This document shows, piece by piece, positions 1-64,000 of a stretch of 64,000 nucleotides of DNA. Numbering within the stretch: position 1 is the stretch's first letter; each line of letters opens with the position of its first letter. The position numbers and the translations under genes were made by a program. The notes beneath the pieces are model-generated. The model was not told where the DNA came from. It was given only the letters and a program-made list of their open reading frames with translations, and did no database searches. Source of the stretch: Jatrophihabitans sp. GAS493 (lineage in GTDB: Bacteria; Actinomycetota; Actinomycetes; Mycobacteriales; Jatrophihabitantaceae); the NCBI RefSeq assembly GCF_900230215.1, contig NZ_LT907982.1, forward strand, positions 1,798,001 through 1,862,000, read 5' to 3'.

Positions 1-1296
1 CTGCTCGAGGTCGGCCAGGATGTCGTCGATTCCCTCGATGCCCACGGCCAGGCGCACCAGGCCAGGCGTGACGCCGGAGGCGAGCTGCTCCTCAGGAGTG
101 AGTTGTGAGTGCGTCGTGGAGGCCGGGTGGATCACCAGGCTGCGCACATCGCCGATGTTCGCGACATGGCTGTGCAGCGTCAGTGCTTCGACGAACTTCA
201 CGCCGGCGTCCAGCCCACCGGCGATCTCGAAGGCGAGCACCGCGCCCGCACCCTTCGGCGCGTACTTCTGGGCCAGTTCGTAGTAGGGCGATGATGGCAG
301 GCTGGCGTACAGTACCTTCTCCACCTGACCGTGCCCCTCCAGGTACTGAGCGACCGCGAGGGCGTTGGCGATGTGCCGCTCCACCCGCAGGCTCAGCGTC
401 TCCAGGCCCTGGATGAACTGGAACGCGTTGAACGGGGAGACGGCGGGACCGAGGTCGCGTAGTAGCTGGACTCGAGCCTTGAGGATGAAAGCCAGGTTCG
501 CACCGAGCGGGGATCCGACGCCGAGCGCCTCGGCGTAGACCAGGCCGTGGTAACTCGGGTCGGGCGTGTTGTAGTTCGGGAAGCGCTCCGGGTCCTGGGC
601 GAAGTCGAAGCGGCCGCCGTCGACGATGACACCGCCGATCGAGGTGCCGTGGCCGCCGATGTACTTCGTCGCCGAGTGGACGACGATGTCAGCACCGTGC
701 TCGAACGGGCGGATCAGGTATGGGGTGGCGATGGTGTTGTCGACTATGAGCGGGACACCGATCTCGTGGGCCAGATCGGCGACGGCCCGGATGTCGAGCA
801 GGTCGGACTTGGGGTTGGGGATCGTCTCGCCGAAGAAGAGCTTGGTGTTCGGGCGGACGGCGGCTCGCCAGCTGTCCAGCGAAGCCGGGTCGTCGACGAA
901 GCTGACCTGGATGCCCAGCTTGGGCAGCGTGTAGTGGAAGAGGTTGTAGGTCCCGCCGTACAGGGAGGACGAGGAGACGATGTGGTCGCCGGCCTCGGCG
1001 ATGTTGAGGATGGCCAGCGTCTCGGCGGCCTGGCCCGAGGCCACCAGCAGCGCCCCGACACCGCCCTCGAGGGCGGCGATGCGCTCCTCGACCACGGCCT
1101 GCGTGGGGTTCTGGATGCGCGTGTAGATGTTGCCGAATTCGCTGAGGGCGAAGAGGTTGCGGGCGTGATCGGATGAGTCGAAGACGTAGGAGGTGGTCTG
1201 GTAGATCGGGACGGCACGCGCGTTCGTGTTGCTGTCCGGTGCGGCACCGGCGTGTACCTGCTTGGTCTCAAACGACCAGTTGGCGGGATCGGTCAT
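1..1296 (-). CDS. metY: O-acetylhomoserine sulfhydrylase MetY (3' end beyond window)
   Basis: PLP-dependent enzyme that makes homocysteine (or cysteine) from O-acetylhomoserine and sulfide in the cytoplasm. The 432 readable codons have no stop, so the C-terminus lies off the left edge. Visible family marks are the N-terminal FETKQVHAG, the YTRIQNPT segment, VDNT ahead of the PLP site, and the PLP lysine in [11 protein letters not shown] near residue 210. The late segment [11 protein letters not shown] and the end [13 protein letters not shown] are typical of the Cys/Met-metabolism PLP family at its usual ~430 residues. The ATG is preceded by AGGAG. A 29-codon leader ORF lies 48 bp upstream on the same strand. 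The organosulfur monooxygenase pair starts divergently on the other side, so sulfur scavenging and sulfide assimilation sit together. Confidence 0.95.
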
Positions 1297-1344
1297 GAGT
1301 GTCTCCTGACGGGAAGTACGGATGGGTTCGACGCCACGGCACAG

Positions 1345-1434
1345 CTAGGCCGAGCGGATAACGCAGCTCTCCAACACAGAGGGACAAGAGGCTGAGCTGA
1401 TACGGCCGGACGCGAGTAACAGCCGGCGGCGCAT
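1345..1434 (-). CDS. Possible cysteine-containing leader peptide upstream of metY
   Basis: A 29-codon ORF opens ATG and begins MRRRLLLASG, has SASCPSV in the middle, VLESCVIRSA at the end and a TAG stop 48 bp before the metY ATG. Actinobacterial sulfur-assimilation operons are often preceded by short leader peptides starting M(R)RRLLLT and ending with a Ser-Ala-Leu-Cys motif; this ORF has the same opening and two Cys codons but lacks the usual RRHVDL core. If translated, ribosome stalling at the Cys codons could couple metY expression to cysteine supply. No clear ribosome binding site precedes it. The role is inferred from family resemblance and position only. Confidence 0.45.
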   Translation of the reverse strand: MRRRLLLASGRISSASCPSVLESCVIRSA

Positions 1435-1652
1435 GAGGGTGACACGCTCAGCGACGACAACTGCGGCGACAGCCCATGCGGCCATGGAGGACGAGGAATC
1501 CGCTCTGGGCGCAGTACGTACTTGTCACCGGTTGCACCGGTTCAGCGTAGGTCGGCCGATCGGCAATGTCCACTAAAACGATATGGCTACAGCAGGTGCT
1601 CAGGCGAACTCGCAGAGGTTGGATGGATTGCCCTCCCTGGGTCGGAATACTC

Positions 1653-1680
1653 TTGTCTACTAGTTCGCTAGAACTACTAT
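1653..1680 (+). promoter_or_regulatory. Promoter with operator palindrome in its spacer, ahead of the monooxygenase operon
   Basis: A -35 TTGTCT (1653-1658) and a -10 TACTAT (1675-1680) are separated by 16 nt. The spacer is almost filled by a perfect inverted repeat, TAGTTC-gcta-GAACTA (1661-1676), which would let a dimeric repressor block RNA polymerase. The predicted start is near 1687, giving a leader of about 12 nt that holds the GAGGA ribosome binding site of the GTG at 1699. The regulator is unknown; the TetR at 5061 is the nearest candidate. Confidence 0.55.
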
Positions 1681-1698
1681 GACCCTGAGGAATCTATT

Positions 1699-2829
1699 GT
1701 GACGAAGCCAGTCTTTCATTGGTTTTTGCCGACCGGCGGCGATGGGCGCCAGATTGGGGGGTCGGTTCACGGACTGGGAATCGGAGCTACCCAGGTCGAC
1801 CGTCAGCCTCGAACGGCCGGTGAGCGGCCGGCCGCCCTGGAGTACCTGAGTCAGGTGGCCCGAGCCGCCGACCAGCTCGGCTACGAAGGCGTGCTCACCC
1901 CGACCGGGGCGCACTGCGAGGACGCCTGGGTGGTCACGGCCGCGCTGATCGCGCAGACGACCCGGCTGAAGTTCCTGGTCGCCTTCCGGCCGGGCCTGAT
2001 CGAACCGGCGCTGGCCGCTCATATGGCGGCGACCTTTCAGCGGCTCTCCGCGGGGCGCCTGCTCCTCAACGTGGTGGCCGGGAGCAGCGACGCCGAGCAG
2101 CGAAGCTTCGGAGATCCGCTCTCCCATGACGCCCGCTACGACCGGGCCGAGGAGTTCCTCGCTGTCGTACGGCAGTCGTGGGCCGGCCTCCCCTTCGATC
2201 ATCATGGGCAGCACTACGACCTGGAGAGTTCGCTGCTGCGCGAGCCGCCTGATCCCCAGCCGTTGGTCTATCTCGGAGGCTCCTCCGAACCTGCGCTGGA
2301 GCTCGCCGGCCGTCAGGCCGACACCTACCTCACCTGGGGCGAACCGCCGGTGATGGTCGCGGAGAAGGTGCAGAGGGTTCGGGATCAGGCCGCCCGGCAC
2401 GGGCGAACGCTGCGATTCGGCCTGCGGATTCACGTCATCAGCCGTGACACGGCGGCCCAGGCATGGCGTGCCGCCGACGACCTGATCGCCGGCCTCAGCG
2501 ACGAGGCCATCGCCGAAGGCCAGCGTCGGCTGCGAACTCTGGAGTCGGTCGGGCAGGGGCGCATGCTGCAGTTACACGGCGGGTCAAGGGATCGTCTGGT
2601 CGTGGCGCGGAACCTGTGGGCGGGGATCGGCCTGGTGCGTGGGGGAGCCGGCACCGCGCTCGTCGGCAGCCATGACGAGGTTGCCGAGCGGATCGCCGAA
2701 TATCAGGACGCCGGTATAGACGAGTTCATCCTCTCCGGCTACCCCCATCTCGAGGAGGCCTACAGCTTTGCTGAAGGTGTAGTTCCGCTGTTCGCATCCG
2801 GTCCGGCCACCGTTGGCCCCCAGCTCTGA
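1699..2829 (+). CDS. SsuD-type LLM class flavin-dependent monooxygenase
   Basis: 376-residue bacterial-luciferase-like TIM barrel, closest in layout to FMNH2-dependent alkanesulfonate monooxygenases (SsuD), which release sulfite from sulfonates. The N-terminus FHWFLPTGGDGR, the central LLNVVAGSSDAEQRSFGD, the strand YLGGSSEPALELA and the C-terminus FILSGYPHLEEA are characteristic. It starts with GTG behind GAGGA and is followed 11 bp later by a second LLM monooxygenase, so the two form an operon. It needs a separate NAD(P)H:FMN reductase, and none is encoded nearby. Substrate is not determinable from sequence; alkanesulfonate or another organosulfur compound is the best inference, supported by the neighbouring metY. 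Confidence 0.88.
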   Translation: MTKPVFHWFLPTGGDGRQIGGSVHGLGIGATQVDRQPRTAGERPAALEYLSQVARAADQLGYEGVLTPTGAHCEDAWVVTAALIAQTTRLKFLVAFRPGLIEPALAAHMAATFQRLSAGRLLLNVVAGSSDAEQRSFGDPLSHDARYDRAEEFLAVVRQSWAGLPFDHHGQHYDLESSLLREPPDPQPLVYLGGSSEPALELAGRQADTYLTWGEPPVMVAEKVQRVRDQAARHGRTLRFGLRIHVISRDTAAQAWRAADDLIAGLSDEAIAEGQRRLRTLESVGQGRMLQLHGGSRDRLVVARNLWAGIGLVRGGAGTALVGSHDEVAERIAEYQDAGIDEFILSGYPHLEEAYSFAEGVVPLFASGPATVGPQL

Positions 2830-2840
2830 GGAGTAGATCC

Positions 2841-4142
2841 GTGACAACCGCACCACCCAGAACTCTGAAGACGGTGACCGGCGCGGGGGGCTACCCAGGC
2901 CCCTACGAGCTGGCCGTCGACCCGCAGCGCTCGACGCTGGAGACCGCGGTCACCGTCGCTCGACTGGCCGAAGCGGCCCGGATCGACGCGCTCTTCACCG
3001 CCGATCTGCTCACCTTCGATGCCCAGGGCAGCATCGGCGCCCAGGAACCGCTGGTTTTTGTGGCCGCGCTGAGCCAGGTGACCTCTCGGATCGGCCTCAT
3101 CGCCACCGTCTCGACGACATTTCATCATCCGTTCAACCTGGCCCGGCTCTTCGGCACCCTGGACCACGTCAGCAATGGGCGGGCGGCCTGGAACCTCGTG
3201 ACGTCGGCGATCGGGGAGGAGAACTTCGGCGCCGCGGAGCTGCCGTCCCCGGAGGAGCGCTACGCGCGGGCCGCTGAGTCGCTCGACGTTGTGAACGCGC
3301 TCTGGGACAGCTGGCTGCCAGGCGCATTGCGCGCCGGCCCAGACGGTCGGGCGGTATTGGATCGTAGCCGCGTTCGGCCTATCAATCATTCGGGAAAATA
3401 CTTCGATGTGGCCGGCCCGCTGAACATCCCACCACTTCCCCAGGGGCGACCGGTACAGATTCAGGCTGGACAGTCCGAGGCCGGCCGGGCGCTCGGGGCT
3501 CGCTATGCCGAGATCGTCTTCACGTCGCTGCCGACCATCGACGTCGCCCGCGACTTCACCACCCGAATCAGGGCCGAAGCGGCGGCGCATCGCCGCGCCC
3601 CGGGACTGCCGTTGATCTTCAGCTCCTTCCATGCCACCTTCGGCGCGACCGAAGCTGAGGCGCAGCGAATCGCCCGCGAGAAGCAGGACTCCATCGACTT
3701 CGAACGCGGACGCCTTCAGGTCAGCGACATGCTCGGCGGTGGGGTCGACCTGAGCGACCTTCCGCTGGATCGCAGTATTCCGGCGAGTCTGCTGCCCGAC
3801 GTCCGCTCGGTGAACCGCCGACGCGGACGGGTCGATATTTTCAGTGGATATGCACGGGCCGGCTACACGCTGCGGCAACTCATCATCGCCGCCCAGGACA
3901 CCGGCCACTGGGCCATCACTGGCACGCCCGAGCAGTTGGCCGACGCCATCGAGGAGCGGTTCCGACTCGGCGTGCTGGACGTCATCTCGCTCAACGGCCT
4001 GGCCGACCCCACGCAGCACGACTTCATCGTCAATGGTCTGCTGCACGAACTGCGCAAGCGCGGCATCGTCGGGACGGACTACGTCGGCGACACGCTACGG
4101 GAGAACCTTGGCCTGACGCTGCCCGATCGCTTCGACGACTGA
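2841..4142 (+). CDS. NtaA/SnaA/DszA-type FMN-dependent monooxygenase
   Basis: 433-residue LLM-class monooxygenase of the NtaA/SnaA/DszA (DmoA) branch, whose members oxidise nitrilotriacetate, dibenzothiophene sulfone or dimethylsulfide. Branch marks are ARIDALFTADLL, the substrate-loop phrase HPFNLARLFGTLDHVSNGRAAW shortened here as NLARLFGTLDHVSNGR, WNLVTSA, and the GKYFDVAGPLNIPP...QIQAGQSEAGR stretch. The GTG start lies 11 bp after the SsuD-type gene behind GAGGAG. Two different flavin monooxygenases in one operon beside metY suggest stepwise C-S bond oxidation, with released sulfite or sulfide entering assimilation. The exact substrate is unknown. Confidence 0.88.
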   Translation: MTTAPPRTLKTVTGAGGYPGPYELAVDPQRSTLETAVTVARLAEAARIDALFTADLLTFDAQGSIGAQEPLVFVAALSQVTSRIGLIATVSTTFHHPFNLARLFGTLDHVSNGRAAWNLVTSAIGEENFGAAELPSPEERYARAAESLDVVNALWDSWLPGALRAGPDGRAVLDRSRVRPINHSGKYFDVAGPLNIPPLPQGRPVQIQAGQSEAGRALGARYAEIVFTSLPTIDVARDFTTRIRAEAAAHRRAPGLPLIFSSFHATFGATEAEAQRIAREKQDSIDFERGRLQVSDMLGGGVDLSDLPLDRSIPASLLPDVRSVNRRRGRVDIFSGYARAGYTLRQLIIAAQDTGHWAITGTPEQLADAIEERFRLGVLDVISLNGLADPTQHDFIVNGLLHELRKRGIVGTDYVGDTLRENLGLTLPDRFDD

Positions 4143-4174
4143 CTCGTTGCAGCACCGAAATCGATGCGCGAAAC

Positions 4175-4214
4175 GTCCTGCATATTGAGCGCTATGGCGC
4201 GCGATATGCAGGAC
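4175..4214. terminator. Bidirectional hairpin terminator between convergent genes
   Basis: A perfect 11-bp inverted repeat, GTCCTGCATAT (4175-4185) and ATATGCAGGAC (4204-4214), encloses an 18-nt loop. It lies between the monooxygenase ending at 4142 and the SDR ending at 4247 on the opposite strand, so it can serve both. There is no U-tract, as is common in high-GC actinobacteria. Confidence 0.65.
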
Positions 4215-4246
4215 CTTTGCGTTGCGGCGCTCTTGGCAAGCCGGGG

Positions 4247-5005
4247 TCAGATGGTGGCGAAGCCGCCGTCGACGACCAGTGTGGCGCCGTGCATATTCGG
4301 CGCCGCGTCCGATGCCAGGAAGACCACGGCGGACGCGATCTCATCCGGAGTGCTCATGCGCCCGGATGGGGTTCGGGCCAGTAGCGGAGCCAGGTGCTCG
4401 GCGACGGCCGTATTGCGTTCGGTGGCGGTTGGGCCGGGGGCGATAGTGTTGACCCGGACTCCGCGGGCGGCGTACTCCGCGGCCCAGCTCTTGGTGAGGG
4501 AGTGAACGGCGGTCTTAGTCGCCCCGTAGAGGGCGGAGTTGGCCATTCCGATCAGCCCATTGATTGAGCCGACGTTTACTACGGCGCCGTAGCCCCGGGC
4601 GGCCATCGCTGGAGCGAGTATGCCGGTGAGCAGGAACGGTGCCGTCACGTTCACGGCCAGAGCCCGGGTGATCAGCTCGGCCGGTACCTCAGCGGTTGGG
4701 GTTGGGGCGATCAGCTGCGCGGCATTATTCACAAGAATGTCCACTCTGGCGTCGCTGGTCGCCGTCTGGGCTCGCTCGGCCAGGTGCCGGATGGCCACCT
4801 CCCCGTCAGCCAGATCCGCCTGCACGAACGTGCCGTGACCGCCGGAGTCGGTGATGCTCTGCACGACCGCGCGGCCACGTGCGGGGTCGCGGCCACTGAC
4901 CACTACGAAGGCTCCGGCGGCGGCTAGTGCCTGCGCGATGGCGGCGCCGATTCCCCCGGTCGATCCGGTGACGAGTGCGTTGCGATGCAGAAGTGAATGC
5001 GTCAT
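4247..5005 (-). CDS. SDR family oxidoreductase
   Basis: 252-residue classical short-chain dehydrogenase/reductase. It has the Rossmann motif TGSTGGIG near residue 14, the NNAA variant of the NNAG stabilising motif, catalytic Ser in VGSINGL, the YGATK catalytic Tyr-Lys pair, and NTIAPGPTATE after the active site. The chosen ATG gives MTHSLLHRNALVTG; an upstream extension of the frame would run through the divergent promoter and is rejected. It is transcribed away from the adjacent TetR gene, with a 55-bp shared promoter region, which suggests the TetR protein controls it. Substrate unknown. Confidence 0.9.
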   Translation of the reverse strand: MTHSLLHRNALVTGSTGGIGAAIAQALAAAGAFVVVSGRDPARGRAVVQSITDSGGHGTFVQADLADGEVAIRHLAERAQTATSDARVDILVNNAAQLIAPTPTAEVPAELITRALAVNVTAPFLLTGILAPAMAARGYGAVVNVGSINGLIGMANSALYGATKTAVHSLTKSWAAEYAARGVRVNTIAPGPTATERNTAVAEHLAPLLARTPSGRMSTPDEIASAVVFLASDAAPNMHGATLVVDGGFATI

Positions 5006-5023
5006 GGAACCAGTGTGGCGAGC

Positions 5024-5045
5024 TAGGATTGGACCAGCAAGTCCA
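5024..5045. promoter_or_regulatory. Candidate TetR operator in the SDR/TetR divergent promoter
   Basis: Within the 55-bp gap, a TAGGAT -10-like hexamer (5024-5029, plus strand) is followed by the inverted repeat TGGAC-N6-GTCCA (5030-5045), covering the predicted transcription start. This is the usual layout for autoregulation by a TetR protein. The assignment is inferred from position and symmetry. Confidence 0.4.
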
Positions 5046-5060
5046 GAAAATGGAGGTGCG

Positions 5061-5663
5061 ATGACGACGACGCTGACGCCCAAGGGCGTCGCCACCAGAG
5101 CGCGAATTGTGGCCGGAGCCGCAGCTGAGATTCGCGAACGGGGGCTGGACGCTACCACCCTGGATGATATCCGAGCCCGTACGAACACCAGCAAAAGTCA
5201 GCTGTTTCACTACTTTCCGGGCGGCCGGGAGCAGTTACTGTTGGCGGTCGCGGACCACGAGGCAGCCCGGGTACTGGACGACCAGCGGCCTCATCTGGCC
5301 AGGTTGACGAGTTGGGCGAGCTGGTATGCCTGGCGCGACGCGGTGGTCGCTCGCTATCGTGCCCAGGGCACCAGTTGTCCGCTCTCCGTTCTCATGACCG
5401 AGTTAGGCCGCTCCACCCCGGCGGCTCGAAGGGTCACGACCCAACTCATCCGGCAGTGGGAGGCCGAGATCCTGGCCGGCATCCTCGCCTTGCAGGAAGA
5501 CGGCGAGGTGGCGGCAACGCTGGATGGACCGCAGGCCGCCCGGGCGCTGATCGCGGGGATTCAGGGCGGCGTCTCGATCATGCTGTCCACTGGTGAGCTC
5601 ACCCATCTCGAGGCGGCCCTTGACCTGGGCATCGAGCAGCTACGGGGACGTTCTGAGCGTTGA
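5061..5663 (+). CDS. TetR/AcrR family transcriptional regulator
   Basis: 200-residue one-component repressor. The N-terminal helix-turn-helix spans roughly residues 9-55, with ARIVAGAAAEIRERGLDATT, DDIRARTNTSKSQLFHYF and a start with GGAGG at good spacing before the ATG. The C-terminal ligand domain contains CPLSVLMTELG, as found in YxaF/LmrA-like TetR regulators. It is divergent from the SDR at 4247-5005 and probably controls that gene and itself through the inverted repeat between them. Ligand unknown. Confidence 0.9.
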   Translation: MTTTLTPKGVATRARIVAGAAAEIRERGLDATTLDDIRARTNTSKSQLFHYFPGGREQLLLAVADHEAARVLDDQRPHLARLTSWASWYAWRDAVVARYRAQGTSCPLSVLMTELGRSTPAARRVTTQLIRQWEAEILAGILALQEDGEVAATLDGPQAARALIAGIQGGVSIMLSTGELTHLEAALDLGIEQLRGRSER

Positions 5664-5865
5664 CGCCGAAGCGACCAAGTCGAGGTGGTCAATCGATCAC
5701 GGACATAGCGCACCGGCAGACGCAGCGTTTTCGTAGCAACAGCGAGCGTGATCTGGTGCCTCTGCTCGTCGAGCGTTCCTGGACGACCTTCAGCGAGGCA
5801 CTCTGATCTCACCGGGAAGAGACGTGACCCCTGAACGCGTGCGGTGTCGACTGGTGCAGTGAGGC

Positions 5866-6290
5866 ATGACTGGAATCTCGACCCCGCTGCGTCCCCTCAG
5901 GTGGGTGGCTCTGCTCGCCCTGATCACTGCCGGCTGCTCGTCGCCAGTGCCGATGAGCCGTGCACCGATGATGGGGACCACTGGCTATGCCTATTCGCGA
6001 CTGACGTGCACGGCACCGACGTCGCTACCCGGAGCGGTCATGCAGGTGATGCTTGCGGATATGGCGATGACGCGGGTGATGGGCGGTACGGCGACCCGGG
6101 AAACGCACATGACGCTGGCCGCCTCGCCGATCTCGGCGCCACCCAGTGTGCCGAGGGCGCCGGGACGGGGATCGGCTCCGGCACCGTCTCCTGGGTCACC
6201 GTGACGCTGCCGCCCGGCCGCTACGAATTGATCTGCAACCTGCCCAACCGCTATGCCGACGGGATGCGGCAAGCAGTGACGGTTCGCTGA
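5866..6290 (+). pseudogene. Broken cupredoxin-like lipoprotein (internal deletion plus frameshift)
   Basis: The first half reads MTGISTPLRPLRWVALL then LITAGC, a signal peptide with lipobox, and continues SLPGAVMQVMLADMAMTRVMGG into THMTLAA. The second half is in another frame, from about 6105 to 6290, and reads CAEGAGTGIGSGTVSWV, TVTLPPGRYELICNLPNR and YADGMRQAVTVR, a typical sulfocyanin-like cupredoxin C-terminus with its Cys-(His)-Met copper region. Related proteins have about 35-40 residues between these parts, including a copper-binding His segment, which is missing here. So the gene lost an internal segment and the reading frame. Neither open frame alone makes a sensible protein. This could in principle be a sequencing error, but the missing middle argues for true decay. 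Confidence 0.6.
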
Positions 6291-6432
6291 GCGGTGTCGT
6301 CGGTGCCCACCGACGTCGGGACATATCCGGGTGGTAGCGGGACCTTCGACCCATCCGCCGGCCCGATCCGCTGACGACCATTGGGTGCACACCGGTCTAT
6401 CGACCGACCCCCGCGAACCGCAGGAGATGGCA

Positions 6433-7017
6433 ATGCAGCGAAAAGCACTGGACAAGATCGTCAGCTGGATCGGGCTAGCGCTGACCGCCGTGCTGATCGT
6501 GGCCGGATGCCTGCTGACCTGGGCCCATTTCTTCGTCGCCGACCAGGTGCGGACCCAGCTCTCCCAGCAGCAGATCTACTTCCCGGCCGCCGGCAGCCCG
6601 GCGATCGCGGACCCCGAGTTCGCAGCGATGAAACAGTACGCCGGCCGGCAACTCACTACCGGGGCCCAGGCTCAGGTCTACGCCGACCACTTCATCGCCA
6701 ATCACCTCAAGGCGATCGGCGGCGGGAAGACCTACTCGCAGCTGAGTGCTGAGGCGCAGGCCAACCCGACGGATGCCAAGCTGGCGGCCACGGTGGACAC
6801 GATGTTTCGCGGAGAGACGCTTCGGGGTCTGCTGCTCAATGCCTATGCGTTCGCGACGATGGGCGTGATCGCCGGTATAGCGGCCATCGCCGCCTTCCTG
6901 GCCGCTGCCGTGATGCTGATTCTCGGAGTGCTGGGACTGGTCCACAGCCGTCGCACCCCGCCCACCGAGAAGATCTTCACGGCGGCGGTCGAACCCGCGC
7001 CAGCGCTGGCCGGCTGA
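6433..7017 (+). CDS. Hypothetical membrane protein with two TM segments
   Basis: 194-residue protein not recognised as a named family. A first membrane helix spans about residues 8-30 (IVSWIGLALTAVLIVAG, then LLTWAHFF); a soluble central part of ~110 residues contains QQQIYFPAAGSPAIADPE; a second hydrophobic segment near residues 140-170 (GVIAGIAAIAAFLAAAVML) precedes a short cytoplasmic tail. The layout suggests an extracytoplasmic middle domain. The ATG at 6433 is preferred over one at 6427 because it sits 6 nt from AGGAG. It ends 4 bp before the convergent Anbu gene stop, so terminators must overlap or be absent. Confidence 0.75.
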   Translation: MQRKALDKIVSWIGLALTAVLIVAGCLLTWAHFFVADQVRTQLSQQQIYFPAAGSPAIADPEFAAMKQYAGRQLTTGAQAQVYADHFIANHLKAIGGGKTYSQLSAEAQANPTDAKLAATVDTMFRGETLRGLLLNAYAFATMGVIAGIAAIAAFLAAAVMLILGVLGLVHSRRTPPTEKIFTAAVEPAPALAG

Positions 7018-7020
7018 CCG

Positions 7021-7746
7021 CTAGCGCGCCTCCGCGGCGATACCGGGCAGATCGGCCACCAAACCCTGGATGTGCTTCTGCCAGACGCTGCGCAGGTCCG
7101 CGATCAGCGGTGAATCCTCCGGGATCCGAAGCTCGTCGATGTGAAACGAGCCCGGCCGGTAGATGCCCAGATCGTAGGGCGGCCCGACGGAGAGGTTCGC
7201 CGTGGCGGTGCTGATCATCGATCCGATGGCGATCTTCGACGCCGTGTCGAGGTCCACGTGCGAACGAACCGCAAGCTCAAGCATGAACTTTCCATACTTG
7301 AGTTCGCCGATCTGAAGGAAGGGACGCTCGTCGGAGGCGCTCGTGTAGTTGCCCTCCGGATATACGAGCAGGATGTCGGGCTCTCCTCCGGCGATCTGAC
7401 CGCCCAGGATGAAGGTGGCGGTTGCATCGATGCCGGAGGAGAAGGCTCCCTGGTGCTCGCGCAGGACCTGCTGGCTGAGTCGCCCCACGTAGAGCGCCGC
7501 TTCGAACATGTGTGAGACGGTGGCCAGACTCTCGGCGCCGCCGTTGAGGTCGCGGTGGATGTAGTCCAGCACCTGCTGGGTCGTCGCGAGATTTCCCGCC
7601 GATTCGAGGGCAAAGGCGCGATCAGGGCCGGCGTCGATGACATGGAGCTTTCGGTAGCTTCCGATATTGTCCACGCCGGCATTCGTGCGGGTATCGGCGA
7701 GGAACACCAGACCGTCGTCGAGTCGCAGGGCCAAGCAGTACGTCAC
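7021..7746 (-). CDS. Anbu-type proteasome-like peptidase
   Basis: 241-residue N-terminal nucleophile hydrolase of the Anbu (ancestral beta-subunit) family, COG3484. The protein starts MTYCLALRL, so removal of Met would expose Thr2 as nucleophile, as in Anbu; DSRTNAGVDNI is represented by DTRTNAGVDNI, followed by YRKLHV and SAGNLATTQ, all family-specific. Length matches Anbu and exceeds that of HslV. Anbu genes usually sit in an operon with a transglutaminase-like protein, an alpha-E protein and an ATP-grasp protein; none is next to this copy. Neighbours are a membrane protein and a glutaminase. Function in vivo is unknown even for characterised Anbu proteins. Confidence 0.9.
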   Translation of the reverse strand: MTYCLALRLDDGLVFLADTRTNAGVDNIGSYRKLHVIDAGPDRAFALESAGNLATTQQVLDYIHRDLNGGAESLATVSHMFEAALYVGRLSQQVLREHQGAFSSGIDATATFILGGQIAGGEPDILLVYPEGNYTSASDERPFLQIGELKYGKFMLELAVRSHVDLDTASKIAIGSMISTATANLSVGPPYDLGIYRPGSFHIDELRIPEDSPLIADLRSVWQKHIQGLVADLPGIAAEAR

Positions 7747-7935
7747 AGCAGCTCCCAGTGTTGGGTTTTAAGGGGTCGACAGGCAGTAGAGTTCGGGCCC
7801 CGAGCAGATGGTAACCGGCTGCGGTAAATGTCTGCGGTAGACGCCAGGATGAACTCTCGGCAAACACTGCGGCGGCGCTGAGAGACGTCCGTCGCCTCGC
7901 GGTGTCCAATGACCGTAGACAATGGGAGGTCCGAC

Positions 7936-9180
7936 GTGCCGATTGACCCGGCCGGTGGTGCTGGAAATCCGGTGACCGACGCGCTGGAGGAGGTACTGCG
8001 GCGAGCGGCGGAGGTGCAGTCGGGTGCGGTCGCCGACTACATTCCCGAACTTGCGCTGATCGATCCAGAACTGCTCGCGATCTCGGCCACCAGCGTCCTC
8101 GGGCATCAATACAGTGCGGGTTCCTCCGAGGCCGAGTTCACGATCCAGTCGATCTCAAAACCGTTTGTGTACGCCCTCGCCCTCGCCGATCTCGGAGTCG
8201 AGGAGGTCCACAGCCACGTGGGGTTCGAGCCCAGCGGCGAGCCGTTCAACGCGATCAGTCTCGACCCTGCCGGCCGCCCGGCGAATCCGTTGATCAATGC
8301 CGGCGCCATCGTCACCTCTGCCCTCATCGACGCCCCGACGCCACAGGCTCGCTTCGAGCGGATCCGGTCCGTCCTCTCCGCCTTCGCCGGACGCGAACTG
8401 CAGCTAGACGAACGGGTCTACGCGTCGGAGTCCGAAACCGGCCACCGCAATCGCGCCCTGGGACACCTCACGCTGGCCGCCGGTGCGCTGCCGCGTGGGG
8501 TGGCCGATGCCACCGAGGTCTACTTCCAACAGTGTGCGCTGCTGGTGACGGCGGCCGACCTGGCCATGATGGGAGCAACCCTCGCCAATGCCGGTGTCAA
8601 TCCAGTGACGAACGTCGAGGTGGTCACCTCCGAGGTGGCCCGCCAGACCCTCTCCCTGATGACCAGTTGCGGGATGTACGACCGGGCCGGCGAGTGGGCG
8701 TTCCGGGTGGGGATGCCGGCCAAGTCCGGGGTCGGTGGCGGCATCGTCGCCGTGAAACCTGGACAGTTCGGCGTCGGCGTCTTCAGCCCGCGGTTGGATG
8801 AGGCGGGCAACAGCGCGCGCGGGACACGAGCGCTGACCCTGCTCTCGCAGGAGTTCGAACTGAATCTGCTGGAGCATCACCACGCGCCGGCCTCGCCGAT
8901 CCAGGAACTGGCCGTCACCGCGTCCGGCGGTATGACCGTCTCGCTCCGCGGGGAGATCGACTTCATCGCGGTCGAGCAGCTGGTGCATGACGTCCGGGAG
9001 GCGGCCGGTGGCGACCCGGCCGACGCCTCCTCGATCACCATCGACCTCACCGCCGTAACCCGCGTCGGCCTGGCGGCGGCTCGCCTGCTGACCGCGGCGG
9101 CCGCCGGACGCTCGGCCTGGGGATCGACCGTTCAGGTCGTTGATCCGTCGCACTTACTGGCGGTCGCACTTACTGGCTGA
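7936..9180 (+). CDS. glsA: Glutaminase with C-terminal STAS domain
   Basis: 414-residue protein. Residues ~15-310 are a beta-lactamase-fold glutaminase (L-glutamine to L-glutamate and ammonia) with the nucleophile in QSISKPF (SxxK), NPLINAGAIV, QQCALLVTAADLAMMGATLA and SGVGGGIVAV. Residues ~325-414 form a STAS domain (MTVSLRGEIDFIAVEQL, SITIDLTAVTRVGLAAARLL), as in anti-sigma-factor antagonists; this fusion is known in actinobacteria and may regulate activity or assembly. The GTG at 7936 is chosen because GGGAGG lies 6 nt before it; an ATG 27 bp upstream has no such site. The 3' end overlaps the convergent GH15 gene by 11 bp. Confidence 0.9.
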   Translation: MPIDPAGGAGNPVTDALEEVLRRAAEVQSGAVADYIPELALIDPELLAISATSVLGHQYSAGSSEAEFTIQSISKPFVYALALADLGVEEVHSHVGFEPSGEPFNAISLDPAGRPANPLINAGAIVTSALIDAPTPQARFERIRSVLSAFAGRELQLDERVYASESETGHRNRALGHLTLAAGALPRGVADATEVYFQQCALLVTAADLAMMGATLANAGVNPVTNVEVVTSEVARQTLSLMTSCGMYDRAGEWAFRVGMPAKSGVGGGIVAVKPGQFGVGVFSPRLDEAGNSARGTRALTLLSQEFELNLLEHHHAPASPIQELAVTASGGMTVSLRGEIDFIAVEQLVHDVREAAGGDPADASSITIDLTAVTRVGLAAARLLTAAAAGRSAWGSTVQVVDPSHLLAVALTG

Positions 9181-11059
9181 GGAAGAACGACGCACGGGCG
9201 GTGCCGGCGCCGGATGAACGGGGGCGACCGGCGGCCCGGTCGAGTTGGGCGTCCAGCGTCAGGCCGGCATCGATGAGCGCGAGATGGGTGAAGGCCTGCG
9301 GGAAGTTGCCGATCTGCTCGCCGGTCGGCGCGATCTCCTCGGAGAAGAGGCCGAGGGGGTTGGCGTAGGTGAGCATCTTCTCGAAGGTGAGCCGGGCGTC
9401 ATCCAGACGGCCGGAGCGGGCCAGGGCCTCGACGTAGGCAAAGCTGCAGAGCGAGAAGGTGCCCTCAGAGCCGCGGAGCCCGTCCGGTGAGGCCTCCGGG
9501 TCGTAGCGGTAGACGAGGCTGTCGGAGACCAGTTCCTCGTCGATCGCGCGCAGCGTCGACAGCCACATCGGGTCCTGCGGCGCGATGAAGCCGACGCGGG
9601 CCATCCGAAGTAGCGACGCATCGAGCACCGGCTCGCCGTATTGCTGCACGAACGCTTGACGTTGCGGGTCCCAGCCATGCGTCATGATCTGTTCGTAGAT
9701 GGCGTCGCGGGCAGTGACCCAGCGCTCGGTCGATGCCGGTCGGCCGTGGTCGGCGGCGAGCCGGATCGCCCGGTCGAAGGCGACCCAGGCCATCAACCGA
9801 CCGTAGGTGAATCGCTTCCGGCCGCCGCGGGTCTCCCAGATACCCTCCTCGGGCTGGTCCCAGTTGTCGGCCAGCCAATCGACCAGATTGCAGATCGCGA
9901 CCCAGCCGAGGTGCCCGATCTGCAGTCCGGCCCGGTCCAGCTGATAGACGCTGTCCAGCGCCTCACCGTAGATGTCCAGCTGTAGCTGACTGGCCGCGCC
10001 GTTGCCGATCCGGACCGGGGCCGAGCCGCGGTAGCCCTCCCAGTGTTCAAGCGTCTCCTCGCTCAGGTCCGACGAGCCGTCGACGCGGTACATGATGTCC
10101 AGTGGCCCGTCGCCGGTGCCGGCCCGCTCCTCGACCCGCCGGCGCAGCCAGAGCCCGAAGCGGGCCGCCTCGTCGATGAAGCCCATGCCGAGCAGGGCCT
10201 GGACGGAGAATGACGCGTCGCGAACCCACGTGTAGCGGTAATCCCAGTTGCGCTCGCCGCCGATCTGCTCGGGTAGCGCCGCCGTTGGCGCGGCGACCAG
10301 CCCCCCAGTCGGGGCGTAGGTCATCAACTTCAGCGTGATGGCGGAACGGAGCATCTGCTCGCGCCACCGGCCCCGGTAGGTCGACTGTCCGGACCAGTCG
10401 CGCCAGAACTGGACCGTGTCGTGGAAATACTCCTCGATCTCGGCCGTCGAGATTGCCCGCGGGGGAGTCGACGTGTTCGTCTCCAGCAGCAACCCCCGGA
10501 CCTCGCCGGCCCGCAGCGTCAGCGAGAACGCGAGGTCGGAGGCGTCAACGGTCGGCTGCGGCTGCACCCGGGCGTCGCCTGGTTCGCGCACCGCGCTGAG
10601 CGTGATGCTGTTGGCCCCGGCCCGAAAGACTGCGCCGTCGTCATTGGTGGTGACGATGTGGCTCTGCCGCCCGTAGTCGAAGCGGGGGGCTATCTCGATC
10701 TCGAACGTCATCGTGCCCCGCACGCACCTGAGCATCCGCACGATACGGCGCTGCTCGTTGGCCTCCTCGCCCGTGATGAGCATGAAGTCGACCAGTTCGC
10801 CAACGCCGGCATCAGTCAGGAAACGGGTGATCAGCACGGCCGTCTCGGGCAGGTACAGCTGCTTGGTGTCGAACGCGCCACCGACCGGCCGGGTGCGCAG
10901 GTGGCCACCGCGTTCGGAATCCAACAGCGCCCCGAAGAGACTGGGTGAGTCGAAGCGGGGGCCGCAGAACCAGTCGATGGTGCCATCGCGGGCGACCAGA
11001 GCCGCCGTCTGCAGATCGCCGATCAGGCCGTGACCGGCGATTGGGGGGTAGTCAGTCAT
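9170..11059 (-). CDS. Glycoside hydrolase family 15 (glucoamylase/trehalase-like)
   Basis: 629-residue cytoplasmic GH15 enzyme. It has the N-terminal beta-sandwich domain opening IAGHGLIGDLQTAALV and GTIDWFCGPRFDSPS, and the (alpha/alpha)6 barrel with GGERNWDYRYTWVRDA, QLDIYGEALDS, EEGIWETRGG (general acid region) and LFSEEIAPTGEQIGNFPQAF (general base region). Actinobacterial members of this length include trehalases and oligosaccharide glucoamylases, so alpha-glucosidic substrates such as trehalose or maltooligosaccharides are likely. No signal peptide is visible. It stands alone between glutaminase and a small membrane protein gene. Confidence 0.92.
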   Translation of the reverse strand: MTDYPPIAGHGLIGDLQTAALVARDGTIDWFCGPRFDSPSLFGALLDSERGGHLRTRPVGGAFDTKQLYLPETAVLITRFLTDAGVGELVDFMLITGEEANEQRRIVRMLRCVRGTMTFEIEIAPRFDYGRQSHIVTTNDDGAVFRAGANSITLSAVREPGDARVQPQPTVDASDLAFSLTLRAGEVRGLLLETNTSTPPRAISTAEIEEYFHDTVQFWRDWSGQSTYRGRWREQMLRSAITLKLMTYAPTGGLVAAPTAALPEQIGGERNWDYRYTWVRDASFSVQALLGMGFIDEAARFGLWLRRRVEERAGTGDGPLDIMYRVDGSSDLSEETLEHWEGYRGSAPVRIGNGAASQLQLDIYGEALDSVYQLDRAGLQIGHLGWVAICNLVDWLADNWDQPEEGIWETRGGRKRFTYGRLMAWVAFDRAIRLAADHGRPASTERWVTARDAIYEQIMTHGWDPQRQAFVQQYGEPVLDASLLRMARVGFIAPQDPMWLSTLRAIDEELVSDSLVYRYDPEASPDGLRGSEGTFSLCSFAYVEALARSGRLDDARLTFEKMLTYANPLGLFSEEIAPTGEQIGNFPQAFTHLALIDAGLTLDAQLDRAAGRPRSSGAGTARASFFLSQ

Positions 11060-11310
11060 CCGAGATCATCCAGTTCTGTTGAGTGCCGCGTGGAGTCGTC
11101 GTTGGAGTCACGTCGCTGCCATAACTGCAGGCTAAACCGCGGACCGAAATATCGCGACTGTGATCGTCGCGTCGGGCTCAGCTGATTGGCGGAAACGACA
11201 ACGCAATCAAATTCCGGCGATTCTATGGTGAGATATCGGCCAAGCGCGTAGCGTGAGCTATGCGTGTCATACGCGGGAGTCCGGTCCGGCCAAGGCCAGA
11301 CCTTCCTGCG

Positions 11311-11335
11311 GTTTATGCATATCGGTTTCGGGCGT
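11311..11335 (+). promoter_or_regulatory. Possible SigB/SigF-type promoter
   Basis: GTTT (11311-11314) and GGGCGT (11330-11335) are 15 nt apart, resembling the GTTT-N13-15-GGGTAT pattern of actinobacterial general-stress sigma factors, 17 bp ahead of the small membrane protein start. The match at -10 is imperfect, so this is tentative. The rest of the gap from 11060 shows nothing else recognisable. Confidence 0.3.
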
Positions 11336-11352
11336 GTGAAAAGGGGAAATTC

Positions 11353-11742
11353 ATGAACGAAAAGGGCTCCGGCTGGCGAGTCTTTGCCTGCATCATGTTG
11401 GGAATTGGCGGCATCATGCGATTCTTCGACGCGATATGGGCGTTCGCCGCACACAATGACCAGACGACGAGTCTGGAGGATGCCCTCTTCGGTCACAGTT
11501 TGACGACCTACGGATGGATCTACCTCCTCATCGCCTTCCTGATGATTGTGGCATCTATCGGTGTCGTAGTGGGATCGCAGATCGGTCGTTGGATCGGCAT
11601 CGTGGCTGGAGCCGTGCTTGCCATCACTGCGGTTTGGTGGATGCCGTACTACCCGGTCTGGTCGCTGACCTATATCGGCATCGGTGTCCTGGTGATTTAT
11701 GGCCTCGTCGTATATGGCAAGAGTGATGAGGCACTGCTGTAG
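11353..11742 (+). CDS. DUF7144-like four-helix membrane protein
   Basis: 129-residue integral membrane protein with four predicted helices: VFACIMLGIGGIMRFFDAIW, IYLLIAFLMIVASIGVVVG, IGIVAGAVLAITAVWWM and LTYIGIGVLVIYGLVVYG. The GWRVFACIMLGIGGIMRFFD opening followed by a YGWIYL segment matches the actinobacterial DUF7144 type of small membrane proteins; no function is known. The ATG follows AAGGGGA at normal spacing. It is followed by a strong hairpin terminator. A stress promoter may drive it. Confidence 0.75.
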   Translation: MNEKGSGWRVFACIMLGIGGIMRFFDAIWAFAAHNDQTTSLEDALFGHSLTTYGWIYLLIAFLMIVASIGVVVGSQIGRWIGIVAGAVLAITAVWWMPYYPVWSLTYIGIGVLVIYGLVVYGKSDEALL

Positions 11743-11810
11743 TCCAACTCCAGCTGCGCATCCCTATCGGTGCGCAATTCTCCGTCGCTCAGCGCTGTGA
11801 TCTCTGCTTC

Positions 11811-11854
11811 GCCAAGGACTTCTGCCGGTACCAGTACAGGCAGAAGTCCTTGGC
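11811..11854. terminator. Strong bidirectional terminator hairpin
   Basis: A perfect 16-bp inverted repeat, GCCAAGGACTTCTGCC (11811-11826) and its complement (11839-11854), encloses a 12-nt loop. It lies between the DUF7144-like gene (ends 11742, plus) and the MFS gene (ends 11938, minus), so it can terminate both. Confidence 0.85.
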
Positions 11855-11937
11855 TATTTCATGCCCTTTACGCGCGGGCCCGGACGCTTCTTCGTCTGTG
11901 ATCTCAGGTTGGCAAGTATGCTCCTTCGAGCGTGTCC

Positions 11938-13326
11938 TCAGGCCGGTGCCGCCGCCTTTGCTAGCGCGACTTTGGGCAGCATTGTGGCGGCGGCCAGTCC
12001 GATGACTCCGGCGGCGGCCAGCGCGACCATCGCCGCCGCATAGCCGCCGTGGCTGAGGTCGGAGACCAGGATGGTGCCGGCTATCGCGGTGCCGAACGAG
12101 GACCCGAGATTGGAGATGCAGCGCGAGAGTCCGGAGATCTCACCCTGGAGATCCTCGGCAAAGCTCCCCTGCACCACGTTCACGGATGGGGTGAGCATCG
12201 CGCCCAGACCGAATCCGATCAGCAGCAACCCCGGGGCGAACCCCCATGGACCGGTCGAGCCGCTCACCATCACGATGAGGACCGCGATTCCGGCGATCGT
12301 CACCACGAAGCCGAGCAGGATGAGCGTCCGTTGGGCCAGCCGCTTGGCAAACCATTCAGCGCCGAGCGAGGACGCGAGAAGACCCAACGTCGCGGCGGTG
12401 AAGATGACGCCGGTCTGGATGGCGTCGTAGCCGCGTACCACCTGCAGGTAGGTGGCGACGGTGAAGGACGTGCCGAGCAGGATGAGCCACTGCGCGTTCT
12501 GGGTGACGAGCGCGAGATTGGAGGTGCGGTTGGCGAAGAGTGCGGTAGACAGCAGCGGCTCCTGGCCGGCCCGCTCCTTGCTGCGGATCCACCAGAAGAA
12601 CGAGGCCAGCACCGCGGCGCCGGCCACCATCAGCCCCAGCATCAACAGTCCGTTGTTGTCGGCGGCCAGAATCCCCATGACGAACAGCACCAGACCGAGC
12701 CCGGACAGGACCGCGCCAGTCACGTCGAACGGACGTGTCGGATCGGCTGGCACCGGGTCTTCGATCCCACGGCTGAGCACGATGATTGCGACGATGACGA
12801 GGGCCTGGAAGATGAAGGCGCCCCGCCAGCTGATCGCCGAAGTGATGAGACCACCGATGAGCGGGCCGGCGGCGGCGCCGACGCCACCGAGCGCACTGAT
12901 CACGCCGAAGGCGCGCGCCCTGGAGGTGACTTCAGTGAAGAAGAGCGTCGTCAGGATGTAGACCGGAGGGATCAGCAGCGCGGTGCCGATCCCCTCCAAG
13001 ATCGAGTTGCCCAGGATGAGCACGCCGAGACCGGGTGCGAGTGCACTGAGCACCGCACCGACCCCGTAAACCACCAGACCTACCGTGAAGCAGCGGGTAC
13101 GCCCGTAACGGTCGGTGAGCTTGCCGCCCGGGATCATCAGTGCGGCCATCACCAGCAGGAAGAGCGTGATCGCCGTCTGGATGCCCTGCACCGTGGTGTC
13201 CAGATCCCGGCTCATGTCGTTGATCATCACGTTCATGTTCGAGCCGGCGAAGCTGCAGATGAATTGAGCCAGCGCCAGGGGTAACAGAATCCGGCGCGCC
13301 GGACTCGCGTTCGGCTGCCCGGTCAT
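11938..13326 (-). CDS. MFS transporter, DHA2 (drug:H+ antiporter) family
   Basis: 462-residue multi-pass exporter of the EmrB/QacA type. MFS motif A is visible as GGKLTDRYGRTR between helices 2 and 3; the motif C region reads GGVGAAAGPLIGGLI in helix 5. About 12-14 hydrophobic segments run the full length, beginning with ILLPLALAQFICSFAGSN. Likely extrudes hydrophobic toxic compounds with proton antiport, but the substrate cannot be read from sequence. No dedicated local regulator adjoins it; the sensor kinase gene downstream of its start lies in the same direction 133 bp upstream. Confidence 0.9.
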   Translation of the reverse strand: MTGQPNASPARRILLPLALAQFICSFAGSNMNVMINDMSRDLDTTVQGIQTAITLFLLVMAALMIPGGKLTDRYGRTRCFTVGLVVYGVGAVLSALAPGLGVLILGNSILEGIGTALLIPPVYILTTLFFTEVTSRARAFGVISALGGVGAAAGPLIGGLITSAISWRGAFIFQALVIVAIIVLSRGIEDPVPADPTRPFDVTGAVLSGLGLVLFVMGILAADNNGLLMLGLMVAGAAVLASFFWWIRSKERAGQEPLLSTALFANRTSNLALVTQNAQWLILLGTSFTVATYLQVVRGYDAIQTGVIFTAATLGLLASSLGAEWFAKRLAQRTLILLGFVVTIAGIAVLIVMVSGSTGPWGFAPGLLLIGFGLGAMLTPSVNVVQGSFAEDLQGEISGLSRCISNLGSSFGTAIAGTILVSDLSHGGYAAAMVALAAAGVIGLAAATMLPKVALAKAAAPA

Positions 13327-13459
13327 CTCAAATCCAGCAAGGGTGCGACCGCCTCTGAGTCAGGCCGGCGGGATCTCCGCACTGGTCGCCCACGCGGGTG
13401 CGGGGCACGGCTTGCCGGCTGCTAGCTCGGATACTCCCGGTCGGCGGTGGCACTCGGCA

Positions 13460-14929
13460 TCATCCGTATGGGATGACGGCCCCCCGCAAGGCGATCGTGA
13501 GGGCGAAGAGCGTCGCCCCCGGCCGGCTCGTCACGGTCACCGTGGCGTCATGGGCGCGGGCAATCGCCGCGACGATCGCCAGGCCCAACCCGCCCTCGCC
13601 GCCCCGGTGCGCGCGTGAGGTGTCGCCCCGGGCGAAACGCTCGAAGATGTGGGGCAGGAACTCCGGCGCGATGCCCGGCCCGTCGTCGCAGACGGTGGCG
13701 ATTGCGCACCCGTCCTCCTGGGTCAGCCGCACCGTGATCCTGGTTCCGGCCGGCGTGTGCTCCACGGCGTTGGCGATCAGGTTGACCACCAGTTGACGTA
13801 GCGAGGATTCGTCGCCGGTGACGACCGTCTCCTCCTCCGGGAGGTCCAGATTCCACTCGTGGTCGGGGCTCAGTGCTCGACCGTCGATCACCGCATCGAG
13901 CAGGATGCGGGTGAGGTCGACGGACGCGTGGCGTAGCGGCCGACCGGAGTCGAGGCGAGCCAGCAGCAGCAGATCCTGCACCAGATCGCCCATCCGGGCC
14001 GACTCGGCGCGGATTCTGCTCAGCGCCTCCGCGGCGCTATCGGAGAGCGTGGACTCCGTCATCTCGATGTACTCGGCGTGGCTGCCGATGACGGCGACCG
14101 GGGTGCGCAGTTCGTGACTGGCGTCGGCGACGAAGTGCCGCAGCAGGTCTTCGCTGGCCTGCCGCTCGGCGAAGGCACCTTGGAGGTGCTGCAGCATCCG
14201 GTTGACGGCGTCGGTGAGCTGTCCGATCTCGGTGCCGGGCGCCTCGTTCACCAGTGGCTCGGGTAGCTGCACCTCGCCCCGCCCCAGCGGCAGATCGGTG
14301 ACCCGTCGAGCGGTGCGGGAGATGCGCTCCATCGGTCGCAGGGTGAGGCGGATGGAGAACGCAGCGACGATGCCGGTCAGCAGCAGCGCGACGGCAAAGA
14401 CGATGACCTCGATCAGCATGAACCGCGCGATCGTCTCCTCGACCGGGTGCTTCGGAAGGCCGGCCACCTGCAGGTCGCCATCCTGCCCGGCGGTGACGAC
14501 GACCCGGTACTCGCCTAGATCAGGTAGGTGGACGTCACGCGCCCCGCCGACGGGCAGGGTGGCGATCACCGCCTGGTCGCGGGCCGAGACCGACTGGGTG
14601 CTGGAGTCGTCGGCGATGATCCCGGCCGCCGTGACCTGGCCGTTGAGAATGCGGGCGCCGAGTGTCCCGACCGGCTGGCCGACCACCGAGGAGAAGCCGC
14701 CGTTGTCGGCGTCATGATCGTTTGAGTGCTCGAGCGACACCGAGTAACGGTTGCCGGCCGCCACCAGCTGCTGATCGAGCTTCCCCACCAGATACGTGTG
14801 CAGCGCGATCGACGTGGCGAAGATGAGTGCGAGCGAGCTCGCCAGCAGCAGGCCGAGCACCACCAGCAGCAGCTGGCGACGCAGGCTGAGTCCGCGAAAC
14901 CAGCCTCGCAATCGGGTCATCATGTTCAC
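13460..14929 (-). CDS. Two-component sensor histidine kinase
   Basis: 489-residue membrane kinase. A first TM helix (LLLVVLGLLLASSLALIFA) is followed by a ~120-residue extracytoplasmic sensor, a second TM helix (VIVFAVALLLTGIVAAFSI), a HAMP linker, the H-box FVADASHELRTPVAVIG with the phosphoacceptor His, the N-box NLIANAVEHTP, and ATP-lid motifs VCDDGPGI and GGEGGLGLAIV. The order matches MprB/TcrY-type actinobacterial kinases. It overlaps the response regulator gene by 4 bp (ATGA), so the pair is translationally coupled. Signal unknown. Confidence 0.93.
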   Translation of the reverse strand: MNMMTRLRGWFRGLSLRRQLLLVVLGLLLASSLALIFATSIALHTYLVGKLDQQLVAAGNRYSVSLEHSNDHDADNGGFSSVVGQPVGTLGARILNGQVTAAGIIADDSSTQSVSARDQAVIATLPVGGARDVHLPDLGEYRVVVTAGQDGDLQVAGLPKHPVEETIARFMLIEVIVFAVALLLTGIVAAFSIRLTLRPMERISRTARRVTDLPLGRGEVQLPEPLVNEAPGTEIGQLTDAVNRMLQHLQGAFAERQASEDLLRHFVADASHELRTPVAVIGSHAEYIEMTESTLSDSAAEALSRIRAESARMGDLVQDLLLLARLDSGRPLRHASVDLTRILLDAVIDGRALSPDHEWNLDLPEEETVVTGDESSLRQLVVNLIANAVEHTPAGTRITVRLTQEDGCAIATVCDDGPGIAPEFLPHIFERFARGDTSRAHRGGEGGLGLAIVAAIARAHDATVTVTSRPGATLFALTIALRGAVIPYG

Positions 14930-15693
14930 GTCGCCGGGCCGGCGTCGCTCGCCGAGGCAGCGATGTCATTGCTGGCGGGTTTCAGGACGTAGCCGATGCC
15001 CCGGACCGTGTGGATCATCGGGGCCCGGCCGGAATCGATCTTGCGTCGCAGGTAGCTGATGTAAAGCTCAACGACGTGACCGCCTCCGCCGAAGTCGTAG
15101 CTCCACACCCGGTCGAGGATCTGAGCCTTCGAGAGCACTACCCGGGGATTTCGCATCAACAGCCGAAGCAGCTCGAACTCGGTGGCGGTGAGATCGATGA
15201 GGGTGTCGTGGCGGCGGACCTCACGGGCCTCCTCGTCCATCGTCAGGTCGCCGACGCGCAGGCCGTCCATGCCGTCGGCACGGGTCAGCCCGGCCCGGCG
15301 AACCAGGCCGCGCAGCCGCGCCGACACCTCCTGAAAGCTGAACGGCTTGGTTACGTAGTCGTCGCCGCCGGCGGTGATTCCGGCGATCCGGTCCTCCAGC
15401 GAGTCCTTGGCGGTCAGAAACAGCACACTCACCGACGGGTTCTCCTCCCGGAGTCGCTTCAGCACGTCGAGGCCACTGATGTCGGGCAGCGTCACGTCGA
15501 GGACAACCACGTCGGGCCTGAACTCCCGCGCCAGCCGGATGGCCGTCGTCCCGTCGGCGGCCTTCTCGGCCTGCCAGCCGTCGAAGGTCAGCATTCGCAC
15601 CAGCACATCGGCCAGGTTGGGTTCGTCCTCTACGACCAGGGCCCGCAGGGCCGCCCCGTGGAGTCCCTGCAGTGGGGGCGATTTGAGCGTCAC
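14926..15693 (-). CDS. OmpR/PhoB-family response regulator
   Basis: 255-residue DNA-binding response regulator, partner of the kinase just downstream. The receiver domain (residues ~17-130) shows ALVVEDEPNLADVL (acidic pocket), the phosphoacceptor Asp in VVVLDVTLPDISG, LTAKDS and the Lys in VTKPFS. The C-terminal winged helix (~150-245) has LTATEFELLRLLMRNP and VVELYISYLRRKID. The GTG start at 15693 is a choice; a TTG at 15756 would add 21 residues and neither has a strong ribosome binding site. Transcribed divergently from acuC across a ~250-bp promoter region. Confidence 0.92.
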   Translation of the reverse strand: MTLKSPPLQGLHGAALRALVVEDEPNLADVLVRMLTFDGWQAEKAADGTTAIRLAREFRPDVVVLDVTLPDISGLDVLKRLREENPSVSVLFLTAKDSLEDRIAGITAGGDDYVTKPFSFQEVSARLRGLVRRAGLTRADGMDGLRVGDLTMDEEAREVRRHDTLIDLTATEFELLRLLMRNPRVVLSKAQILDRVWSYDFGGGGHVVELYISYLRRKIDSGRAPMIHTVRGIGYVLKPASNDIAASASDAGPAT

Positions 15694-15943
15694 GCAGCCA
15701 GCATGACCGACCGCTCGCGCTCCACGCCGGTTTTCTACCTCTGAATTTCCTCTCAACTTCGACTACATCACCTCTGGAGCTGCTCTGGATATCGGCCGCA
15801 TGTCTGGAGCTCTGTGCCGAAGACAGCCCTAAAGGCTCCCGCCGACGGTCCTTTCGGCCCTGTGCCATGGAAGGGCCGCCAGCTGATAATGGGGGCGAAT
15901 CTTCGGACATTCCCAGGAAGAAGAGGGGCAGGAGGAGTTCGAC

Positions 15944-17173
15944 ATGGCAGAGGGGAGAGTGACGAACGAGCGGCGCGATCGGATCCGACCGCGCGGATGT
16001 CGGGCCAGCGTCGTCTGGGATGACGGTTACCTCGACTACGACTTCGGCGACCATCCGTTGAACCCGGTCCGTCTGGAGTTCACGATCGCCCTGGCCCGTG
16101 AACTCGGGGTGCTCGACCAGCTCGAGATGATCGGGCCGACGACCGCGACCGACAGTGAGCTGCTGACCGTGCACAGCGCGGCTTACCTTCAGGCCGTCCG
16201 TGATGCCAGCGATAACCCGCAGTATCGCGGCTATGGTCTCGGCACCGACGATGACCCGATATTTTCGGGGATGTTCGCTGCGTCGGCGCTGATCGCCGGC
16301 GGCTCGCGGCGCGCCGCGCTGGAGGTGTGGAGCGGCCGGGTGCAGCATTCGGTGAATATCGCCGGCGGCCTGCACCACGCGATGCGCTCCAACGCCGCAG
16401 GCTTCTGCGTCTTCAACGACGTGGTGCTGGCGATCCGAACGCTGCTCGCCGCCGGCGCGCAGCGGGTGGCCTACGTTGACGTCGACGTTCATCACGGCGA
16501 CGGGGTTCAGGTCGCGTTCTACGACGATCCGCGCGTGCTGACGATCAGCCTCCACCAGGATCCGCGGACGCTGTTTCCCGGGACGGGCTTTCCCGGTGAA
16601 ACGGGAACCGGGGCCGCGGACGGTACGGCGATCAACGTCGCGCTGCCGCCGGGGACCGCAGACCGCGGATGGCTACGGGCCTTCGACGCGATCGTCCCGG
16701 CTGCGGTTCGCGCGTTCGGTCCGGACGTCCTGGTGACCCAGTGCGGCTGCGACACTCATCACGAGGACCCGCTGGCCAACCTCAAGCTCTCCGTCGACGG
16801 GCAGCGTGAGGCCATCGCCCGCCTGCACGCGCTGGCCCATCAGTCAGCAGAGGGTCGCTGGGTCGCGCTCGGTGGCGGGGGCTACGGACTGGTTCGCTGC
16901 GTGCCCCGGACCTGGACGAATCTGATCGCCGAGGCGGCTGGCGCGCCGATCGATCCGGCCACTCCCATACCGGCCGCGTGGCAGGATTTCCTGCGCCGCC
17001 GCGGCGTCAGTTCCGAACTCCCCGCGCACCTCGGCGAAGCGCCGGCGCCGAGCGAGGAGCCGGTCGGGGAGTGGCAGCCGGGAGGCGAGTCGCGACTGGA
17101 TCGCTCGATCGCCGCGACCAGGCTGGCCACCTTCCCGCTCCTCGGGCTCGATCCGCACGATCCGCGGGATTGA
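15944..17173 (+). CDS. acuC: AcuC-type histone deacetylase family protein
   Basis: 409-residue zinc-dependent deacetylase of the class I/II HDAC superfamily (acetoin utilization protein AcuC). Active-site motifs are visible: GGLHHAMRSNAAGFC with the HH pair, VAYVDVDVHHGDGVQ with zinc-binding Asp and His, TQCGCDTHHEDPL, and GGGGYGLVRC at the pocket. Family length is ~380-400. The ATG follows AGGAGG at about 9 nt. In Bacillus, AcuC removes acetyl groups placed by AcuA on acetyl-CoA synthetase; here the next gene, 19 bp downstream, is a GNAT acetyltransferase, so the two may form an acetylation/deacetylation pair. Target protein not encoded here. Confidence 0.93.
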   Translation: MAEGRVTNERRDRIRPRGCRASVVWDDGYLDYDFGDHPLNPVRLEFTIALARELGVLDQLEMIGPTTATDSELLTVHSAAYLQAVRDASDNPQYRGYGLGTDDDPIFSGMFAASALIAGGSRRAALEVWSGRVQHSVNIAGGLHHAMRSNAAGFCVFNDVVLAIRTLLAAGAQRVAYVDVDVHHGDGVQVAFYDDPRVLTISLHQDPRTLFPGTGFPGETGTGAADGTAINVALPPGTADRGWLRAFDAIVPAAVRAFGPDVLVTQCGCDTHHEDPLANLKLSVDGQREAIARLHALAHQSAEGRWVALGGGGYGLVRCVPRTWTNLIAEAAGAPIDPATPIPAAWQDFLRRRGVSSELPAHLGEAPAPSEEPVGEWQPGGESRLDRSIAATRLATFPLLGLDPHDPRD

Positions 17174-17192
17174 GCTGAGGGCGGCGGGCGCG

Positions 17193-17855
17193 GTGGCCAC
17201 GATGACGTATCCATCCCATTGGGAAGCCGATGTGCTCACCGCGGACGGGGCCCGGGTGCACCTGCGCCCGATCACCGCCGCCGATGCCGATCGGCTGACC
17301 CGTTTTCACGCGACGCTATCGCTGCGGACCCGTTACCGGCGGTACTTCAACGCGATGCCGTATCTCTCCGAGCAGGCTCTCTTCAGATTCACCAACGTCG
17401 ACTACCACTATCGGGTCGCGCTCATCGTGCTGGTCGATGATGAGATCGTCGCCGTCGGTCGCTATGAGGGCGCGGCGGGGTCGGCCGAGGCGGAGGTGGC
17501 GTTCGTTGTCGCCGACGCCTATCAGGGCCACGGCCTCGGATCGGTCCTGCTGGACCATCTCGCGGCGGCGGCGCTGGAGTGCGGAATCACCCGTTTCACC
17601 GCCACCGTTCTGGCCGATAATCACGGAATGCTCCGGGTCTTCACCGACGCCGGATATCAGGTCAGCAGCCGTTTCCGGGGCGGGGAGGTCGATCTCTGGT
17701 TCGAGATCGCCGACACTCAGCGGATCGTGGCGGTCCGGGCCGATAGAGCGGCCCGATCGGCTGGGCGCAGTCAGCTCACGCGCAGGCCGGACATGCCCCC
17801 GTCGACGGCGAGAATTGAGCCGGTGGTCGAGCCGGACAACGGGCTGGCCAGGTAG
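17193..17855 (+). CDS. GNAT N-acetyltransferase, likely partner of AcuC
   Basis: 220-residue acetyltransferase. It opens with VHLRPITAADADRL, then FHATLSLRTRYRRYF and FTNVDYHYRVALI, as in the GNAT domain of Pat-type protein lysine acetyltransferases, and carries the acetyl-CoA loop VADAYQGHGLGSVLL followed by NHGMLRVFTDAGY. The start could be GTG 17193 or ATG 17202. Its position directly behind acuC suggests reversible protein acetylation. The last 85 bp overlap the 3' end of a convergent SDR gene, and the C-terminal tail after ~residue 190 is Arg/Pro-rich, without recognisable fold. Confidence 0.88.
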   Translation: MATMTYPSHWEADVLTADGARVHLRPITAADADRLTRFHATLSLRTRYRRYFNAMPYLSEQALFRFTNVDYHYRVALIVLVDDEIVAVGRYEGAAGSAEAEVAFVVADAYQGHGLGSVLLDHLAAAALECGITRFTATVLADNHGMLRVFTDAGYQVSSRFRGGEVDLWFEIADTQRIVAVRADRAARSAGRSQLTRRPDMPPSTARIEPVVEPDNGLAR

Positions 17856-18526
17856 GCGATGGCGAAGGCGACCTCGTCCGCGGTGACCAGACGCCCCATC
17901 GGCTGGCGGGCGCGTAGCGCCGCCGCGGCGGCGGCCGCATCCTGCGCCTGCTCCAGGAGTCGTCCGACCCACGGGGTGTCGGCTGTGCCGGGGGCGACCG
18001 CGTTGACCCGGACTCCCTGCTTCACATGGTCGGCCGCCATGGCCAGCGTCAGCGACTGCACCGCTCCCTTGCTGGCCGAGTAGAGGGCCCGCTGCCCAAC
18101 CCCGACGTTGGCCACCACCGAAGCGGTGTTGACGATCGACGCGTGGGCTGACTGCACGAGAAGTGGCAGTGCCGTCCGGGTGATCCGGGCGATGCCGACG
18201 ACGTTCACGTTCAGTACCCGCAGCCACTCGTCGTCGTCGTTCGCGGCGACGTCCCCGGTGGCCCCGATACCGGCGTTGTTGATGAGGACGTCGAGCCGGC
18301 CGAGGTGTTCGGCGGCCAGGGCGACCGCCGCGGCCGACGATCCGGCGTTGGCCACGTCGCAGGGCACCTGGAAGATCGCTGCGGTCGAGTCGAATGCCGC
18401 CGTCGGGTAGGAGCGATCGAGCGAGGCCACTCGTGCGCCACGGTCACGCAGCAGTGCCGCGGTGGCCGCGCCGATGCCGCTGGCGCCGCCGGTGACGATT
18501 GCGGTCAGGCCGTCGAAGTCGTTCAT
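17771..18526 (-). CDS. SDR family oxidoreductase (sugar island)
   Basis: 251-residue classical SDR. NAD(P) motif TGGASGIG near residue 12, NNAG at ~88, catalytic Ser in NTASVVANVG, YSASKGAVQ with the Tyr/Lys pair, VNAVAPGTADTPW, and the terminal VDGGMSGL. The ATG at 18526 follows GGAG; a longer reading from 18559 is unlikely. It is the last gene of a minus-strand operon with a zinc dehydrogenase, FAH hydrolase, SMP-30 lactonase and IclR regulator. The likely role is oxidation of a sugar (first step) or of a 2-keto-3-deoxy sugar acid (later step). Confidence 0.9.
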   Translation of the reverse strand: MNDFDGLTAIVTGGASGIGAATAALLRDRGARVASLDRSYPTAAFDSTAAIFQVPCDVANAGSSAAAVALAAEHLGRLDVLINNAGIGATGDVAANDDDEWLRVLNVNVVGIARITRTALPLLVQSAHASIVNTASVVANVGVGQRALYSASKGAVQSLTLAMAADHVKQGVRVNAVAPGTADTPWVGRLLEQAQDAAAAAAALRARQPMGRLVTADEVAFAIAYLASPLSGSTTGSILAVDGGMSGLRVS

Positions 18527-18594
18527 CTCAACTGCACTCCATTCGTGGGTACTGCCCATGCCGGCGGGTCGGGCCGGCCTGATTCAGTTGCCGG

Positions 18595-19608
18595 TTACAA
18601 GCGGGGATCGATGTGAAGCTTGGGGCCATCGCCGGCCGAGTCCGGACGCCATCCGGAGAGGACGTCGCCGACCCGCTCCAGCCCGACGGTGGCGGCGATC
18701 AGCGGTCGTGGATCCACATCCGCGTTCGCGTAACGCTCGATGGTCTGGGCCAGACCCTGCGAAGCGGCCAGGATGCCGACCGCGGTGACATCCTTCAACG
18801 CCAGCGTCCGCGTGTCGATGAGACTCGGTGTGCCGGAGAGCCCGACGTAGACGATCCGCTTTCCGGGCTCCACCAGCTCTAGGGCGAGCGCCGGCAGCGC
18901 GGTTGCGTTGGAGGCGTCGACCACAGCGTCCCAAGGGGCTTCCGGTAGTTCGTGCTGGCCCCATACACCGGTAAAACCGAGCGATCGGCTGAACAGCTGG
19001 GCCTGCTCTGACCGACCCATGAGATGGACCTCCGCGCCGTCGGCCCGGGCGAAGGCGGCGACCAGCAGGCCGATCGTCCCGTTGCCGAGCACGAGGAGTC
19101 GATCACCTCGGCCGAGTCCGGCGCCCCACACCGAACGCAGCGCGTTGCCGCCCGGTTCGACCAATGCCCCAGCCGCGTCGTCGACGCTCTCCGGCAGGGC
19201 CAGCAGGGCACGGGCCGGCACCGCAAGCTGCTCGGCCAGCGCACCGGGGAAGCCGCCCCGGATACCGATCTCGAATCGCTCGGCACAGACGTTGTGCCGC
19301 CCAACTTGGCAGCGTGCGCAGTGCCCGCAGCCGATCATCGTGTCGCCGGTGACGCGTCGCCCGAGCCAGGACTCCTCGACGCCATCACCGACCGCGCTGA
19401 CCACGCCACACCACTCATGCCCCAGACGCATCGGATACTGCGCGTGCCCCTGCTGCAGGTAGGCCATCTCGCCGGTCCAGAATTCGACGTCGGTGCCACA
19501 GACACCGACCCGGTGCACATCGACGACCACTTCACCGGCCCCGGCGACCGGGTCGTCGACCTGCGCGACGCCGCCCTCCCGCGGGCCGGTGACGACGAAC
19601 GCTCTCAT
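18595..19608 (-). CDS. Zinc-dependent medium-chain alcohol/sugar dehydrogenase
   Basis: 337-residue MDR-superfamily dehydrogenase. Catalytic zinc ligands appear in GVCGTDVEF (Cys) and RLGHEWCGVV (His, Glu); the structural zinc site is CGHCARCQVGRHNVC, four cysteines; the nucleotide-binding segment is LLVLGNGTIGLLVAA, a variant of GxGxxG. Related enzymes include threonine/sorbitol dehydrogenases and L-sugar dehydrogenases. The ATG at 19608 is the last of four ATGAGAG repeats that join this gene to the FAH gene by successive ATGA overlaps. Probably oxidises an intermediate of the sugar-acid pathway. Confidence 0.92.
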   Translation of the reverse strand: MRAFVVTGPREGGVAQVDDPVAGAGEVVVDVHRVGVCGTDVEFWTGEMAYLQQGHAQYPMRLGHEWCGVVSAVGDGVEESWLGRRVTGDTMIGCGHCARCQVGRHNVCAERFEIGIRGGFPGALAEQLAVPARALLALPESVDDAAGALVEPGGNALRSVWGAGLGRGDRLLVLGNGTIGLLVAAFARADGAEVHLMGRSEQAQLFSRSLGFTGVWGQHELPEAPWDAVVDASNATALPALALELVEPGKRIVYVGLSGTPSLIDTRTLALKDVTAVGILAASQGLAQTIERYANADVDPRPLIAATVGLERVGDVLSGWRPDSAGDGPKLHIDPRL

Positions 19609-19650
19609 CCGCCGTCTCTCATCCGACGTCTCTCATCTGAATGCTCTCAT
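19606..19650 (-). repeat. Three 14-bp tandem units creating a chain of four ATGA stop/start overlaps
   Basis: Reading the minus strand, ATGs lie at 19650, 19636, 19622 and 19608, each opening ATGAGAG. The FAH gene stops with the TGA of the first ATGA. The three intervening ATGs open 5-codon ORFs (MRAFR, MRDVG, MRDGG), each ending in a TGA that overlaps the next ATG; the fourth ATG is the dehydrogenase start (MRAFVV). Unit 1 resembles the true start region, so the array probably arose by tandem duplication of it. Confidence 0.85.
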
Positions 19651-20504
19651 CGGGGGGCTACGACTGACTGCCGCTGGGTTCCGAGGGCGTCCATGCTCAG
19701 TTCCATCACGTCCCCGGTCTGCAGCCAGACCGGTGGGTTCATCCCGAGCCCCACGCCCGGAGGGGTGCCGGTGTTGATGAGGTCGCCCGGTTCCAACACC
19801 ATGAACTGGCTCAGATAGTGGACGATGAAGGTCGGGCTGAAGATCATCTGCTCGGTCGTGCCGGTCTGGCGGCGCTGCCCGTTGATGTCGAGGGTCATCC
19901 CGAGGTCGAGCACGTCGGCGATCTCATCCGGGGTGGCCAGCCATGGCCCGGCCGGGTTGAACGTCTCGCAGGACTTCCCCTTCGTCCACTGGCCACCCCG
20001 CTCGATCTGGAAGGCTCGCTCACTCACGTCGTTGACCAGCACGTAACCGGCGATCGCGTCGGCCGCCTCGGCTTCGTCGGCGAGGTAGCCGGCCCGTCTG
20101 CCGATGACGATGCCCAGTTCGATCTCCCAGTCCGGCTTGGTCGAGCCGCGCGGGATGCGGACGTCGTCATTCGGGCCGACCAGGGTGTTCGGTGACTTGG
20201 TGAAGAGGATCGGCTCGTCAGGAATTGCCTGCCCGGTCTCCAGGGCGTGATCGCGATAGTTGAGGCCGATACAGAGGATCTGGTGCGGTCGGGCAATCGG
20301 AGCGCCGATGCGCTCGCCGGCGAAACGAGTCACCTGACCGGCCGCCGTGCGCGCCGCGACGGCCGCGCGGAGATCGGCCATCCCGGCGGCGAAGAACGCC
20401 TCGTTGAAGTCACCAACGAGGTCGGAGACGTCGACATACTGCTCGTCGTTCAGCCGGACGATCGGCTTCTCGGCGCCGGGCTGGCCGATTCGCATTAAAT
20501 ACAT
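19647..20504 (-). CDS. Fumarylacetoacetate hydrolase family protein
   Basis: 285-residue FAH-superfamily enzyme, which cleaves or hydrates C-C bonds of 2,4-diketo acids using a divalent metal. Family marks are ILCIGLNYRDHALETG, EPILFTKSPNTLVGPND, the metal-binding Glu in DWEIELGIVIGR, and the C-terminal LINTGTPPGVGLGM. This length and these motifs fit the 2,4-diketo-3-deoxy-L-fuconate/rhamnonate hydrolases that release pyruvate and lactate in non-phosphorylative L-sugar pathways. The ATG (MYLMRIGQ) lies 8 nt after GGAGA. It ends in an ATGA overlap with the dehydrogenase junction repeat. A role in aromatic meta-cleavage is less likely given the neighbours. Confidence 0.9.
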   Translation of the reverse strand: MYLMRIGQPGAEKPIVRLNDEQYVDVSDLVGDFNEAFFAAGMADLRAAVAARTAAGQVTRFAGERIGAPIARPHQILCIGLNYRDHALETGQAIPDEPILFTKSPNTLVGPNDDVRIPRGSTKPDWEIELGIVIGRRAGYLADEAEAADAIAGYVLVNDVSERAFQIERGGQWTKGKSCETFNPAGPWLATPDEIADVLDLGMTLDINGQRRQTGTTEQMIFSPTFIVHYLSQFMVLEPGDLINTGTPPGVGLGMNPPVWLQTGDVMELSMDALGTQRQSVVAPR

Positions 20505-20548
20505 GGGGGATTCTCCGTGACTCGTGGGCGGGTTGTGAGGATTCGACG

Positions 20549-21466
20549 TTACTGGCCGGACCACTCGTGCACCGGCAATCCGGTGACACCGGGGCGTGCG
20601 CTGAAGATCCGACCGGAGTCGGGGTGGCGGTTCAGCTTGTCCTCGCTGAGTTGGTCGGACGCGGTGGTGATGAGCAGGGTGTCGAGCTCCGCCCCGACGA
20701 AGGCGACGCTTGAGGTGTTGGGCGCGTCGACCGCGATGGTGGCGATGTGATCGCCGGCGGCGGTGAACCCGCGGACCTCTCCGGCCCCCCAGATAGCGAT
20801 CCACAGGTTCCCTTCGGTGTCCAGGCACAGGCCGTCGGGGAGACCGTCATCGAACTGTAGAAAGGGCGCCCGGGGGCCGAACTCGCCGGTGGCCGCGTCG
20901 AATCCTCGCTTCCAGACCACCCCGGTGAGACTGTCGGCGCTGTAGAGCCACCCGTCGTCGGGCGTGAAGGCGAGGCCGTTGGCCAGCGCGAGATCGTCGT
21001 CGAGGTGGGTCAGGGTGCCGTCGGCTTCGACCACGACCAGCGACTCGTCCCGGGGACGGTCATCGCTGCCGACCGTGCCGACCGTGCCGACCGTGCCGAC
21101 CGTGCCGACCGTGCCGACCAGGAAGCGCCCGGTCGGGTCGCAGCCGCCGTCGTTGAGACGACTCTGCTTGCCCATCGGGATGATCTCGGTCGAGGCGGTG
21201 ACGGCCCCGTCGGTCGAGATCGTGTGCAGCCGGCGGTGGCCGGCGACCAGTAGCCGGCCGTCGGCGGCTGAGACCACCGCCCCGACCGTCTCGTCGACGG
21301 CGATCCGGTGCTCTTCGGTGAGAACGCCGCGGTCGAAGCGGCCGATGTGCACGGTGCCGGCGTTGATGTCGACCCAGAGCACGCGCTGACGCGCCGCGTC
21401 CCAGTACGGCCCCTCAGCCAGGCCGAAGACTTCGCAAGAGACGGGGGTCGAGGCGATATCGATCAT
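20549..21466 (-). CDS. SMP-30/gluconolactonase family lactonase
   Basis: 305-residue six-bladed beta-propeller lactonase. Family signatures are GLAEGPYWDAARQRVLWVDI (metal-binding Glu), RLNDGGCDPTGRF (Asn/Asp metal ligands), LALANGLAFTPDDGWLY and DGLPDGLCLDTEGNLW. It would hydrolyse a sugar-acid lactone (for example a fucono-, rhamnono- or gluconolactone) to the open acid. A GTV-GTV run of five perfect 9-bp repeats sits directly after GRFLVG, where relatives have only GT and a short loop. Its ATG shares one base with the IclR stop (TGATG), so both are co-translated. The FAH gene follows 44 bp downstream. Confidence 0.9.
   Translation of the reverse strand: MIDIASTPVSCEVFGLAEGPYWDAARQRVLWVDINAGTVHIGRFDRGVLTEEHRIAVDETVGAVVSAADGRLLVAGHRRLHTISTDGAVTASTEIIPMGKQSRLNDGGCDPTGRFLVGTVGTVGTVGTVGTVGSDDRPRDESLVVVEADGTLTHLDDDLALANGLAFTPDDGWLYSADSLTGVVWKRGFDAATGEFGPRAPFLQFDDGLPDGLCLDTEGNLWIAIWGAGEVRGFTAAGDHIATIAVDAPNTSSVAFVGAELDTLLITTASDQLSEDKLNRHPDSGRIFSARPGVTGLPVHEWSGQ
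21071..21115. repeat. 9-bp tandem repeat x5 inside the lactonase gene
   Basis: Five identical copies of GACCGTGCC (plus strand), with partial copies on both sides, encode repeated Gly-Thr-Val. The unit is a multiple of three, so slippage changes protein length without breaking the frame. Confidence 0.95.
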
Positions 21467-22266
21467 CAGGCGCTTGTCTGGTCGCGCGCACCCCGGCGCC
21501 CGACGATGGCGAGGATCGCTTCGAGGTCGCCCTCCAACTTGGCCAGCGGGGTCCGGTAGGTGAGGGCGCTGATGCTGATCGCTCCACTCGGTACGGTCGG
21601 CGAGCTGAGGAAGAGCGGCACGGCCAGGCAGTTCACTCCGGGCTCGTTCTCCTGATCGTCGGTGCTGTAGCCGCGGGCGCGGATCAACTCGAAGTCGGCC
21701 TGCAGTTCGGCGGTGGTGACCTTGGCCCGTGGGGTGCTGGCCGGCAGCGGTGCGGCGGCGACCCACTGGGCCACCGCTGACTCGTCGACCAGCAGGTAGG
21801 AGAGCAGCAGCTTGCCGACCGCCGTGCAGTGGGCGGGGTTTCGGCCGCCGATGATCGAGGTCAGCTTCACCGCGCCCGCGTTCGGCTCCACCTTGGAGCG
21901 ATAGACCACCGATCGCCCGTCCAGCACGGCATAGTGCGCGGTCTCGCCGTAGCGCTCGGCCAACTCCTCCAGGGTCGGTTGGACCCGCAGATGATCCGGC
22001 CGTGCCTCGTGATTGGCGAAGGCCAGGCGGATGAACTCGTCGCCCAGCTGGTAGTTCCCGCGTCCGTTCTGGGCCGCGAACCCGGCGCGACGCAGCGACC
22101 CGAGGGCGCGGTGCACGGTGGGTTTGGAGGAGTCGAGAGCGCGGGCGAGCTGGTCGAGCCCGACGCCGGCCGGGTGCCGGGCGAGCTCGGTCAGCACGGC
22201 GAGCACGCGATCGGAGCCGACCAGGGATGGTTCCCCTGACTGGCCTTTCGCCGTAGGCTCGGACAT
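21466..22266 (-). CDS. IclR family transcriptional regulator
   Basis: 266-residue regulator. The N-terminal winged helix-turn-helix (residues ~15-78) reads SDRVLAVLTELARHPAGVGL, DQLARALDSSKPTVHRALG and LRRAGFAAQNGRGNYQLGD; the effector-binding domain has NPAHCTAVGKLLLSYL and RARGYSTDDQENEPGVNCLAVP. It is the first gene of the minus-strand operon and divergent from the dehydratase operon, 51 bp away, so it probably controls both arms of the sugar-acid pathway in response to a pathway intermediate. Start ATG at 22266 gives MSEPTAKG. Confidence 0.92.
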   Translation of the reverse strand: MSEPTAKGQSGEPSLVGSDRVLAVLTELARHPAGVGLDQLARALDSSKPTVHRALGSLRRAGFAAQNGRGNYQLGDEFIRLAFANHEARPDHLRVQPTLEELAERYGETAHYAVLDGRSVVYRSKVEPNAGAVKLTSIIGGRNPAHCTAVGKLLLSYLLVDESAVAQWVAAAPLPASTPRAKVTTAELQADFELIRARGYSTDDQENEPGVNCLAVPLFLSSPTVPSGAISISALTYRTPLAKLEGDLEAILAIVGRRGARDQTSA

Positions 22267-22288
22267 AGTTCCAGAATATAGACCACCG

Positions 22289-22303
22289 TTCCGATAAGTG
22301 GAA
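22289..22303. promoter_or_regulatory. Candidate IclR operator between the divergent sugar-acid operons
   Basis: The inverted repeat TTCC-N7-GGAA, flanked by CCG on the left and CGG two bases out on the right, lies centrally in the 51-bp gap between iclR and the dehydratase gene. IclR proteins commonly bind short palindromes of this size in divergent promoters. Binding is inferred. Confidence 0.4.
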
Positions 22304-22317
22304 AGCGGTTCCCACCA

Positions 22318-24042
22318 GTGACTGACGAACGCGAGCAGCGAAGCTCGCAGTGGTACGCCGGTACCGATCGCAACGCCTACATCCACCGGGCGTGGATGCG
22401 CCGCGGCCTCCCCGCGCACGCCTTCGACGGCCGGCCGCACATCGCGATCGCCAACACCGCGTCCGACCTGACGCCCTGCAACTCCCACTTCGACGAGGTG
22501 GCCGAGAGCGTGAAGCAGGGCGTCTACGAGGCGGGTGGGATCCCGCTGAACCTCCCGGTCGTCTCGTTGGGGGAGACGCTGGTCCGTCCGACGGCGATGC
22601 TGTGGCGGAACATGGCGGCGATGGCGACGGAGGAGATGCTGCGGGCGAATCCGATCGACGGTGTGGTGCTCCTCGGTGGCTGTGACAAGACGATCCCGGC
22701 GCTGCTGATGGCCGCAGCGTCGGTCGATCTGCCCGCGGTGGTCATCCCGGGCGGGCCGATGCTCACGGGCACCTTCCGCGGGCAACCACTGGGCTGCGGG
22801 ACCGACGTCTGGCGGCTGTCGGAGGAGGTGCGCGCCGGAACCCTCTCGCCGGAGCAGTTCAGCAAGTCCGAGTCCTCGATGATCCGCAGCCGCGGCCACT
22901 GCAACACGATGGGCACCGCCTCCACGATGGGGCTGCTGGCCGAGGCTCTGGGGATGGTGCTGCCGGGGCTGGCCGGGACGCCGGCGGCCGACAGCCGGCT
23001 GCTGGAAGGCGCACACGAGACGGGGCGGCTGGCCGTCGAGATGGTCGCCGCCGGGCGCACCCCGTCCAGTGTGCTGTCGCGCGGTTCGTTTCTGAACGCC
23101 ATCGTGGCACTGGCCGCCATCGGTGGTTCGACCAACGCGGTGGTGCACCTGCTGGCGATCGCGGGGCGGCTGGGGATCGAGCTGAGTCAGGACGACTTCG
23201 ACCGCACCGGCGCCGACGTTCCGCTGCTGGTCGATCTGCAGCCGGCCGGACGCTTTCTGATGGAGGACTTCTTCCGCGCCGGTGGGCTGCACGCGGTACT
23301 GCGAGAGGTACAGGATCTCCTCGATCCCGCTGCCCTGAGCGTCACTGGCCAGCCCCTGGTCGACTACCTCGGGGCGGCCCAGATCTGGGACGCCGAGGTG
23401 ATCCGCCCCCGCGACCGCCCGTTGCAGCCCCGGGCCGGAATTGCCGTGCTCTACGGCAATCTGGCCCCGGACGGGGCGGTCATCAAGCCGGCCGCGGCCA
23501 CGCCCGAGCTGTTGCAGCACCGAGGACGAGCAATGGTCTTCGACTCGATCGAGGACCTGCACGCTCGCATCGACGACCCCGAGCTGGACGTGGACGCCGA
23601 CTCGGTGTTGATCCTGCGCGGCTGCGGCCCCAGGGGCTACCCGGGAATGCCCGAGGTGGCGAACCTGCCGCTGCCGACCAGACTGCTGCAGCAGGGAGTG
23701 CGCGACATGGTCCGCATCTGCGACGGACGGATGAGCGGCACCGCCTACGGCACAGTGGTGTTGCACGTGGCTCCGGAGGCCGCGGCCGGCGGTCCGCTCG
23801 CGCTGGTGCGGACGGGCGACATCGTCACCCTCGACGTTGCGGGGCGCCGCCTGGACATCGAGGTCGGAGCCGAAGAACTCGCCGCCCGCCAGGTCGATGC
23901 GCAGACCGCAGCCGCCTTCGCCCAGCCAAAGCGGGGCTGGGAGCGTCTCTATGTCCAGACCGTCCAGCAGGTCAACACCGGGGCCGACCTCGACTTCCTG
24001 ATCGGCTCCAGTGGCCCCGACGTGTCCCGCGAATCCCACTAG
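22318..24042 (+). CDS. IlvD/Edd-family sugar acid dehydratase
   Basis: 574-residue [Fe-S] dehydratase. Cysteines expected to bind the cluster are in SDLTPCNSHFDEV, LLGGCDKTIPA and RSRGHCNTMGTASTM; the GHCNTMG form, with CNSH, is typical of aldonic-acid dehydratases (arabinonate/xylonate type, [2Fe-2S]) and differs from the CGSCSGM of true IlvD at 33669. It would convert a sugar acid to the 2-keto-3-deoxy acid. Starts with GTG 51 bp from the divergent iclR. The next genes, UPF0303 and mannonate dehydratase-like, follow in the same direction after 20 bp and 3 bp, forming an operon. Confidence 0.9.
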   Translation: MTDEREQRSSQWYAGTDRNAYIHRAWMRRGLPAHAFDGRPHIAIANTASDLTPCNSHFDEVAESVKQGVYEAGGIPLNLPVVSLGETLVRPTAMLWRNMAAMATEEMLRANPIDGVVLLGGCDKTIPALLMAAASVDLPAVVIPGGPMLTGTFRGQPLGCGTDVWRLSEEVRAGTLSPEQFSKSESSMIRSRGHCNTMGTASTMGLLAEALGMVLPGLAGTPAADSRLLEGAHETGRLAVEMVAAGRTPSSVLSRGSFLNAIVALAAIGGSTNAVVHLLAIAGRLGIELSQDDFDRTGADVPLLVDLQPAGRFLMEDFFRAGGLHAVLREVQDLLDPAALSVTGQPLVDYLGAAQIWDAEVIRPRDRPLQPRAGIAVLYGNLAPDGAVIKPAAATPELLQHRGRAMVFDSIEDLHARIDDPELDVDADSVLILRGCGPRGYPGMPEVANLPLPTRLLQQGVRDMVRICDGRMSGTAYGTVVLHVAPEAAAGGPLALVRTGDIVTLDVAGRRLDIEVGAEELAARQVDAQTAAAFAQPKRGWERLYVQTVQQVNTGADLDFLIGSSGPDVSRESH

Positions 24043-24062
24043 AAAGACTGAGGAAGAGTCCC

Positions 24063-24566
24063 ATGGCGACCCCATCCAAAGCCAAGCCAGCCGATGAGGC
24101 GCTCGAGGTGCTGCTCGCTCAGGAGCAGCGACTGGTCTTCACGCATTTCGATCTGCAGACCGCTTGGGAACTCGGGTCGCTGCTGCGGGCCACCGCGGTC
24201 GAGGCCGGCCACCCGGTCGCGATCTCGATTCGCCGCAACGGGCAGACCCTCTTCCATTCGGGACTGCCCGGGTCGGCGGCCGACAACGACGGGTGGCTGC
24301 TGCGCAAGGCGGCCGTCGTCGAACGTTACGGGCACTCGTCCTACTACGTCGGCTGCAAGTTCCGGGCCTCCGGTGGGAACTTCGACACCGACTCGCGGCT
24401 GGACACCGCGCTCTTCGCCGCCCACGGTGGGGCGTTCCCGTTGATCCTGGCCGGGAGTGGCGTCATCGGAACGGTCGGCGTCTCCGGCCTGCCGCAGGTC
24501 GAGGATCATCGCTTCGTCATCACCAATCTCGAGCGCTATCTGCTCGACTCCGGGCAGCTGGTGTAG
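24063..24566 (+). CDS. UPF0303 (HbpS/GlcG-fold) heme-degrading domain protein
   Basis: 167-residue protein of the UPF0303 group within the GlcG/HbpS-like fold. It shows FTHFDLQTAWELGSLLRA, PVAISIRRNGQTLFHSGLPG, NDGWLLRKAAVVERYGHSSY and the glycine-rich end GSGVIGTVGVSGLPQVEDH. Members are often found next to sugar-acid or hydroxyacid catabolic genes, with unproven roles (small-molecule or heme binding). It follows the dehydratase by 20 bp with GAGGAAG before its ATG and is coupled to the next gene by a 3-bp gap. Function in this pathway is unknown. Confidence 0.85.
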   Translation: MATPSKAKPADEALEVLLAQEQRLVFTHFDLQTAWELGSLLRATAVEAGHPVAISIRRNGQTLFHSGLPGSAADNDGWLLRKAAVVERYGHSSYYVGCKFRASGGNFDTDSRLDTALFAAHGGAFPLILAGSGVIGTVGVSGLPQVEDHRFVITNLERYLLDSGQLV

Positions 24567-24569
24567 CGC

Positions 24570-25610
24570 GTGGCTATCCGGCTCTCCCTTGGGCACATCG
24601 ACGAATACGACGCGTCGGTGTCCGACTTCGCCCATCAGCTCGGACTCTCAGGAGTGCAGCTGCACACCCCCACCGCGCTACCCGGAGCTGATGGCTACTG
24701 GAGTGTCAAGGAATTACAGGCTCTTCGTGATCGCTGCGACCGGGACGGGCTGCGCATCGACGGGCTGGAGAATGTCCCGGCTGCGCACTTCTGGAAGATC
24801 CAGCGCGGAGTCGCCGGGCGTGATGAGCAGATCGAGAACTACCAGCGCACCATCCGCAACCTCGCCGCGGTGGGCATCGACCTGCTCGGTTACAACTTCA
24901 TGGTGAGTTACGTCTGGCGGACCGACATGGGCGGCTCCGGGCGTGGGAGAGCGAAGGTCTCTGCCTTCGACCTGGCCGACGTCGATCGCGGCAACGCGCT
25001 CGCCTCCTACAAACTCGTCTCCGGAATGCCGCCGGCCGAGCCGATCAGCGCTGCGGCGATGTGGGAGAACTACCAGTATTTCCTTGATGCTGTGCTGCCG
25101 GTAGCCGAGGAGGCCGGAGTGCGGCTGGCCCTGCACCCCGACGATCCGCCGGTGGACGCCGCACTGGGTGGAGTGGCCCGCATCTTCACCTCACCGGCGG
25201 CGATCGCCGAGGCCCACCGCCGCGCGAACGGAAGCCCGGCCTGGGGCCTGAACTTCTGCGTCGGCACCGTCTCGGAGATGGCCGGCGAGGCGTCGGTGAA
25301 CGAGGTGATCGATCTGCTCGCCCCGTCCGGGCGGATCTTCTACGTGCACTTCCGGGACGTCCTCGGCACGGTTCCGGCGTTTCGCGAGTGCTTCCTCGGT
25401 GAGGGAAACCTCAACCCGGCCCGGGTGATCCGTCGCCTGAGCGACGCCGGTTTCGACGGCTTCCTCATCGACGATCATGTGCCGGCGATGGTCGGCGACC
25501 TCGACACCTGGGGCGACACCTCCCCGGCGGCGTACATCAGCCGGGGACGGGCCCACGCGATCGGGTACCTGCAGGGAGTGCTGAACGGGTTGGCGCTGGA
25601 CGCTCAGTAG
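24570..25610 (+). CDS. uxuA: UxuA-like D-mannonate dehydratase
   Basis: 346-residue TIM-barrel dehydratase of the UxuA family, which converts D-mannonate to 2-keto-3-deoxygluconate in hexuronate catabolism. The metal-site phrase LALHPDDPP is diagnostic, and GLENVPAAHFWKIQRG, LLGYNFMVSYVWRTD, GLNFCVGTVSEM, YVHFRDV and FLIDDHVP are typical. GTG start 3 bp after the UPF0303 stop implies translational coupling. Its presence beside an IlvD-type dehydratase means the island may handle more than one sugar acid. No KDG kinase or aldolase is present in the window. The 3' end overlaps the convergent SDR by 7 bp. Confidence 0.88.
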   Translation: MAIRLSLGHIDEYDASVSDFAHQLGLSGVQLHTPTALPGADGYWSVKELQALRDRCDRDGLRIDGLENVPAAHFWKIQRGVAGRDEQIENYQRTIRNLAAVGIDLLGYNFMVSYVWRTDMGGSGRGRAKVSAFDLADVDRGNALASYKLVSGMPPAEPISAAAMWENYQYFLDAVLPVAEEAGVRLALHPDDPPVDAALGGVARIFTSPAAIAEAHRRANGSPAWGLNFCVGTVSEMAGEASVNEVIDLLAPSGRIFYVHFRDVLGTVPAFRECFLGEGNLNPARVIRRLSDAGFDGFLIDDHVPAMVGDLDTWGDTSPAAYISRGRAHAIGYLQGVLNGLALDAQ

Positions 25611-26362
25611 GCGGCCAGCAGGCCACCGTCGACGACCCAGCTCGCGCCGGTGACGAAGGAGGCCTCGGCCGAGAGCAGGAAGGCGATCACTGCGGCCACT
25701 TCACGTGGCTGCCCGATTCGCTTGAGCGCGGTCTTGTCGGCCCAGTCGCTAAGCGGTTGCTGCGGATCGTCGGGTGACATGGCGGCGGCGTTCTGGCGAA
25801 CCAGAGGTGTGTCAATCGTGCCGGGTGCGACGGCGTTCACGCGGATGCCCTGCTCACCGTGATCGAGGGCCATCGCCCGCACCAGACCCAATGCACCGGC
25901 CTTCGCCGCGGCGTAGGCCGCCACCGACTTCTGGGTGGCGATGCCCTGGATCGAGGAGACTATGACGATCGCGCCACCTCCGTGGCCGGCCATCAGCGGG
26001 ACCGCCGCCTGCGCCGCGAGGTAGGCGCCCTTGAGGTTCACCGCCTGGGTGGCGTCCCAGGTCCGGTCATCGGTGCTGACGACGCTGCCGTGCCGTTCGA
26101 TACCGGCCGAGTAGACGAGTGCGGTCAGCGGCGCCCGCTCGTCGGCTGCCCGCATCAACGAAGCCAGATCGTCGGCTGAGGTGGCATCGGCGTGACGCTG
26201 CCGGATACGACCGCTCAGGCCGTCGGGGTCACGGCTGTCCGTCTGGTCGGTGAAGGCTATGTCGCCGACGCTGACCAACCAGCCCTGCTCGGCGAGTAGA
26301 TCGGCGCTGGCCCGGCCGATGCCCGAACCCCCGCCGACGACAACCACCGAACGGTCACTCAT
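25604..26362 (-). CDS. SDR family oxidoreductase (converges on uxuA)
   Basis: 252-residue classical SDR with the cofactor motif VVGGGSGIGRASADLL, SAG in place of NNAG (VYSAGIERHG), VIVSSIQG with the catalytic Ser, YAAAKAGALGL with the Tyr/Lys pair, VNAVAPGTIDTPL and the terminal WVVDGGLL. In UxuA operons an SDR often acts as fructuronate/mannonate oxidoreductase, so oxidation or reduction of a hexuronate-derived sugar is plausible. It lies on the opposite strand with a 7-bp overlap, so it is expressed separately. Confidence 0.88.
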   Translation of the reverse strand: MSDRSVVVVGGGSGIGRASADLLAEQGWLVSVGDIAFTDQTDSRDPDGLSGRIRQRHADATSADDLASLMRAADERAPLTALVYSAGIERHGSVVSTDDRTWDATQAVNLKGAYLAAQAAVPLMAGHGGGAIVIVSSIQGIATQKSVAAYAAAKAGALGLVRAMALDHGEQGIRVNAVAPGTIDTPLVRQNAAAMSPDDPQQPLSDWADKTALKRIGQPREVAAVIAFLLSAEASFVTGASWVVDGGLLAAY

Positions 26363-26423
26363 CGGTCTCCAATCGCTCGGGGTCTCGCTGCGTCGACATT
26401 ACTTGCCGCTGCGCGTTGGCGTT

Positions 26424-26447
26424 GGGCGTTGGGGGTTGGGCGTTGGG
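26424..26447 (+). other. G-quadruplex-forming tract
   Basis: Four G-runs (GGG, GGGGG, GGG, GGG) are separated by CGTT, TT and CGTT loops, meeting the standard G3+N1-7 quadruplex rule. The tract is built from imperfect GTTGGGC copies (26415-26450). It lies between the SDR start (26362) and the start of the exported repeat protein (26536), upstream of the latter on the coding strand. Confidence 0.7.
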
Positions 26448-26535
26448 CGGTTCTGGTATCAGGAGCGCAGGTTGGGGTTCTTGCATGGTGGGGACTCCGG
26501 ATCGCCCGGAGTCGGCGACCGGATGGGATGCCACC

Positions 26536-28593
26536 ATGAGAAGGCACAATCTCTTTGGAAAGACCGATCAACAACCACGGCCGCGCGGCCGTCGATTTAT
26601 ATGTCTACTGGCCGCGGTAACCGTCGCGGCGACTCTGCAGCTAGTCAGTTCCGGCACGGCCTCAGCGACTCCGCCCACCAGCGGGGTCGCTTCGTTGTCT
26701 CTGATCAACGGTTGGACGAACGCGCCGTTCGCGACGCATGAAGCGACGGCCACCATCAATCGGGGCATTGTCACCCTGCAGGGCGCCGTCGCCACCTCTG
26801 GCACCAACGCGTCGCCGTTCGTGTTGCCGACCGGGTACCGCCCGGCGACCGACGCCTACGTGGCAGTGGATCTCTGTGGCGCCACCAACGGGCGGCTGCA
26901 CATCACACCCGCGGGCACAGTCACCGTGCAGGCGGAGACCTCGTTCTCCAACGCGCAGTGCTTCACCTCCCTCGACGGGGCATCATTCGCGACCTCGGCC
27001 ACCGGGTTCACCCCGCTGACCCTGCTCAACGGCTGGACGAATGCTCCGTACAGCACGTCGAACGCGGCCATTGAGAACATCGCCGGCGTGCTGCACTTCA
27101 AGGGAGCGATCGCCACCTCGGGCACCAACGTGTCGCCGTTCACGCTGCCGGTCGGGTTCCGCCCGTTCACCAATACCTATGTTCCGGTGGACATGTGCAA
27201 CGCCGCGAAGGGCCGGCTGTACATCACGACCGCCGGTGCCGTCACCGTGCAGGCTCAGAACGCCTTCTCCGACGCCCAGTGCTTCACGTCGCTGGACGGG
27301 GTTTCTTTCGTCCCGTCCGGAACGGGTACCACCGCGCTGACCCTGACCAACGGCTGGGTCGGTGGTCCGTTCAGCACCGGCATCCCGCGGGTCGCCATCG
27401 TCAGCGGGGTCGTGCACCTGAAGGGGTCGATGGGTAGCGGCACCAGTGCGGCGGCCTTCACGCTGCCGGTTGGGTTCCGTCCGGCGACGACGGTCTACGC
27501 GGCGGCGGACATGTGCAACGCCACCAACGGCCGGCTGATCATCCAGCCAACGGGTGCGGTGAGCGTGCAGGCGGAGACCTCGTTCTCCAACGCGCAGTGC
27601 TTCACCTCGCTCGACGGAGTCACCTTCGCCACCTCGGGGGCGAGTTTCACCCCATTGAGCCTGGTGAATGGTTGGACCAACGCGCCGTACGCAACGTCCA
27701 ACGCGGCGGTTCAGGTGCTCTCCGGGGTCGTCCACTTCAAGGGAGCGATCGCGACTTCGGGCACGAACGCGCAGCCGTTCACGCTGCCGGTCGGGTTCCG
27801 TCCGTTCTCGAATCTCTATGTTCCGGTGGATCTCTGCAACTCCACGAAGGGGCGGCTCTACATCACCACGACCGGGGTCGTGACCGTGCAGGCATCGACC
27901 GCCTTCTCCAACGCGCAGTGCTTCACCTCCTTGGATGGGGCCTCGTTCGTGATCTCCGGTACCGGGACGACGACGCTGGCGCTGACCAACGGCTGGGTCG
28001 GGGCGCCGTTCAGCACCGGCATTCCGCGGGCGGTCAACCTCAATGGGGTTGTGCACCTGAAGGGCGCGATGGGTAGTGGCACCAGCACTTCGGCCTTCAC
28101 GCTGCCGGTCGGGTTCCGGCCGGCGACGACGGTCTACGCGCCGGTGGACATGTGTGGGGCCACCAATGGCCGGCTGATTATCCAGCCAACGGGTGCGGTG
28201 AGCGTGCAGGCGGAGACGTCGTTCTCCAACGCGCAGTGCTTCACCTCGCTGGACGGGGCCACGTTCGCGACCTCGACCGTCGGCTTCACCCCGGTGACCC
28301 TGGTCAACGGGTGGACCAACGCGCCGTTCAGCACCTCGAACGCGGCAATCGAGAATCTCTCGGGGATCGTGTACTTCAAGGGTGCGATCGCCAGTGGCAC
28401 GACCGCGACGGCGTTCACGCTGCCGGTCGGGTCGCGGCCGAGCACGAACGTCTACGTTTCGGTGGATACCTGCAACGCCACCAACGGACGGCTGCTGATC
28501 ACGACCGCGGGCACCGTGTCGGTGCAGACCGAGGCAGCCTTCTCCAACGCCCAGTGCTTCACCTCGCTGGACGGGGCGTCGTTCGCCCTCTAG
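26536..28593 (+). CDS. Exported protein with six tandem ~106-residue repeats
   Basis: 685 residues, not a family with a known function. After a signal peptide (RGRRFICLLAAVTVAATLQL, cleavage likely after SGTASA) come six repeats starting at 26695, 27016, 27337, 27655, 27976 and 28294. Each has NGW near its start, a GxVxxxG(A/S) segment, FTLPVGFRP, VDLC/VDMC, (K/N)GRLxI, VTVQA or VSVQA and NAQCFTSLDG at the end, so two cysteines per unit, possibly a disulfide-bonded beta-sandwich. Repeats alternate between two types: NGWTNAP (2, 4, 6) and NGWVG(G/A)P (3, 5). The ATG at 26536 directly precedes the basic signal-peptide start; an upstream ATG at 26485 is possible. Followed by a hairpin terminator. 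Confidence 0.85.
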   Translation: MRRHNLFGKTDQQPRPRGRRFICLLAAVTVAATLQLVSSGTASATPPTSGVASLSLINGWTNAPFATHEATATINRGIVTLQGAVATSGTNASPFVLPTGYRPATDAYVAVDLCGATNGRLHITPAGTVTVQAETSFSNAQCFTSLDGASFATSATGFTPLTLLNGWTNAPYSTSNAAIENIAGVLHFKGAIATSGTNVSPFTLPVGFRPFTNTYVPVDMCNAAKGRLYITTAGAVTVQAQNAFSDAQCFTSLDGVSFVPSGTGTTALTLTNGWVGGPFSTGIPRVAIVSGVVHLKGSMGSGTSAAAFTLPVGFRPATTVYAAADMCNATNGRLIIQPTGAVSVQAETSFSNAQCFTSLDGVTFATSGASFTPLSLVNGWTNAPYATSNAAVQVLSGVVHFKGAIATSGTNAQPFTLPVGFRPFSNLYVPVDLCNSTKGRLYITTTGVVTVQASTAFSNAQCFTSLDGASFVISGTGTTTLALTNGWVGAPFSTGIPRAVNLNGVVHLKGAMGSGTSTSAFTLPVGFRPATTVYAPVDMCGATNGRLIIQPTGAVSVQAETSFSNAQCFTSLDGATFATSTVGFTPVTLVNGWTNAPFSTSNAAIENLSGIVYFKGAIASGTTATAFTLPVGSRPSTNVYVSVDTCNATNGRLLITTAGTVSVQTEAAFSNAQCFTSLDGASFAL
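26695..28593 (+). repeat. 639-bp dimer/320-bp monomer coding repeats
   Basis: Repeat starts are 321, 321, 318, 321 and 318 bp apart. The length alternation follows the protein subtypes: units 2-3 and 4-5 form two copies of a 639-bp two-repeat block, which implies a whole-block duplication after the original monomer duplication. Confidence 0.85.
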
Positions 28594-28608
28594 GAAGTTG
28601 CCGGTAGT

Positions 28609-28643
28609 GGAGCCGGGTTGGTGCGAGTTGCCGGCCCGGCTCC
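28609..28643 (+). terminator. Hairpin terminator after the repeat protein
   Basis: A perfect 9-bp stem, GGAGCCGGG (28609-28617) and CCCGGCTCC (28635-28643), with a 17-nt loop, starts 16 bp after the stop codon. No U-tract. Confidence 0.6.
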
Positions 28644-28668
28644 GCTCTGCCCGGCCCCTCCCTCCCGG

Positions 28669-28711
28669 TTTTGGCACACCGGCAGGGATAATCCCTGCAG
28701 GTGTGCCAAAA
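28669..28711. repeat. 43-bp palindromic element, copy 1
   Basis: Outer arms TTTTGGCACACC and GGTGTGCCAAAA are perfect complements; inner arms GCAGGGAT and ATCCCTGC flank a single central A; only one position pair (28681/28699) is mismatched. A copy of the same length occurs at 29700-29742. This copy lies 17 bp beyond the 3' end of the CPBP protease gene, between two convergent genes. Confidence 0.9.
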
Positions 28712-28727
28712 GTGATGGCGTGGCGTG

Positions 28728-29618
28728 TCAGCCCGCCTGTGCGATGACGACTGCGAGAGCCAGTGCGTTGAAGACGGCGTGGACGATGATCCCCGGCGTC
28801 AGTCGGTTGGTGAGCCGGTTCAGGTAGCAGTTCACCAGGCCCAGGCATCCGACGCCCGCGGCGAGCGTGACGGCGCCGACGAGGGTGCGGACCTCGTAGG
28901 TGTGCATCAGGGCGAAGATCGCAGTGGAGAGCAGCGCGGCGGGCCAGAATGTCATCCGCCGCATGAAGCTACGAAGGAGCAGGCCTCGGAAGACGACCTC
29001 TTCGATCAGCGGCGCGGCCACGACGAGTACGCCAAATAGCAGAAGGGCCGCCGCGGGAGTCACATGATGGAGGGTGAGATTCTGCGATTGGCTCACCGCT
29101 TCGCCGTTGGTCAGGCCGTTGGCCGTCAGACCGACGACCATGCGGAGGATGAAGGCGACGAACCCGCCGACGGCCGCGTAGCCCAGGTCGATCCAGCGGG
29201 GCAAGCGGAGCCCGAAGGTCGGACCCCATCCCCCGTATCGGGCCGCGATCGGGCGCGCGGCCCACCAGACTGATAGTGCGAGCAGCCCTTCGACCAGGAG
29301 ATTCGCCGTGGTGGCGTAGACAACCCGACCCGAGTAGGTCGAGGGTTGGTAGCGACCGGCGAAGGAGCCGAGGACTATCAGCGCGACGAACGCGATCAGC
29401 GGCACGCCGACCGGACGCCAGCCCCACGGCTGGGGTGCGGAGAGCCGCATCTGTGCCACCGCGGCGTCCAACGGCGGAGTGGTGCGGGTGCCGGCCGGGA
29501 TCACATAGCCGCCGGCCGGGAGGTGCTTAGGGGCGCTGGCCGGGGTCCAGGCGTATCCGTCCCACCAGCGCCAGATCCGCTGATCAACGGGATCGGTGTA
29601 CCAACCCGGCGGCACCAT
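28728..29618 (-). CDS. CPBP family intramembrane metalloprotease with DUF2510 domain
   Basis: 296-residue membrane protein. The N-terminus carries a DUF2510 module (PPGWYTDPVDQRIWRWWDGY). The membrane domain has about seven helices and the CPBP (CAAX protease/bacteriocin-processing) motifs: EEVVFRGLLLRSFMRR (EExxxR), FALMHTYEV (Fxxx H) and HAVFNALAL (HxxxN/B). Such proteins are site-2-like or glutamic-type intramembrane proteases; in bacteria they act in bacteriocin self-immunity or surface protein processing, but no bacteriocin gene is seen. The ATG follows AGGGGA. It is bracketed on both sides by copies of the 43-bp palindrome. Confidence 0.9.
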   Translation of the reverse strand: MVPPGWYTDPVDQRIWRWWDGYAWTPASAPKHLPAGGYVIPAGTRTTPPLDAAVAQMRLSAPQPWGWRPVGVPLIAFVALIVLGSFAGRYQPSTYSGRVVYATTANLLVEGLLALSVWWAARPIAARYGGWGPTFGLRLPRWIDLGYAAVGGFVAFILRMVVGLTANGLTNGEAVSQSQNLTLHHVTPAAALLLFGVLVVAAPLIEEVVFRGLLLRSFMRRMTFWPAALLSTAIFALMHTYEVRTLVGAVTLAAGVGCLGLVNCYLNRLTNRLTPGIIVHAVFNALALAVVIAQAG

Positions 29619-29699
29619 CGTCCCCTGTTCGTCTGTTGCTGGTCGCAGCTGAGCCTAGGGCAGAGTCGGTGCCTTCGCTCGTCGGGGCCGACCTCGCGG

Positions 29700-29742
29700 T
29701 TTTGGCACAATGACCGGGATAATCCCTGCAGATGTGCCAAAA
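29700..29742. repeat. 43-bp palindromic element, copy 2
   Basis: Outer arms TTTTGGCACA and TGTGCCAAAA, and core GGGAT-A-ATCCC, match copy 1 at 28669-28711, with substitutions between arms and core. Additional flanking complementarity exists: CCTCGC just left and GCGAGG just right. It lies between the CPBP gene start and the TetR gene start (29797), so it could act as a regulatory site for either as well as being a dispersed repeat. Confidence 0.85.
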
Positions 29743-29796
29743 GCGAGGCCGCCTTGCCAAGAGCGCGGCGGGGATCCGGGCGAAGTATCGTTAGCC

Positions 29797-30354
29797 GTGC
29801 GCTCCCGCCAGAAGATCATGGATGCGACCCTCACGCTCATCGAGCAGGAGGGGTACGCCGGGGTGAACATCGCCGCGGTGGCGGCCGCGGCCGGCGTCAC
29901 CCGGCAGACGGTCTACTCGAACTTCGGCTCCTACGATGAGCTGGTCTCGCAGGCGGTCACCGGTGTGGCGATCGAGGTGCTCACCAGAATCCAGGCCAGC
30001 ATCGCCGAGCTGCCGGATGCGTGCTCCTACCTCGTCGAATTCCTCGTCCAGGCCCGGTCCGAGATTCGGGCTCACCGGGTGCTGGCCGACGTGATCTGGT
30101 CGAACGAGAACAATTTGATGTTCGCCGACGACGTGATGAGCAAGGCCACCGCGATCGCCGTGCCGCTGCTCGCCCCGGTCATCGAGCGCGATCCTCGGCT
30201 GGCCGCGGTCATCGACGAACTCATCGAACTGTGGGCCCGGATCGGTATCTCGGCCCTCCTCTTCGACAGCGATGCGACCCGCGCCGACGACGGCCTCCGC
30301 CGCCTGCTCACCAGCTGGTTGCAGCCGATCCTCACGGCGCTAACTGGCGGGTAA
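29797..30354 (+). CDS. TetR/AcrR family transcriptional regulator
   Basis: 185-residue regulator with an N-terminal helix-turn-helix: RSRQKIMDATLTLIEQEGYA, NIAAVAAAAGVTRQTVYSNF. The C-terminal ligand domain resembles none that I can name. The GTG at 29797 is chosen because the HTH opens directly after it; extending the frame to 29710 would translate the palindromic repeat. It is divergent from the CPBP gene and 204 bp upstream of the flavin oxidase gene, so either may be its target. Confidence 0.88.
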   Translation: MRSRQKIMDATLTLIEQEGYAGVNIAAVAAAAGVTRQTVYSNFGSYDELVSQAVTGVAIEVLTRIQASIAELPDACSYLVEFLVQARSEIRAHRVLADVIWSNENNLMFADDVMSKATAIAVPLLAPVIERDPRLAAVIDELIELWARIGISALLFDSDATRADDGLRRLLTSWLQPILTALTGG

Positions 30355-30372
30355 CTTATCTCGCCAAAAACC

Positions 30373-30401
30373 TTGACACTCAATGCCCGTGTGTCTAGGT
30401 T
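30373..30401 (+). promoter_or_regulatory. Strong sigma-70-type promoter of the cholesterol-oxidase-like gene
   Basis: A consensus -35 TTGACA (30373-30378) and -10 TAGGTT (30396-30401) are exactly 17 nt apart. A start near 30408 would give a 5' leader of about 150 nt before the ATG at 30559. No riboswitch fold was recognised in the leader. Confidence 0.7.
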
Positions 30402-30558
30402 TGGCCTCAGTTCATCGACTACAAGCCCCGCAGCGGCCGGCCACAAGCCGGGCCCGGGCGGTGATCGATTCGACGTTCGCGGCGTCGGCAGCCATCTGAA
30501 ACGCAGCGATCTCGCGCTGTGTCACCCCGCCCGATCGCCTATCTCTTGGAGCTCCCGC

Positions 30559-32160
30559 ATGTCTGCAATCAATCGCCGCTCCTTCCTGCTCGGGGCCGCC
30601 GGGGTCACCGGTGCCGCCGTCGCCGGGTCGGCCAGCGCCGCCGGTGCTCTCGGCGGGACGTCCAGCCCGAAAACCGCGACCATTCCGGTGACCCGGGAGA
30701 GCCACCGGGTGGTGGTCATCGGCTCCGGCTTCGGCGGCGGTGTCACCTCGCTGCGGCTGGCCCAGGCCGGCGTCCCGGTGACGGTCCTTGAGCGCGGCAT
30801 CCGCTGGCCCACCGGGCCAAACTCCTCGACGTTCCCCAACGCGGCGCACCTGGACAAGCGGGCCCTCTGGTACCGATCCGCGCCGCTGTTGTTCGGCAAG
30901 CCGCTCCTGGTCGACCCCTACGTCGGCCTGCTCGAGACCGTTCCAGCGCCGAACATGAACGTGGTCTGCGCGGCCGGCGTCGGTGGCGGGTCCCTGGTGT
31001 ACCAGGGGATGACGCTGCAGCCATCGGAGGCGGTCTTCAATACGGTGCTTCCAGCGGCGCTCGACTACGCCACCATGAACCGGGTGCACTACCCGAGGGT
31101 GGCCCAGATGCTGCAGGTCGCGGAGGCGCCCGACTCACTCATTGCCAGCAAGACCTACCTTCCGTCGCGAGTCTTCGCCCGCAACGTGAACAACGCTGGG
31201 TACGCACTGTCGAAGATCCCAATGCCGATCGACTGGTCCTATGCGCAGCGGGAGCTCACCGGCGAGTTTCTCCCCTCCTACACCAACGGCGACTGCGCGA
31301 TCGGGGTGAACAACGGCGGAAAGCACTCGGTCGACGTCACGTACCTGAAGCAGGCCGAGGCCACCGGGCTGGTCACGGTGATGACGCAGCATGAGGTGAC
31401 GGACATTGCGCGGGCCAACGACGATCAGTGGACGGTCTACGTGAACCGCATCGACACAGCCGGCGCGGTGCTCGAGACGAAGATCATCACCACGAAGGCC
31501 CTGGTGCTGGCTGCCGGAACTATGAACACCACGAAGCTGCTCGTGCGGGCCAAGGCCAAGGGGAGCATCTCGAACCTGCCCGACGGCGTGGGCACCGGGT
31601 GGGGCAACAACGGCGACCGGATCTACGTCTGGACCAGCCTCACCGATGACTTCACCGCCGTGCAGGGCGGTCCGGTGATCTACGGAAGCAAGGACTGGGG
31701 CGACCCGGCGACGGCCAACACCGTGATCCAGGCCTCGCTGCCCCCGTTCGGGGCGGATATCCGCTCGACGATGATGGTCGGATTCGGTGTCTCGTCAGCG
31801 CGCGGCAAGTTCGTCTACAACTCCAGCACCGACGACACCACTCTCAACTGGGCCAAGGACGCGGACTCGGTGCTGCAGAAGAAGATCAGTGCCCGGGTCA
31901 AGAAGATCGCGGGTCCGTTTGGGCTCCTCACCGACACCAACGCGATCCTGCCGAGCACCTGGCACCCCCTCGGTGGCGCACCGATGGGGTCAGTCTGCGA
32001 TCTCGAGGGAAGGGTGCTCGAGCAGAAGGGTCTCTACGTGCTCGACGGCGCGCTCATCCCGGGAAACACGGGAGCTTGTAACCCCTCGATGACGATCGCC
32101 GCGGTCGCCGAACGGGCGCTGGATCACCTGGTGGCCACAGACGTCGGCAGCGTTATCTAG
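30559..32160 (+). CDS. Tat-exported GMC oxidoreductase, cholesterol oxidase-like
   Basis: 533-residue FAD enzyme aligning end to end with Streptomyces-type (class I) cholesterol oxidase. A Tat signal (NRRSFLLGAAGVTGAAVAGS) comes first, then the FAD motif VVVIGSGFGGGVTSLRLAQAG, GVGGGSLVYQGM, LVLAAGTMNTTKLLVRA and GWGNNGD. The catalytic His is in STWHPLGG (about residue 469) and the Asn in CNPSMTI (about 508). In my alignment the base Glu of cholesterol oxidase that isomerises the double bond is replaced by Gln in NTVIQASLPP, so oxidation may occur without isomerisation, or the substrate differs. Start ATG lies 9 nt after GGAG. It converges with a secreted protein gene. Confidence 0.87.
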   Translation: MSAINRRSFLLGAAGVTGAAVAGSASAAGALGGTSSPKTATIPVTRESHRVVVIGSGFGGGVTSLRLAQAGVPVTVLERGIRWPTGPNSSTFPNAAHLDKRALWYRSAPLLFGKPLLVDPYVGLLETVPAPNMNVVCAAGVGGGSLVYQGMTLQPSEAVFNTVLPAALDYATMNRVHYPRVAQMLQVAEAPDSLIASKTYLPSRVFARNVNNAGYALSKIPMPIDWSYAQRELTGEFLPSYTNGDCAIGVNNGGKHSVDVTYLKQAEATGLVTVMTQHEVTDIARANDDQWTVYVNRIDTAGAVLETKIITTKALVLAAGTMNTTKLLVRAKAKGSISNLPDGVGTGWGNNGDRIYVWTSLTDDFTAVQGGPVIYGSKDWGDPATANTVIQASLPPFGADIRSTMMVGFGVSSARGKFVYNSSTDDTTLNWAKDADSVLQKKISARVKKIAGPFGLLTDTNAILPSTWHPLGGAPMGSVCDLEGRVLEQKGLYVLDGALIPGNTGACNPSMTIAAVAERALDHLVATDVGSVI

Positions 32161-32231
32161 TACGCCGGGCGTTGTGCTGAAGCGTTCGCCGCGCCCGCAG
32201 TGTGCCTGCCGATTCGCGCCCGGCCAGTCCA

Positions 32232-32269
32232 GGCCGTCACGGTGAGCAGAGTCGCGCACCGTGACGGCC
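32232..32269. terminator. Bidirectional terminator between converging exported genes
   Basis: A perfect 13-bp stem, GGCCGTCACGGTG (32232-32244) and its complement (32257-32269), has a 12-nt loop and sits between the oxidase stop (32160) and the secreted protein stop (32280). Confidence 0.8.
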
Positions 32270-32279
32270 CGTCGATGGG

Positions 32280-33503
32280 TCAGGTGATCGGGAACTGGCC
32301 CAGAATCACTCGCGGCGATGGCGTGGCGCAGGTCGCCGCGCTGGCCGTGCCGCCATCTAGGCTGAGCTGAGCGGCGATGCTTCCCAGCCACACCGTCATC
32401 GAGGTGGCGCTGGTCAGCCATCCCGGCGACATCGCCGGCGTCTTCAGGGTTCCGGTGGCCGGAAGCGGAAGAACAACCGGATGGTCGCGGACCAACGGGG
32501 TGCGCGGCAACGCGATGGCACCGCCGGAGAGAGCATTCACCGACTTGGGTGAGGCGTTGTCAGTCAGCAGGTTGAGCGCCGTGGCCGATCCGCTGATGCT
32601 GCTGTGCCCCTGGTCGAGCAGCTTGTTGACCTGCTCGGTCGGCACAACGAGAGCACCGGAAGCATTGCTGATGGCGAACTGATCGAACCTCGAGATGCTT
32701 AACGGCATCAGTCCGTTCACGGCGACACCGACGTCGAGATTGCCGCCATTGAACTGGCAACGGTACGGCGAGGTGATCGTGCCGACGAGCTGCCCGATCG
32801 CAACGTCCGGGAAATTCATCGACGAACCCAGGTACTTCTGGACGTTCGGACTGCTGGCGCCGACCTCCATGGTGAGCAGCGCGTTGGCACCCTTCGGCTT
32901 GCAGTCGGCGGATAGCGGCAGGTCGATCCCCAGGCCGGCGTGCAACACGATCGAGACCTTCGCGCCGGCGAACTGAAGCGTGTCTGTGCCGGACTTCGGT
33001 GCGGTGTATGGGCCGACCTCGAAGGTCCCCGTCTTGGGCAGGCCGACGGTCAGTGCCTGGCCGGATTTGATCTGGATCCCCGGGATATATATGGGTGTCT
33101 GGGCCACATTGATGATCTGGTTGCCAGCCGTCGACCCGATGTTGAGCTCGGTCAGCGTCGCGTCCGCGGTTCCGCCGCCGATGAGGCCGGCCAGCGTCGG
33201 GATCCAATCCGGGAACGTCATGCTGCCGGATCCCTGGGTCAGGTAGAACTGCTGCCCGGGGGCAAGGGTGGCCGGAGCGACACCCTGGACCTGGACGCTC
33301 AGGTCAATCCCGATGAGATTGACACCGCCGAGCGCGATCTGGCAGGTGATCGGAAGGTTGAACCGGCCGGCGTCCGCTCCGATCGGAGGAACGTCGGCAG
33401 CTGCGACGGCACCGGCCGGCAGTGCGGATAGTCCGAGTACAGCCACCAGTGTCGCGGCTATCGCGGCGACGCTCGCAGACAGGCTGATAAGGCGCTTTTT
33501 CAC
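32280..33503 (-). CDS. Secreted protein of unknown function (DUF6801-like)
   Basis: 407 residues. GTG start behind GAGGGGA, followed by a signal peptide VKKRLISLSASVAAIAATLV ... LPAGAVAA. The mature part has two related all-beta-like halves, each opening with a Cys-containing strand (LPITCQIALGGVNLIGIDLS; PYRCQFNGGNLDVGVAVNG), low charge and no membrane helix. It resembles secreted actinobacterial DUF6801-type proteins, some of which accompany steroid- or lipid-active enzymes; this name is tentative. It faces the cholesterol-oxidase-like gene tail to tail, and both have 17-nt-spaced consensus promoters, suggesting co-expression at the cell surface. Confidence 0.8.
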   Translation of the reverse strand: MKKRLISLSASVAAIAATLVAVLGLSALPAGAVAAADVPPIGADAGRFNLPITCQIALGGVNLIGIDLSVQVQGVAPATLAPGQQFYLTQGSGSMTFPDWIPTLAGLIGGGTADATLTELNIGSTAGNQIINVAQTPIYIPGIQIKSGQALTVGLPKTGTFEVGPYTAPKSGTDTLQFAGAKVSIVLHAGLGIDLPLSADCKPKGANALLTMEVGASSPNVQKYLGSSMNFPDVAIGQLVGTITSPYRCQFNGGNLDVGVAVNGLMPLSISRFDQFAISNASGALVVPTEQVNKLLDQGHSSISGSATALNLLTDNASPKSVNALSGGAIALPRTPLVRDHPVVLPLPATGTLKTPAMSPGWLTSATSMTVWLGSIAAQLSLDGGTASAATCATPSPRVILGQFPIT

Positions 33504-33570
33504 ATTGTTCCCCTCGACGGTGACGCGTGCGTGAAGCACCTTGTGCGCCTCAACCGGAAGCGTCGAGCAG

Positions 33571-33599
33571 AGCTTAGGAATGCTCCCGTAATTTGACAA
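33571..33599 (-). promoter_or_regulatory. Sigma-70-type promoter of the secreted protein gene
   Basis: On the minus strand, -35 TTGTCA (33599-33594) and -10 TAAGCT (33576-33571) are spaced by 17 nt. The predicted start near 33564 leaves about a 60-nt leader before the GTG at 33503. Confidence 0.6.
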
Positions 33600-33668
33600 G
33601 CCTTGTTTTCAGATGCGGATGGTGGTACCTCTCTTACTGAGAGTGCAGGCGGTCGAATCGGCTTCGAG

Positions 33669-35501
33669 TCAGTCGAGAATGCGGACGGCGCCCTTGTCGG
33701 CGCTGGACGTGAGCGCGGCGTAAGCCCGCAGTGCGGTCGACACCGAACGCGTCCGGTCGGCCGGTTGGTACTGCCCGGCCAGCGCCTGGCGACGCTCCTG
33801 CAGCACCGCATCGTCAACCATGAGGTCGAGGCTGCGGGTTGAGATGTCGATGCGGATCGGGTCGCCGTCGGCCACCAGCGCGATGACGCCGCCGGCCGCC
33901 GCCTCCGGAGAGACGTGCCCGATCGACAGCCCCGACGTCCCGCCGGAGAACCGTCCGTCGGTGATCAGCGCACACACCTTGCCCAACCCGCGGCCCTTCA
34001 GGTACGAGGTCGGGTAGAGCATCTCCTGCATTCCCGGGCCCCCGCGCGGTCCCTCGTAGCGGATCACCACCACGTCACCGGCCTGCACCGCGCCGGCGAG
34101 GATCTTCTCGACCGCCTCCTCCTGCGACTCGCAGACCACCGCCGGACCCTCGAACGTCCAGATCGACTCGTCCACCCCAGCTGTCTTCACGACACAGCCA
34201 TCCGGGGCCAGGTTGCCGCGAAGCACGGCCAACCCGCCGTCGACGCTGTAGGCATGGGCGACGTCGTGGATGCAGCCGTTCGTAGCGTCGGTGTCCAGGC
34301 TCTCCCAGCGTTCGGACTGGGAGAAAGCGGTTGCCGAACGCACGCACCCCGGCGCCGCGTGCCAGAGCTCCAGGGCCTGCGCCGAGGCCGTGCCGCTACG
34401 TGAATCCCAGGTCGCCAGCCAGTCCTTGAGACTGGCCGAATGCACCGAGCGAACCTCATCGTTGAGCAGTCCGGCCCGGTACAATTCGCCGAGAATTGCT
34501 GGCACCCCGCCCGCCCGGTGCACATCCTCCATCAAGTACGAGCCGTTGGGGGCGACCTTGGACAGACAAGGCACCCGGTGCGAGAGCTCGTCGATGTCGC
34601 TGAGCCCGAAGTCGAGCTCAGCCTCGTGCGCGGCGGCCAGCAGATGCAGGATCGTGTTGGTCGATCCGCCCATCGCGATGTCCAGTGCCATCGCGTTCTC
34701 GAACGCGGCCCGCGATGCGATGGCCCGCGGCAGCACCGATTCGTCGCCGTCGGTGTAGTACTGCCCGACCAGATCGACGACGGTCTGGCCGGCTCGCTCG
34801 TAGAGGCTGCGGCGAGCGGTGTGAGTGGCCAGCACCGAACCGTTCCCCGGCAGGGCCAACCCGATCGCCTCGGTCAGGCAGTTCATCGAGTTCGCGGTGA
34901 ACATGCCGGAGCAGGAGCCGCAGGTCGGGCAAGCGTTCTCCTCGATGCGGGCGATGTCCTCATCGGAGACGTCGTCGGCCACTGCTTCGGCGATCGCCGT
35001 GATCAGGTTGAGCCGGCTGCGGACCGTGCCGTCGACCAGGGTTGCGGTGCCGCCCTCCATCGGGCCGCCGGAGACGAAGACGGTCGGGATGTTCAGACGC
35101 AGCGCAGCCATCAGCATGCCGGGGGTGATCTTGTCGCAGTTAGAGATGCAGACCAGAGCGTCGGCGCAGTGGGCCTGCACCATGTACTCCACCGAATCCG
35201 CGATGAGCTCCCGCGACGGGAGGCTGTAGAGCATCCCGCCGTGACCCATTGCGATGCCGTCATCGACCGCGATCGTGTTGAATTCGCGGGGGATTGCCCC
35301 GGCGGCGCTGATCGCGTCGGAGACGATTCGGCCGACCGGCGCCAGGTGGGTGTGCCCGGGGACGAACTCGGTGAAGGAGTTGGCGACGGCGATGATCGGC
35401 TTACCGATGTCGGCCGCGGCGACGCCGGAGGCTCGCATCAGGGCGCGCGCTCCAGCCATGTTGCGTCCGTGGGTGACTGTCCGTGATCTCAACTCAGGCA
35501 T
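33669..35501 (-). CDS. ilvD: Dihydroxy-acid dehydratase IlvD
   Basis: 610-residue dehydratase of valine/isoleucine biosynthesis (2,3-dihydroxy-3-methylbutanoate to 2-oxoisovalerate). True IlvD marks are [52 protein letters not shown], and [19 protein letters not shown], with cysteines for the Fe-S cluster, and a C-terminal [18 protein letters not shown]. Length fits E. coli-type IlvD. The ATG at 35501 has no clear ribosome binding site. It is divergent from the XRE/MmyB regulator, sharing an 86-bp region with a perfect palindrome, which might place ilvD under that regulator. Confidence 0.95.
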
Positions 35502-35550
35502 GCCGCAAGCATGACTGGACACCCCGCCGGGCGGGAGGCTGCGCTGATAC

Positions 35551-35581
35551 TAGTAGTGGCACTACTACCCAGGGCTAGGCT
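35551..35581. promoter_or_regulatory. Operator palindrome plus leaderless -10 box of the XRE gene
   Basis: A perfect palindrome TAGTAGTG-g-CACTACTA (35551-35567) is followed by TAGGCT (35576-35581), a TANNNT -10 six bases before the GTG at 35588. That spacing implies a leaderless transcript, with the palindrome over the -35 zone: an autorepression layout. It could also act on ilvD, 50 bp away. Confidence 0.55.
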
Positions 35582-35587
35582 GAGGCC

Positions 35588-36409
35588 GTGAGTGGTGAGA
35601 CACGGCGGAGCGAGCTGGCGGCGTTTCTGCGGGCGCGACGGGCCCAGGTCAATCGAGTGGCGGTCGGGCTCCCGCGCGGCGATGCGCGGCGCGGCGGTGG
35701 ACTGCGCCGGGAGGAGGTCGCCGCCCTCTCCGGGGTGAGCATCACCTGGTACACCTGGCTGGAGCAGGCCCGCGAGATGAACCCGTCGCGGCAGGTGCTG
35801 GACGCGATTGCCCGCACGCTGCTGCTGTCGGAGACCGAACACAGCTATCTCCTGTCGCTGGCCGGTTACGCCAGCCCGGTCGTCGCCGGCTCGTCGGACC
35901 CGCAGCACCTCGTCTTGCTCCTGGACGCGCTGGTCGGCTCGCCGGCCTTCGCGCTCTCCTCGAACTGGACGATCACCGCGTGGAACTCAGCGTATGAGGC
36001 GCTTTACCCGCATGTGGCGACCATCGCGCCGAAGGATCGCAACCTGCTCTGGGTGGTCTACATGGATCCGTTCGTGCGTGGACTCCTGCCGGACTGGGAG
36101 ATCACCAGCAGCCTCTTCCTGGCCGAGTTCCGGGCCGAGGCCGGCCCCCGCCTGGGTGACCCGGAGTTCCGCGATCTCATCGAACGGCTGCTGGCCCGTA
36201 GCGGCGCGTTCCGACGCAACTGGGAGCAGCACGGCATCGAGGGCTTCAGCTCGCGGCGCCGCAGCTTCCATACCGAGGCCGGGCAGTTGGAGTTCGAGCA
36301 GCACCGGCTCGCGCCGGCCGACCAGCGCGACGTTCACGTCGTCATCTACACCGCCGCCGACGCCCCGACCGTCAAGCGCATGAAGGCGCTCCAGCGAGGC
36401 GCCCGCTAA
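35588..36409 (+). CDS. XRE-family regulator with MmyB-like ligand domain
   Basis: 273-residue transcription factor. The N-terminal Cro/C1-type HTH reads ELAAFLRARRAQV, GGGLRREEVAALSGVSITWY and TWLEQAREMNPS (residues ~5-70). The rest is the MmyB-like (PAS-related) ligand pocket typical of actinobacterial regulators next to dehydrogenases: NWTITAWNSAYEALYP, RNLLWVVYMDPFVR, FRAEAGPRLGDPEF, HTEAGQLEFEQHRLAPADQ. GTG start, probably leaderless. Members bind fatty acids or other small hydrophobic ligands. Targets are itself and possibly ilvD. Confidence 0.9.
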   Translation: MSGETRRSELAAFLRARRAQVNRVAVGLPRGDARRGGGLRREEVAALSGVSITWYTWLEQAREMNPSRQVLDAIARTLLLSETEHSYLLSLAGYASPVVAGSSDPQHLVLLLDALVGSPAFALSSNWTITAWNSAYEALYPHVATIAPKDRNLLWVVYMDPFVRGLLPDWEITSSLFLAEFRAEAGPRLGDPEFRDLIERLLARSGAFRRNWEQHGIEGFSSRRRSFHTEAGQLEFEQHRLAPADQRDVHVVIYTAADAPTVKRMKALQRGAR

Positions 36410-36453
36410 CCCGATATCCACAGGCCAAACGTTGCGCTGGTAAGCGTGTTGTG

Positions 36454-36474
36454 ATGCTTGCATAATGTAAGCAT
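36454..36474. promoter_or_regulatory. VapB operator/leaderless promoter overlapping the start codon
   Basis: ATGCTTGCAT and ATGTAAGCAT form a 21-bp near-palindrome (one mismatch, central A) that ends inside the vapB ATG at 36473. CATAAT (36461-36466) inside it is a good -10 exactly placed for transcription to begin at the ATG. Binding of the VapBC complex here would autorepress the operon. Confidence 0.6.
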
Positions 36475-36703
36475 GGCCAACATGCTGGTACGCGACGTCT
36501 CGCCGGGTGTTCACGCGCAATTGCAGGCCCGAGCCCAGCAGCGCGGACAGTCGTTGCAGCAGTTCCTGCTCACCGAGCTTCAGCGCATCGCCGAACAGCC
36601 GTCGATGAACGAGGTGCTGGAGAGAATCGCCGCTCGGCGGGGTGGCCGGGTCGGGTTCGCCCAGGCGGTCGATGACGTTGCGGCCGAACGCCGGCGATCG
36701 TGA
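36473..36703 (+). CDS. vapB: VapB/FitA-like ribbon-helix-helix antitoxin
   Basis: 76-residue antitoxin. The N-terminal MANMLVRDVSPGVHAQLQAR and RAQQRGQSLQQFLLTEL region is a ribbon-helix-helix DNA-binding fold of the FitA type; the C-terminal ERIAARRGGRVGFAQAVDDV is the likely toxin-binding tail. It overlaps the toxin start (GTGA), giving translational coupling. It is probably translated from a leaderless mRNA, and a palindrome covering its start is a likely autoregulatory operator. Confidence 0.85.
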   Translation: MANMLVRDVSPGVHAQLQARAQQRGQSLQQFLLTELQRIAEQPSMNEVLERIAARRGGRVGFAQAVDDVAAERRRS

Positions 36704-37095
36704 TCGTCGTTGACGCGTCCGTCCTGGCGAATGCCATTGGAGACGACGGCCCCGCCGGCGCAAGAGCCAGAGCAGTGTTGGTCGGGCAGAGTCTGAGCAT
36801 CCCGGATCTTGCCGATGTAGAGGTGGCGTCGGTGCTGCGGCGACGCTGGCTGCGAAAGGACCTCACTGCCCGTCGATTCAGGGAAGCGATTCATGATCTC
36901 GCGGCAGTGCCAGCCGATCGCTATCCCGCGTCGCCGTTCATGCCGCGGGCGTATGAGCTTCGGGCGAACGTCACTGCATACGACGCCACCTATGTGGCTT
37001 TGGCCGAGGAGTTGCGTTGCTCGCTGTACACCGCAGACGGTCGCCTCGCCACTGTCCCCGGCATCCGGTGCGCCGTATCCCTCTTGGGGAAGTAG
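36700..37095 (+). CDS. vapC: VapC-family PIN-domain RNase toxin
   Basis: 131-residue PIN-domain ribonuclease, toxin of the preceding antitoxin. The four acidic metal ligands are all present: Asp5 (IVVDASV), Glu41 (ADVEVASVL), Asp95 (AYDATYVALAE) and Asp113 (YTADGRLA). GTG start overlapping the antitoxin stop by 3 bases. Family targets are tRNA or rRNA; the specific target here is unknown. A small TCTGCG/CGCAGA hairpin about 80 bp downstream might end the transcript. Confidence 0.9.
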   Translation: MIVVDASVLANAIGDDGPAGARARAVLVGQSLSIPDLADVEVASVLRRRWLRKDLTARRFREAIHDLAAVPADRYPASPFMPRAYELRANVTAYDATYVALAEELRCSLYTADGRLATVPGIRCAVSLLGK

Positions 37096-37313
37096 TCACA
37101 GCTAGCGCGTCCCATGTGCGTCGCCGAATATGTCACCAATCAACCGGATTCCCGCAGTAATCGTAAGGCGCTTCCCCTGAATCTGCGGCGTCTCGCAGAC
37201 TCCAACAGGTACACGCGGTGACCGGGGTGCCCCGCAGACGTATCCCTTCTTGAATTGGCCCGGCGGATGAACGCGATGCGCGGGCGGAAATATCGGCGGT
37301 GATACTGAACGGT

Positions 37314-38216
37314 ATGGAACCTCAGCCGGAGCAGTTCAGCTTCACGCCGGGCAGCACCGGCGCCGACGTCGCCCAGCGACTGCGCGCCAGTGGTTACCTG
37401 GCCGACGCCACCACCGCTGAGGTGGTGAACCTCGCGGCACAGCTGGGCAAACCCGTCCTGGTCGAGGGGCCGGCCGGCACTGGCAAGACGCAGCTGGCGA
37501 AGTCGGTTGCGCAGATCACCGGCCGCCGCCTGGTGCGTCTGCAGTGCTACGAAGGAATCGATGAGTCCAAGGCTCTCTACGAGTGGGACTACCGCAAACA
37601 ACTGCTCTGGATTCAAGCCGCCCGCGGTGCCGAGGGGTTCGACGCCGACGCGATCGTGGCCGACGGCAAGGGCATCTTCGACTCGCGATTCCTGCTGGCC
37701 CGTCCGCTGCTGGAGGCGATCAGTGCCGACGAACCGGTAGTACTGCTCGTCGACGAGGTCGATCGGGTCGACACCGAAACCGAGGCACTCTTCTTGGAGG
37801 TGCTGGCCGAGCATCAGGTCACCGTCCCGGAGCTTGGGTCGGTGGAGGCTAAGCACATTCCCCTCGTCTTCCTGACCTCCAACGGCACCCGCGACCTGTC
37901 TGAGGCGTTGAAGCGTCGCTGCCTCTTCCTCTACCTCGACTACCCGACCGCCGAGCGGGAACGTGAGATCGTGCACCAGCACGTCCCGGCCCTGTCGGCG
38001 GCGCTCGGTGAGCAGCTGGTGGCGCTGGTCGAGTCGCTTCGACGGATGAAGCTGAAGAAGGCGCCGTCGGTGTCGGAGACGATCGACTTCGCGCAGATGC
38101 TCACCCTCCTCGGCAGCGCCGAGCTGGACGAGAGGGCGGCCACCCTCGGTCTCAACGTGCTCCTGAAATACCAGGAGGACATCCGCACGGCGACGGCGGC
38201 GCTGGCTCGTAGATGA
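37314..38216 (+). CDS. MoxR-type AAA+ ATPase
   Basis: 300-residue AAA+ ATPase of the MoxR family (as in CoxD, carbon-monoxide dehydrogenase maturation). Walker A VEGPAGTGKTQLAKS near residue 55, Walker B VVLLVDEVDRVD, sensor 1 LVFLTSNGTRDLSEALKRRC with arginine finger. MoxR proteins work with VWA-domain partners to insert metal or fold protein complexes; the next gene is exactly such a partner and overlaps by 4 bp (ATGA). The ATG at 37314 (MEPQPEQF) has no ribosome binding site, and may be leaderless. No CO dehydrogenase gene lies in the window, so the client is unknown. Confidence 0.9.
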   Translation: MEPQPEQFSFTPGSTGADVAQRLRASGYLADATTAEVVNLAAQLGKPVLVEGPAGTGKTQLAKSVAQITGRRLVRLQCYEGIDESKALYEWDYRKQLLWIQAARGAEGFDADAIVADGKGIFDSRFLLARPLLEAISADEPVVLLVDEVDRVDTETEALFLEVLAEHQVTVPELGSVEAKHIPLVFLTSNGTRDLSEALKRRCLFLYLDYPTAEREREIVHQHVPALSAALGEQLVALVESLRRMKLKKAPSVSETIDFAQMLTLLGSAELDERAATLGLNVLLKYQEDIRTATAALARR

Positions 38217-39742
38217 CTGGCGATCCGGAGTTCGACGGCGGCGAGGACGGATCGCATGTGCGCCCGGCATTGGGGGAGCGGCTACATCGCTTCGCCGACG
38301 AGCTGCAGGCGCGCGGCCTGCCCGTCTCGATGACCGAACGCATCGACGCGATGCGGGCCGTCCAGCGCGTCGATCTCGCGAGCTCGCAGGGACTCCACAC
38401 CGCGCTGGCCTCGACGATGATCAAGTCGGCCGACCACCTGGCTGTCTTCGACGAGGTCTACCAGCTCTACTTCCGGGGACGCTCGGTCAACCAGCAGCTC
38501 CCTGAATCACCCGAGCGAGAAGCGCGGTCGGATCCGGCCGACGAGCATCCGGAGCCGCTGGACCTGGATCACGCTCTGCGGGTCGCGCTCAGCGACGGTT
38601 CCGAGTCACTGGCCCGTCTGGTTGCCGAGCAGGCGGTGAAGGAGTTCGCCCAGTTCGAACCGGGGCGCCGCGTCGCCGGGCTGCAGTACGCCACTCGGAC
38701 GGTCACCGGGCTGCGGCTCAACCAGACCACCGACGAGTTGATGGCGGCGGCCGGTTCGGCCCTGGTCGCGTCCCCCGGCGGTCAGGGCGGCCGCGCACCG
38801 GCCGGTGGTGGCGGCGGCGGAGCGACGGGGGCGCCGAACTCCCTGCAGTTCGGCACCGAGCTCATCTCGCGCATCGAGCAGGAGCAGATCGCTGATCGGG
38901 CCGAGCGGATGCGTGAGCTGATTGGCGAAGTGATCCGCGAGATGCTGGTCGCCGACCGAGGCGAGGACGCGGTGGCCAAGACGCTGCGGACTCCGCTGGC
39001 CGCCGACGCGGCGATCGCTTCGGCCAGTCCGGCGCAGCTGGCTGAGATCGAGCGGATGCTGCAACCGCTGCAGCGCAAGCTCGCCACCACGATGATGCGC
39101 AAGCGTCGCCGCCGGGCCGGCCCGCTGGACGTCCGAGGGACGGTACGAGCTTCGATGGCCACCGGCGGGGTGCCGATAAAGGTCGTCCATCGCCGCCCGA
39201 CCCCGACCAAGCCGAAGCTCTATGTGCTGGCCGACGTCTCGGGCTCGGTGGCGACCTATGCCGCTTTCACGATCACCCTGGTCTCGGCGATGGCCAGCCT
39301 CTACTCCCGGCTACGCACCTTCGCCTTCGTCGAGAACGCGGTGGAGGTGACGCACCTGTTCAACCCGGCTCAGGGTGGCCGGAGCGACCCGCGTCAGGCT
39401 CTGGCTGAGATCAACCGGGTGCAGGGTCTGAACTTCTACGACGCACGGACGGACTACGGGCGGACGCTGCGCCACTTCTATGCCGAGGTCGGCGAGGAGC
39501 TGGATCGGCGCAGCACCGTGCTCATCTTCGGCGACGCGCGCGGGAACTACCGCCCGGCCCACGAGGAGACGCTGGCCCACATCAAGCGGCGGGCCGGCGC
39601 GGTCTACTGGCTCAACCCGGAGTGGGTGCCGGCCTGGGGCAGCGGTGACTCCCTGATGCCGGTCTACGCCCCGCATTGCACTGCGGCCGTCAGTTGTCGC
39701 AGCCTCAATGACCTGCGCCGCTTCATCGAGGGCCTCGACTGA
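38213..39742 (+). CDS. CoxE-like VWA-domain protein
   Basis: 509-residue partner of the MoxR ATPase. The C-terminal von Willebrand A domain carries the MIDAS motif DVSGSVATYA (DxSxS), and a later FGDARGNYRP. The N-terminal ~250 residues are mostly helical with a Gly-rich linker near residue 190 (GGQGGRAPAGGGGGG). A VWA_CoxE-type fold in tandem with MoxR is the classic pair for maturation of metal enzymes. It starts within the ATPase stop codon. Client not identifiable from context. Confidence 0.88.
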   Translation: MTGDPEFDGGEDGSHVRPALGERLHRFADELQARGLPVSMTERIDAMRAVQRVDLASSQGLHTALASTMIKSADHLAVFDEVYQLYFRGRSVNQQLPESPEREARSDPADEHPEPLDLDHALRVALSDGSESLARLVAEQAVKEFAQFEPGRRVAGLQYATRTVTGLRLNQTTDELMAAAGSALVASPGGQGGRAPAGGGGGGATGAPNSLQFGTELISRIEQEQIADRAERMRELIGEVIREMLVADRGEDAVAKTLRTPLAADAAIASASPAQLAEIERMLQPLQRKLATTMMRKRRRRAGPLDVRGTVRASMATGGVPIKVVHRRPTPTKPKLYVLADVSGSVATYAAFTITLVSAMASLYSRLRTFAFVENAVEVTHLFNPAQGGRSDPRQALAEINRVQGLNFYDARTDYGRTLRHFYAEVGEELDRRSTVLIFGDARGNYRPAHEETLAHIKRRAGAVYWLNPEWVPAWGSGDSLMPVYAPHCTAAVSCRSLNDLRRFIEGLD

Positions 39743-39877
39743 ACGATCCTCCAAAGCGGTGTGAGCTTCGCGCTAGTCGAAACTCTGTGAATCGGGTAGG
39801 CATAGCCGGGTTAGGGCAGATCCGAGCGGCCATCTACGCTCCTGCTCTGACGTCTAACTCAGCGAAGGGGGCTCCGC

Positions 39878-41419
39878 ATGGCGTTGCATATCGGGGTGGT
39901 CAAGGAGTCGGCATCGGGGGAGACCCGGGTCGCCTCCACGCCGACGACTGTCAAGCAGTTGTTGGCACTTGGCTACACGGTTTCGGTTGAGACCGGCGCC
40001 GGAGAACGCTCGAGCTTCCCCGATAGCGCTTACACCGAGGCGGGCGCTCAGATCGCGCCGACGGCTGCGACGTGGCGCGCGGATGTGGTGCTGAAGGTGA
40101 ACGCACCGTCGGAGGCTGAATTGCCGCTCTTGGCCGAGGGAGCGACGCTGGTGAGCCTGATCAGCCCGGCGCTGAACCCGGAGCTGGTGGAGCGTCTCAG
40201 CGGGCGTCCAATCACCGTGCTGGCGATGGACGCGGTGCCGCGCATCTCGCGGGCGCAGTCGCTGGATGTCCTGAGTTCAATGGCCAACATCGCCGGCTAC
40301 CGGGCGGTAATCGAGGCGGCGCACGTCTTCGGGCGTTTCTTCACCGGGCAGGTCACCGCGGCCGGCAAGGTACCGCCGGCGAAGGTGCTGGTCGCCGGGG
40401 CCGGGGTGGCCGGCCTGGCCGCGATCGGAGCCGCCAGCAGTCTCGGCGCGATCGTGCGGGCCACCGACCCACGTCCTGAGGTCGCCGATCAGGTGAAGTC
40501 ACTGGGCGGGGAGTTCCTGGCCGTCGAGGTCGCCGAACAGCAGGTGAGCACGGACGGGTACGCCAAGGCGACCTCGGAGGACTACGACCGGCGCGCCGCC
40601 GAGATCTACAGCGAGCAGGCGCTGGACGTCGACATCATCATCACCACGGCGCTCATCCCGGGGCGCCCGGCGCCGAAGCTGCTCACCGCGGCTGATGTCG
40701 CGAGCATGAAGTCGGGCAGCGTCATCGTCGATATGGCGGCAATTCAAGGCGGAAACGTCGCCGGGTCGCTCGCCGGTGAGGTTGTGGTGACCGACAACGG
40801 GGTCACCATCATCGGCTATACCGACTTGGCCGGCCGGCTGCCGGCGCAGGCTTCGCAGCTTTACGGCACGAACCTGGTGAACCTGATGAAGCTGCTGACG
40901 CCGAGCAAGGACGGCGAATTGGTGCTCGACTTCGACGACGTCGTGCAGCGCAACATCACGGTGGTTCGCAACGGAGAGAAGACCTGGCCACCACCGCCGG
41001 TCGCAGTCTCCGCCGCACCGGCGGCCACTGCCAAGCCGGTTGCCGCGGTAACGCATGAGCCGAAGGCGCCGATCTCGACCAGCCGCCGCTACACAATCGT
41101 CGGTATCGGCGCGGCCATCCTCTTCCTGCTGACGGCGTTCTCACCGCCCCAACTGATCGGTAACTTCACCGTCTTCGTGCTGGCGATCGTGATCGGCTAC
41201 TACGTCATCGGGCACGTGCATCACGCTCTGCATACTCCGTTGATGTCGGTCACCAACGCCATCTCCGGGATCATCGTCGTCGGCGCGCTGCTGCAGATCG
41301 GGCACGCCGACGTCGCGATAACGATCCTGTCGTTCGTCGCGATCCTGCTGGCGAGCATCAACATCTTCGGCGGATTCGCCGTGACCCGACGCATGCTCAG
41401 CATGTTCTCGAAAGGCTGA
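39878..41419 (+). CDS. pntA: NAD(P) transhydrogenase subunit alpha
   Basis: 513-residue subunit of the proton-translocating transhydrogenase (NADH + NADP+ to NAD+ + NADPH driven by proton motive force). Domain I (residues ~1-370) binds NAD(H): [40 protein letters not shown], the RATDPRPEV switch, and [17 protein letters not shown]. After an Ala/Pro linker come four membrane helices from ~residue 405 ([18 protein letters not shown] and on), so alpha-1 and alpha-2 are fused, as in E. coli; many actinobacteria encode them separately. The pntB gene follows after 5 bp. Confidence 0.95.
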
Positions 41420-41424
41420 CACCT

Positions 41425-42831
41425 GTGCATGCTGAAACTGCGGCGCAGGCCGCTTATATCGTTGCCGCGCTGCTGTTCATTCTGAGCCTGGCCGGCCTCT
41501 CCAAGCACGAGACGTCGCGTACGGGTGTCGTCTACGGCATCTCCGGTATGACCATCGCGCTGGTCGCGACGATCGGGCTCGCCTCACGCAGCATCACCGC
41601 GGCCAGCGTGGCGCTGATCGCGGTGGCCATGATCATCGGGGCCGTCATCGGCATCCTGCGCGCGCGCAGTGTCGAGATGACCGGCATGCCCGAACTCATC
41701 GCGCTACTGCACAGTTTCGTCGGTCTGGCCGCCGTGCTGGTCGGCTGGAACGGGTATCTCGGGGTCGAGGCGAAGGGCTCCGACCAGACCGAAATCGCCC
41801 ACGATCTACTGCGGATTCATCACGCCGAGGTGTTCATCGGCGTATTCATCGGCGCGGTGACCTTCACCGGTTCGATCGTCGCCTTCGGCAAGCTGTCGGG
41901 GCGGATGAAGTCGAGTCCGCTGATGCTGCCCGGCAAGAATCTCCTCAACGTCGGTGCCCTCGTCCTCTTCCTCGCGCTGACCATCGCCTTCGTCGCGCAC
42001 CCGAACATCGGGCTGCTCATCGCGGTGACCGTGGTCGCGCTCGCGCTGGGCTGGCACCTGGTCGCCTCGATCGGCGGCGGGGACATGCCGGTCGTCGTGT
42101 CGATGCTGAACAGCTACTCCGGGTGGGCCGCCGCCGCGTCCGGGTTCTTGCTGAACAACAACCTGCTCATCGTGACCGGCGCTCTCGTCGGGTCCTCCGG
42201 TGCCTACCTCTCCTACATCATGTGCACGGCGATGAACCGCTCGTTCATCTCGGTGATCGCCGGTGGTTTCGGGGTCGAGGCGCCGAGCGGCGCGGAGACC
42301 GACTACGGCGAGCACCGTGAGATCAACGCGATGGACACCGCTGATCTACTCAAGGGCGCGTCGTCGGTGGTCATCACGCCGGGTTATGGGATGGCCGTCG
42401 CCCAGGCCCAGTTCCCGGTCGCCGAGCTGACCCGCAAGCTCCGCGAACACGGCGTCGACGTCCGCTTCGGCATCCACCCGGTCGCCGGCCGCCTGCCCGG
42501 GCACATGAACGTGCTACTGGCCGAGGCGAAGGTGCCCTACGACATCGTCCTGGAGATGGACGAGATCAACGACGACCTCGCCGCAACCAGCGTCGTCCTC
42601 GTCATCGGTGCCAACGACACCGTCAACCCGGCGGCGATGGATGACCCGACCAGCCCGATCGCCGGCATGCCGGTGCTGCGGGTCTGGGAAGCGGAGAACG
42701 TCATCGTCTTCAAACGCTCCATGAGCACCGGGTACGCCGGCGTGCAGAACCCCTTGTTCTTCCGGGAGAACAGCCAGATGCTCTTTGGCGACGCCCGCGA
42801 GCGCGTCGAGGACATCCTGCACAACCTGTAG
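41425..42831 (+). CDS. pntB: NAD(P) transhydrogenase subunit beta
   Basis: 468-residue subunit completing the transhydrogenase. The first ~280 residues form about eight to nine membrane helices ([20 protein letters not shown] onward) with the proton-channel His in the [18 protein letters not shown] region. Domain III binds NADP(H): [54 protein letters not shown] and [20 protein letters not shown] start 5 bp after pntA. The 3' end is 5 bp from the convergent phosphatase gene. Confidence 0.95.
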
Positions 42832-42836
42832 AAGGC

Positions 42837-43988
42837 TCAGCCGGCCGGAGTGCGCCCGGCGTTGAGCTGGCCGGCGCCGCTGCCCGTGCCGGTGGCGGTG
42901 CCGGTGCCGGAGGCGGTGTCGGTGGTCTTGCTCGCGAGCGGGTCGAACTGCAGGGCCAGGACGGCCACGTCGTCGATCAGCTGGCCGCCGGTCCAGGCCT
43001 GCAGGCCTTCGAGCACGCGGTCGACCGCCTGGGCCGGCGTGCGGGCCGTCGCCACGTCGTGGAGGAGGGGCTCCTCGTCCCGGAAAGCGTTGTCACTCGG
43101 GCGTCGAGCCTCGGTCGCGCCATCGGTGTAGAGCACCAGCTGGTCGCCTGGCGTGAGCCGCAGAGTCGTGGTCGTCGCGGCGCCGTCGATTCCCAGAGGC
43201 GGCCGAATCGAGGTGAGTTCGAGTAGCGCCGCTTCCCCGGCGCGGGTCAGGATCGGCGCGGGATGGCCGGCGACGGCGAGCTTCACGGTGCCGTCGCCGC
43301 TGATGTCGACCAGGATCGCGGTGACGAAGTCGCCCGACTTCGAGTGCCGAGTAACGGAGGTGCTGAGGCGCTCCAGCAACGCCATCACGTCACTCTCCTC
43401 GTCCACTCGCTCGCGGAAGGCGCCGAGGGCCACGGCGGCCAGCCGCACCGCATCCAAGCCCTTCCCGCGCACGTCGCCGACCAGCACCCGAACCCCGTGC
43501 TCGGTCGCCGCTGCGGCATAGAAGTCACCGCCGACCGTCGCGTCCTGGGCCGAGCTGACGTAGCGAGCGGCCAGGCGGATCGGTCCGAGGCGCTCGGGGA
43601 CCTCGGCCAGGATCGCGTGTTGAGCGACCTCGGCGACCTGCTCGACGCGTCGCAGCTGGGCCTCCCTGCGTTGGCGCCCGGCCGCGGCGGCGATTGCGAT
43701 GCCGGTGCCGACCAGGATCCCGCCCAGACGGAAGTAGGCGGCGGAGGTGCTTGCCGAGTCGGCAAATTGGTCGTGGTCGATCGCCAGGCCGCCCCAGGCC
43801 AGGACGGCGACGCCACCGTAGGCGGCGGTGAGCAGCGGTCCGAGCAGGCTGGAAGCCAGCAACGGCGCCACGACCGCGAGGCTTGAAACCGAGTGGGAGG
43901 ACCCCAATCGCAGGTCGGTGATGACGACGGCGGCGATGACTGCGGCTGGGAGCAGCCGTGTGATGGTGGAGCGACTCTCCGGACTCAG
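42837..43988 (-). CDS. Membrane PP2C/SpoIIE-type serine phosphatase (probable CTG start)
   Basis: 383-residue RsbU-like phosphatase. The N-terminal membrane part (RLLPAAVIAAVVITDLRLGS, then VAPLLASSLLGPLLTAAYGG) is followed by a linker helix and the SpoIIE domain from ~residue 125, with VGGDFYAA, VLVGDVRGKGLDA, VAGHPAPIL and LVLYTDGATEAR as metal sites. No ATG, GTG or TTG precedes the first helix in frame; a CTG at 43988 lies 5 nt after a perfect GGGAGG, and starting there includes the helix that relatives have. A TTG at 43907 would cut off the helix. The C-terminus is a Thr/Gly/Ala-rich tail from a GC repeat. Divergent from the second phosphatase gene. Confidence 0.82.
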   Translation of the reverse strand: MSPESRSTITRLLPAAVIAAVVITDLRLGSSHSVSSLAVVAPLLASSLLGPLLTAAYGGVAVLAWGGLAIDHDQFADSASTSAAYFRLGGILVGTGIAIAAAAGRQRREAQLRRVEQVAEVAQHAILAEVPERLGPIRLAARYVSSAQDATVGGDFYAAAATEHGVRVLVGDVRGKGLDAVRLAAVALGAFRERVDEESDVMALLERLSTSVTRHSKSGDFVTAILVDISGDGTVKLAVAGHPAPILTRAGEAALLELTSIRPPLGIDGAATTTTLRLTPGDQLVLYTDGATEARRPSDNAFRDEEPLLHDVATARTPAQAVDRVLEGLQAWTGGQLIDDVAVLALQFDPLASKTTDTASGTGTATGTGSGAGQLNAGRTPAG

Positions 43989-44111
43989 GTGGACCTCCCT
44001 GGAAGCCAGGTGAGCCTACCGCGACCGGCGCTTTGTTGAGGCTGTGAACCGGTACGATGGGTCGCCACCTGTCTGGTCTCCACTGTTCATGCCTTTCTCG
44101 GGAGGGTTGCC

Positions 44112-45851
44112 GTGTCATCGACGCCTGAGAACCCGTCCGCGTTGCCCCCGGCGTCGGTCAAGCTGCCCGTGGAGACTCCGCTGCCGGCCCAGGCTGACGA
44201 GGCGTTCGACCGTTTCGCCGAACTGGTCCGCACCGTGCTGGGCGTGCCGGTAGCGCTGGTCTCGTTGGTCGATCAGAACCGGCAGGTCTTTCCCGGGGCC
44301 AGCGGGCTGCCGGAGCCGTGGGCCTCTGAACGCACTACGCCACTTTCCCACTCGTTCTGCCAGCACGTGGTCATATCGGCCAGCCCGCTGGTGGTGGCCG
44401 ATGCCCGCCTCGATGACCGCGTCCGCGACAACCTGGCGATCACCGACCTTGGGGTGATCGCCTACGCGGGCATACCGCTGGTCGACGACACCGGCGCGGT
44501 GACCGGCTCGCTCTGCGCGATCGACACCGAGCCGAGAGCCTGGTCCACCAGCGAGCTGAGGCTGCTCAACGATCTGGCCGCCGCCTGCTCGGCCGAGCTG
44601 CAGTTGCGTGTCGCCGTAGGACGAGTCGCTGCTGCCCACAACCGGGCCAGGCTGCTGATGGAGCTCTCCCAGGCCCTCTCGATGACCACCACAGTCGGGG
44701 ACATCTCTCGTGCAGTGCGTTCGGCGGCAGATCGCCTCGGTGCCCAGTTCGGTGGGATCAACCTGCTCGACAGCACCGGGCAGACTTTCAGCTATGTCGA
44801 CTCCGAACAGACCGAGCTGTTCGGGTTGGGCAACGATGAGGCGTTCAGTATCGACGGAGATATGCCTTCAGCCATCGCTGTGCGCGCTGGTAAGCCGATC
44901 TTCGTCGACTCGATCGCCGATCTGATCGCGATCGCGCCCGGGGCGACAAGGGGAGCGTTGTCCAGTGGCGGTGCCTCCTTCGCCTACCTGCCGCTGGAGG
45001 CCGTTGGGACTCCCCTCGGGTGCGTCTCGATGTTCTGGTCGGCTGGGCATCACCTGGACGAACGTGAGCAGGACATCCTCACCAGCCTCGGCGGATACGT
45101 CGCGCAGGCACTCTTCCGCGCCCAGTTGCTGGCCGAGCGACGTGATGTCGCCCGGGTCCTGCAGGACGCACTGGTGCCGCCGCTGCCAGTGTTGCCCGGG
45201 TTCGAACTGGCTGCTCGCTACGTGCCGGCCAATGTCTCCGACCAGGTCGGTGGGGACTGGTTCGACGCGTTCAGCCTGGACGGGACGACGGCCATCCTCT
45301 CGGTCGGGGACGTCAGCGGGCACGACACGGAGGCGGCCGCGGCGATGGGGCAGCTGCGGGCGTCGCTGCGGACGTTGATCATCGACCGGCCGGATGCGCC
45401 GGCCAGCGTGCTGAGCCGGTTGGATCGTCTGATGGCACCCGCCGGTCACAGTCGGCTGGCCACTGCGGTGCTGGCGACGCTCACGCCGGCGGCGGATGGC
45501 GCAACGCTGACCTGGTCCAATGCCGGGCATCTGCCGCCGCTGCTGCTGATTCCCGGTCACCCTTCGCAGCTACTCACCGCGGCGGTGGATCCGCTGCTCG
45601 GGCTGCGGCGGCTGGGCAACCGCCATGATCATCAACACTGGATCCCGCGCGGGGCCACCGTGCTGCTGTTCACCGACGGCCTGGTTGAGCGGCGGGATCA
45701 GGATATTGACGCCGGACTCGATGCCTTGCTCGCCTCGGTGGACGAGTTGGCCGACCGGCCCCTGGACGAGATGCTGCAGAGCATCGTCTCGACCTCGCTC
45801 GCGCATGGTCATGACGACGACACCGTGCTCTTTGCACTGCGGGTGCGTTGA
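44112..45851 (+). CDS. Double-GAF PP2C/SpoIIE phosphatase
   Basis: 579-residue cytoplasmic sensor phosphatase. Two GAF-like domains occupy residues ~25-165 (ALVSLVDQNRQVFPGASGLP, CQHVVISASPLVVADARLDD) and ~185-335 (GAQFGGINLLDSTGQTFSYV). The PP2C/SpoIIE domain from ~350 shows QVGGDWFDAF, LSVGDVSGHDTEAAAAMGQL, WSNAGHLPPLLL, LLFTDGLVERRDQDID and HDDDTVLFAL. Such proteins dephosphorylate anti-anti-sigma factors and feed into stress or signalling partner switches. GTG start with GGAGGG. It stands back to back with the membrane phosphatase at 42837-43988, so the two may respond to different inputs for the same target. Confidence 0.92.
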   Translation: MSSTPENPSALPPASVKLPVETPLPAQADEAFDRFAELVRTVLGVPVALVSLVDQNRQVFPGASGLPEPWASERTTPLSHSFCQHVVISASPLVVADARLDDRVRDNLAITDLGVIAYAGIPLVDDTGAVTGSLCAIDTEPRAWSTSELRLLNDLAAACSAELQLRVAVGRVAAAHNRARLLMELSQALSMTTTVGDISRAVRSAADRLGAQFGGINLLDSTGQTFSYVDSEQTELFGLGNDEAFSIDGDMPSAIAVRAGKPIFVDSIADLIAIAPGATRGALSSGGASFAYLPLEAVGTPLGCVSMFWSAGHHLDEREQDILTSLGGYVAQALFRAQLLAERRDVARVLQDALVPPLPVLPGFELAARYVPANVSDQVGGDWFDAFSLDGTTAILSVGDVSGHDTEAAAAMGQLRASLRTLIIDRPDAPASVLSRLDRLMAPAGHSRLATAVLATLTPAADGATLTWSNAGHLPPLLLIPGHPSQLLTAAVDPLLGLRRLGNRHDHQHWIPRGATVLLFTDGLVERRDQDIDAGLDALLASVDELADRPLDEMLQSIVSTSLAHGHDDDTVLFALRVR

Positions 45852-45904
45852 CTCTGCGCTCCTCGCGCTTGCGGGGTGGACCCCATAGTGGGAGTTCGCG
45901 CCGC

Positions 45905-46471
45905 TCAGGTAAGCAGGCGCAGTAGTTCGGCGGCCACCGTGTCCAACGGCCCCACCCCACCCTCGGCGCGGCAGAGGATGAGCGCACCCTCCATGGCGGC
46001 CAAGGTCGTCGTGGCGATGGCGGCGGCTCGGGCGTGAGGCAGGTCGCAGGCCCTTAGCTGCTCGGCCAGCAGGTCCATCCACTCTTGAAAGGTCGCCCGG
46101 ACGGCATCCAGTAGCCCAGCCGCCCCAGACTCGGTATCGGCTCCATCTGTATTCGCGTCCAATCGGCTGGTGTCGATAGCGACCCCGGCGACGACGCAAC
46201 CGGCCGTACCGTGCGAGTTCTGCACGACCGCCCGCCACATACCGATGAAGCGTTCCAGGACCTCCTCGGCGGTCGCCGGCTCAACTGCCGACTGATAGGC
46301 CAGGACGCGCGCGGACGTTGTGCGGATCGCCTCGGCGGCCAACTGCTGCTTCCCCAGGGGGAAATGGTGGTAGATCGATCCTCTGGGCGCCCCGCTGTGG
46401 GCCAGGACCTCGGAGAAGGAGGTGGCGCTGACGCCGTGCGAACTTATGAGCGTGGCGGCGCTGCTCACCAT
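45905..46471 (-). CDS. TetR/AcrR family regulator (LmrA/YxaF-like)
   Basis: 188 residues from the ATG. HTH: MVSSAATLISSHGVSATSFS and EVLAHSGAPRGSIYHHFPLG; C-terminal domain CVVAGVAIDTS, LLAEQLRACDLPHARAAAIA, MEGALILCRAEG as in YxaF/LmrA regulators. Relatives have about eight more residues (RDTRGRM-like) before this start; here in-frame ISRDSRGS lies upstream but without ATG, GTG or TTG. An ATC at 46495, 6 nt after AGGAG, could be a rare start. Divergent from the tautomerase gene, which it may control. Confidence 0.85.
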   Translation of the reverse strand: MVSSAATLISSHGVSATSFSEVLAHSGAPRGSIYHHFPLGKQQLAAEAIRTTSARVLAYQSAVEPATAEEVLERFIGMWRAVVQNSHGTAGCVVAGVAIDTSRLDANTDGADTESGAAGLLDAVRATFQEWMDLLAEQLRACDLPHARAAAIATTTLAAMEGALILCRAEGGVGPLDTVAAELLRLLT

Positions 46472-46648
46472 GCTGCCGCGGCTGTCCCTGCTGATGGCGG
46501 TCTCCTTCGCTGAAGCGTTCGGCGCCGAGTGTTCTGGCTCAAGTTAGCCGATCGCTTGCTATGACGACCGACATAGACCATGCTGATGGACGAGTAATAT
46601 GCCAATCATCATATTCCGCCCGAGCTTAAGACCGAGGAGCGTTTCGCT

Positions 46649-47092
46649 ATGCCCATGATCGACGTGTACGCCACCGCCGGAACCTTCAGCGACAAGCACA
46701 AGCTGGCCCAGGATGTCGCCGCCGCGGTGATGCGTTGGGAGCAGGTGCCGCCGATCGCGCTGTTTCTCAACAACACGGCGGCCTTCGTCCATGACCTGCC
46801 GGCCGACTCCATCTCGAACGCCGCCGGCGACAACAACTATGTCCGCGTGCAAGTCCTCACGCCGGTGAATGTGCTCGACCGCGACAAGCAGCTCGGCGTG
46901 GTCAGGGAGCTGACCGAGATCGTCGCGGCGGCGGCCGGGGATCCGAGCCTGCCGCAGCGAACCTGGGTGCTCATCAGCGAGTCGCCCGAAGGTGGCTGGG
47001 GGATCGGCGGCCACGCAAATACCGGCGACGACATCACAGCCGCTGCGCGTGCCGAGCTGGCTGCGATCGCCGCGGCGAAGACTGATTCGTAG
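46649..47092 (+). CDS. Tautomerase-superfamily protein (147 aa)
   Basis: Member of the 4-oxalocrotonate tautomerase/MIF-like superfamily. It begins MPMIDVYATAGTF, so Met removal exposes the catalytic Pro; VMRWEQVPPIALFLNNTAAF and the NNYVRVQVLTP strand follow; a second half-repeat (RQLTEIV-like as VVRELTEIVAAAAG, then RTWVLISESPEGGWGIGGHA) shows it is a fused double-tautomerase chain, at about twice the length of 4-OT subunits. Substrate unknown; relatives act on keto/enol acids or dehalogenation products. Divergent from a TetR gene, with 177 bp between. Confidence 0.85.
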   Translation: MPMIDVYATAGTFSDKHKLAQDVAAAVMRWEQVPPIALFLNNTAAFVHDLPADSISNAAGDNNYVRVQVLTPVNVLDRDKQLGVVRELTEIVAAAAGDPSLPQRTWVLISESPEGGWGIGGHANTGDDITAAARAELAAIAAAKTDS

Positions 47093-47160
47093 GTCAGCCT
47101 GTCGCGGCTACCTTGGATGATCTCAAGCTGAGCGCGGTCTTCGGCACTGCGAGGCCTATT

Positions 47161-47261
47161 CTCCGCGCGGTCTTTGCGCCGGGTGGTCCTTGGCTCCGGG
47201 CGGTCCGTAGCTCCGGGTGGTCCGTAGCTCCGGGCGGTCGTTAGCTCGGGGCCGTCGCTAG
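47161..47261. repeat. 17-bp tandem repeat, six imperfect units
   Basis: Units of the form CTCCGGGYGGTCCGTAG start at 47161 (16 bp), 47177, 47194, 47211, 47228 and 47245, with the two central units differing at a single base and the outer units more diverged. The array fills most of the 211-bp gap between the tautomerase gene and the convergent GNAT gene. No spacers exist, so it is not a CRISPR. Confidence 0.9.
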
Positions 47262-47303
47262 CTCTGCGCAGAATCCCTGGGCGGCGTCTCGGCGTAGGTC
47301 TGG

Positions 47304-47861
47304 CTATACGGTGTCTTCAGTGACGCTCGATAGGTCTCGACGGAGCACCACGAAATGCAGGTCGTCGCGCCTCGGCGCACCGAATCGGAGCTCGCCATAG
47401 GGAAACGGCCGTGTCTCGCCGGTGCGGCGAAAGCCTAGCCGCTCGTACCAGCTGATGAGTTCATCACGCTGAGCGATCACGGTCATCTCCATGGCAGTCG
47501 CGCCCAGCGTCTTCCGGGCCAAGCGCTGCGCCTCAGCGATCATCAATCGGCCCACCCCGCCGCCTTGAGCCCCGGGGCGTACGGCGAACATGCCGAAGTA
47601 GACGACGCTGTCGGCCCGACTCTCGAGTTGGCAGCAAGCAAGGATGCCGTCGGCGTCCGGGAGTACGAGGAGCAGTGACTGCGGGTCGGTGATCACCTCG
47701 AGCACCTGCGCCTCGTCGACGCGTTGACCGTCCAGCAGATCCGCCTCAGTCGTCCAGCCCTGTCGGCTGCTGTCGCCACGGTAAGCCGACTGGATCAGGC
47801 GGGTCAGCTCGGAGGCATCCTGGATCTCCGCAAGTCGAAAGGGTGCAGTCTCGGGTCTCAT
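47304..47861 (-). CDS. GNAT family N-acetyltransferase
   Basis: 185-residue acetyltransferase. It opens PFRLAEIQDASELTRLIQSA, has YFGMFAVRPGAQGGGVGRLM with the acetyl-CoA phosphate-binding loop (a GGGVGR form of Q/RxxGxG/A), then VIAQRDELISWYERLGFRRT as motif B, and ends with FVVLRRDL. Start ATG follows GGAG. Substrate unknown; small-molecule amines are typical. It is divergent from the metallophosphoesterase gene. Confidence 0.88.
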   Translation of the reverse strand: MRPETAPFRLAEIQDASELTRLIQSAYRGDSSRQGWTTEADLLDGQRVDEAQVLEVITDPQSLLLVLPDADGILACCQLESRADSVVYFGMFAVRPGAQGGGVGRLMIAEAQRLARKTLGATAMEMTVIAQRDELISWYERLGFRRTGETRPFPYGELRFGAPRRDDLHFVVLRRDLSSVTEDTV

Positions 47862-47986
47862 CACCGCTCCATCCTGCCGCAGTGCTGCTTGCCGCTGCGA
47901 CCCCGGCTTCACCCCGCAAGGCGAGGTCACTTCTGCAAGACTGGTCGCAGTTGGGATGTCCGTGAGACAACTGGTTGGAGGCAGAG

Positions 47987-49927
47987 TTGGCAGACGACAG
48001 CGATGCTGCCCGTGAAGCCGATCCTGCCCGCGAAGCCGATCCTGCCCGCGAAGCCGATCCTGCCCGCGAAGCCGATCCTGCCCGCGAAGCCGATCCTGCC
48101 CGCGAAGCCGATCCTGCCCGTGAAGCCGATCCTGCCCGTGAAGGTGCCTCGGCTTCCGAAGGCGACTGGGTCCCCAAAGCCGATGCGGCCGCCGAAGCTG
48201 ATCCGGTGGCCAGCGACAATTCGGCCCCCAATGCCGATCCGGTAGCCGGGCCGGCGCGACGCTCTTTCTCGCTGCATGAGTTCCTGACCCGGCAACGACA
48301 TCTTCCATCGCACTGGCCGACCCGCAGTGGACGCTTCCTCGTGATGTGGGTACTGCGCCTGTCCGTGGCATTGGGAGTGGCCTCGCTTTTCGCGCGCGCA
48401 CTTCCTTTCCGCGCCACCGTCGACGGCGTGCCGTTCCGGGTCGAGGCGACGCTCTTTACCCGACGCGGACTCAGCGCGGACACCACGCTCGGAAGCTGGC
48501 AGTTCCCGCGCTTTACCGGTCTTCCAATCGGAGTGCATGTCTCGCCGGTCGACGTTGACCTGCTGCGGCTAACCAGGGCGGCGAACCAGGACACGCCAGC
48601 CTATGTAGCCAAACTCAGCAAGGACTTCAGCGCGCAACTGCCGCAGATCGCCGCCTGGCTCATCGGCGAGATCGTTCTCGGCATGATCATCGGCCTCGTG
48701 TTCGTGGCGCTGCTGGAGATGGCCGTTCGTTATCTGCGAGGAATCGCGCCCCGTGCAGGTGAGCTCGTGCGTCGGCTTCGCCAGCTCGGAGGAGGGCTTT
48801 CGGTTTTGCTGCTCGTCGGTGCGTTTGGGGCGCTCACCTACGACCCTGACTGGGCCAAGGAGTCGAAGCTGACTGGCACGTTGGCGTCCTTCCAGCTCTT
48901 TCCCGATCAGTTGAAGCAGTACTACCTCCAGCAATCCAAGGCCTATGACGCGTTGGGCTCGGTGATCGGGATTCAGGCCGCGCTGCAGCAGACCATTGAG
49001 CAACGAGATGTGCCGACGACGTCTTTCAATGTCATGTTCATATCCGACATGCACCTGGCGGCGGTCTACCCACTGGTGCTTCAGTACGCGCAGAACTTCG
49101 ACGTAAAGCTCATCGTCAACACCGGAGACGAGAGCGAGTTCGGCTCGTCGGCGGAGATGACGCCGACCTACGTGGCCTCGATCGCCAATCTGACCAAGAC
49201 GATCCCGATGATCTGGGTCGCCGGAAACCACGATTCCGCTGACGTCGCATCGGTGATGGCCGGCATCCGCGGTGTCACGGTGCTCGGTGGAAAGACCAAG
49301 CCGTCGGCGGGTGAGATTGCCGTGGCGCCGGGATACGTAAATGCCTTTGGCCTGACTATCGCCGGCATTCCCGATCCGCGCGTCTACGGAGCGGCGGGTG
49401 TCTATGGCTCTAACGATGACTCGGGCACCGACAAGCTGGAGCGCCGAACGATCGACGATGCCGTAAAGGGAGCGAGCAAATCGACCCTCTTCGACATGTT
49501 CATGACTCATGAACCGAATGCCGCCGCGCAGCTGACTCATGACCTTCCTGGGCAGATTAGGCAGACGAACTCGGGGCACCTGCACGCGCAGAACGAAACC
49601 TCGCAAATTCAGAGCGGCTCGAACATCAACCTGGTCGAGGGTTCAACCGGAGCCGGAGGCCTGGACAACATCGAGCGGAAGTCCACTCAGCGTCCACCGG
49701 TCGAATTCAGCATCGAGTCGGTCGCCGATAACTGCGAGTTCACGAAGTTGCTGCGGTTTCAGCTGAACAACGCGGCCGTCGCGGAGGCTGCGAATGCCGC
49801 CACTTTTGGTCAGGATGTGACCGTCTCGACGCTGTACTTCAAGACGCAGAAAGTTGATGTGGATCGGGTCTGTACTACGACTTCGGGGATCGGAAAGGCG
49901 GTGGCCGGGCTGCCGATAGAGCAGTGA
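47987..49927 (+). CDS. Membrane metallophosphoesterase with N-terminal EADPAR repeats
   Basis: 646 residues from a TTG at 47987, chosen for GGAGG 5 nt before it. Residues ~10-51 are seven perfect EADPAR copies, then a low-complexity acidic/Ala stretch to ~90. TM helices follow: FLVMWVLRLSVALGVASLFA, LIGEIVLGMIIGLVFVALLE and LSVLLLVGAFGALTY. The C-terminal calcineurin-like phosphoesterase (from ~345) has all metal motifs: FISDMHL, NTGDESE, WVAGNHDSAD, FMTHEPN and SGHLHAQ. So an acidic/basic repeat arm precedes a membrane-anchored phosphoesterase, probably facing outside. Substrate unknown. Confidence 0.88.
   Translation: MADDSDAAREADPAREADPAREADPAREADPAREADPAREADPAREADPAREGASASEGDWVPKADAAAEADPVASDNSAPNADPVAGPARRSFSLHEFLTRQRHLPSHWPTRSGRFLVMWVLRLSVALGVASLFARALPFRATVDGVPFRVEATLFTRRGLSADTTLGSWQFPRFTGLPIGVHVSPVDVDLLRLTRAANQDTPAYVAKLSKDFSAQLPQIAAWLIGEIVLGMIIGLVFVALLEMAVRYLRGIAPRAGELVRRLRQLGGGLSVLLLVGAFGALTYDPDWAKESKLTGTLASFQLFPDQLKQYYLQQSKAYDALGSVIGIQAALQQTIEQRDVPTTSFNVMFISDMHLAAVYPLVLQYAQNFDVKLIVNTGDESEFGSSAEMTPTYVASIANLTKTIPMIWVAGNHDSADVASVMAGIRGVTVLGGKTKPSAGEIAVAPGYVNAFGLTIAGIPDPRVYGAAGVYGSNDDSGTDKLERRTIDDAVKGASKSTLFDMFMTHEPNAAAQLTHDLPGQIRQTNSGHLHAQNETSQIQSGSNINLVEGSTGAGGLDNIERKSTQRPPVEFSIESVADNCEFTKLLRFQLNNAAVAEAANAATFGQDVTVSTLYFKTQKVDVDRVCTTTSGIGKAVAGLPIEQ
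48014..48139. repeat. 18-bp tandem repeat x7 in the phosphoesterase gene
   Basis: Seven consecutive 18-bp units encode EADPAR; they differ only at one third-codon base (CGC or CGT for Arg). A degenerate copy (DAAR) precedes. In-frame length change by slippage is possible. Confidence 0.95.
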
Positions 49928-50289
49928 AGGTCCGCGGCTTGCATGGTGGTGGTGCGCCGGCCTGGCCGGCACCTTCCCGCGTCGGCGTCCTTCGTCTCGA
50001 CCGCCCGGCGCTTCGCAGAACCTGAACATCCTTCACTCCCTTGTTAGTAAACGCTATTGCGGAAGTCAGAGGGCGGGTCGCACCCCCGACGAACTGAACG
50101 TAGAGCGATGGTCTGACAAGAACGGGGTTGGCGAGTCGTGTCAGCCCGCCGCTGTGGATAACGCTGGTCGAAACTCCTTCGCTGTGGACAACCATCGCCA
50201 ATTGTCGGTGGGGTGTTGTAGGTTCGCGGCGGGACCTCTCCAGCCTTCTTTGATTGTGCGAATCACCTTATTTTTGTTGATGATTCGGG
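49928..50289. other. Intergenic region with two DnaA-box sequences
   Basis: This gene-free stretch between the phosphoesterase and DUF222/HNH genes contains TGTGGATAA (50153-50161) and TGTGGACAA (50183-50191), perfect complements of the DnaA boxes TTATCCACA and TTGTCCACA, in the same orientation and exactly 30 bp apart. Nothing else is recognisable, except a GCCGGCC-type short palindrome near 49962. No AT-rich unwinding region or dnaA/dnaN gene is near, so it is not oriC itself. Confidence 0.6.
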
Positions 50290-50318
50290 TTGTCATCGCT
50301 CACGTGTTCGAGTAGTGT
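50290..50318 (+). promoter_or_regulatory. Leaderless promoter of the DUF222/HNH gene
   Basis: -35 TTGTCA (50290-50295), 17-nt spacer, -10 TAGTGT (50313-50318), followed 7 nt later by the ATG at 50326. The geometry predicts transcription starting at or next to the start codon, as for leaderless actinobacterial mRNAs; no ribosome binding site is present. Confidence 0.65.
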
Positions 50319-50325
50319 CGGGGGC

Positions 50326-51804
50326 ATGGTTGGAGGGTCTGAAGTCGACGCATCACCGAAAGTGGCTGCCCTGTTGGCGGCGGTCACGGCGGCGGTCGAC
50401 ACCCTGCTCGACGCCCCGTTGCCGTCGCTGACGTCCACGGAGCTGCTGGAACTGCTGCAGGGCTGGGAGACGCACCGCCGCCGTGAGGTTGCGGTGGAGC
50501 ATCTGCTGCTGTCCGCGGTGATGGGACGAGGGGTGGCCGGTGAATATGGGTTCGCGTCCCCGCAGGCGTTGTTGGTGGGGGTGTTGCGGGTCGATCCAGG
50601 GGAGGCGAAGGCCCGGGTCAGAGCGGCGCAGGACCTCGGTCCGCGGACCGGTCTGACCGGGGAACAACTGGAACCGGTGTTCGGTGAGACCGCGGCCGCG
50701 CAGAAGACGGGGGTGATCTCGGCCGGGCATGCGAAGGTCATCACCACCACGCTGGACGGGTTGAGCGAGGACCTGGACTTCGCCCACGGGGCCCGGGTCC
50801 AGAGCGAATTGGTGGCCCAGGCCCGCTGGTTCACCCCCCGAGACCTCGCAAAGTTGGCGGCGCGGGTGGTGGCCCATCTCGACCCTGACGGCACCGAACC
50901 GTCTGATGCCCGGCAGCAGCGAAACCGGGGGTTCACGTTGGCCCGGCGCCCGGATGGGATGGTCATCCCGACCGGAGCGCTGACCCCGGCCTGCGGCGCT
51001 GCGTTGGAAGCTGTCCTCGACTGTCTCAGCGCACCCACCCCCGCGACCCCCGCCCCGGCCAGCGACACCGATGCCGGTGCCGGCCAGACCGGCACGACGG
51101 GTGGCGCGGCCGGCGACAGCGGCGGTGTCGGTGGCGGGGTGGTGGAACGTGACTCCCGGACCCCGGCGCAACGCCGTCATGACGCGTTGCTGGACTCCTC
51201 CCTCCGACTCCTGGCCGACGGTGGACTACCACCCAGCGGTGGGGTACCGACGACGCTGCTGATCACTATGAGCGACGAACAACTCCGCACCCGCGAGGGT
51301 TACGCGTGCACCCCGCACGGGGACCTGATCTCGGTGGACGAGGCGCTGGGCTTAGCTGATCAGACCGAAATCATCACCACGACCCTGAGCCGCACCGGTG
51401 GGGTGCTGGACGTCGGACGAACGAAACGCTGCGCCACCCCGACGATGCGGCTGGCGTTGTTCGCCCGCGACCGTGGCTGCTGTTTCCCCGGCTGCACCAT
51501 GCCCGCGACCTGGACGCAGGCCCACCACGTCACACCCTGGCAAGACGGCGGCATCACCGCAGTGACCAACACCTGCCTGCTCTGCGGATTCCACCACCGG
51601 ACGTTCCAGAAGATGGGCTGGCAGGTCTACATCAACGACGGCGTCCCCTGGTGGATCCCACCACCCTGGATCGACCCACACCAACAACCCACCCGCAACA
51701 CCCAACACCACCCACCCCCCATACCGATCCTGGTGGGAACGCCGGACGGCGAAGGACTTCTGTCACCACATCCGTCGTCCGTCACCGGAGGTGGAGATGA
51801 CTGA
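50326..51804 (+). CDS. DUF222/HNH endonuclease (13E12 repeat family)
   Basis: 492-residue protein of the actinobacterial 13E12/REP family. The N-terminal DUF222 region (residues ~5-330) contains AALLAAVTAAVDTLLDA, RRREVAVEHLLLSAV, RVDPGEAKARVRAA and GVISAGHAKVITTTLDGLSE, with a Gly/Ala/Thr-rich linker near 245-285. The C-terminal HNH nuclease has zinc cysteines and catalytic His: RDRGCCFPGCTMP, QAHHVTPWQDGG, NTCLLCGFHHR. The tail is Pro/His-rich. These genes are multicopy in many actinobacteria and have a mobile-like distribution; function is unproven. Promoter geometry suggests leaderless expression. Two DnaA boxes lie upstream. Confidence 0.92.
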   Translation: MVGGSEVDASPKVAALLAAVTAAVDTLLDAPLPSLTSTELLELLQGWETHRRREVAVEHLLLSAVMGRGVAGEYGFASPQALLVGVLRVDPGEAKARVRAAQDLGPRTGLTGEQLEPVFGETAAAQKTGVISAGHAKVITTTLDGLSEDLDFAHGARVQSELVAQARWFTPRDLAKLAARVVAHLDPDGTEPSDARQQRNRGFTLARRPDGMVIPTGALTPACGAALEAVLDCLSAPTPATPAPASDTDAGAGQTGTTGGAAGDSGGVGGGVVERDSRTPAQRRHDALLDSSLRLLADGGLPPSGGVPTTLLITMSDEQLRTREGYACTPHGDLISVDEALGLADQTEIITTTLSRTGGVLDVGRTKRCATPTMRLALFARDRGCCFPGCTMPATWTQAHHVTPWQDGGITAVTNTCLLCGFHHRTFQKMGWQVYINDGVPWWIPPPWIDPHQQPTRNTQHHPPPIPILVGTPDGEGLLSPHPSSVTGGGDD

Positions 51805-51903
51805 GCGACTGGTTCGGTCCGCCGTACAACGCTGCGGGTTCGGCCCGGTGGTGCGTTGATCTGTGGGCAGAATCCGTTTGCGTGATGCCGCAGAATCGAC
51901 CAC

Positions 51904-53067
51904 ATGCCTGAGCACATTTCCAAGAAGCTGATCAACTGGGCCTCCATTCTCGAGGAGACCACCCGCAACCAGGCCGTCGCTACCAGCAAGATGCCCTTTA
52001 TTTTTCCGCATGTTGCTCTCATGCCCGATGCGCACCTCGGGAAGGGCGCGACGGTCGGTTCGGTCATCCCGACGCTCGGTGCGATCATCCCGGCCGCAGT
52101 CGGCGTCGACATCGGTTGCGGCATGATGGCCCTCCGTACCCAGTTCACGAAGACGGATCTGCCGGCGGATCTGAGCGACCTGCATACCGCGATTAGTTCG
52201 GCTATCCCGCTGAGTGCCGGCAAGTACAACGCGCGCGTCAGCGAGACCGCGACCCCCTGGGTCAGCGAACTCAAGCAGACGGACGGAGTAACACAGGCCG
52301 ACGCCGTCGCGCCGAACTGGCGTCTCCAACTCGGGTCGCTGGGCTCGGGGAACCACTTCATCGAGGTCAGCCTCGACGAGCAGGATCGTGTCTGGCTATT
52401 TCTCCACTCGGGTTCTCGTGGCGTGGGCAACAAGCTGGCCCAGAAGCACATCAAGGTCGCGCAGGCCCAGTGCGTTCGCCGTTGGATCTCGCTCCCGGAC
52501 CCCGATCTGGCCTACCTGGTGCAGGGCGAGCCCGAGTTCAGCTCCTACCTGCAGGCGTTGAACTGGGCGCAGAAATTCGCCTACCTCAACCGTGAGGAGA
52601 TGATGGATCGCGTCGTCAGCTGTGTCGGCGAGTTCCTCGGTCAGCCGGTCCAGACTGAGGAGGAGATCAACTGCCATCACAACTACACCAAGCGTGAGCA
52701 CCATTTCGGCAAGGACGTCTGGCTCTCCCGGAAGGGAGCGATCGACGCCGGTGTCGGAGTGCCGGGCCTTATCCCGGGCAGCATGGGAGCGGCCTCGTAT
52801 GTCGTAGTGGGTAAGGGGAATCCGGTCTCGCTGAACAGTTCGCCGCACGGTGCCGGCCGTAACTTCTCCCGTGCGGCAGCGCGGAAGCGATTCACTCGCG
52901 ATGACCTCGACGAGCGGATGGTCGGCATCGCCTGGGGGCGCAGCAACGCGTTTCTGGACGAACACCCCGATGCCTACAAGGACATCGACGTGGTCATGCA
53001 CGACGCGGCCGACCTGGTCACGGTTCAGCACACGCTGCGCCAGATCGTCAACGTCAAGGGCGACTAG
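51904..53067 (+). CDS. rtcB: RtcB-family RNA-splicing ligase
   Basis: 387-residue RtcB-type ligase, which joins RNA 2',3'-cyclic phosphate (or 3'-phosphate) to 5'-OH ends using GTP and Mn2+. Motifs: MPDAHLGKGATVGSVIPT, GVDIGCGM (metal Asp and Cys), GSLGSGNHFIEV, LHSGSRGVGNKLA, NCHHNYT, GLIPGSMGAASYVV and the guanylylation His in SPHGAGRNFSR. Length is that of short RtcB homologs. No archease or RtcR activator gene is near, so it probably functions alone in RNA repair or ribosome rescue. A GACCCGC/GCGGGTC hairpin follows. Confidence 0.93.
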   Translation: MPEHISKKLINWASILEETTRNQAVATSKMPFIFPHVALMPDAHLGKGATVGSVIPTLGAIIPAAVGVDIGCGMMALRTQFTKTDLPADLSDLHTAISSAIPLSAGKYNARVSETATPWVSELKQTDGVTQADAVAPNWRLQLGSLGSGNHFIEVSLDEQDRVWLFLHSGSRGVGNKLAQKHIKVAQAQCVRRWISLPDPDLAYLVQGEPEFSSYLQALNWAQKFAYLNREEMMDRVVSCVGEFLGQPVQTEEEINCHHNYTKREHHFGKDVWLSRKGAIDAGVGVPGLIPGSMGAASYVVVGKGNPVSLNSSPHGAGRNFSRAAARKRFTRDDLDERMVGIAWGRSNAFLDEHPDAYKDIDVVMHDAADLVTVQHTLRQIVNVKGD

Positions 53068-53088
53068 CCGGTGACTGACGCCGCGACT

Positions 53089-53120
53089 GACCCGCGATGG
53101 CCTGACAGCCCAAGCGGGTC
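53089..53120 (+). terminator. Hairpin terminator after rtcB
   Basis: Stem GACCCGC (53089-53095)/GCGGGTC (53114-53120) with an 18-nt loop begins 21 bp after the rtcB stop. Short but perfect. Confidence 0.45.
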
Positions 53121-53194
53121 GTGCCGCCGCCGGTCCTGCGTCTCTGCGCACCATCGCAACGAGATACAGGGCCGTGCGGCGATCGCGAAAATCT

Positions 53195-53235
53195 CGCCGA
53201 CGGGTCAGTCGCCGAGGGAGATCGACCCGTCGGCG
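53195..53235. terminator. Second hairpin, overlapping the VOC gene end
   Basis: A perfect 12-bp stem, CGCCGACGGGTC (53195-53206) and GACCCGTCGGCG (53224-53235), has a 17-nt loop and contains the stop codon and last codons of the VOC gene. It can act on transcripts arriving from rtcB. Confidence 0.5.
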
Positions 53236-53627
53236 GCGATCGTCCAGAACGGGTTGTGCGCAACCTCCCACGGGTGACCGTCGGGATCGAGGAATAGCCC
53301 GGAGTAGCCACCCCAGAACGTCTCGGCGCCGGCCCGGCCGATTCGACCCCCGGCCGCTTCCGCTTCGATCAGCAGTGCGTCTACCTCGGCCGGTGAGCGC
53401 AGATTCTGGGCGACGGTGACGCCGCCCCAGCCGCCGTTGTCCTCGACGGCGCTGTCGGCGGCCAACTCGGCCCGCGACCAGAGTCCGAGGACCATCCCAC
53501 CGGCCTGGAAGAAGACCACACCATCCTCCGGTTTGGACGTGCTTCGCCAACCGAGGGTTTCGTAGAATGCCCTCGCCCGGGCCAGGTCACTCACCCCGAG
53601 GGTCACCAGACTGATTCGTTGTTCCAT
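53205..53627 (-). CDS. VOC (glyoxalase/bleomycin resistance) family protein
   Basis: 140-residue vicinal-oxygen-chelate protein with the paired beta-alpha-beta-beta-beta modules: RISLVTLGVSDLARARAFYE, VVFFQAGGMVLGLWSRAEL, then VDALLIEAEAAGGRIGRAGA, GYSGLFLDPDGHPWEVAHNP. The DPDGHPWE motif supplies the last metal ligand. Such single-domain proteins serve as dioxygenases, isomerases or binding/resistance proteins; specificity is not predictable. ATG at 53627, no operon partner. Confidence 0.9.
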   Translation of the reverse strand: MEQRISLVTLGVSDLARARAFYETLGWRSTSKPEDGVVFFQAGGMVLGLWSRAELAADSAVEDNGGWGGVTVAQNLRSPAEVDALLIEAEAAGGRIGRAGAETFWGGYSGLFLDPDGHPWEVAHNPFWTIAADGSISLGD

Positions 53628-53723
53628 GCCTTCGACCCTAACCCGCAGCTAGAATCGGCCGCGAGGGTAAATCAGCCGACGCTCGATTCGACGAGATGGG
53701 CTCACGATCAGAGGATTGCAGTC

Positions 53724-53762
53724 ATGACCGAAGCGCGGCAGGACGCTGGTCGGGATGGCTGA
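53724..53762 (+). CDS. Possible 12-codon leader ORF overlapping the CDF start
   Basis: ATG at 53724, 9 nt after GAGG, opens a 12-codon ORF (MTEARQDAGRDG) whose TGA (53760-53762) lies just inside the start of the metal exporter gene (ATG 53755). The exporter's own ATG has a poor ribosome binding site, so translation may be coupled through this small ORF. Alternatively it marks an old frameshift in the exporter's N-terminus. Confidence 0.35.
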   Translation: MTEARQDAGRDG

Positions 53763-54786
53763 CGAACGTCTTCCGGCGCCTCACTGCGGGTCCGGCCCTG
53801 AATTGAGCCACCCGCACCTTGGCGATCAGCCAGCAAGTCACGCTGATCCGCATTCCCAACACACGGAGTCGGGCTCCGGTCACAGTCATCAGCACGGGGT
53901 CAGCGCTGATGCCGACATCCGCTATCTCACCATCGCGCTCGGACTGATCCTGGCCTTCACGGCCGCCGAAGTGATAACCGCCCTGATCTCTGGGTCACTC
54001 GCTCTGCTGTCGGACGCCGGGCACATGCTGACCGACGCCGCCGCCATCGCCGTCTCGCTCTGGGCCATCCGCCTCGCCGCCCGCCCGGCCCGAGGCGCAT
54101 GGACCTTCGGCTGGAAGCGGGCTGAGATCCTTTCGGCGGCCGTCAACGGTGTCACCCTGCTGGTAGTCAGCGCGCTGGTCGCGGTCGAGTCCGTCCGCCG
54201 TCTCATCGACCCCCCGCACGTCGCCGGCGGCCTCGTCCTGGTCGTCGCGCTGGTCGGTATCGCGGTCAATATCGGCGCCGCCTGGTCGCTGACCAGAGCT
54301 AACCGCACTAGCCTGAACGTTCAGGGCTCGCTCAAGCACGTACTCACCGACCTTTACGGATTCATCGCCACCGCCATCGCGGCTGCGGTCATCATGGCCA
54401 CCGGGTTTCAGCGCGCCGACCCGATCGCCTCGCTGGTCGTCGTTGCACTGATGCTCTACGCAGCCTGGGGCCTGCTACGTGACTCCGGGCGAATCTTGCT
54501 CGAGGTCGCCCCGGAGGGCATGGATCTGCGTGAGATTCGTGGGCATCTGATGGACACCCCGCACGTCTTGGATGTCCATGACCTGCACGTCTGGACCGTG
54601 ACCTCCGATCTACCTGCCCTTTCTGCCCACGTGGTCATCGACGACGCCTGCTTTCACGACGGCCACGTCCCACGGCTGCTCGACGAGATGCAGAGCTGCC
54701 TGGTCGGTCACTTCGACGTCGAGCACTCGACGTTCCAGTTCGAAGAGGCGGCGCACGTCGACCACGAACACGCCGCGCATACCTGA
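53755..54786 (+). CDS. CDF family cation exporter (CzcD/ZnT-like)
   Basis: 343-residue cation diffusion facilitator, exporting Zn2+ (or Co2+/Cd2+) from the cytoplasm by H+ antiport. The His-rich N-terminus (HADPHSQHTESGSGHSHQHG) and His-containing C-terminus (HVDHEHAAHT) likely bind metal. Six TM helices follow: LTIALGLILAFTAAEVITAL first; the metal site residues are in SDAGHMLTDAAAI (TM2) and HVLTDLYGFIA (TM5). The C-terminal cytoplasmic domain (EIRGHLMDTPHVLDVHDLHVW onward) dimerises. The start has little ribosome binding signal, but a small ORF upstream overlaps it. Confidence 0.92.
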   Translation: MADERLPAPHCGSGPELSHPHLGDQPASHADPHSQHTESGSGHSHQHGVSADADIRYLTIALGLILAFTAAEVITALISGSLALLSDAGHMLTDAAAIAVSLWAIRLAARPARGAWTFGWKRAEILSAAVNGVTLLVVSALVAVESVRRLIDPPHVAGGLVLVVALVGIAVNIGAAWSLTRANRTSLNVQGSLKHVLTDLYGFIATAIAAAVIMATGFQRADPIASLVVVALMLYAAWGLLRDSGRILLEVAPEGMDLREIRGHLMDTPHVLDVHDLHVWTVTSDLPALSAHVVIDDACFHDGHVPRLLDEMQSCLVGHFDVEHSTFQFEEAAHVDHEHAAHT

Positions 54787-54925
54787 GCGTCCGCATACCT
54801 GAGCCGGGCCGGTTGCGCCGTTGGTCAATTGTCCGCTTTGGGTTCATCTTCGCGTTGAATTCGGCGTCAACACTCATGCGCAGGTCATTGGCGACGATAT
54901 GAGTGGACGAGATCACCGAGACGGT

Positions 54926-57247
54926 ATGGCTAATCAGAAGACATGCGTGATGGGCATGTTCCGACACGACGGGCGCACGACTTTGTTGAAGCGACACGGC
55001 TGGGTTTCGCCGTTCAGCTACCTGCTGGCGATTCTCGCCACCGGGCTTGCGGTCGTCGCCACTTCGCTGTTCGGCATCAGCTCCGCCGCCGCGGCGGCCG
55101 GCACTTGGGGAGCGGCGCACTACCGCTACCTCGACGGCACGATCTGCAGCAGTGGCTCGGCCAGCACTCCGTTCGCGTCGTGGGACTTCGGCTCGCACAC
55201 CCCCGCGTTCTTACTGACGCCGGTGATCTCCAACGGCAGCATCGACACCGCCGCCCTCCCGTTCGCCGCCACCGGTCGACAGAGCTCAGCCGCGGTGAGC
55301 TCCGGTCAGGACGGCTTCACCTCCGACAGCGACATCGCCACCTACGCCTCGCTGCTCACCCACTACGGCGCAGCCGTCCAGGACGTCGGCAAGGTGGCCG
55401 GCGCCGTCTACGCGAAGTCCGCCTCGCCCGCCACCTCATGTGTCGGTGACAGCAGCGCGCTCCTCACCTCCGCGGCGGCCCTCTCCGGCCCGTACACAAC
55501 GACGCTCACCACCGAACCCTCGCCGCCGGTGATCGGCGCGACGAGCACGCTCACCGCCACCGTCACCGGTGCCACCGGCGTGCCGGTCCCGGGGGTAACG
55601 GTCGCCTTCAACGGCGGGGCGACGAAGCTCAGCACGCCGACCGCCGTCACCAACGGCTCCGGTGTCGCGTCCGTCCGCTTCACGGTGCCGACCGGCATCA
55701 ACGCCCAGTCACTGGCCGTCACCGCAAGCACCTCGGTGTCGATCGGCCTCACCCGAGTCAGTGCGACGGCGACCGCCACCGCGACCAATCCCTCCGGCAG
55801 TGCCGTCGACGCGATCTACGCCGGACCTCCGGTGACGACGCAGACCTCACTCGACATCGTCGTCGATCCGACCGCACACCCGAAGATCTCGGCCGGCACG
55901 GCGAACCGAGCCGTCACCGTTGGCGGGCAGCTGACTCCGACCGCCACGGTCACCGGCATGAACGGGCATCAGGGCACCGCGACCTTCACGATCTTGGGTC
56001 CGCTTCCGCTGGTCGCCGGCTCGCTCTGCGCGTCCGAGCGGGGCTGGAGCGCGAGCACCCCGATCGCGGCCACCAGCGGAGCGCTCGTACTGGGCAACGG
56101 CTCGATCTCCGGCAATCCGTGGAAGGTCACAGCTGCGGGCTGCTATCTCGTGCGGGCCAGCGTCGCCACCACTGACGCCACCCCGCCGGCGTCGGCCGAC
56201 TCCGGCTTCGACTCCGGCAGCACGACGGTCACCGCATTGGCCTCCGCCGCCACGCTCACCCTTGACCGTGCGATCGTCGGCCGCGGACCGGTGAAGGCCG
56301 CCGTCACGGTTACCGCAACAACCGGAATCGCCGGCGAGGTCGTCGCTCGTCTCATCGGCCCGGCCCCGGGAACGCCAGGATCCTGCGCCTCTGTCGACTG
56401 GGGAAGGGCGCCCCAGTCGGCCGCCTTCTCCGCGCCGACGAATGGGGACGGGACGGTGAACCTCGACACCACCGCGATCAGCGCGCCCGGGTGCTATCAG
56501 GTGCAGGGATCGGTGAAGCTGCCGATCGACGGCGTCGGAGTGGCGACCGTTCCCATCAGCCCGCCGGCCAGCGGCGGCGTCATCATCGCGGTTGCTCCAG
56601 TGGTGAGCCAACGTTCAGACCAGCTGTGGAGTACGACCCCCGGCAAGATCGGCACGCACGTGCAGGTGGGCGGCCTCTACGGGCAGGCGGCGCACGTCGC
56701 GGTGCAGATGCTTTATATGCCGGCCGATCCGCTGGGATGTGCCCACGTCGCGTGGGGCCAGGCCCCGGTCGCCTCGGTAGGGACGCCGGTCTCCGTCACC
56801 GGTGACTCCTCGGACATCGCCGTCGGCTCCGGGCTCACCGACAAGACCGGGTGCTATCTGCCGGTGGCCAAGGTGACGATGGACGCCGACGCCTCGATCA
56901 CCGCGGTCGGCCCTCGGGACGGCCACTACAACGCGTTGATCGCTGCGCCGGCGGCACTGAACCAACTACTGACGACCACCTCGCGAAGTGGCGGCAGTGA
57001 CGATCTCTCTGGCTTCTACCGCGCGCTCGTCGGGTTCGCGCTGCTACTCAGCTTCACCGTGCTGGCGGCTGTGTACATCGGTTGGCGGGGCCGTGCACGA
57101 GGCCGCCCCGGCCAACTGCCGAGTGCGTTCCTATCGGATCCCGATTGGCCGGACGACGATCTGCTGCGCGTCGGGCAGACGGTGCTGCCCGGGCGGCCAC
57201 GCCCGGTCGGGCGCCCCGGCGTGAGCGCCGGCAGCCTGCGCCGCTGA
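54926..57247 (+). CDS. Large Ig-like repeat surface protein with C-terminal membrane anchor
   Basis: About 773 residues. Signal/first TM: PFSYLLAILATGLAVVATSL, cut near SSAAAAAG. An N-terminal globular part (ALPFAATG, GDSSALLTSAAALSG) precedes a bacterial Ig-like domain (TLTATVTGATGVPVPGVTVA, LAVTASTSVSIG) and three related modules, each with a paired C (CASERGW, GCYLV; CASVDWG, GCYQV; CAHVAWG, GCYLP), near residues 340-690. A C-terminal TM (YRALVGFALLLSFTVLAAVY) and a short Arg/Pro-rich cytoplasmic tail anchor it. Start ATG 54926 is a choice; no ribosome binding site is clear. Not a recognised enzyme; likely a cell-surface or adhesion protein. Confidence 0.8.
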   Translation: MANQKTCVMGMFRHDGRTTLLKRHGWVSPFSYLLAILATGLAVVATSLFGISSAAAAAGTWGAAHYRYLDGTICSSGSASTPFASWDFGSHTPAFLLTPVISNGSIDTAALPFAATGRQSSAAVSSGQDGFTSDSDIATYASLLTHYGAAVQDVGKVAGAVYAKSASPATSCVGDSSALLTSAAALSGPYTTTLTTEPSPPVIGATSTLTATVTGATGVPVPGVTVAFNGGATKLSTPTAVTNGSGVASVRFTVPTGINAQSLAVTASTSVSIGLTRVSATATATATNPSGSAVDAIYAGPPVTTQTSLDIVVDPTAHPKISAGTANRAVTVGGQLTPTATVTGMNGHQGTATFTILGPLPLVAGSLCASERGWSASTPIAATSGALVLGNGSISGNPWKVTAAGCYLVRASVATTDATPPASADSGFDSGSTTVTALASAATLTLDRAIVGRGPVKAAVTVTATTGIAGEVVARLIGPAPGTPGSCASVDWGRAPQSAAFSAPTNGDGTVNLDTTAISAPGCYQVQGSVKLPIDGVGVATVPISPPASGGVIIAVAPVVSQRSDQLWSTTPGKIGTHVQVGGLYGQAAHVAVQMLYMPADPLGCAHVAWGQAPVASVGTPVSVTGDSSDIAVGSGLTDKTGCYLPVAKVTMDADASITAVGPRDGHYNALIAAPAALNQLLTTTSRSGGSDDLSGFYRALVGFALLLSFTVLAAVYIGWRGRARGRPGQLPSAFLSDPDWPDDDLLRVGQTVLPGRPRPVGRPGVSAGSLRR

Positions 57248-57316
57248 ATCAACCCGGCTAAACCGCTTCGCTCAAGAGCAAGGTAAGAACCTTGATGTTT
57301 ACGTTGAGGTCAACTG

Positions 57317-58099
57317 TTGGACGGCGCGACGCTATCTGCCCGACGTGCCGCAGCGATAGAAATCACAACAGCGGCGCGCATGGCGTCTCGCGACGATCTC
57401 TTCCCGAGGAGGGCGATGTTCCCCGATGTTCCCGACGCCCCCCAACCGTCTGGCCCGTCGAGGCGGCGGCACGCTGTGCTGCGTCACCGGGTGCGCCCGA
57501 CCCCGCGCGGAAGCGGTACCACCACCACCACCAGCCCGGACGCCGCCGTTGACGGCCCACCGGCCGGCGCGCCGAACGTGCGGCCGGTCGATCCGGACGG
57601 AGCGCGCGCTGACCGGGCGAACCGGGAGTGGCCGTCACCGCTGAGTCTGGAGACGGCGCTCACCGACGCTGACGCAGCATTGCGACAGACGCTCATCGAC
57701 TGCCTGAGCGACCCGGCGGTCGACAGCGACGAGCCGAACATGCTGAGCAGCCTCACCGGTGTCCTCTACACCGCGATGAACCCGCCGGACTTCCTGGCCG
57801 TCCGCACTGGCAGTTCAGTGAGCGGGAAGCTCTGGGGTGGTTTCGTCACCGCCGGCTGGGTCGACCATGACGGTACGAATTTCAGCTGGTTCTGTGCCGG
57901 AACCCAACCGCACGCCTACGTCGGGGTCGCGGTGCGGTACGGGGCGCAGACCTGCAGTGAGCAGCAGTTCAGGGCGCGCGAGATCGCGATGACCTACCTG
58001 GTCAAGAGCATCGGGCAGGCCGGCATAGGCGGAGGCAGTCAAGCCGGCGCTCCGCCCTTTCATCTGCCGGTTCACATCAGGCGTGATCACCGATCATGA
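57317..58099 (+). CDS. Hypothetical protein
   Basis: Up to 260 residues, not recognised. The first ~100 residues are Arg/Pro/Thr-rich and poorly structured (RRRHAVLRHRVRPTPRGSGT). The conserved-looking part starts near PLSLETALTDADAALRQTLI and contains FLAVRTGSSVSGKLWGGFV, NFSWFCAGTQPHAYVGVAV and TYLVKSIGQAG, with two Cys. TTG at 57317, 8 nt after GAGG, is the assumed start; ATG at 57380 is an alternative. No signal peptide or TM segment. It follows the surface protein gene and precedes a very small gene. Confidence 0.55.
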   Translation: MDGATLSARRAAAIEITTAARMASRDDLFPRRAMFPDVPDAPQPSGPSRRRHAVLRHRVRPTPRGSGTTTTTSPDAAVDGPPAGAPNVRPVDPDGARADRANREWPSPLSLETALTDADAALRQTLIDCLSDPAVDSDEPNMLSSLTGVLYTAMNPPDFLAVRTGSSVSGKLWGGFVTAGWVDHDGTNFSWFCAGTQPHAYVGVAVRYGAQTCSEQQFRAREIAMTYLVKSIGQAGIGGGSQAGAPPFHLPVHIRRDHRS

Positions 58100-58130
58100 G
58101 TTGTTCACCTTGGCGTCCTACGATGGCGGC

Positions 58131-58295
58131 ATGACCGAAGCAGAGAACCCGGTGATCGAGGCGGTGACCGCCGTGCGCCGAGCCTCACGCGCCGAGCGAG
58201 ACGAGCAGATCGCCAAGGAATTGCGCAACGACGAGCGGGTCAGTGGCGCTCTCGACGCGGAGGAGACGTCCGCGCCCGATGACGCGGCCGAGTAG
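58131..58295 (+). CDS. Small acidic/charged hypothetical protein (54 aa)
   Basis: Opens MTEAENPVIEAVTAVRRASRA and ends VSGALDAEETSAPDDAAE; strongly charged, likely helical. The ATG at 58131 is preceded by TACGAT at 58119-58124, six bases away, a leaderless -10 arrangement; an upstream frame start at 58083 exists but overlaps the previous gene. No known family. Confidence 0.45.
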   Translation: MTEAENPVIEAVTAVRRASRAERDEQIAKELRNDERVSGALDAEETSAPDDAAE

Positions 58296-58332
58296 CACCC
58301 AACCCGATAGGTCGATCTCTCGGGCTAGCTGG

Positions 58333-58842
58333 TCAGCTTGAGACGGTCGGCTTCTTGGCGCAGGCCGGTGCCGGTCGGCTGCGGTTGACCGAGAAGCGGA
58401 AGAAGCCAGTGTTGGGCACGACGACGGAGATAGCGATCGCGCCACTCCCGGGCGCGGCGGCACCGTGCGGGGACGCGATGGGCGGCAGCCCGGAGAGAGT
58501 CAGCAGGTGCGATCCGGCTGCGGTATTGGCCGGCACCCGGTAGACAACCTGCACGATTCCCTGCTTGTCCGCGATGGGAGTCGGCTGGGACTGTGGTCGG
58601 CCGACGAGGCGAACCGCGACCGCGACCTGCGGGGCGAACCCGTGCACCGCGACGGTGATCGTCTCGCCCGGGCTGAGCACCGGAGTTCCCCCCAGCGACG
58701 CCCCGGAGCAGTTGAAGGCACTGAGGTTCGGCACCGGCGTGGGGGCGGCCGGTGGATGCGGCGTCGTGGCCGCGGCGGTACCGCAGGCGACCACCGCGAG
58801 CAGTGGTGCGAGCGGTAGGAGACGGGACGGAAGCCGGCGCAT
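58333..58842 (-). CDS. Putative lipoprotein
   Basis: 169-residue exported protein. The signal peptide RLPSRLLPLAPLLAVVAC ends in lipobox VVAC (Cys near residue 20). Pro/Thr/Ala linker, then an Ig-like or fibronectin-like beta domain: LSPGETITVAVHGFAPQVAV, GIVQVVYRVPANTAAGSHLL, TLSGLPP, with a C-terminal segment GAIAISVVVPNTGFF. No named family. Probably a surface-anchored binding protein; its neighbours are unknown. Confidence 0.75.
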   Translation of the reverse strand: MRRLPSRLLPLAPLLAVVACGTAAATTPHPPAAPTPVPNLSAFNCSGASLGGTPVLSPGETITVAVHGFAPQVAVAVRLVGRPQSQPTPIADKQGIVQVVYRVPANTAAGSHLLTLSGLPPIASPHGAAAPGSGAIAISVVVPNTGFFRFSVNRSRPAPACAKKPTVSS

Positions 58843-59084
58843 GTTCCTCTAATCGGCCGCGGTCCGCGTGAGTCAAGTCACGGGCCCGACCTGGTTGCTT
58901 CACGTCCCTGACGCGTTCTCGTAACGCATCGCGACGTCCGTTCAAATGCACTTAATTTTTATGGCTGAAGTCACGCACGGTGAGGCCTACCTCACGGCGA
59001 AATCGGCATTTCCGGTCGGCTGGGAGGGGGATAGTCGAAGACGAACGACAGAGCGCAATGTACGTGTGCGGGAGGCCCTTGATC

Positions 59085-59462
59085 ATGCAACTTCTTGAAC
59101 TTGACGACAGTCTGGACGAGCCCCGGCTCGGTAAGATGTCGACCGCCGGATCTACCGGCATCGACCCTCGCCCAGCACCCGCGGCGCGCGAGATCGTGCT
59201 GACCACCGCGATGATCGCCGACGTTCTGCTCGTCGCGACTGCACTCGCCGTCGTCCTGGGCAGTGCACTCCTGGGCTACCTGACGATGACCTGGCACGTC
59301 GGTGACTTCGACGCCGGTGCCCCGCTCTTCATCGTCATCGGCGACAAGCTGCTTCTACTCGGCGGAGCCCTGGTCGGCGCGGCGGTGGGCGGTCTGGTCG
59401 CCTTCCTGCTCAGTCGTGCGGTGCGGGTAGCGATGGGTCGCCAGGCACCGGGCGACCGATAG
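59085..59462 (+). CDS. Hypothetical two-TM membrane protein
   Basis: 125 residues. Acidic N-terminus (MQLLELDDSLDEPRLGKM), then two hydrophobic helices: IADVLLVATALAVVLGSALL and LLLLGGALVGAAVGGLVAFL, separated by a short polar loop. GGAGG lies 9 nt before the chosen ATG; earlier in-frame starts are possible. No family recognised. Confidence 0.7.
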   Translation: MQLLELDDSLDEPRLGKMSTAGSTGIDPRPAPAAREIVLTTAMIADVLLVATALAVVLGSALLGYLTMTWHVGDFDAGAPLFIVIGDKLLLLGGALVGAAVGGLVAFLLSRAVRVAMGRQAPGDR

Positions 59463-59567
59463 TCGGCGACGGTTTAGCGCGCATGGGAAACGGTCCGGCG
59501 ATCTCGTTCGCGAGCCTGACATCCGAAGTACATCTGAATGTCGACTTGACCCAGTAAAACTAACGGT

Positions 59568-60059
59568 GTGGATGCGACCCGGCTCGCCCGTGACCTTCTC
59601 GAATCGATTCCGGCCAACCATCTCTTCGGGCTACGCGTGCTGCGCGCGGCCGACGGAGTCGGCGAGGTCGGGGTCAACGTCTCACCCCGCTCGCTGAACG
59701 TCATCGGCGCCCTGCACTCCAGCGGTCTGGTTGCCCTCATCGATGCGGCCGGCCTGGCCGCCGTCATCTCGGTGTCTCCGGATGACCAGCAGTTCGACAA
59801 CATCGTCCCGCTGGGCTCGGTGGCCCGACTGGAGTTCCTGGCCCCGGCCTGTGGACGGCTGCTGGCGCGCTGCACCCTCTCCCACAACGACCGGGCGTCG
59901 CTGTCGGCCCTTTACCGGCGCGACGCGTCGCGGGTGCGCCTGACCACGACGGCCGAGGTGACCGACGCCAACGGGGTGACGGTCTGCCGCGGGAGCTTCA
60001 CCTGGCACATCCGGCGTGTCGCCGAACCGCCGCGACGCCAGCTCTCCCAGCTCGTCTGA
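59568..60059 (+). CDS. DUF4442/PaaI-like hotdog-fold thioesterase
   Basis: 163-residue hotdog-fold protein. Typical strand/loop pattern: NHLFGLRVLRAADGVGEVGV, NVIGALHSSGLVALIDAAGL (the HS-x-x-x-AL-x-D helix region), VARLEFLAPACGRLLARC, and TAEVTDANGVTVCRGSFTW. DUF4442/PaaI relatives hydrolyse acyl-CoA, but substrate cannot be assigned. GTG start, ribosome binding site unclear; may be leaderless. It converges on the transglycosylase-like gene. Confidence 0.82.
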   Translation: MDATRLARDLLESIPANHLFGLRVLRAADGVGEVGVNVSPRSLNVIGALHSSGLVALIDAAGLAAVISVSPDDQQFDNIVPLGSVARLEFLAPACGRLLARCTLSHNDRASLSALYRRDASRVRLTTTAEVTDANGVTVCRGSFTWHIRRVAEPPRRQLSQLV

Positions 60060-60117
60060 GCGCTTCCGTCGCGAGGTCGCGACTGAGCGGCCGCCTCGCT
60101 CCCGTCGGCCCGGGCGT

Positions 60118-61347
60118 TCAGCCAGCCGCCGGCGACGTGGCCGGTGCAGCGACGGCCGACTGCTCCGCCGGGGGCCCGTCCGATGAGACCGGCGACGGGT
60201 TAGGCGAGACAGCCGGCGTGGGCGTCGCTGAGGCTGATGGCGAGGGTGATGGCGAGGCTGATGGCGAGGCTGATGGCGAGGCTGATGGCGAGGCTGATGG
60301 CGAGGGCGAGAGCGAGGGCGAGAGCGAGGGCCCTGGAGACGGCGACGGCGACGCGACCGGAAGGGGTGTCGGTCGCGGGGACGCTGATGGCGTGCTGATC
60401 GCCGGCGGGGGACCGGGGTTGGCCGGGGGCAGCCGCGGCGGTGTGGTCGGTACCGGAACCGGCGACGCGATCACCGCCGGCTTGCCGGTGGCGTAGGCGG
60501 CCTCCAGCCCGAGCACTGTAGCCAGGTAGGTGGCCGAATGGTTGTAGGCCAGCACCCCGCGGGCCATGCCGGCTGGCGAGGCGACCTCTCCGGCGGCGGC
60601 GCAGAGGTAGTGTGCGGCCGAGAGGGCGGCATCGAAGATGTTCGACGGGTCGGCCACACCGTCGCCGGTCGCGTCCACCCCCCACGTCTTCCACGTCGAC
60701 GGGATGAACTGCATCGGCCCCACCGCGCGGTCATAGACCGGGTCTCCATCGAGGCGGCCGTGGTCAGTGTCGCGGATGAGCGCTGTCGAGACCCCATCCA
60801 GCGCCGGCCCGAGGATCCGCGGCGCGGTCAGCCCGTCCGGGTAGATGGATGCGCCCCCGAAGCGGCCGTGGTTGGACTCCACCCGTCCGATCGCGGCCAG
60901 CAGCGGCCAGCTGAGCCCGCATGCCGGATCGCTCTTGGCCGAGCTCGCGGCGGCTCGCCGGTAGGCGTTCAGCGCGATGACCGGGATCCCGCCCTGGGCC
61001 AATGCCAAGACAGCCAAGGGGGGCGGCGCGGTCACCGCCAGCGGCGCCGGCGGTGCGGGAGTCGGGGTGAGCCGAGGCGCCGGTGTGGAGCTGGGGCGGG
61101 GGAGCGGGGCCCGCGGAACGGATTGATCCTGCCGGCCGACCTCCGGGCTCGCCGGCGACGTGGCGGAGAGGGTCGGGGTGACGGCGCCAACTTGGTGCTC
61201 ATTCACCGCCGCTCCGGTCAGCGAAGCCAGCAGCAACGCCAGCAGTGCGGCCGTCGCCGGCCGCTTCACGCGCGCCGCCATCGACGAGGCCGAGCGCTGC
61301 GCCGGTCCGTCCTCACTTTGCGTGCGACTGCTGTCGCGCCGAGACAA
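60118..61347 (-). CDS. Lytic transglycosylase-like protein with Ser/Pro repeat tail
   Basis: 409 residues from TTG at 61347 (GGAGGG at 7 nt), or 387 from ATG 61281, which begins directly at the signal peptide VKRPATAALLALLLASLTGA. A Pro/Ala/Thr linker leads to the MltB/SLT-type domain (residues ~140-280): AYRRAAASSAKSDPACGLSW, LLAAIGRVESNHGRFGG with the catalytic Glu, GPMQFIPSTWKTWGVD and NIFDAALSAAHYLCAAAG, ALGVLAYNHS-like as GVLAYNHSATYLA. It cleaves peptidoglycan glycan strands without added water. The last ~90 residues are PSPS/SASP repeats, probably a wall-spanning or flexible tail. Confidence 0.88.
   Translation of the reverse strand: MSRRDSSRTQSEDGPAQRSASSMAARVKRPATAALLALLLASLTGAAVNEHQVGAVTPTLSATSPASPEVGRQDQSVPRAPLPRPSSTPAPRLTPTPAPPAPLAVTAPPPLAVLALAQGGIPVIALNAYRRAAASSAKSDPACGLSWPLLAAIGRVESNHGRFGGASIYPDGLTAPRILGPALDGVSTALIRDTDHGRLDGDPVYDRAVGPMQFIPSTWKTWGVDATGDGVADPSNIFDAALSAAHYLCAAAGEVASPAGMARGVLAYNHSATYLATVLGLEAAYATGKPAVIASPVPVPTTPPRLPPANPGPPPAISTPSASPRPTPLPVASPSPSPGPSLSPSLSPSPSASPSASPSASPSASPSPSPSASATPTPAVSPNPSPVSSDGPPAEQSAVAAPATSPAAG
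60230..60325. repeat. 12-bp tandem repeats encoding the Ser/Pro tail
   Basis: Six copies of GAGGCTGATGGC-type units (one with a single change) run from 60230 to 60301, followed by two copies of GAGGGCGAGAGC. On the coding (minus) strand they give Ala-Ser-Pro-Ser and Ser-Pro repeats. Confidence 0.9.
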
Positions 61348-61424
61348 TGTCAAACCCTCCGACCTCACCGTAACCCTGGGTGGCCCACCGATCCAGAGGA
61401 GCCCGGAGCGGTTAGTGATACCCG

Positions 61425-63032
61425 TTAGCCGTCGCTGCGGCGCCGCTGCAGCGTGAAGCTCTCGAACTCGGCCAGTTCGCCCTGCACGCCCACCACGTCG
61501 TAGTAGGTGACGGTGATCCGGGTGTAGCCCCCGGGACGGGAGCCGGGGTCGACCGAGAAGGCGGCGAAGCCGTAGGAGTTGGCGGCGTCGCGCACGGCTG
61601 ACCACGGTGCCGGCTCAGCGACGTAGATCGGTGGGCGCTTGCCGGTGGTCGGGTCGACCGGCCCGACCGCGGTGATCACCCGGCAGGCCGGCGGGTTGAA
61701 GAAGAGCTGGTTGGACGGGGCCGACGTGCCGCCGCCGCCCAGCACCATGTGGACGGTTCCCAGGCTGGTGTCAATGACGTCGGTGCGGGTCGCCGCCGGC
61801 ACCGGGGTGAGCGTCGCATTGCTCTGCTGTCCGCGGATCGGGTGCGAGCGCTCGTAGTGATGCTCGTGGCCGCAGACCACCAGGTCGACTCCGTAGCGGT
61901 CGAAGAGCGGCACCCACTCCTGCCGGATCCCGAGGTCGGCGCCGTTGAACTGGTCGGCCGTGCTGATCACCACCTGGTGCATGCAGACGACGATCCAGTC
62001 GATCGCCCGGTTACGTCGGGCCGCTTTCAGCTCCTTCTCCAGCCAGGCCTTCTGGGCCCCGTTGGAGTACCCGCGGACGTAGCTGTTGCCGCCGTCCTGA
62101 TACGCGACATCATCGTTGGCCAGGCTGATGATGTGCACCGAACCGACGGTGAAGGAGTACCAGAGCCCTCGGGTGACATCAGTCTGCCCAGGCTGGGTGG
62201 GTAGCGAGAAGTACGTCTGATAGGCCTGGTAGCCGATCGGGCCGTTGCCGAGCTCGTTCTCGTGGTTGCCGGCAGCCGGCATCCACGGACGGTTGCGGGC
62301 GCTGCGGGAGTTGTTCTCCCAGAAGTCATTCCAGGTTCGCACCCGGTCGTCGGCCAGATTGGCGTAACAGAGGTCGCCGTTGAAGAGGTGGAAGAGCGGC
62401 TGCACCCGCTCGATGCCGGCTGTGGTGTCGCCGGCCGCCGGCGATCCGAGGTTGTCGTTGACGTACGGCGGGTTGGCGATGGTGACCCCGGCCGGGGGAA
62501 CGTACTTGCGTCCCGTGGTCGGGGTGCCCTGGTCGCCGAAGCTGGTGAAGGTGAAGGGTTGGCGCCCGCGAGGGGCGGTCTGGAACGTCCCGAAGAGCGG
62601 CTCGGCACCGTCGTGCACGGCGGCATAGCCGTAGCCGTGCAGGGGAATGAGGCCGTTGATCGCGGCGTGGTAGGCGTAGACGACCTGCCCGGACTTGGCA
62701 TCGGTGTAGGTGGTCGCAGTCGCCGGAATCGAGCGGTTGTAGCGCCCATCCTGTTCGCCGAGCAGCACCCGCGGCCGCGTCACCGGCTGCAGCGCGTACC
62801 AGGAGACCGTCACCTCGGTCGCGGCGTCGGCTCCGAACTGCAGGTGCAGCCCGTTCACCCGGGGAGTGGTCACCGGGTTGGCCGCGCCGCTCTTGGATGC
62901 GGTGATCGGGGCGGCCGCGGCTTCGCTGCCGAGTAGCGGCGCGGCGAGAGTGCCCGCCCCGACAACGCCGGCGGCGGCGAGGAACGAACGGCGGGAGAAT
63001 CCGGAACGGAAGAGTTCTGCGTCATCGGTCAT
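61425..63032 (-). CDS. Tat-exported purple acid phosphatase-type metallophosphoesterase
   Basis: 535 residues. Tat signal SRRSFLAAAGVVGAGTLAAP. N-terminal fibronectin-like domain (ATEVTVSWYALQPVTRPRVL, HAAINGLIPLHGYGYAAV) precedes the catalytic domain (~170-450) with all five purple acid phosphatase motifs: TSFGDQG, NGDLCYANL, AAGNHENE, VVCMHQVV, CGHEHHYERSHP. It likely releases phosphate from organic esters outside the cell using a dinuclear metal centre. The ATG at 63032 is chosen; a longer reading from 63107 has no ribosome binding site. Transcribed opposite to the YegP-like gene. Confidence 0.92.
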   Translation of the reverse strand: MTDDAELFRSGFSRRSFLAAAGVVGAGTLAAPLLGSEAAAAPITASKSGAANPVTTPRVNGLHLQFGADAATEVTVSWYALQPVTRPRVLLGEQDGRYNRSIPATATTYTDAKSGQVVYAYHAAINGLIPLHGYGYAAVHDGAEPLFGTFQTAPRGRQPFTFTSFGDQGTPTTGRKYVPPAGVTIANPPYVNDNLGSPAAGDTTAGIERVQPLFHLFNGDLCYANLADDRVRTWNDFWENNSRSARNRPWMPAAGNHENELGNGPIGYQAYQTYFSLPTQPGQTDVTRGLWYSFTVGSVHIISLANDDVAYQDGGNSYVRGYSNGAQKAWLEKELKAARRNRAIDWIVVCMHQVVISTADQFNGADLGIRQEWVPLFDRYGVDLVVCGHEHHYERSHPIRGQQSNATLTPVPAATRTDVIDTSLGTVHMVLGGGGTSAPSNQLFFNPPACRVITAVGPVDPTTGKRPPIYVAEPAPWSAVRDAANSYGFAAFSVDPGSRPGGYTRITVTYYDVVGVQGELAEFESFTLQRRRSDG

Positions 63033-63290
63033 GGCGACCACGCTGCCCAAGGCGGAGAGCGCTGACCACAACGAGTCGGTGAACATTGCACGAACGGCAA
63101 TCGGCAAGCAGCGATCGGGTGATTACGCAGCGCCGATCGGCCGGGTTCGAGTGCCGGATTACGACCAATAAGCCGCCTGCTGTGTGTCCGTTGTTCACTT
63201 TGACGCAAACAGAACACCGGATAGAACACGCATTCTCAGTCTGCCCCAGATGTGACCTCGAGGTCGCGGTCATCGAGATAGGGAAGTTCT

Positions 63291-63761
63291 GTGGATCCTG
63301 CTGACGATCTACCCCAGCGCGCCAGCGCGCCGGCGGCTCGTGTGCATTTTCAACTCTTCGCCGACGCTGCTCCCGGCCACATCCGGTGGCGCCTGCTCAG
63401 CGGCAACCGACGCGAGATCGGCCGCTCGGTCGCCAGCTATGCCGACGCCGATGAATGCCGGGTCCACATCAACTTGATGCTGGCCCAGCTGCCCTTGATG
63501 ACGACCCGCGTGGTGCGGGCCAGTTCAAGCAGTTGGAGCTGGGAGATGCTGCTCGGTACTCAGCTCACTGTCATCAGCGGCCGCCGCTTCGATCGTCAAA
63601 TTCGCTGCGCCCAGGCGCTGGCCCTCTTCCGCGAACTGGCGCCGGAGGCGGTCATCCATCCTGCCGTGATGCCGGCTCTCGCCCGGCGTGGGGGCGGTGA
63701 GCGTGTCGCGCTGCTGCCGGCTCGCGCTGGTGCGGTCCGACTCGGTCGGGCACTTCGCTGA
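63291..63761 (+). CDS. YegP/DUF1508-like protein
   Basis: 156 residues. The first part RVHFQLFADAAPGHIRWRLL, then NRREIGRSVASYADADECRV and HINLMLAQL, follows the YegP/UPF0339 (DUF1508) pattern, a small swapped beta-alpha module, extended here by about 60 residues of uncertain structure ending in an Arg/Ala-rich tail. GTG start. Function unknown for the family. Confidence in the family name is moderate. Confidence 0.6.
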   Translation: MDPADDLPQRASAPAARVHFQLFADAAPGHIRWRLLSGNRREIGRSVASYADADECRVHINLMLAQLPLMTTRVVRASSSSWSWEMLLGTQLTVISGRRFDRQIRCAQALALFRELAPEAVIHPAVMPALARRGGGERVALLPARAGAVRLGRALR

Positions 63762-63917
63762 GCCAGATGTGCGCGTCCGTTAATCCCCTGTTCAGGTCCG
63801 CTCTGCCTCTTGGTAGCACGTCTGAAGTCAACTCATTTCGCGCGCAATTATGCGTGCCGATCAACCGTGAATGGGTCTGCAATGACTGGTAGCCCACCGG
63901 CCGAAGAAGGAGGCGGA

Positions 63918-64000
63918 ATGCCCGCGAACGACGTGCTGGGCGCATCGCCGTCTGAGACGACCGACGTACTCATGCAGCAGGCGCTCGGGCAGGCGCCACT
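63918..64000 (+). CDS. Start of an unidentified gene (truncated by window end)
   Basis: A strong ribosome binding site AAGGAGG lies 4 nt before the ATG. The readable 27 codons begin MPANDVLGASPSETTDVLMQ. Too little to identify. Confidence 0.6.
   Translation, partial: MPANDVLGASPSETTDVLMQQALGQAP

Follow-up and report, generated by a model that had tools for sequence, protein, structure and literature searches.

A ladder of four ATGA stop/start overlaps between an FAH-family hydrolase gene and a dehydrogenase gene: a candidate translational relay

On the minus strand of the window (the whole stretch of 64,000 nt that was analysed), four copies of ATGAGAG at a spacing of exactly 14 bp lie between the genes of an FAH-family hydrolase and a zinc-type dehydrogenase. 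This ladder reads ATGAGAGCATTCAG ATGAGAGACGTCGG ATGAGAGACGGCGG ATGAGAGCGTTC on that strand, with its ATGs at 19650, 19636, 19622 and 19608 (ATG1 to ATG4; Table 1). The reading favoured here, which we judge slightly better than an even bet, is that the ladder serves as a translational relay keeping the FAH–dehydrogenase pair coupled, akin to MIRU-type coupling.

Table 1. Features of the junction and its neighbourhood, in window coordinates
Feature	Position	Strand	Remarks
Short-chain dehydrogenase gene	17771..18526	−	downstream context
Zinc-type alcohol-dehydrogenase-family enzyme gene, 337 aa	18595..19608	−	start is ATG4
Predicted 11-bp RNA hairpin, loop AGAG	19591..19616	−	ATG4 forms the last three bases of the 5′ arm
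Mini-ORF 3, MRDGG	19605..19622	−	TGA overlaps ATG4
SD-like GAGAG before ATG4	19616-19620	−	duplex −7.6 kcal/mol, best of the four starts
Mini-ORF 2, MRDVG	19619..19636	−	TGA overlaps ATG3
SD-like GAGAG before ATG3	19630-19634	−	duplex −5.0 kcal/mol
Mini-ORF 1, MRAFR	19633..19650	−	TGA overlaps ATG2; dehydrogenase frame, but closed
SD-like GAGAG of unit 1, before ATG2	19644..19648	−	duplex −4.2 kcal/mol
FAH-family hydrolase gene, 285 aa	19647..20504	−	TGA (19649-19647) overlapping ATG1
SMP-30/gluconolactonase-family gene	20549..21466	−	context
IlvD/EDD-type dehydratase gene	22318-24042	opposite to FAH/dehydrogenase genes

Anatomy of the ladder and its locus

The 3′ end of the FAH gene reads ...GCC CCC CGA TGA, with the stop inside the first ATGA of the ladder, and ATG1, ATG2 and ATG3 each open a mini-ORF of 5 codons (18 nt including the stop). 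Every step of the ladder is a −4 nt overlap, each ladder stop is followed by a further start +10 nt downstream, and the bare gap from the FAH stop to ATG4 is +38 nt. The preliminary description had reported four ATGAGAG copies 14 bp apart and three 5-codon ORFs each stopping on the next ATG, which was confirmed on the minus strand; of the extent that it gave, 19606–19650, the right end holds and the left end does not, as the four ATGA span 19605–19650. Since 14-bp units (2 mod 3) that keep ATGA produce the overlaps automatically, the overlaps were treated as one fact, not four. By the distance usual for coupling (a stop overlapping a start, or about 10 nt from it), the FAH/dehydrogenase pair itself falls outside at +38 nt, and only the FAH stop with ATG1, and each mini-ORF step, fall inside. 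ATG1–3 were rejected as starts of the dehydrogenase (ATG1 shares its frame but is cut off by a stop, and neither ATG2 nor ATG3 shares it), as was a conserved leader peptide, given that the three mini-ORF peptides differ and that the 20 other junctions compared lack the ladder.

SD-like pairing was scored against the 16S tail (as DNA, CACCTCCTTTCT). ATG1 is without an SD (+0.2 kcal/mol); before ATG2–4, GAGAG stands at a workable distance, and these matches are weak, random 20-mers having a median of −3.1 and a best tenth of −6.9; relatives with a single overlap gave −1.3 (L051), −1.8 (L046) and −4.7 kcal/mol (L041). The predicted hairpin pairs the spacer of unit 3 with the first codons of the dehydrogenase gene (−16.2 kcal/mol), leaving ATG4 with a predicted probability of being unpaired of 0.01. 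Its z-score of −3.8 was obtained in a 34-nt segment chosen after the hairpin had been seen, and the fold was ordinary in three other, wider segments (z −1.6, −1.4 and −0.8). Equally good folds were found for 2.9% of 18,276 34-mers in the window and for 2 of 68 orthologue starts, and, among 16 listed junction loci, for L070, L071 and L076. In the single-overlap relatives, the start is predicted to be as buried as ATG4 in L041 (0.01) and open in L046 (0.87).

The genes for the SMP-30-type lactonase, the FAH hydrolase, the zinc-type dehydrogenase and the short-chain dehydrogenase run in the same direction. The SMP-30 gene also starts at an overlap, a TGATG in which the stop of the preceding ORF overlaps its ATG. 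The FAH hydrolase scored 324 bits against the NCBIfam model for 2,4-didehydro-3-deoxy-L-rhamnonate hydrolase, under the model cut-off of 500, and the gene set (lactonase, FAH, dehydrogenases, IlvD/EDD dehydratase) looks, by inference, like a non-phosphorylative sugar-acid pathway. Tandem repeats of other kinds were also seen in the window: the lactonase gene holds a perfect 9-bp repeat of 5.9 copies (21067-21119), translated as GTVGTVGTVG, and further arrays lie at 26799-28586 (318-bp unit, 5.6 copies), 48001-48143 (18 bp, 7.9 copies) and 60230-60305 (12 bp, 6.3 copies).

The junction in relatives and the origin of the units

Dehydrogenase orthologues were compared in a set of 110 loci (L002-L009, L035-L114 and L115-L136, chosen without the remote matches L010-L031), from which 3 duplicates were removed. 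An ATG, GTG or TTG is aligned at the first residue in all 107 distinct loci, window included, which bears out the earlier proposal that the fourth ATG is the true start of the dehydrogenase. A close orthologue was not found in the 23 genomes searched within the genus (1) and family (22), the best E being 1e-36.

FAH lies directly upstream of the dehydrogenase in 21 of the 107 loci, window included, at distances of −4 in five (three ATGA, two GTGA), −1 in two and +7 to +11 in ten; the longer distances are +29 (L071), +38 (window) and +41 (L070 and L076). The ladder is absent from all 20 other junctions. At 14 of these, an ATG or GTG overlaps the FAH TGA by 4 nt and reads in an open frame into the dehydrogenase: 5 do so directly, 6 via 4–5 extra codons (L044, L066, L069, L115, L116, L119) and 3 via 11–15 extra codons (L070, L071, L076); two more have a 1-nt overlap with the FAH stop (L045, L100), and four have neither type (L055, L062, L088, L099). 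Among the 21 junctions, the window alone has a start overlapping the FAH stop that shares the dehydrogenase frame with this frame closed; its 38 nt are spanned by the ladder. The gaps of 29–41 nt in L070, L071 and L076 might seem to show that a ladder is not needed, but do not, as all three have an overlapping GTG in an open frame. Among relatives at positive distances, 9 of 13 are at 2 mod 3 (a binomial sum gives 0.009 for an expected third, though the relatives are not independent). Since overlap-type starts are so widely kept at this junction, the comparison suggests that coupling itself is kept in the relatives, and a relay in the window seems to achieve what an overlap or a short in-frame extension achieves in them. 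Separately, the dehydrogenase may start 4–15 codons before the conserved Met in L044, L066, L069, L070, L071, L076, L115, L116 and L119.

Chance was rejected as the source of the ladder by shuffles of the window, a reversed genome control and Markov sequences. The window has two ATGA triples at 13–15 bp spacing, each of them inside the ladder, against a mean of 0.01 over 100 shuffles; in the whole 4.88-Mb genome, the 14-bp ATGA triple has 3 matches (reversed control, 0), two of them being the ladder and the third, the only other one for this triple, having a different sequence; and the window has one chain of at least four ATGA-linked mini-ORFs, whereas neither of two 10-Mb Markov sequences has any.

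Differences between the units fall in 6 of the 7 spacer columns and in 0 of the 7 columns of ATGAGAG (column permutation gives 0.0023 for all units and 0.010 for units 1–3 alone; these values are optimistic, as adjacent changes could stem from one event). There is 1 difference between units 2 and 3, there are 3 between units 1 and 4, and the remaining pairs have 4 or 5, so that the ladder was probably built by more than one duplication round. The single-ATGA junctions L041, L046 and L051 share the sequence ATGAGAGC with units 1 and 4, and the most natural reading of the ladder, a tandem array of the kind left by slippage, is that three copies were added to a single-ATGA start such as this one. 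The earlier proposal of tandem duplication from one ATGA junction thus gains support, 3 of the 20 other junctions being a single ATGA with that start; its companion, that the kept overlaps point to recent origin or selection, does not stand in that form, because units that differ at 6 of 14 columns are not brand new.

Similar arrays elsewhere

The phylum was scanned for four ATGA at fixed spacing in an even genome sample, with the reversed word as control and Pfam as the judge of gene starts. Such tetrads were found at 14 bp in 9 of 396 genomes (10 distinct arrays; control, 4 genomes), at 13 bp in 1 of 396 (control, 3), at 11 bp in 11 of 368 (12 arrays; control, 2 genomes) and at 16 bp in 5 of 368 (control, 2), two of the last five being 8-bp arrays. 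A Pfam-supported gene start lies at the end of 8 of the 10 14-bp arrays and of 0 of 1 at 13 bp. Apart from the window, these are the starts of RuvX after alanyl-tRNA synthetase (L140), an ABC permease after an ABC permease (L142, 1501-1588, seven perfect units ATGAGGAGTCAGCG), a HAD hydrolase (L143), a PNP-type phosphorylase (L144, where the SD-start units ATGAGGAGGGAACT are perfect and the ATG of the gene lies a unit beyond), UvrA (L145), an epimerase (L137) and a PALP enzyme (L148, a 7-bp repeat); the remaining two arrays are L138, with masked bases, and L141, without a domain. In three of the ten (window, L140 and L142), a long upstream ORF also has its stop overlapped by the array. As 14 is 2 × 7, repeats of 7 bp (L138, L148) enter only the 14-bp class; with the window and L148 left out, the contrast is 6 versus 0 (about 0.03, two-sided, by a coin-toss sum; suggestive only). 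The phase counts are small and the gene-start reading was made after the search, so a preference of bacterial gene-start arrays for 14 over 13 bp is suggestive.

For the 11-bp arrays, a Pfam domain was found in 0 of 5 downstream ORFs scanned (that of L385 opens 409 codons), and the other 7 open at most 57 codons; none of the 16-bp arrays opens more than 69. Seven of the twelve 11-bp arrays sit in six genomes of one family (f32; L386-L391 and L393, in G522, G533, G596, G648, G677 and G695), with non-identical, ATGAATCTGGG-like units and no Pfam-supported gene start, and form an unexplained repeat family of f32.

Within the same genome, a search for 17-bp triples gave a second relay-like chain (L568:1449-2324; G000:C1:4026494-4027369) of seven cistrons, in which six mini-ORFs of 6–9 codons (in order MDSTVAARQ, MTTQSRLGA, MSSLGV, MSRLDA, MSRLDA and MSMSRLARS, each with its stop) lead to a TTG-start TauE/SafE exporter gene (Pfam TauE, 1.6e-37), all junctions being 4-nt NTGA overlaps. 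In a third chain (L034:1501-1532; G000:C1:2543578-2543609), two mini-ORFs (MNVLL, MRALE) in non-identical units lead to a histidine kinase start. ATGA triples at 13 and 11 bp occur at one place each in the genome, neither at a gene start, and an 8-bp repeat ATGACCCG (2 mod 3) with thirteen ATGA (L590:1261-1360; G000:C1:4081261-4081360) does not end at a gene start. A genome-wide trend was not found: a sample of 39 stretches (780 kb, 436 genes by crude GC3 calling; L612, which holds the second relay, left out) contained 71 two-start chains and a single gene-to-mini-ORF-to-gene case (L608); no chain had three to twelve, and the one with 13 was an 8-bp repeat.

In viral contigs, four ATGA at 14 bp were found in at least 119 stretches (at least 119 distinct arrays) and at 13 bp in 109 stretches (94 distinct arrays). 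The last ATG opens at least 100 codons in 7 of the 119 14-bp arrays listed and in 6 of 94 at 13 bp, and an upstream ORF of at least 60 codons ending in the first ATGA together with a downstream ORF of at least 60 was seen in 4 arrays among those listed at 14 bp and in 1 at 13 bp; one 13-bp array precedes a terminase gene. No phase bias was thus seen between the 14-bp arrays among the matches listed and the 13-bp arrays. Three ATGAGG were found in 33 stretches at 14 bp, 14 at 13, 113 at 15 (set aside, as in-frame coding is expected), 7 at 16 and 10 at 17. Gene starts were seen, unfiltered, in 9 of 31 (14 bp), 2 of 13 (13 bp) and 0 of 7 (16 bp), and, after dropping 20 arrays with 7-bp sub-repeats (all at 14 bp) and ORFs under half the length of the antisense ORF, in 2 of 11, 1 of 13 and 0 of 7, with 1 of 6 at 17 bp. 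Full relays in the filtered set numbered 1 of 11 (14 bp), 1 of 6 (17 bp), 0 of 13 (13 bp) and 0 of 7 (16 bp), and the flanking ORFs of both (L424, L559) had no PHROGs match. Three ATGAGAG gave two viral matches, 7-bp repeats at an ORF of 123 codons.

A wider reading, which we regard as rather unlikely, takes tandem start-stop cassettes as a recurrent bacterial gene-start architecture, with phage cases too, which ribosomes would walk and by which slippage would tune protein ratios. The cassette would consist of ATGA, an SD-like sequence and a spacer, in a unit of 2 mod 3, of which 14 bp gives a workable SD-to-start distance; the phase bias would be the signature of ribosome walking, and this genome would hold at least three cases (dehydrogenase, histidine kinase and the seven-cistron TauE exporter).

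The proposed relay, its rivals and its place among known systems

In the proposed relay, a single ATGA junction between FAH and dehydrogenase would have expanded to four by slippage-type tandem duplication, and, the unit being 14 bp (2 mod 3) and beginning with ATGA, every extra start would open a 5-codon ORF ending on the next start. Ribosomes that have finished FAH would re-start at ATG1, stop on ATG2, and so onward; each stop would also have within reach, 10 nt further on, a start preceded by a weak SD-like GAGAG, and the last mini-ORF would deliver the ribosome onto the hairpin that may hide the dehydrogenase AUG. The ladder would thereby keep the dehydrogenase coupled to FAH across 38 nt, and its step count may have an attenuating effect. 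From this arrangement we infer initiation by ribosomes at ATG1–3 and its effect on output. That ribosomes finishing FAH could be handed on in this way, as first suggested in the preliminary description, fits the anatomy (a 4-nt overlap at each step, weak GAGAG before starts 2–4, the hairpin at start 4, and 38 nt otherwise), and the second relay-like chain in this genome and the 14-bp arrays at bacterial gene starts speak for it as well. Against it, a strict four-step relay multiplies losses, and the weak SD matches, the ordinary fold in wider segments, the four relatives with neither type of overlap, the scarcity of further chains in the 780-kb sample and the even phase of the listed viral arrays also count.

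Alternatively, and in our view somewhat unlikely, the array could be a benign passenger without a regulatory role, its extra starts being used, under a phase filter by which slippage makes units of all lengths, out-of-frame run-ins are harmful and lost, and 2-mod-3 units are tolerated. Such a filter would explain the bacterial phase bias without positive selection, as well as the relay does, although it likewise needs ribosomes that use the extra starts. Ladders are rare in this genome and relatives manage without one, both of which suit a passenger; such a 'minimal impact' is also argued for in the case of MIRU insertions in PMC12548453. What speaks for the relay over a passenger is that ATGAGAG is invariant while the spacers diverged, and that overlap-type starts are widely kept at the junction, suggesting that coupling itself is kept.

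It is quite improbable that the ladder is an inert slippage product, with ATG1–3 unused and the dehydrogenase starting independently at 19608 from its own SD-like site. ATG4 does have the best SD energy of the four, and tandem repeats are common in the window (46 listed), but the start at ATG4 is probably buried by the predicted fold, 16 of 20 relatives keep an overlap option, and divergence avoids ATGAGAG. Direct repeats at a fixed spacing and a predicted hairpin might also be read as a DNA- or RNA-level element that binds a regulator, the mini-ORFs being incidental; this is highly improbable, as the ladder lies within a run of same-strand genes, its invariant positions are the start, stop and SD-like ones, and gene-start arrays elsewhere have unrelated unit sequences. 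An assembly or sequencing artefact is a negligible prospect, since the array is 56 bp long, its units can be told apart and the genome is a single contig.

MIRUs are far longer repeats (tens of bp), mobile and dispersed, whereas the unit in the window is 14 bp and appears to have been expanded in place. Slippage-variable repeats near ribosome-binding sites are tandem units whose number could change expression; in the window, the unit itself is a start-stop cassette. The likeness to the MIRUs of mycobacteria, as far as the available portion of PMC12548453 goes, lies in repeats at a start codon and in a small ORF whose end overlaps the gene by 4 nt, as that of the last mini-ORF overlaps the dehydrogenase gene. 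The ribosome-delivering short upstream ORFs in the same portion are alike in that the peptide is irrelevant and the ORF brings ribosomes to the next start, but the window has three in series, from a tandem repeat and after a full gene, not in a leader. ATGA-overlap termination-reinitiation (PMC6728339, PMC10666635) involves the same 4-nt overlap as each ladder step, and the relatives' pair uses it directly; the window pair differs in being 38 nt apart and linked via three serial 5-codon ORFs, a case untreated in the available parts of those papers. In E. coli, according to the available part of PMC10666635, +38 nt cut coupling by 80–100% in three gene pairs, +14 nt brought a 40–80% loss of re-initiation, and the last 15 nt of the upstream gene sufficed. 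Ribosomes offered two starts in phage fr took the one nearest the stop (as recounted in the portion of PMC12548453 available), and many short ORFs in M. tuberculosis give initiation signals, 48 being only a start and a stop codon (PMC9094748, available part). Neither a tandem ATGA relay nor serial minimal start-stop units were found in the titles and abstract openings of the literature searched. The parts are thus already known (4-nt overlap coupling, ribosome-delivering short ORFs, and MIRUs with a coupled ORF), and it is the serial tandem start-stop units that appear to be new.

The reach and frequency of ribosome re-start after an ORF are debated (30S or 70S scanning, very short reach), and natural ladders of four to seven stop/start steps would offer a direct test of that reach. 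If each step passes on a fixed fraction of ribosomes, output should fall as a power of the unit number, and a 13-bp unit should break the relay; L142 would be well suited to a search for differences in unit number between strains. If the relay reading is true, such ladders would be a compact, slippage-tunable setting of protein ratios inside operons.
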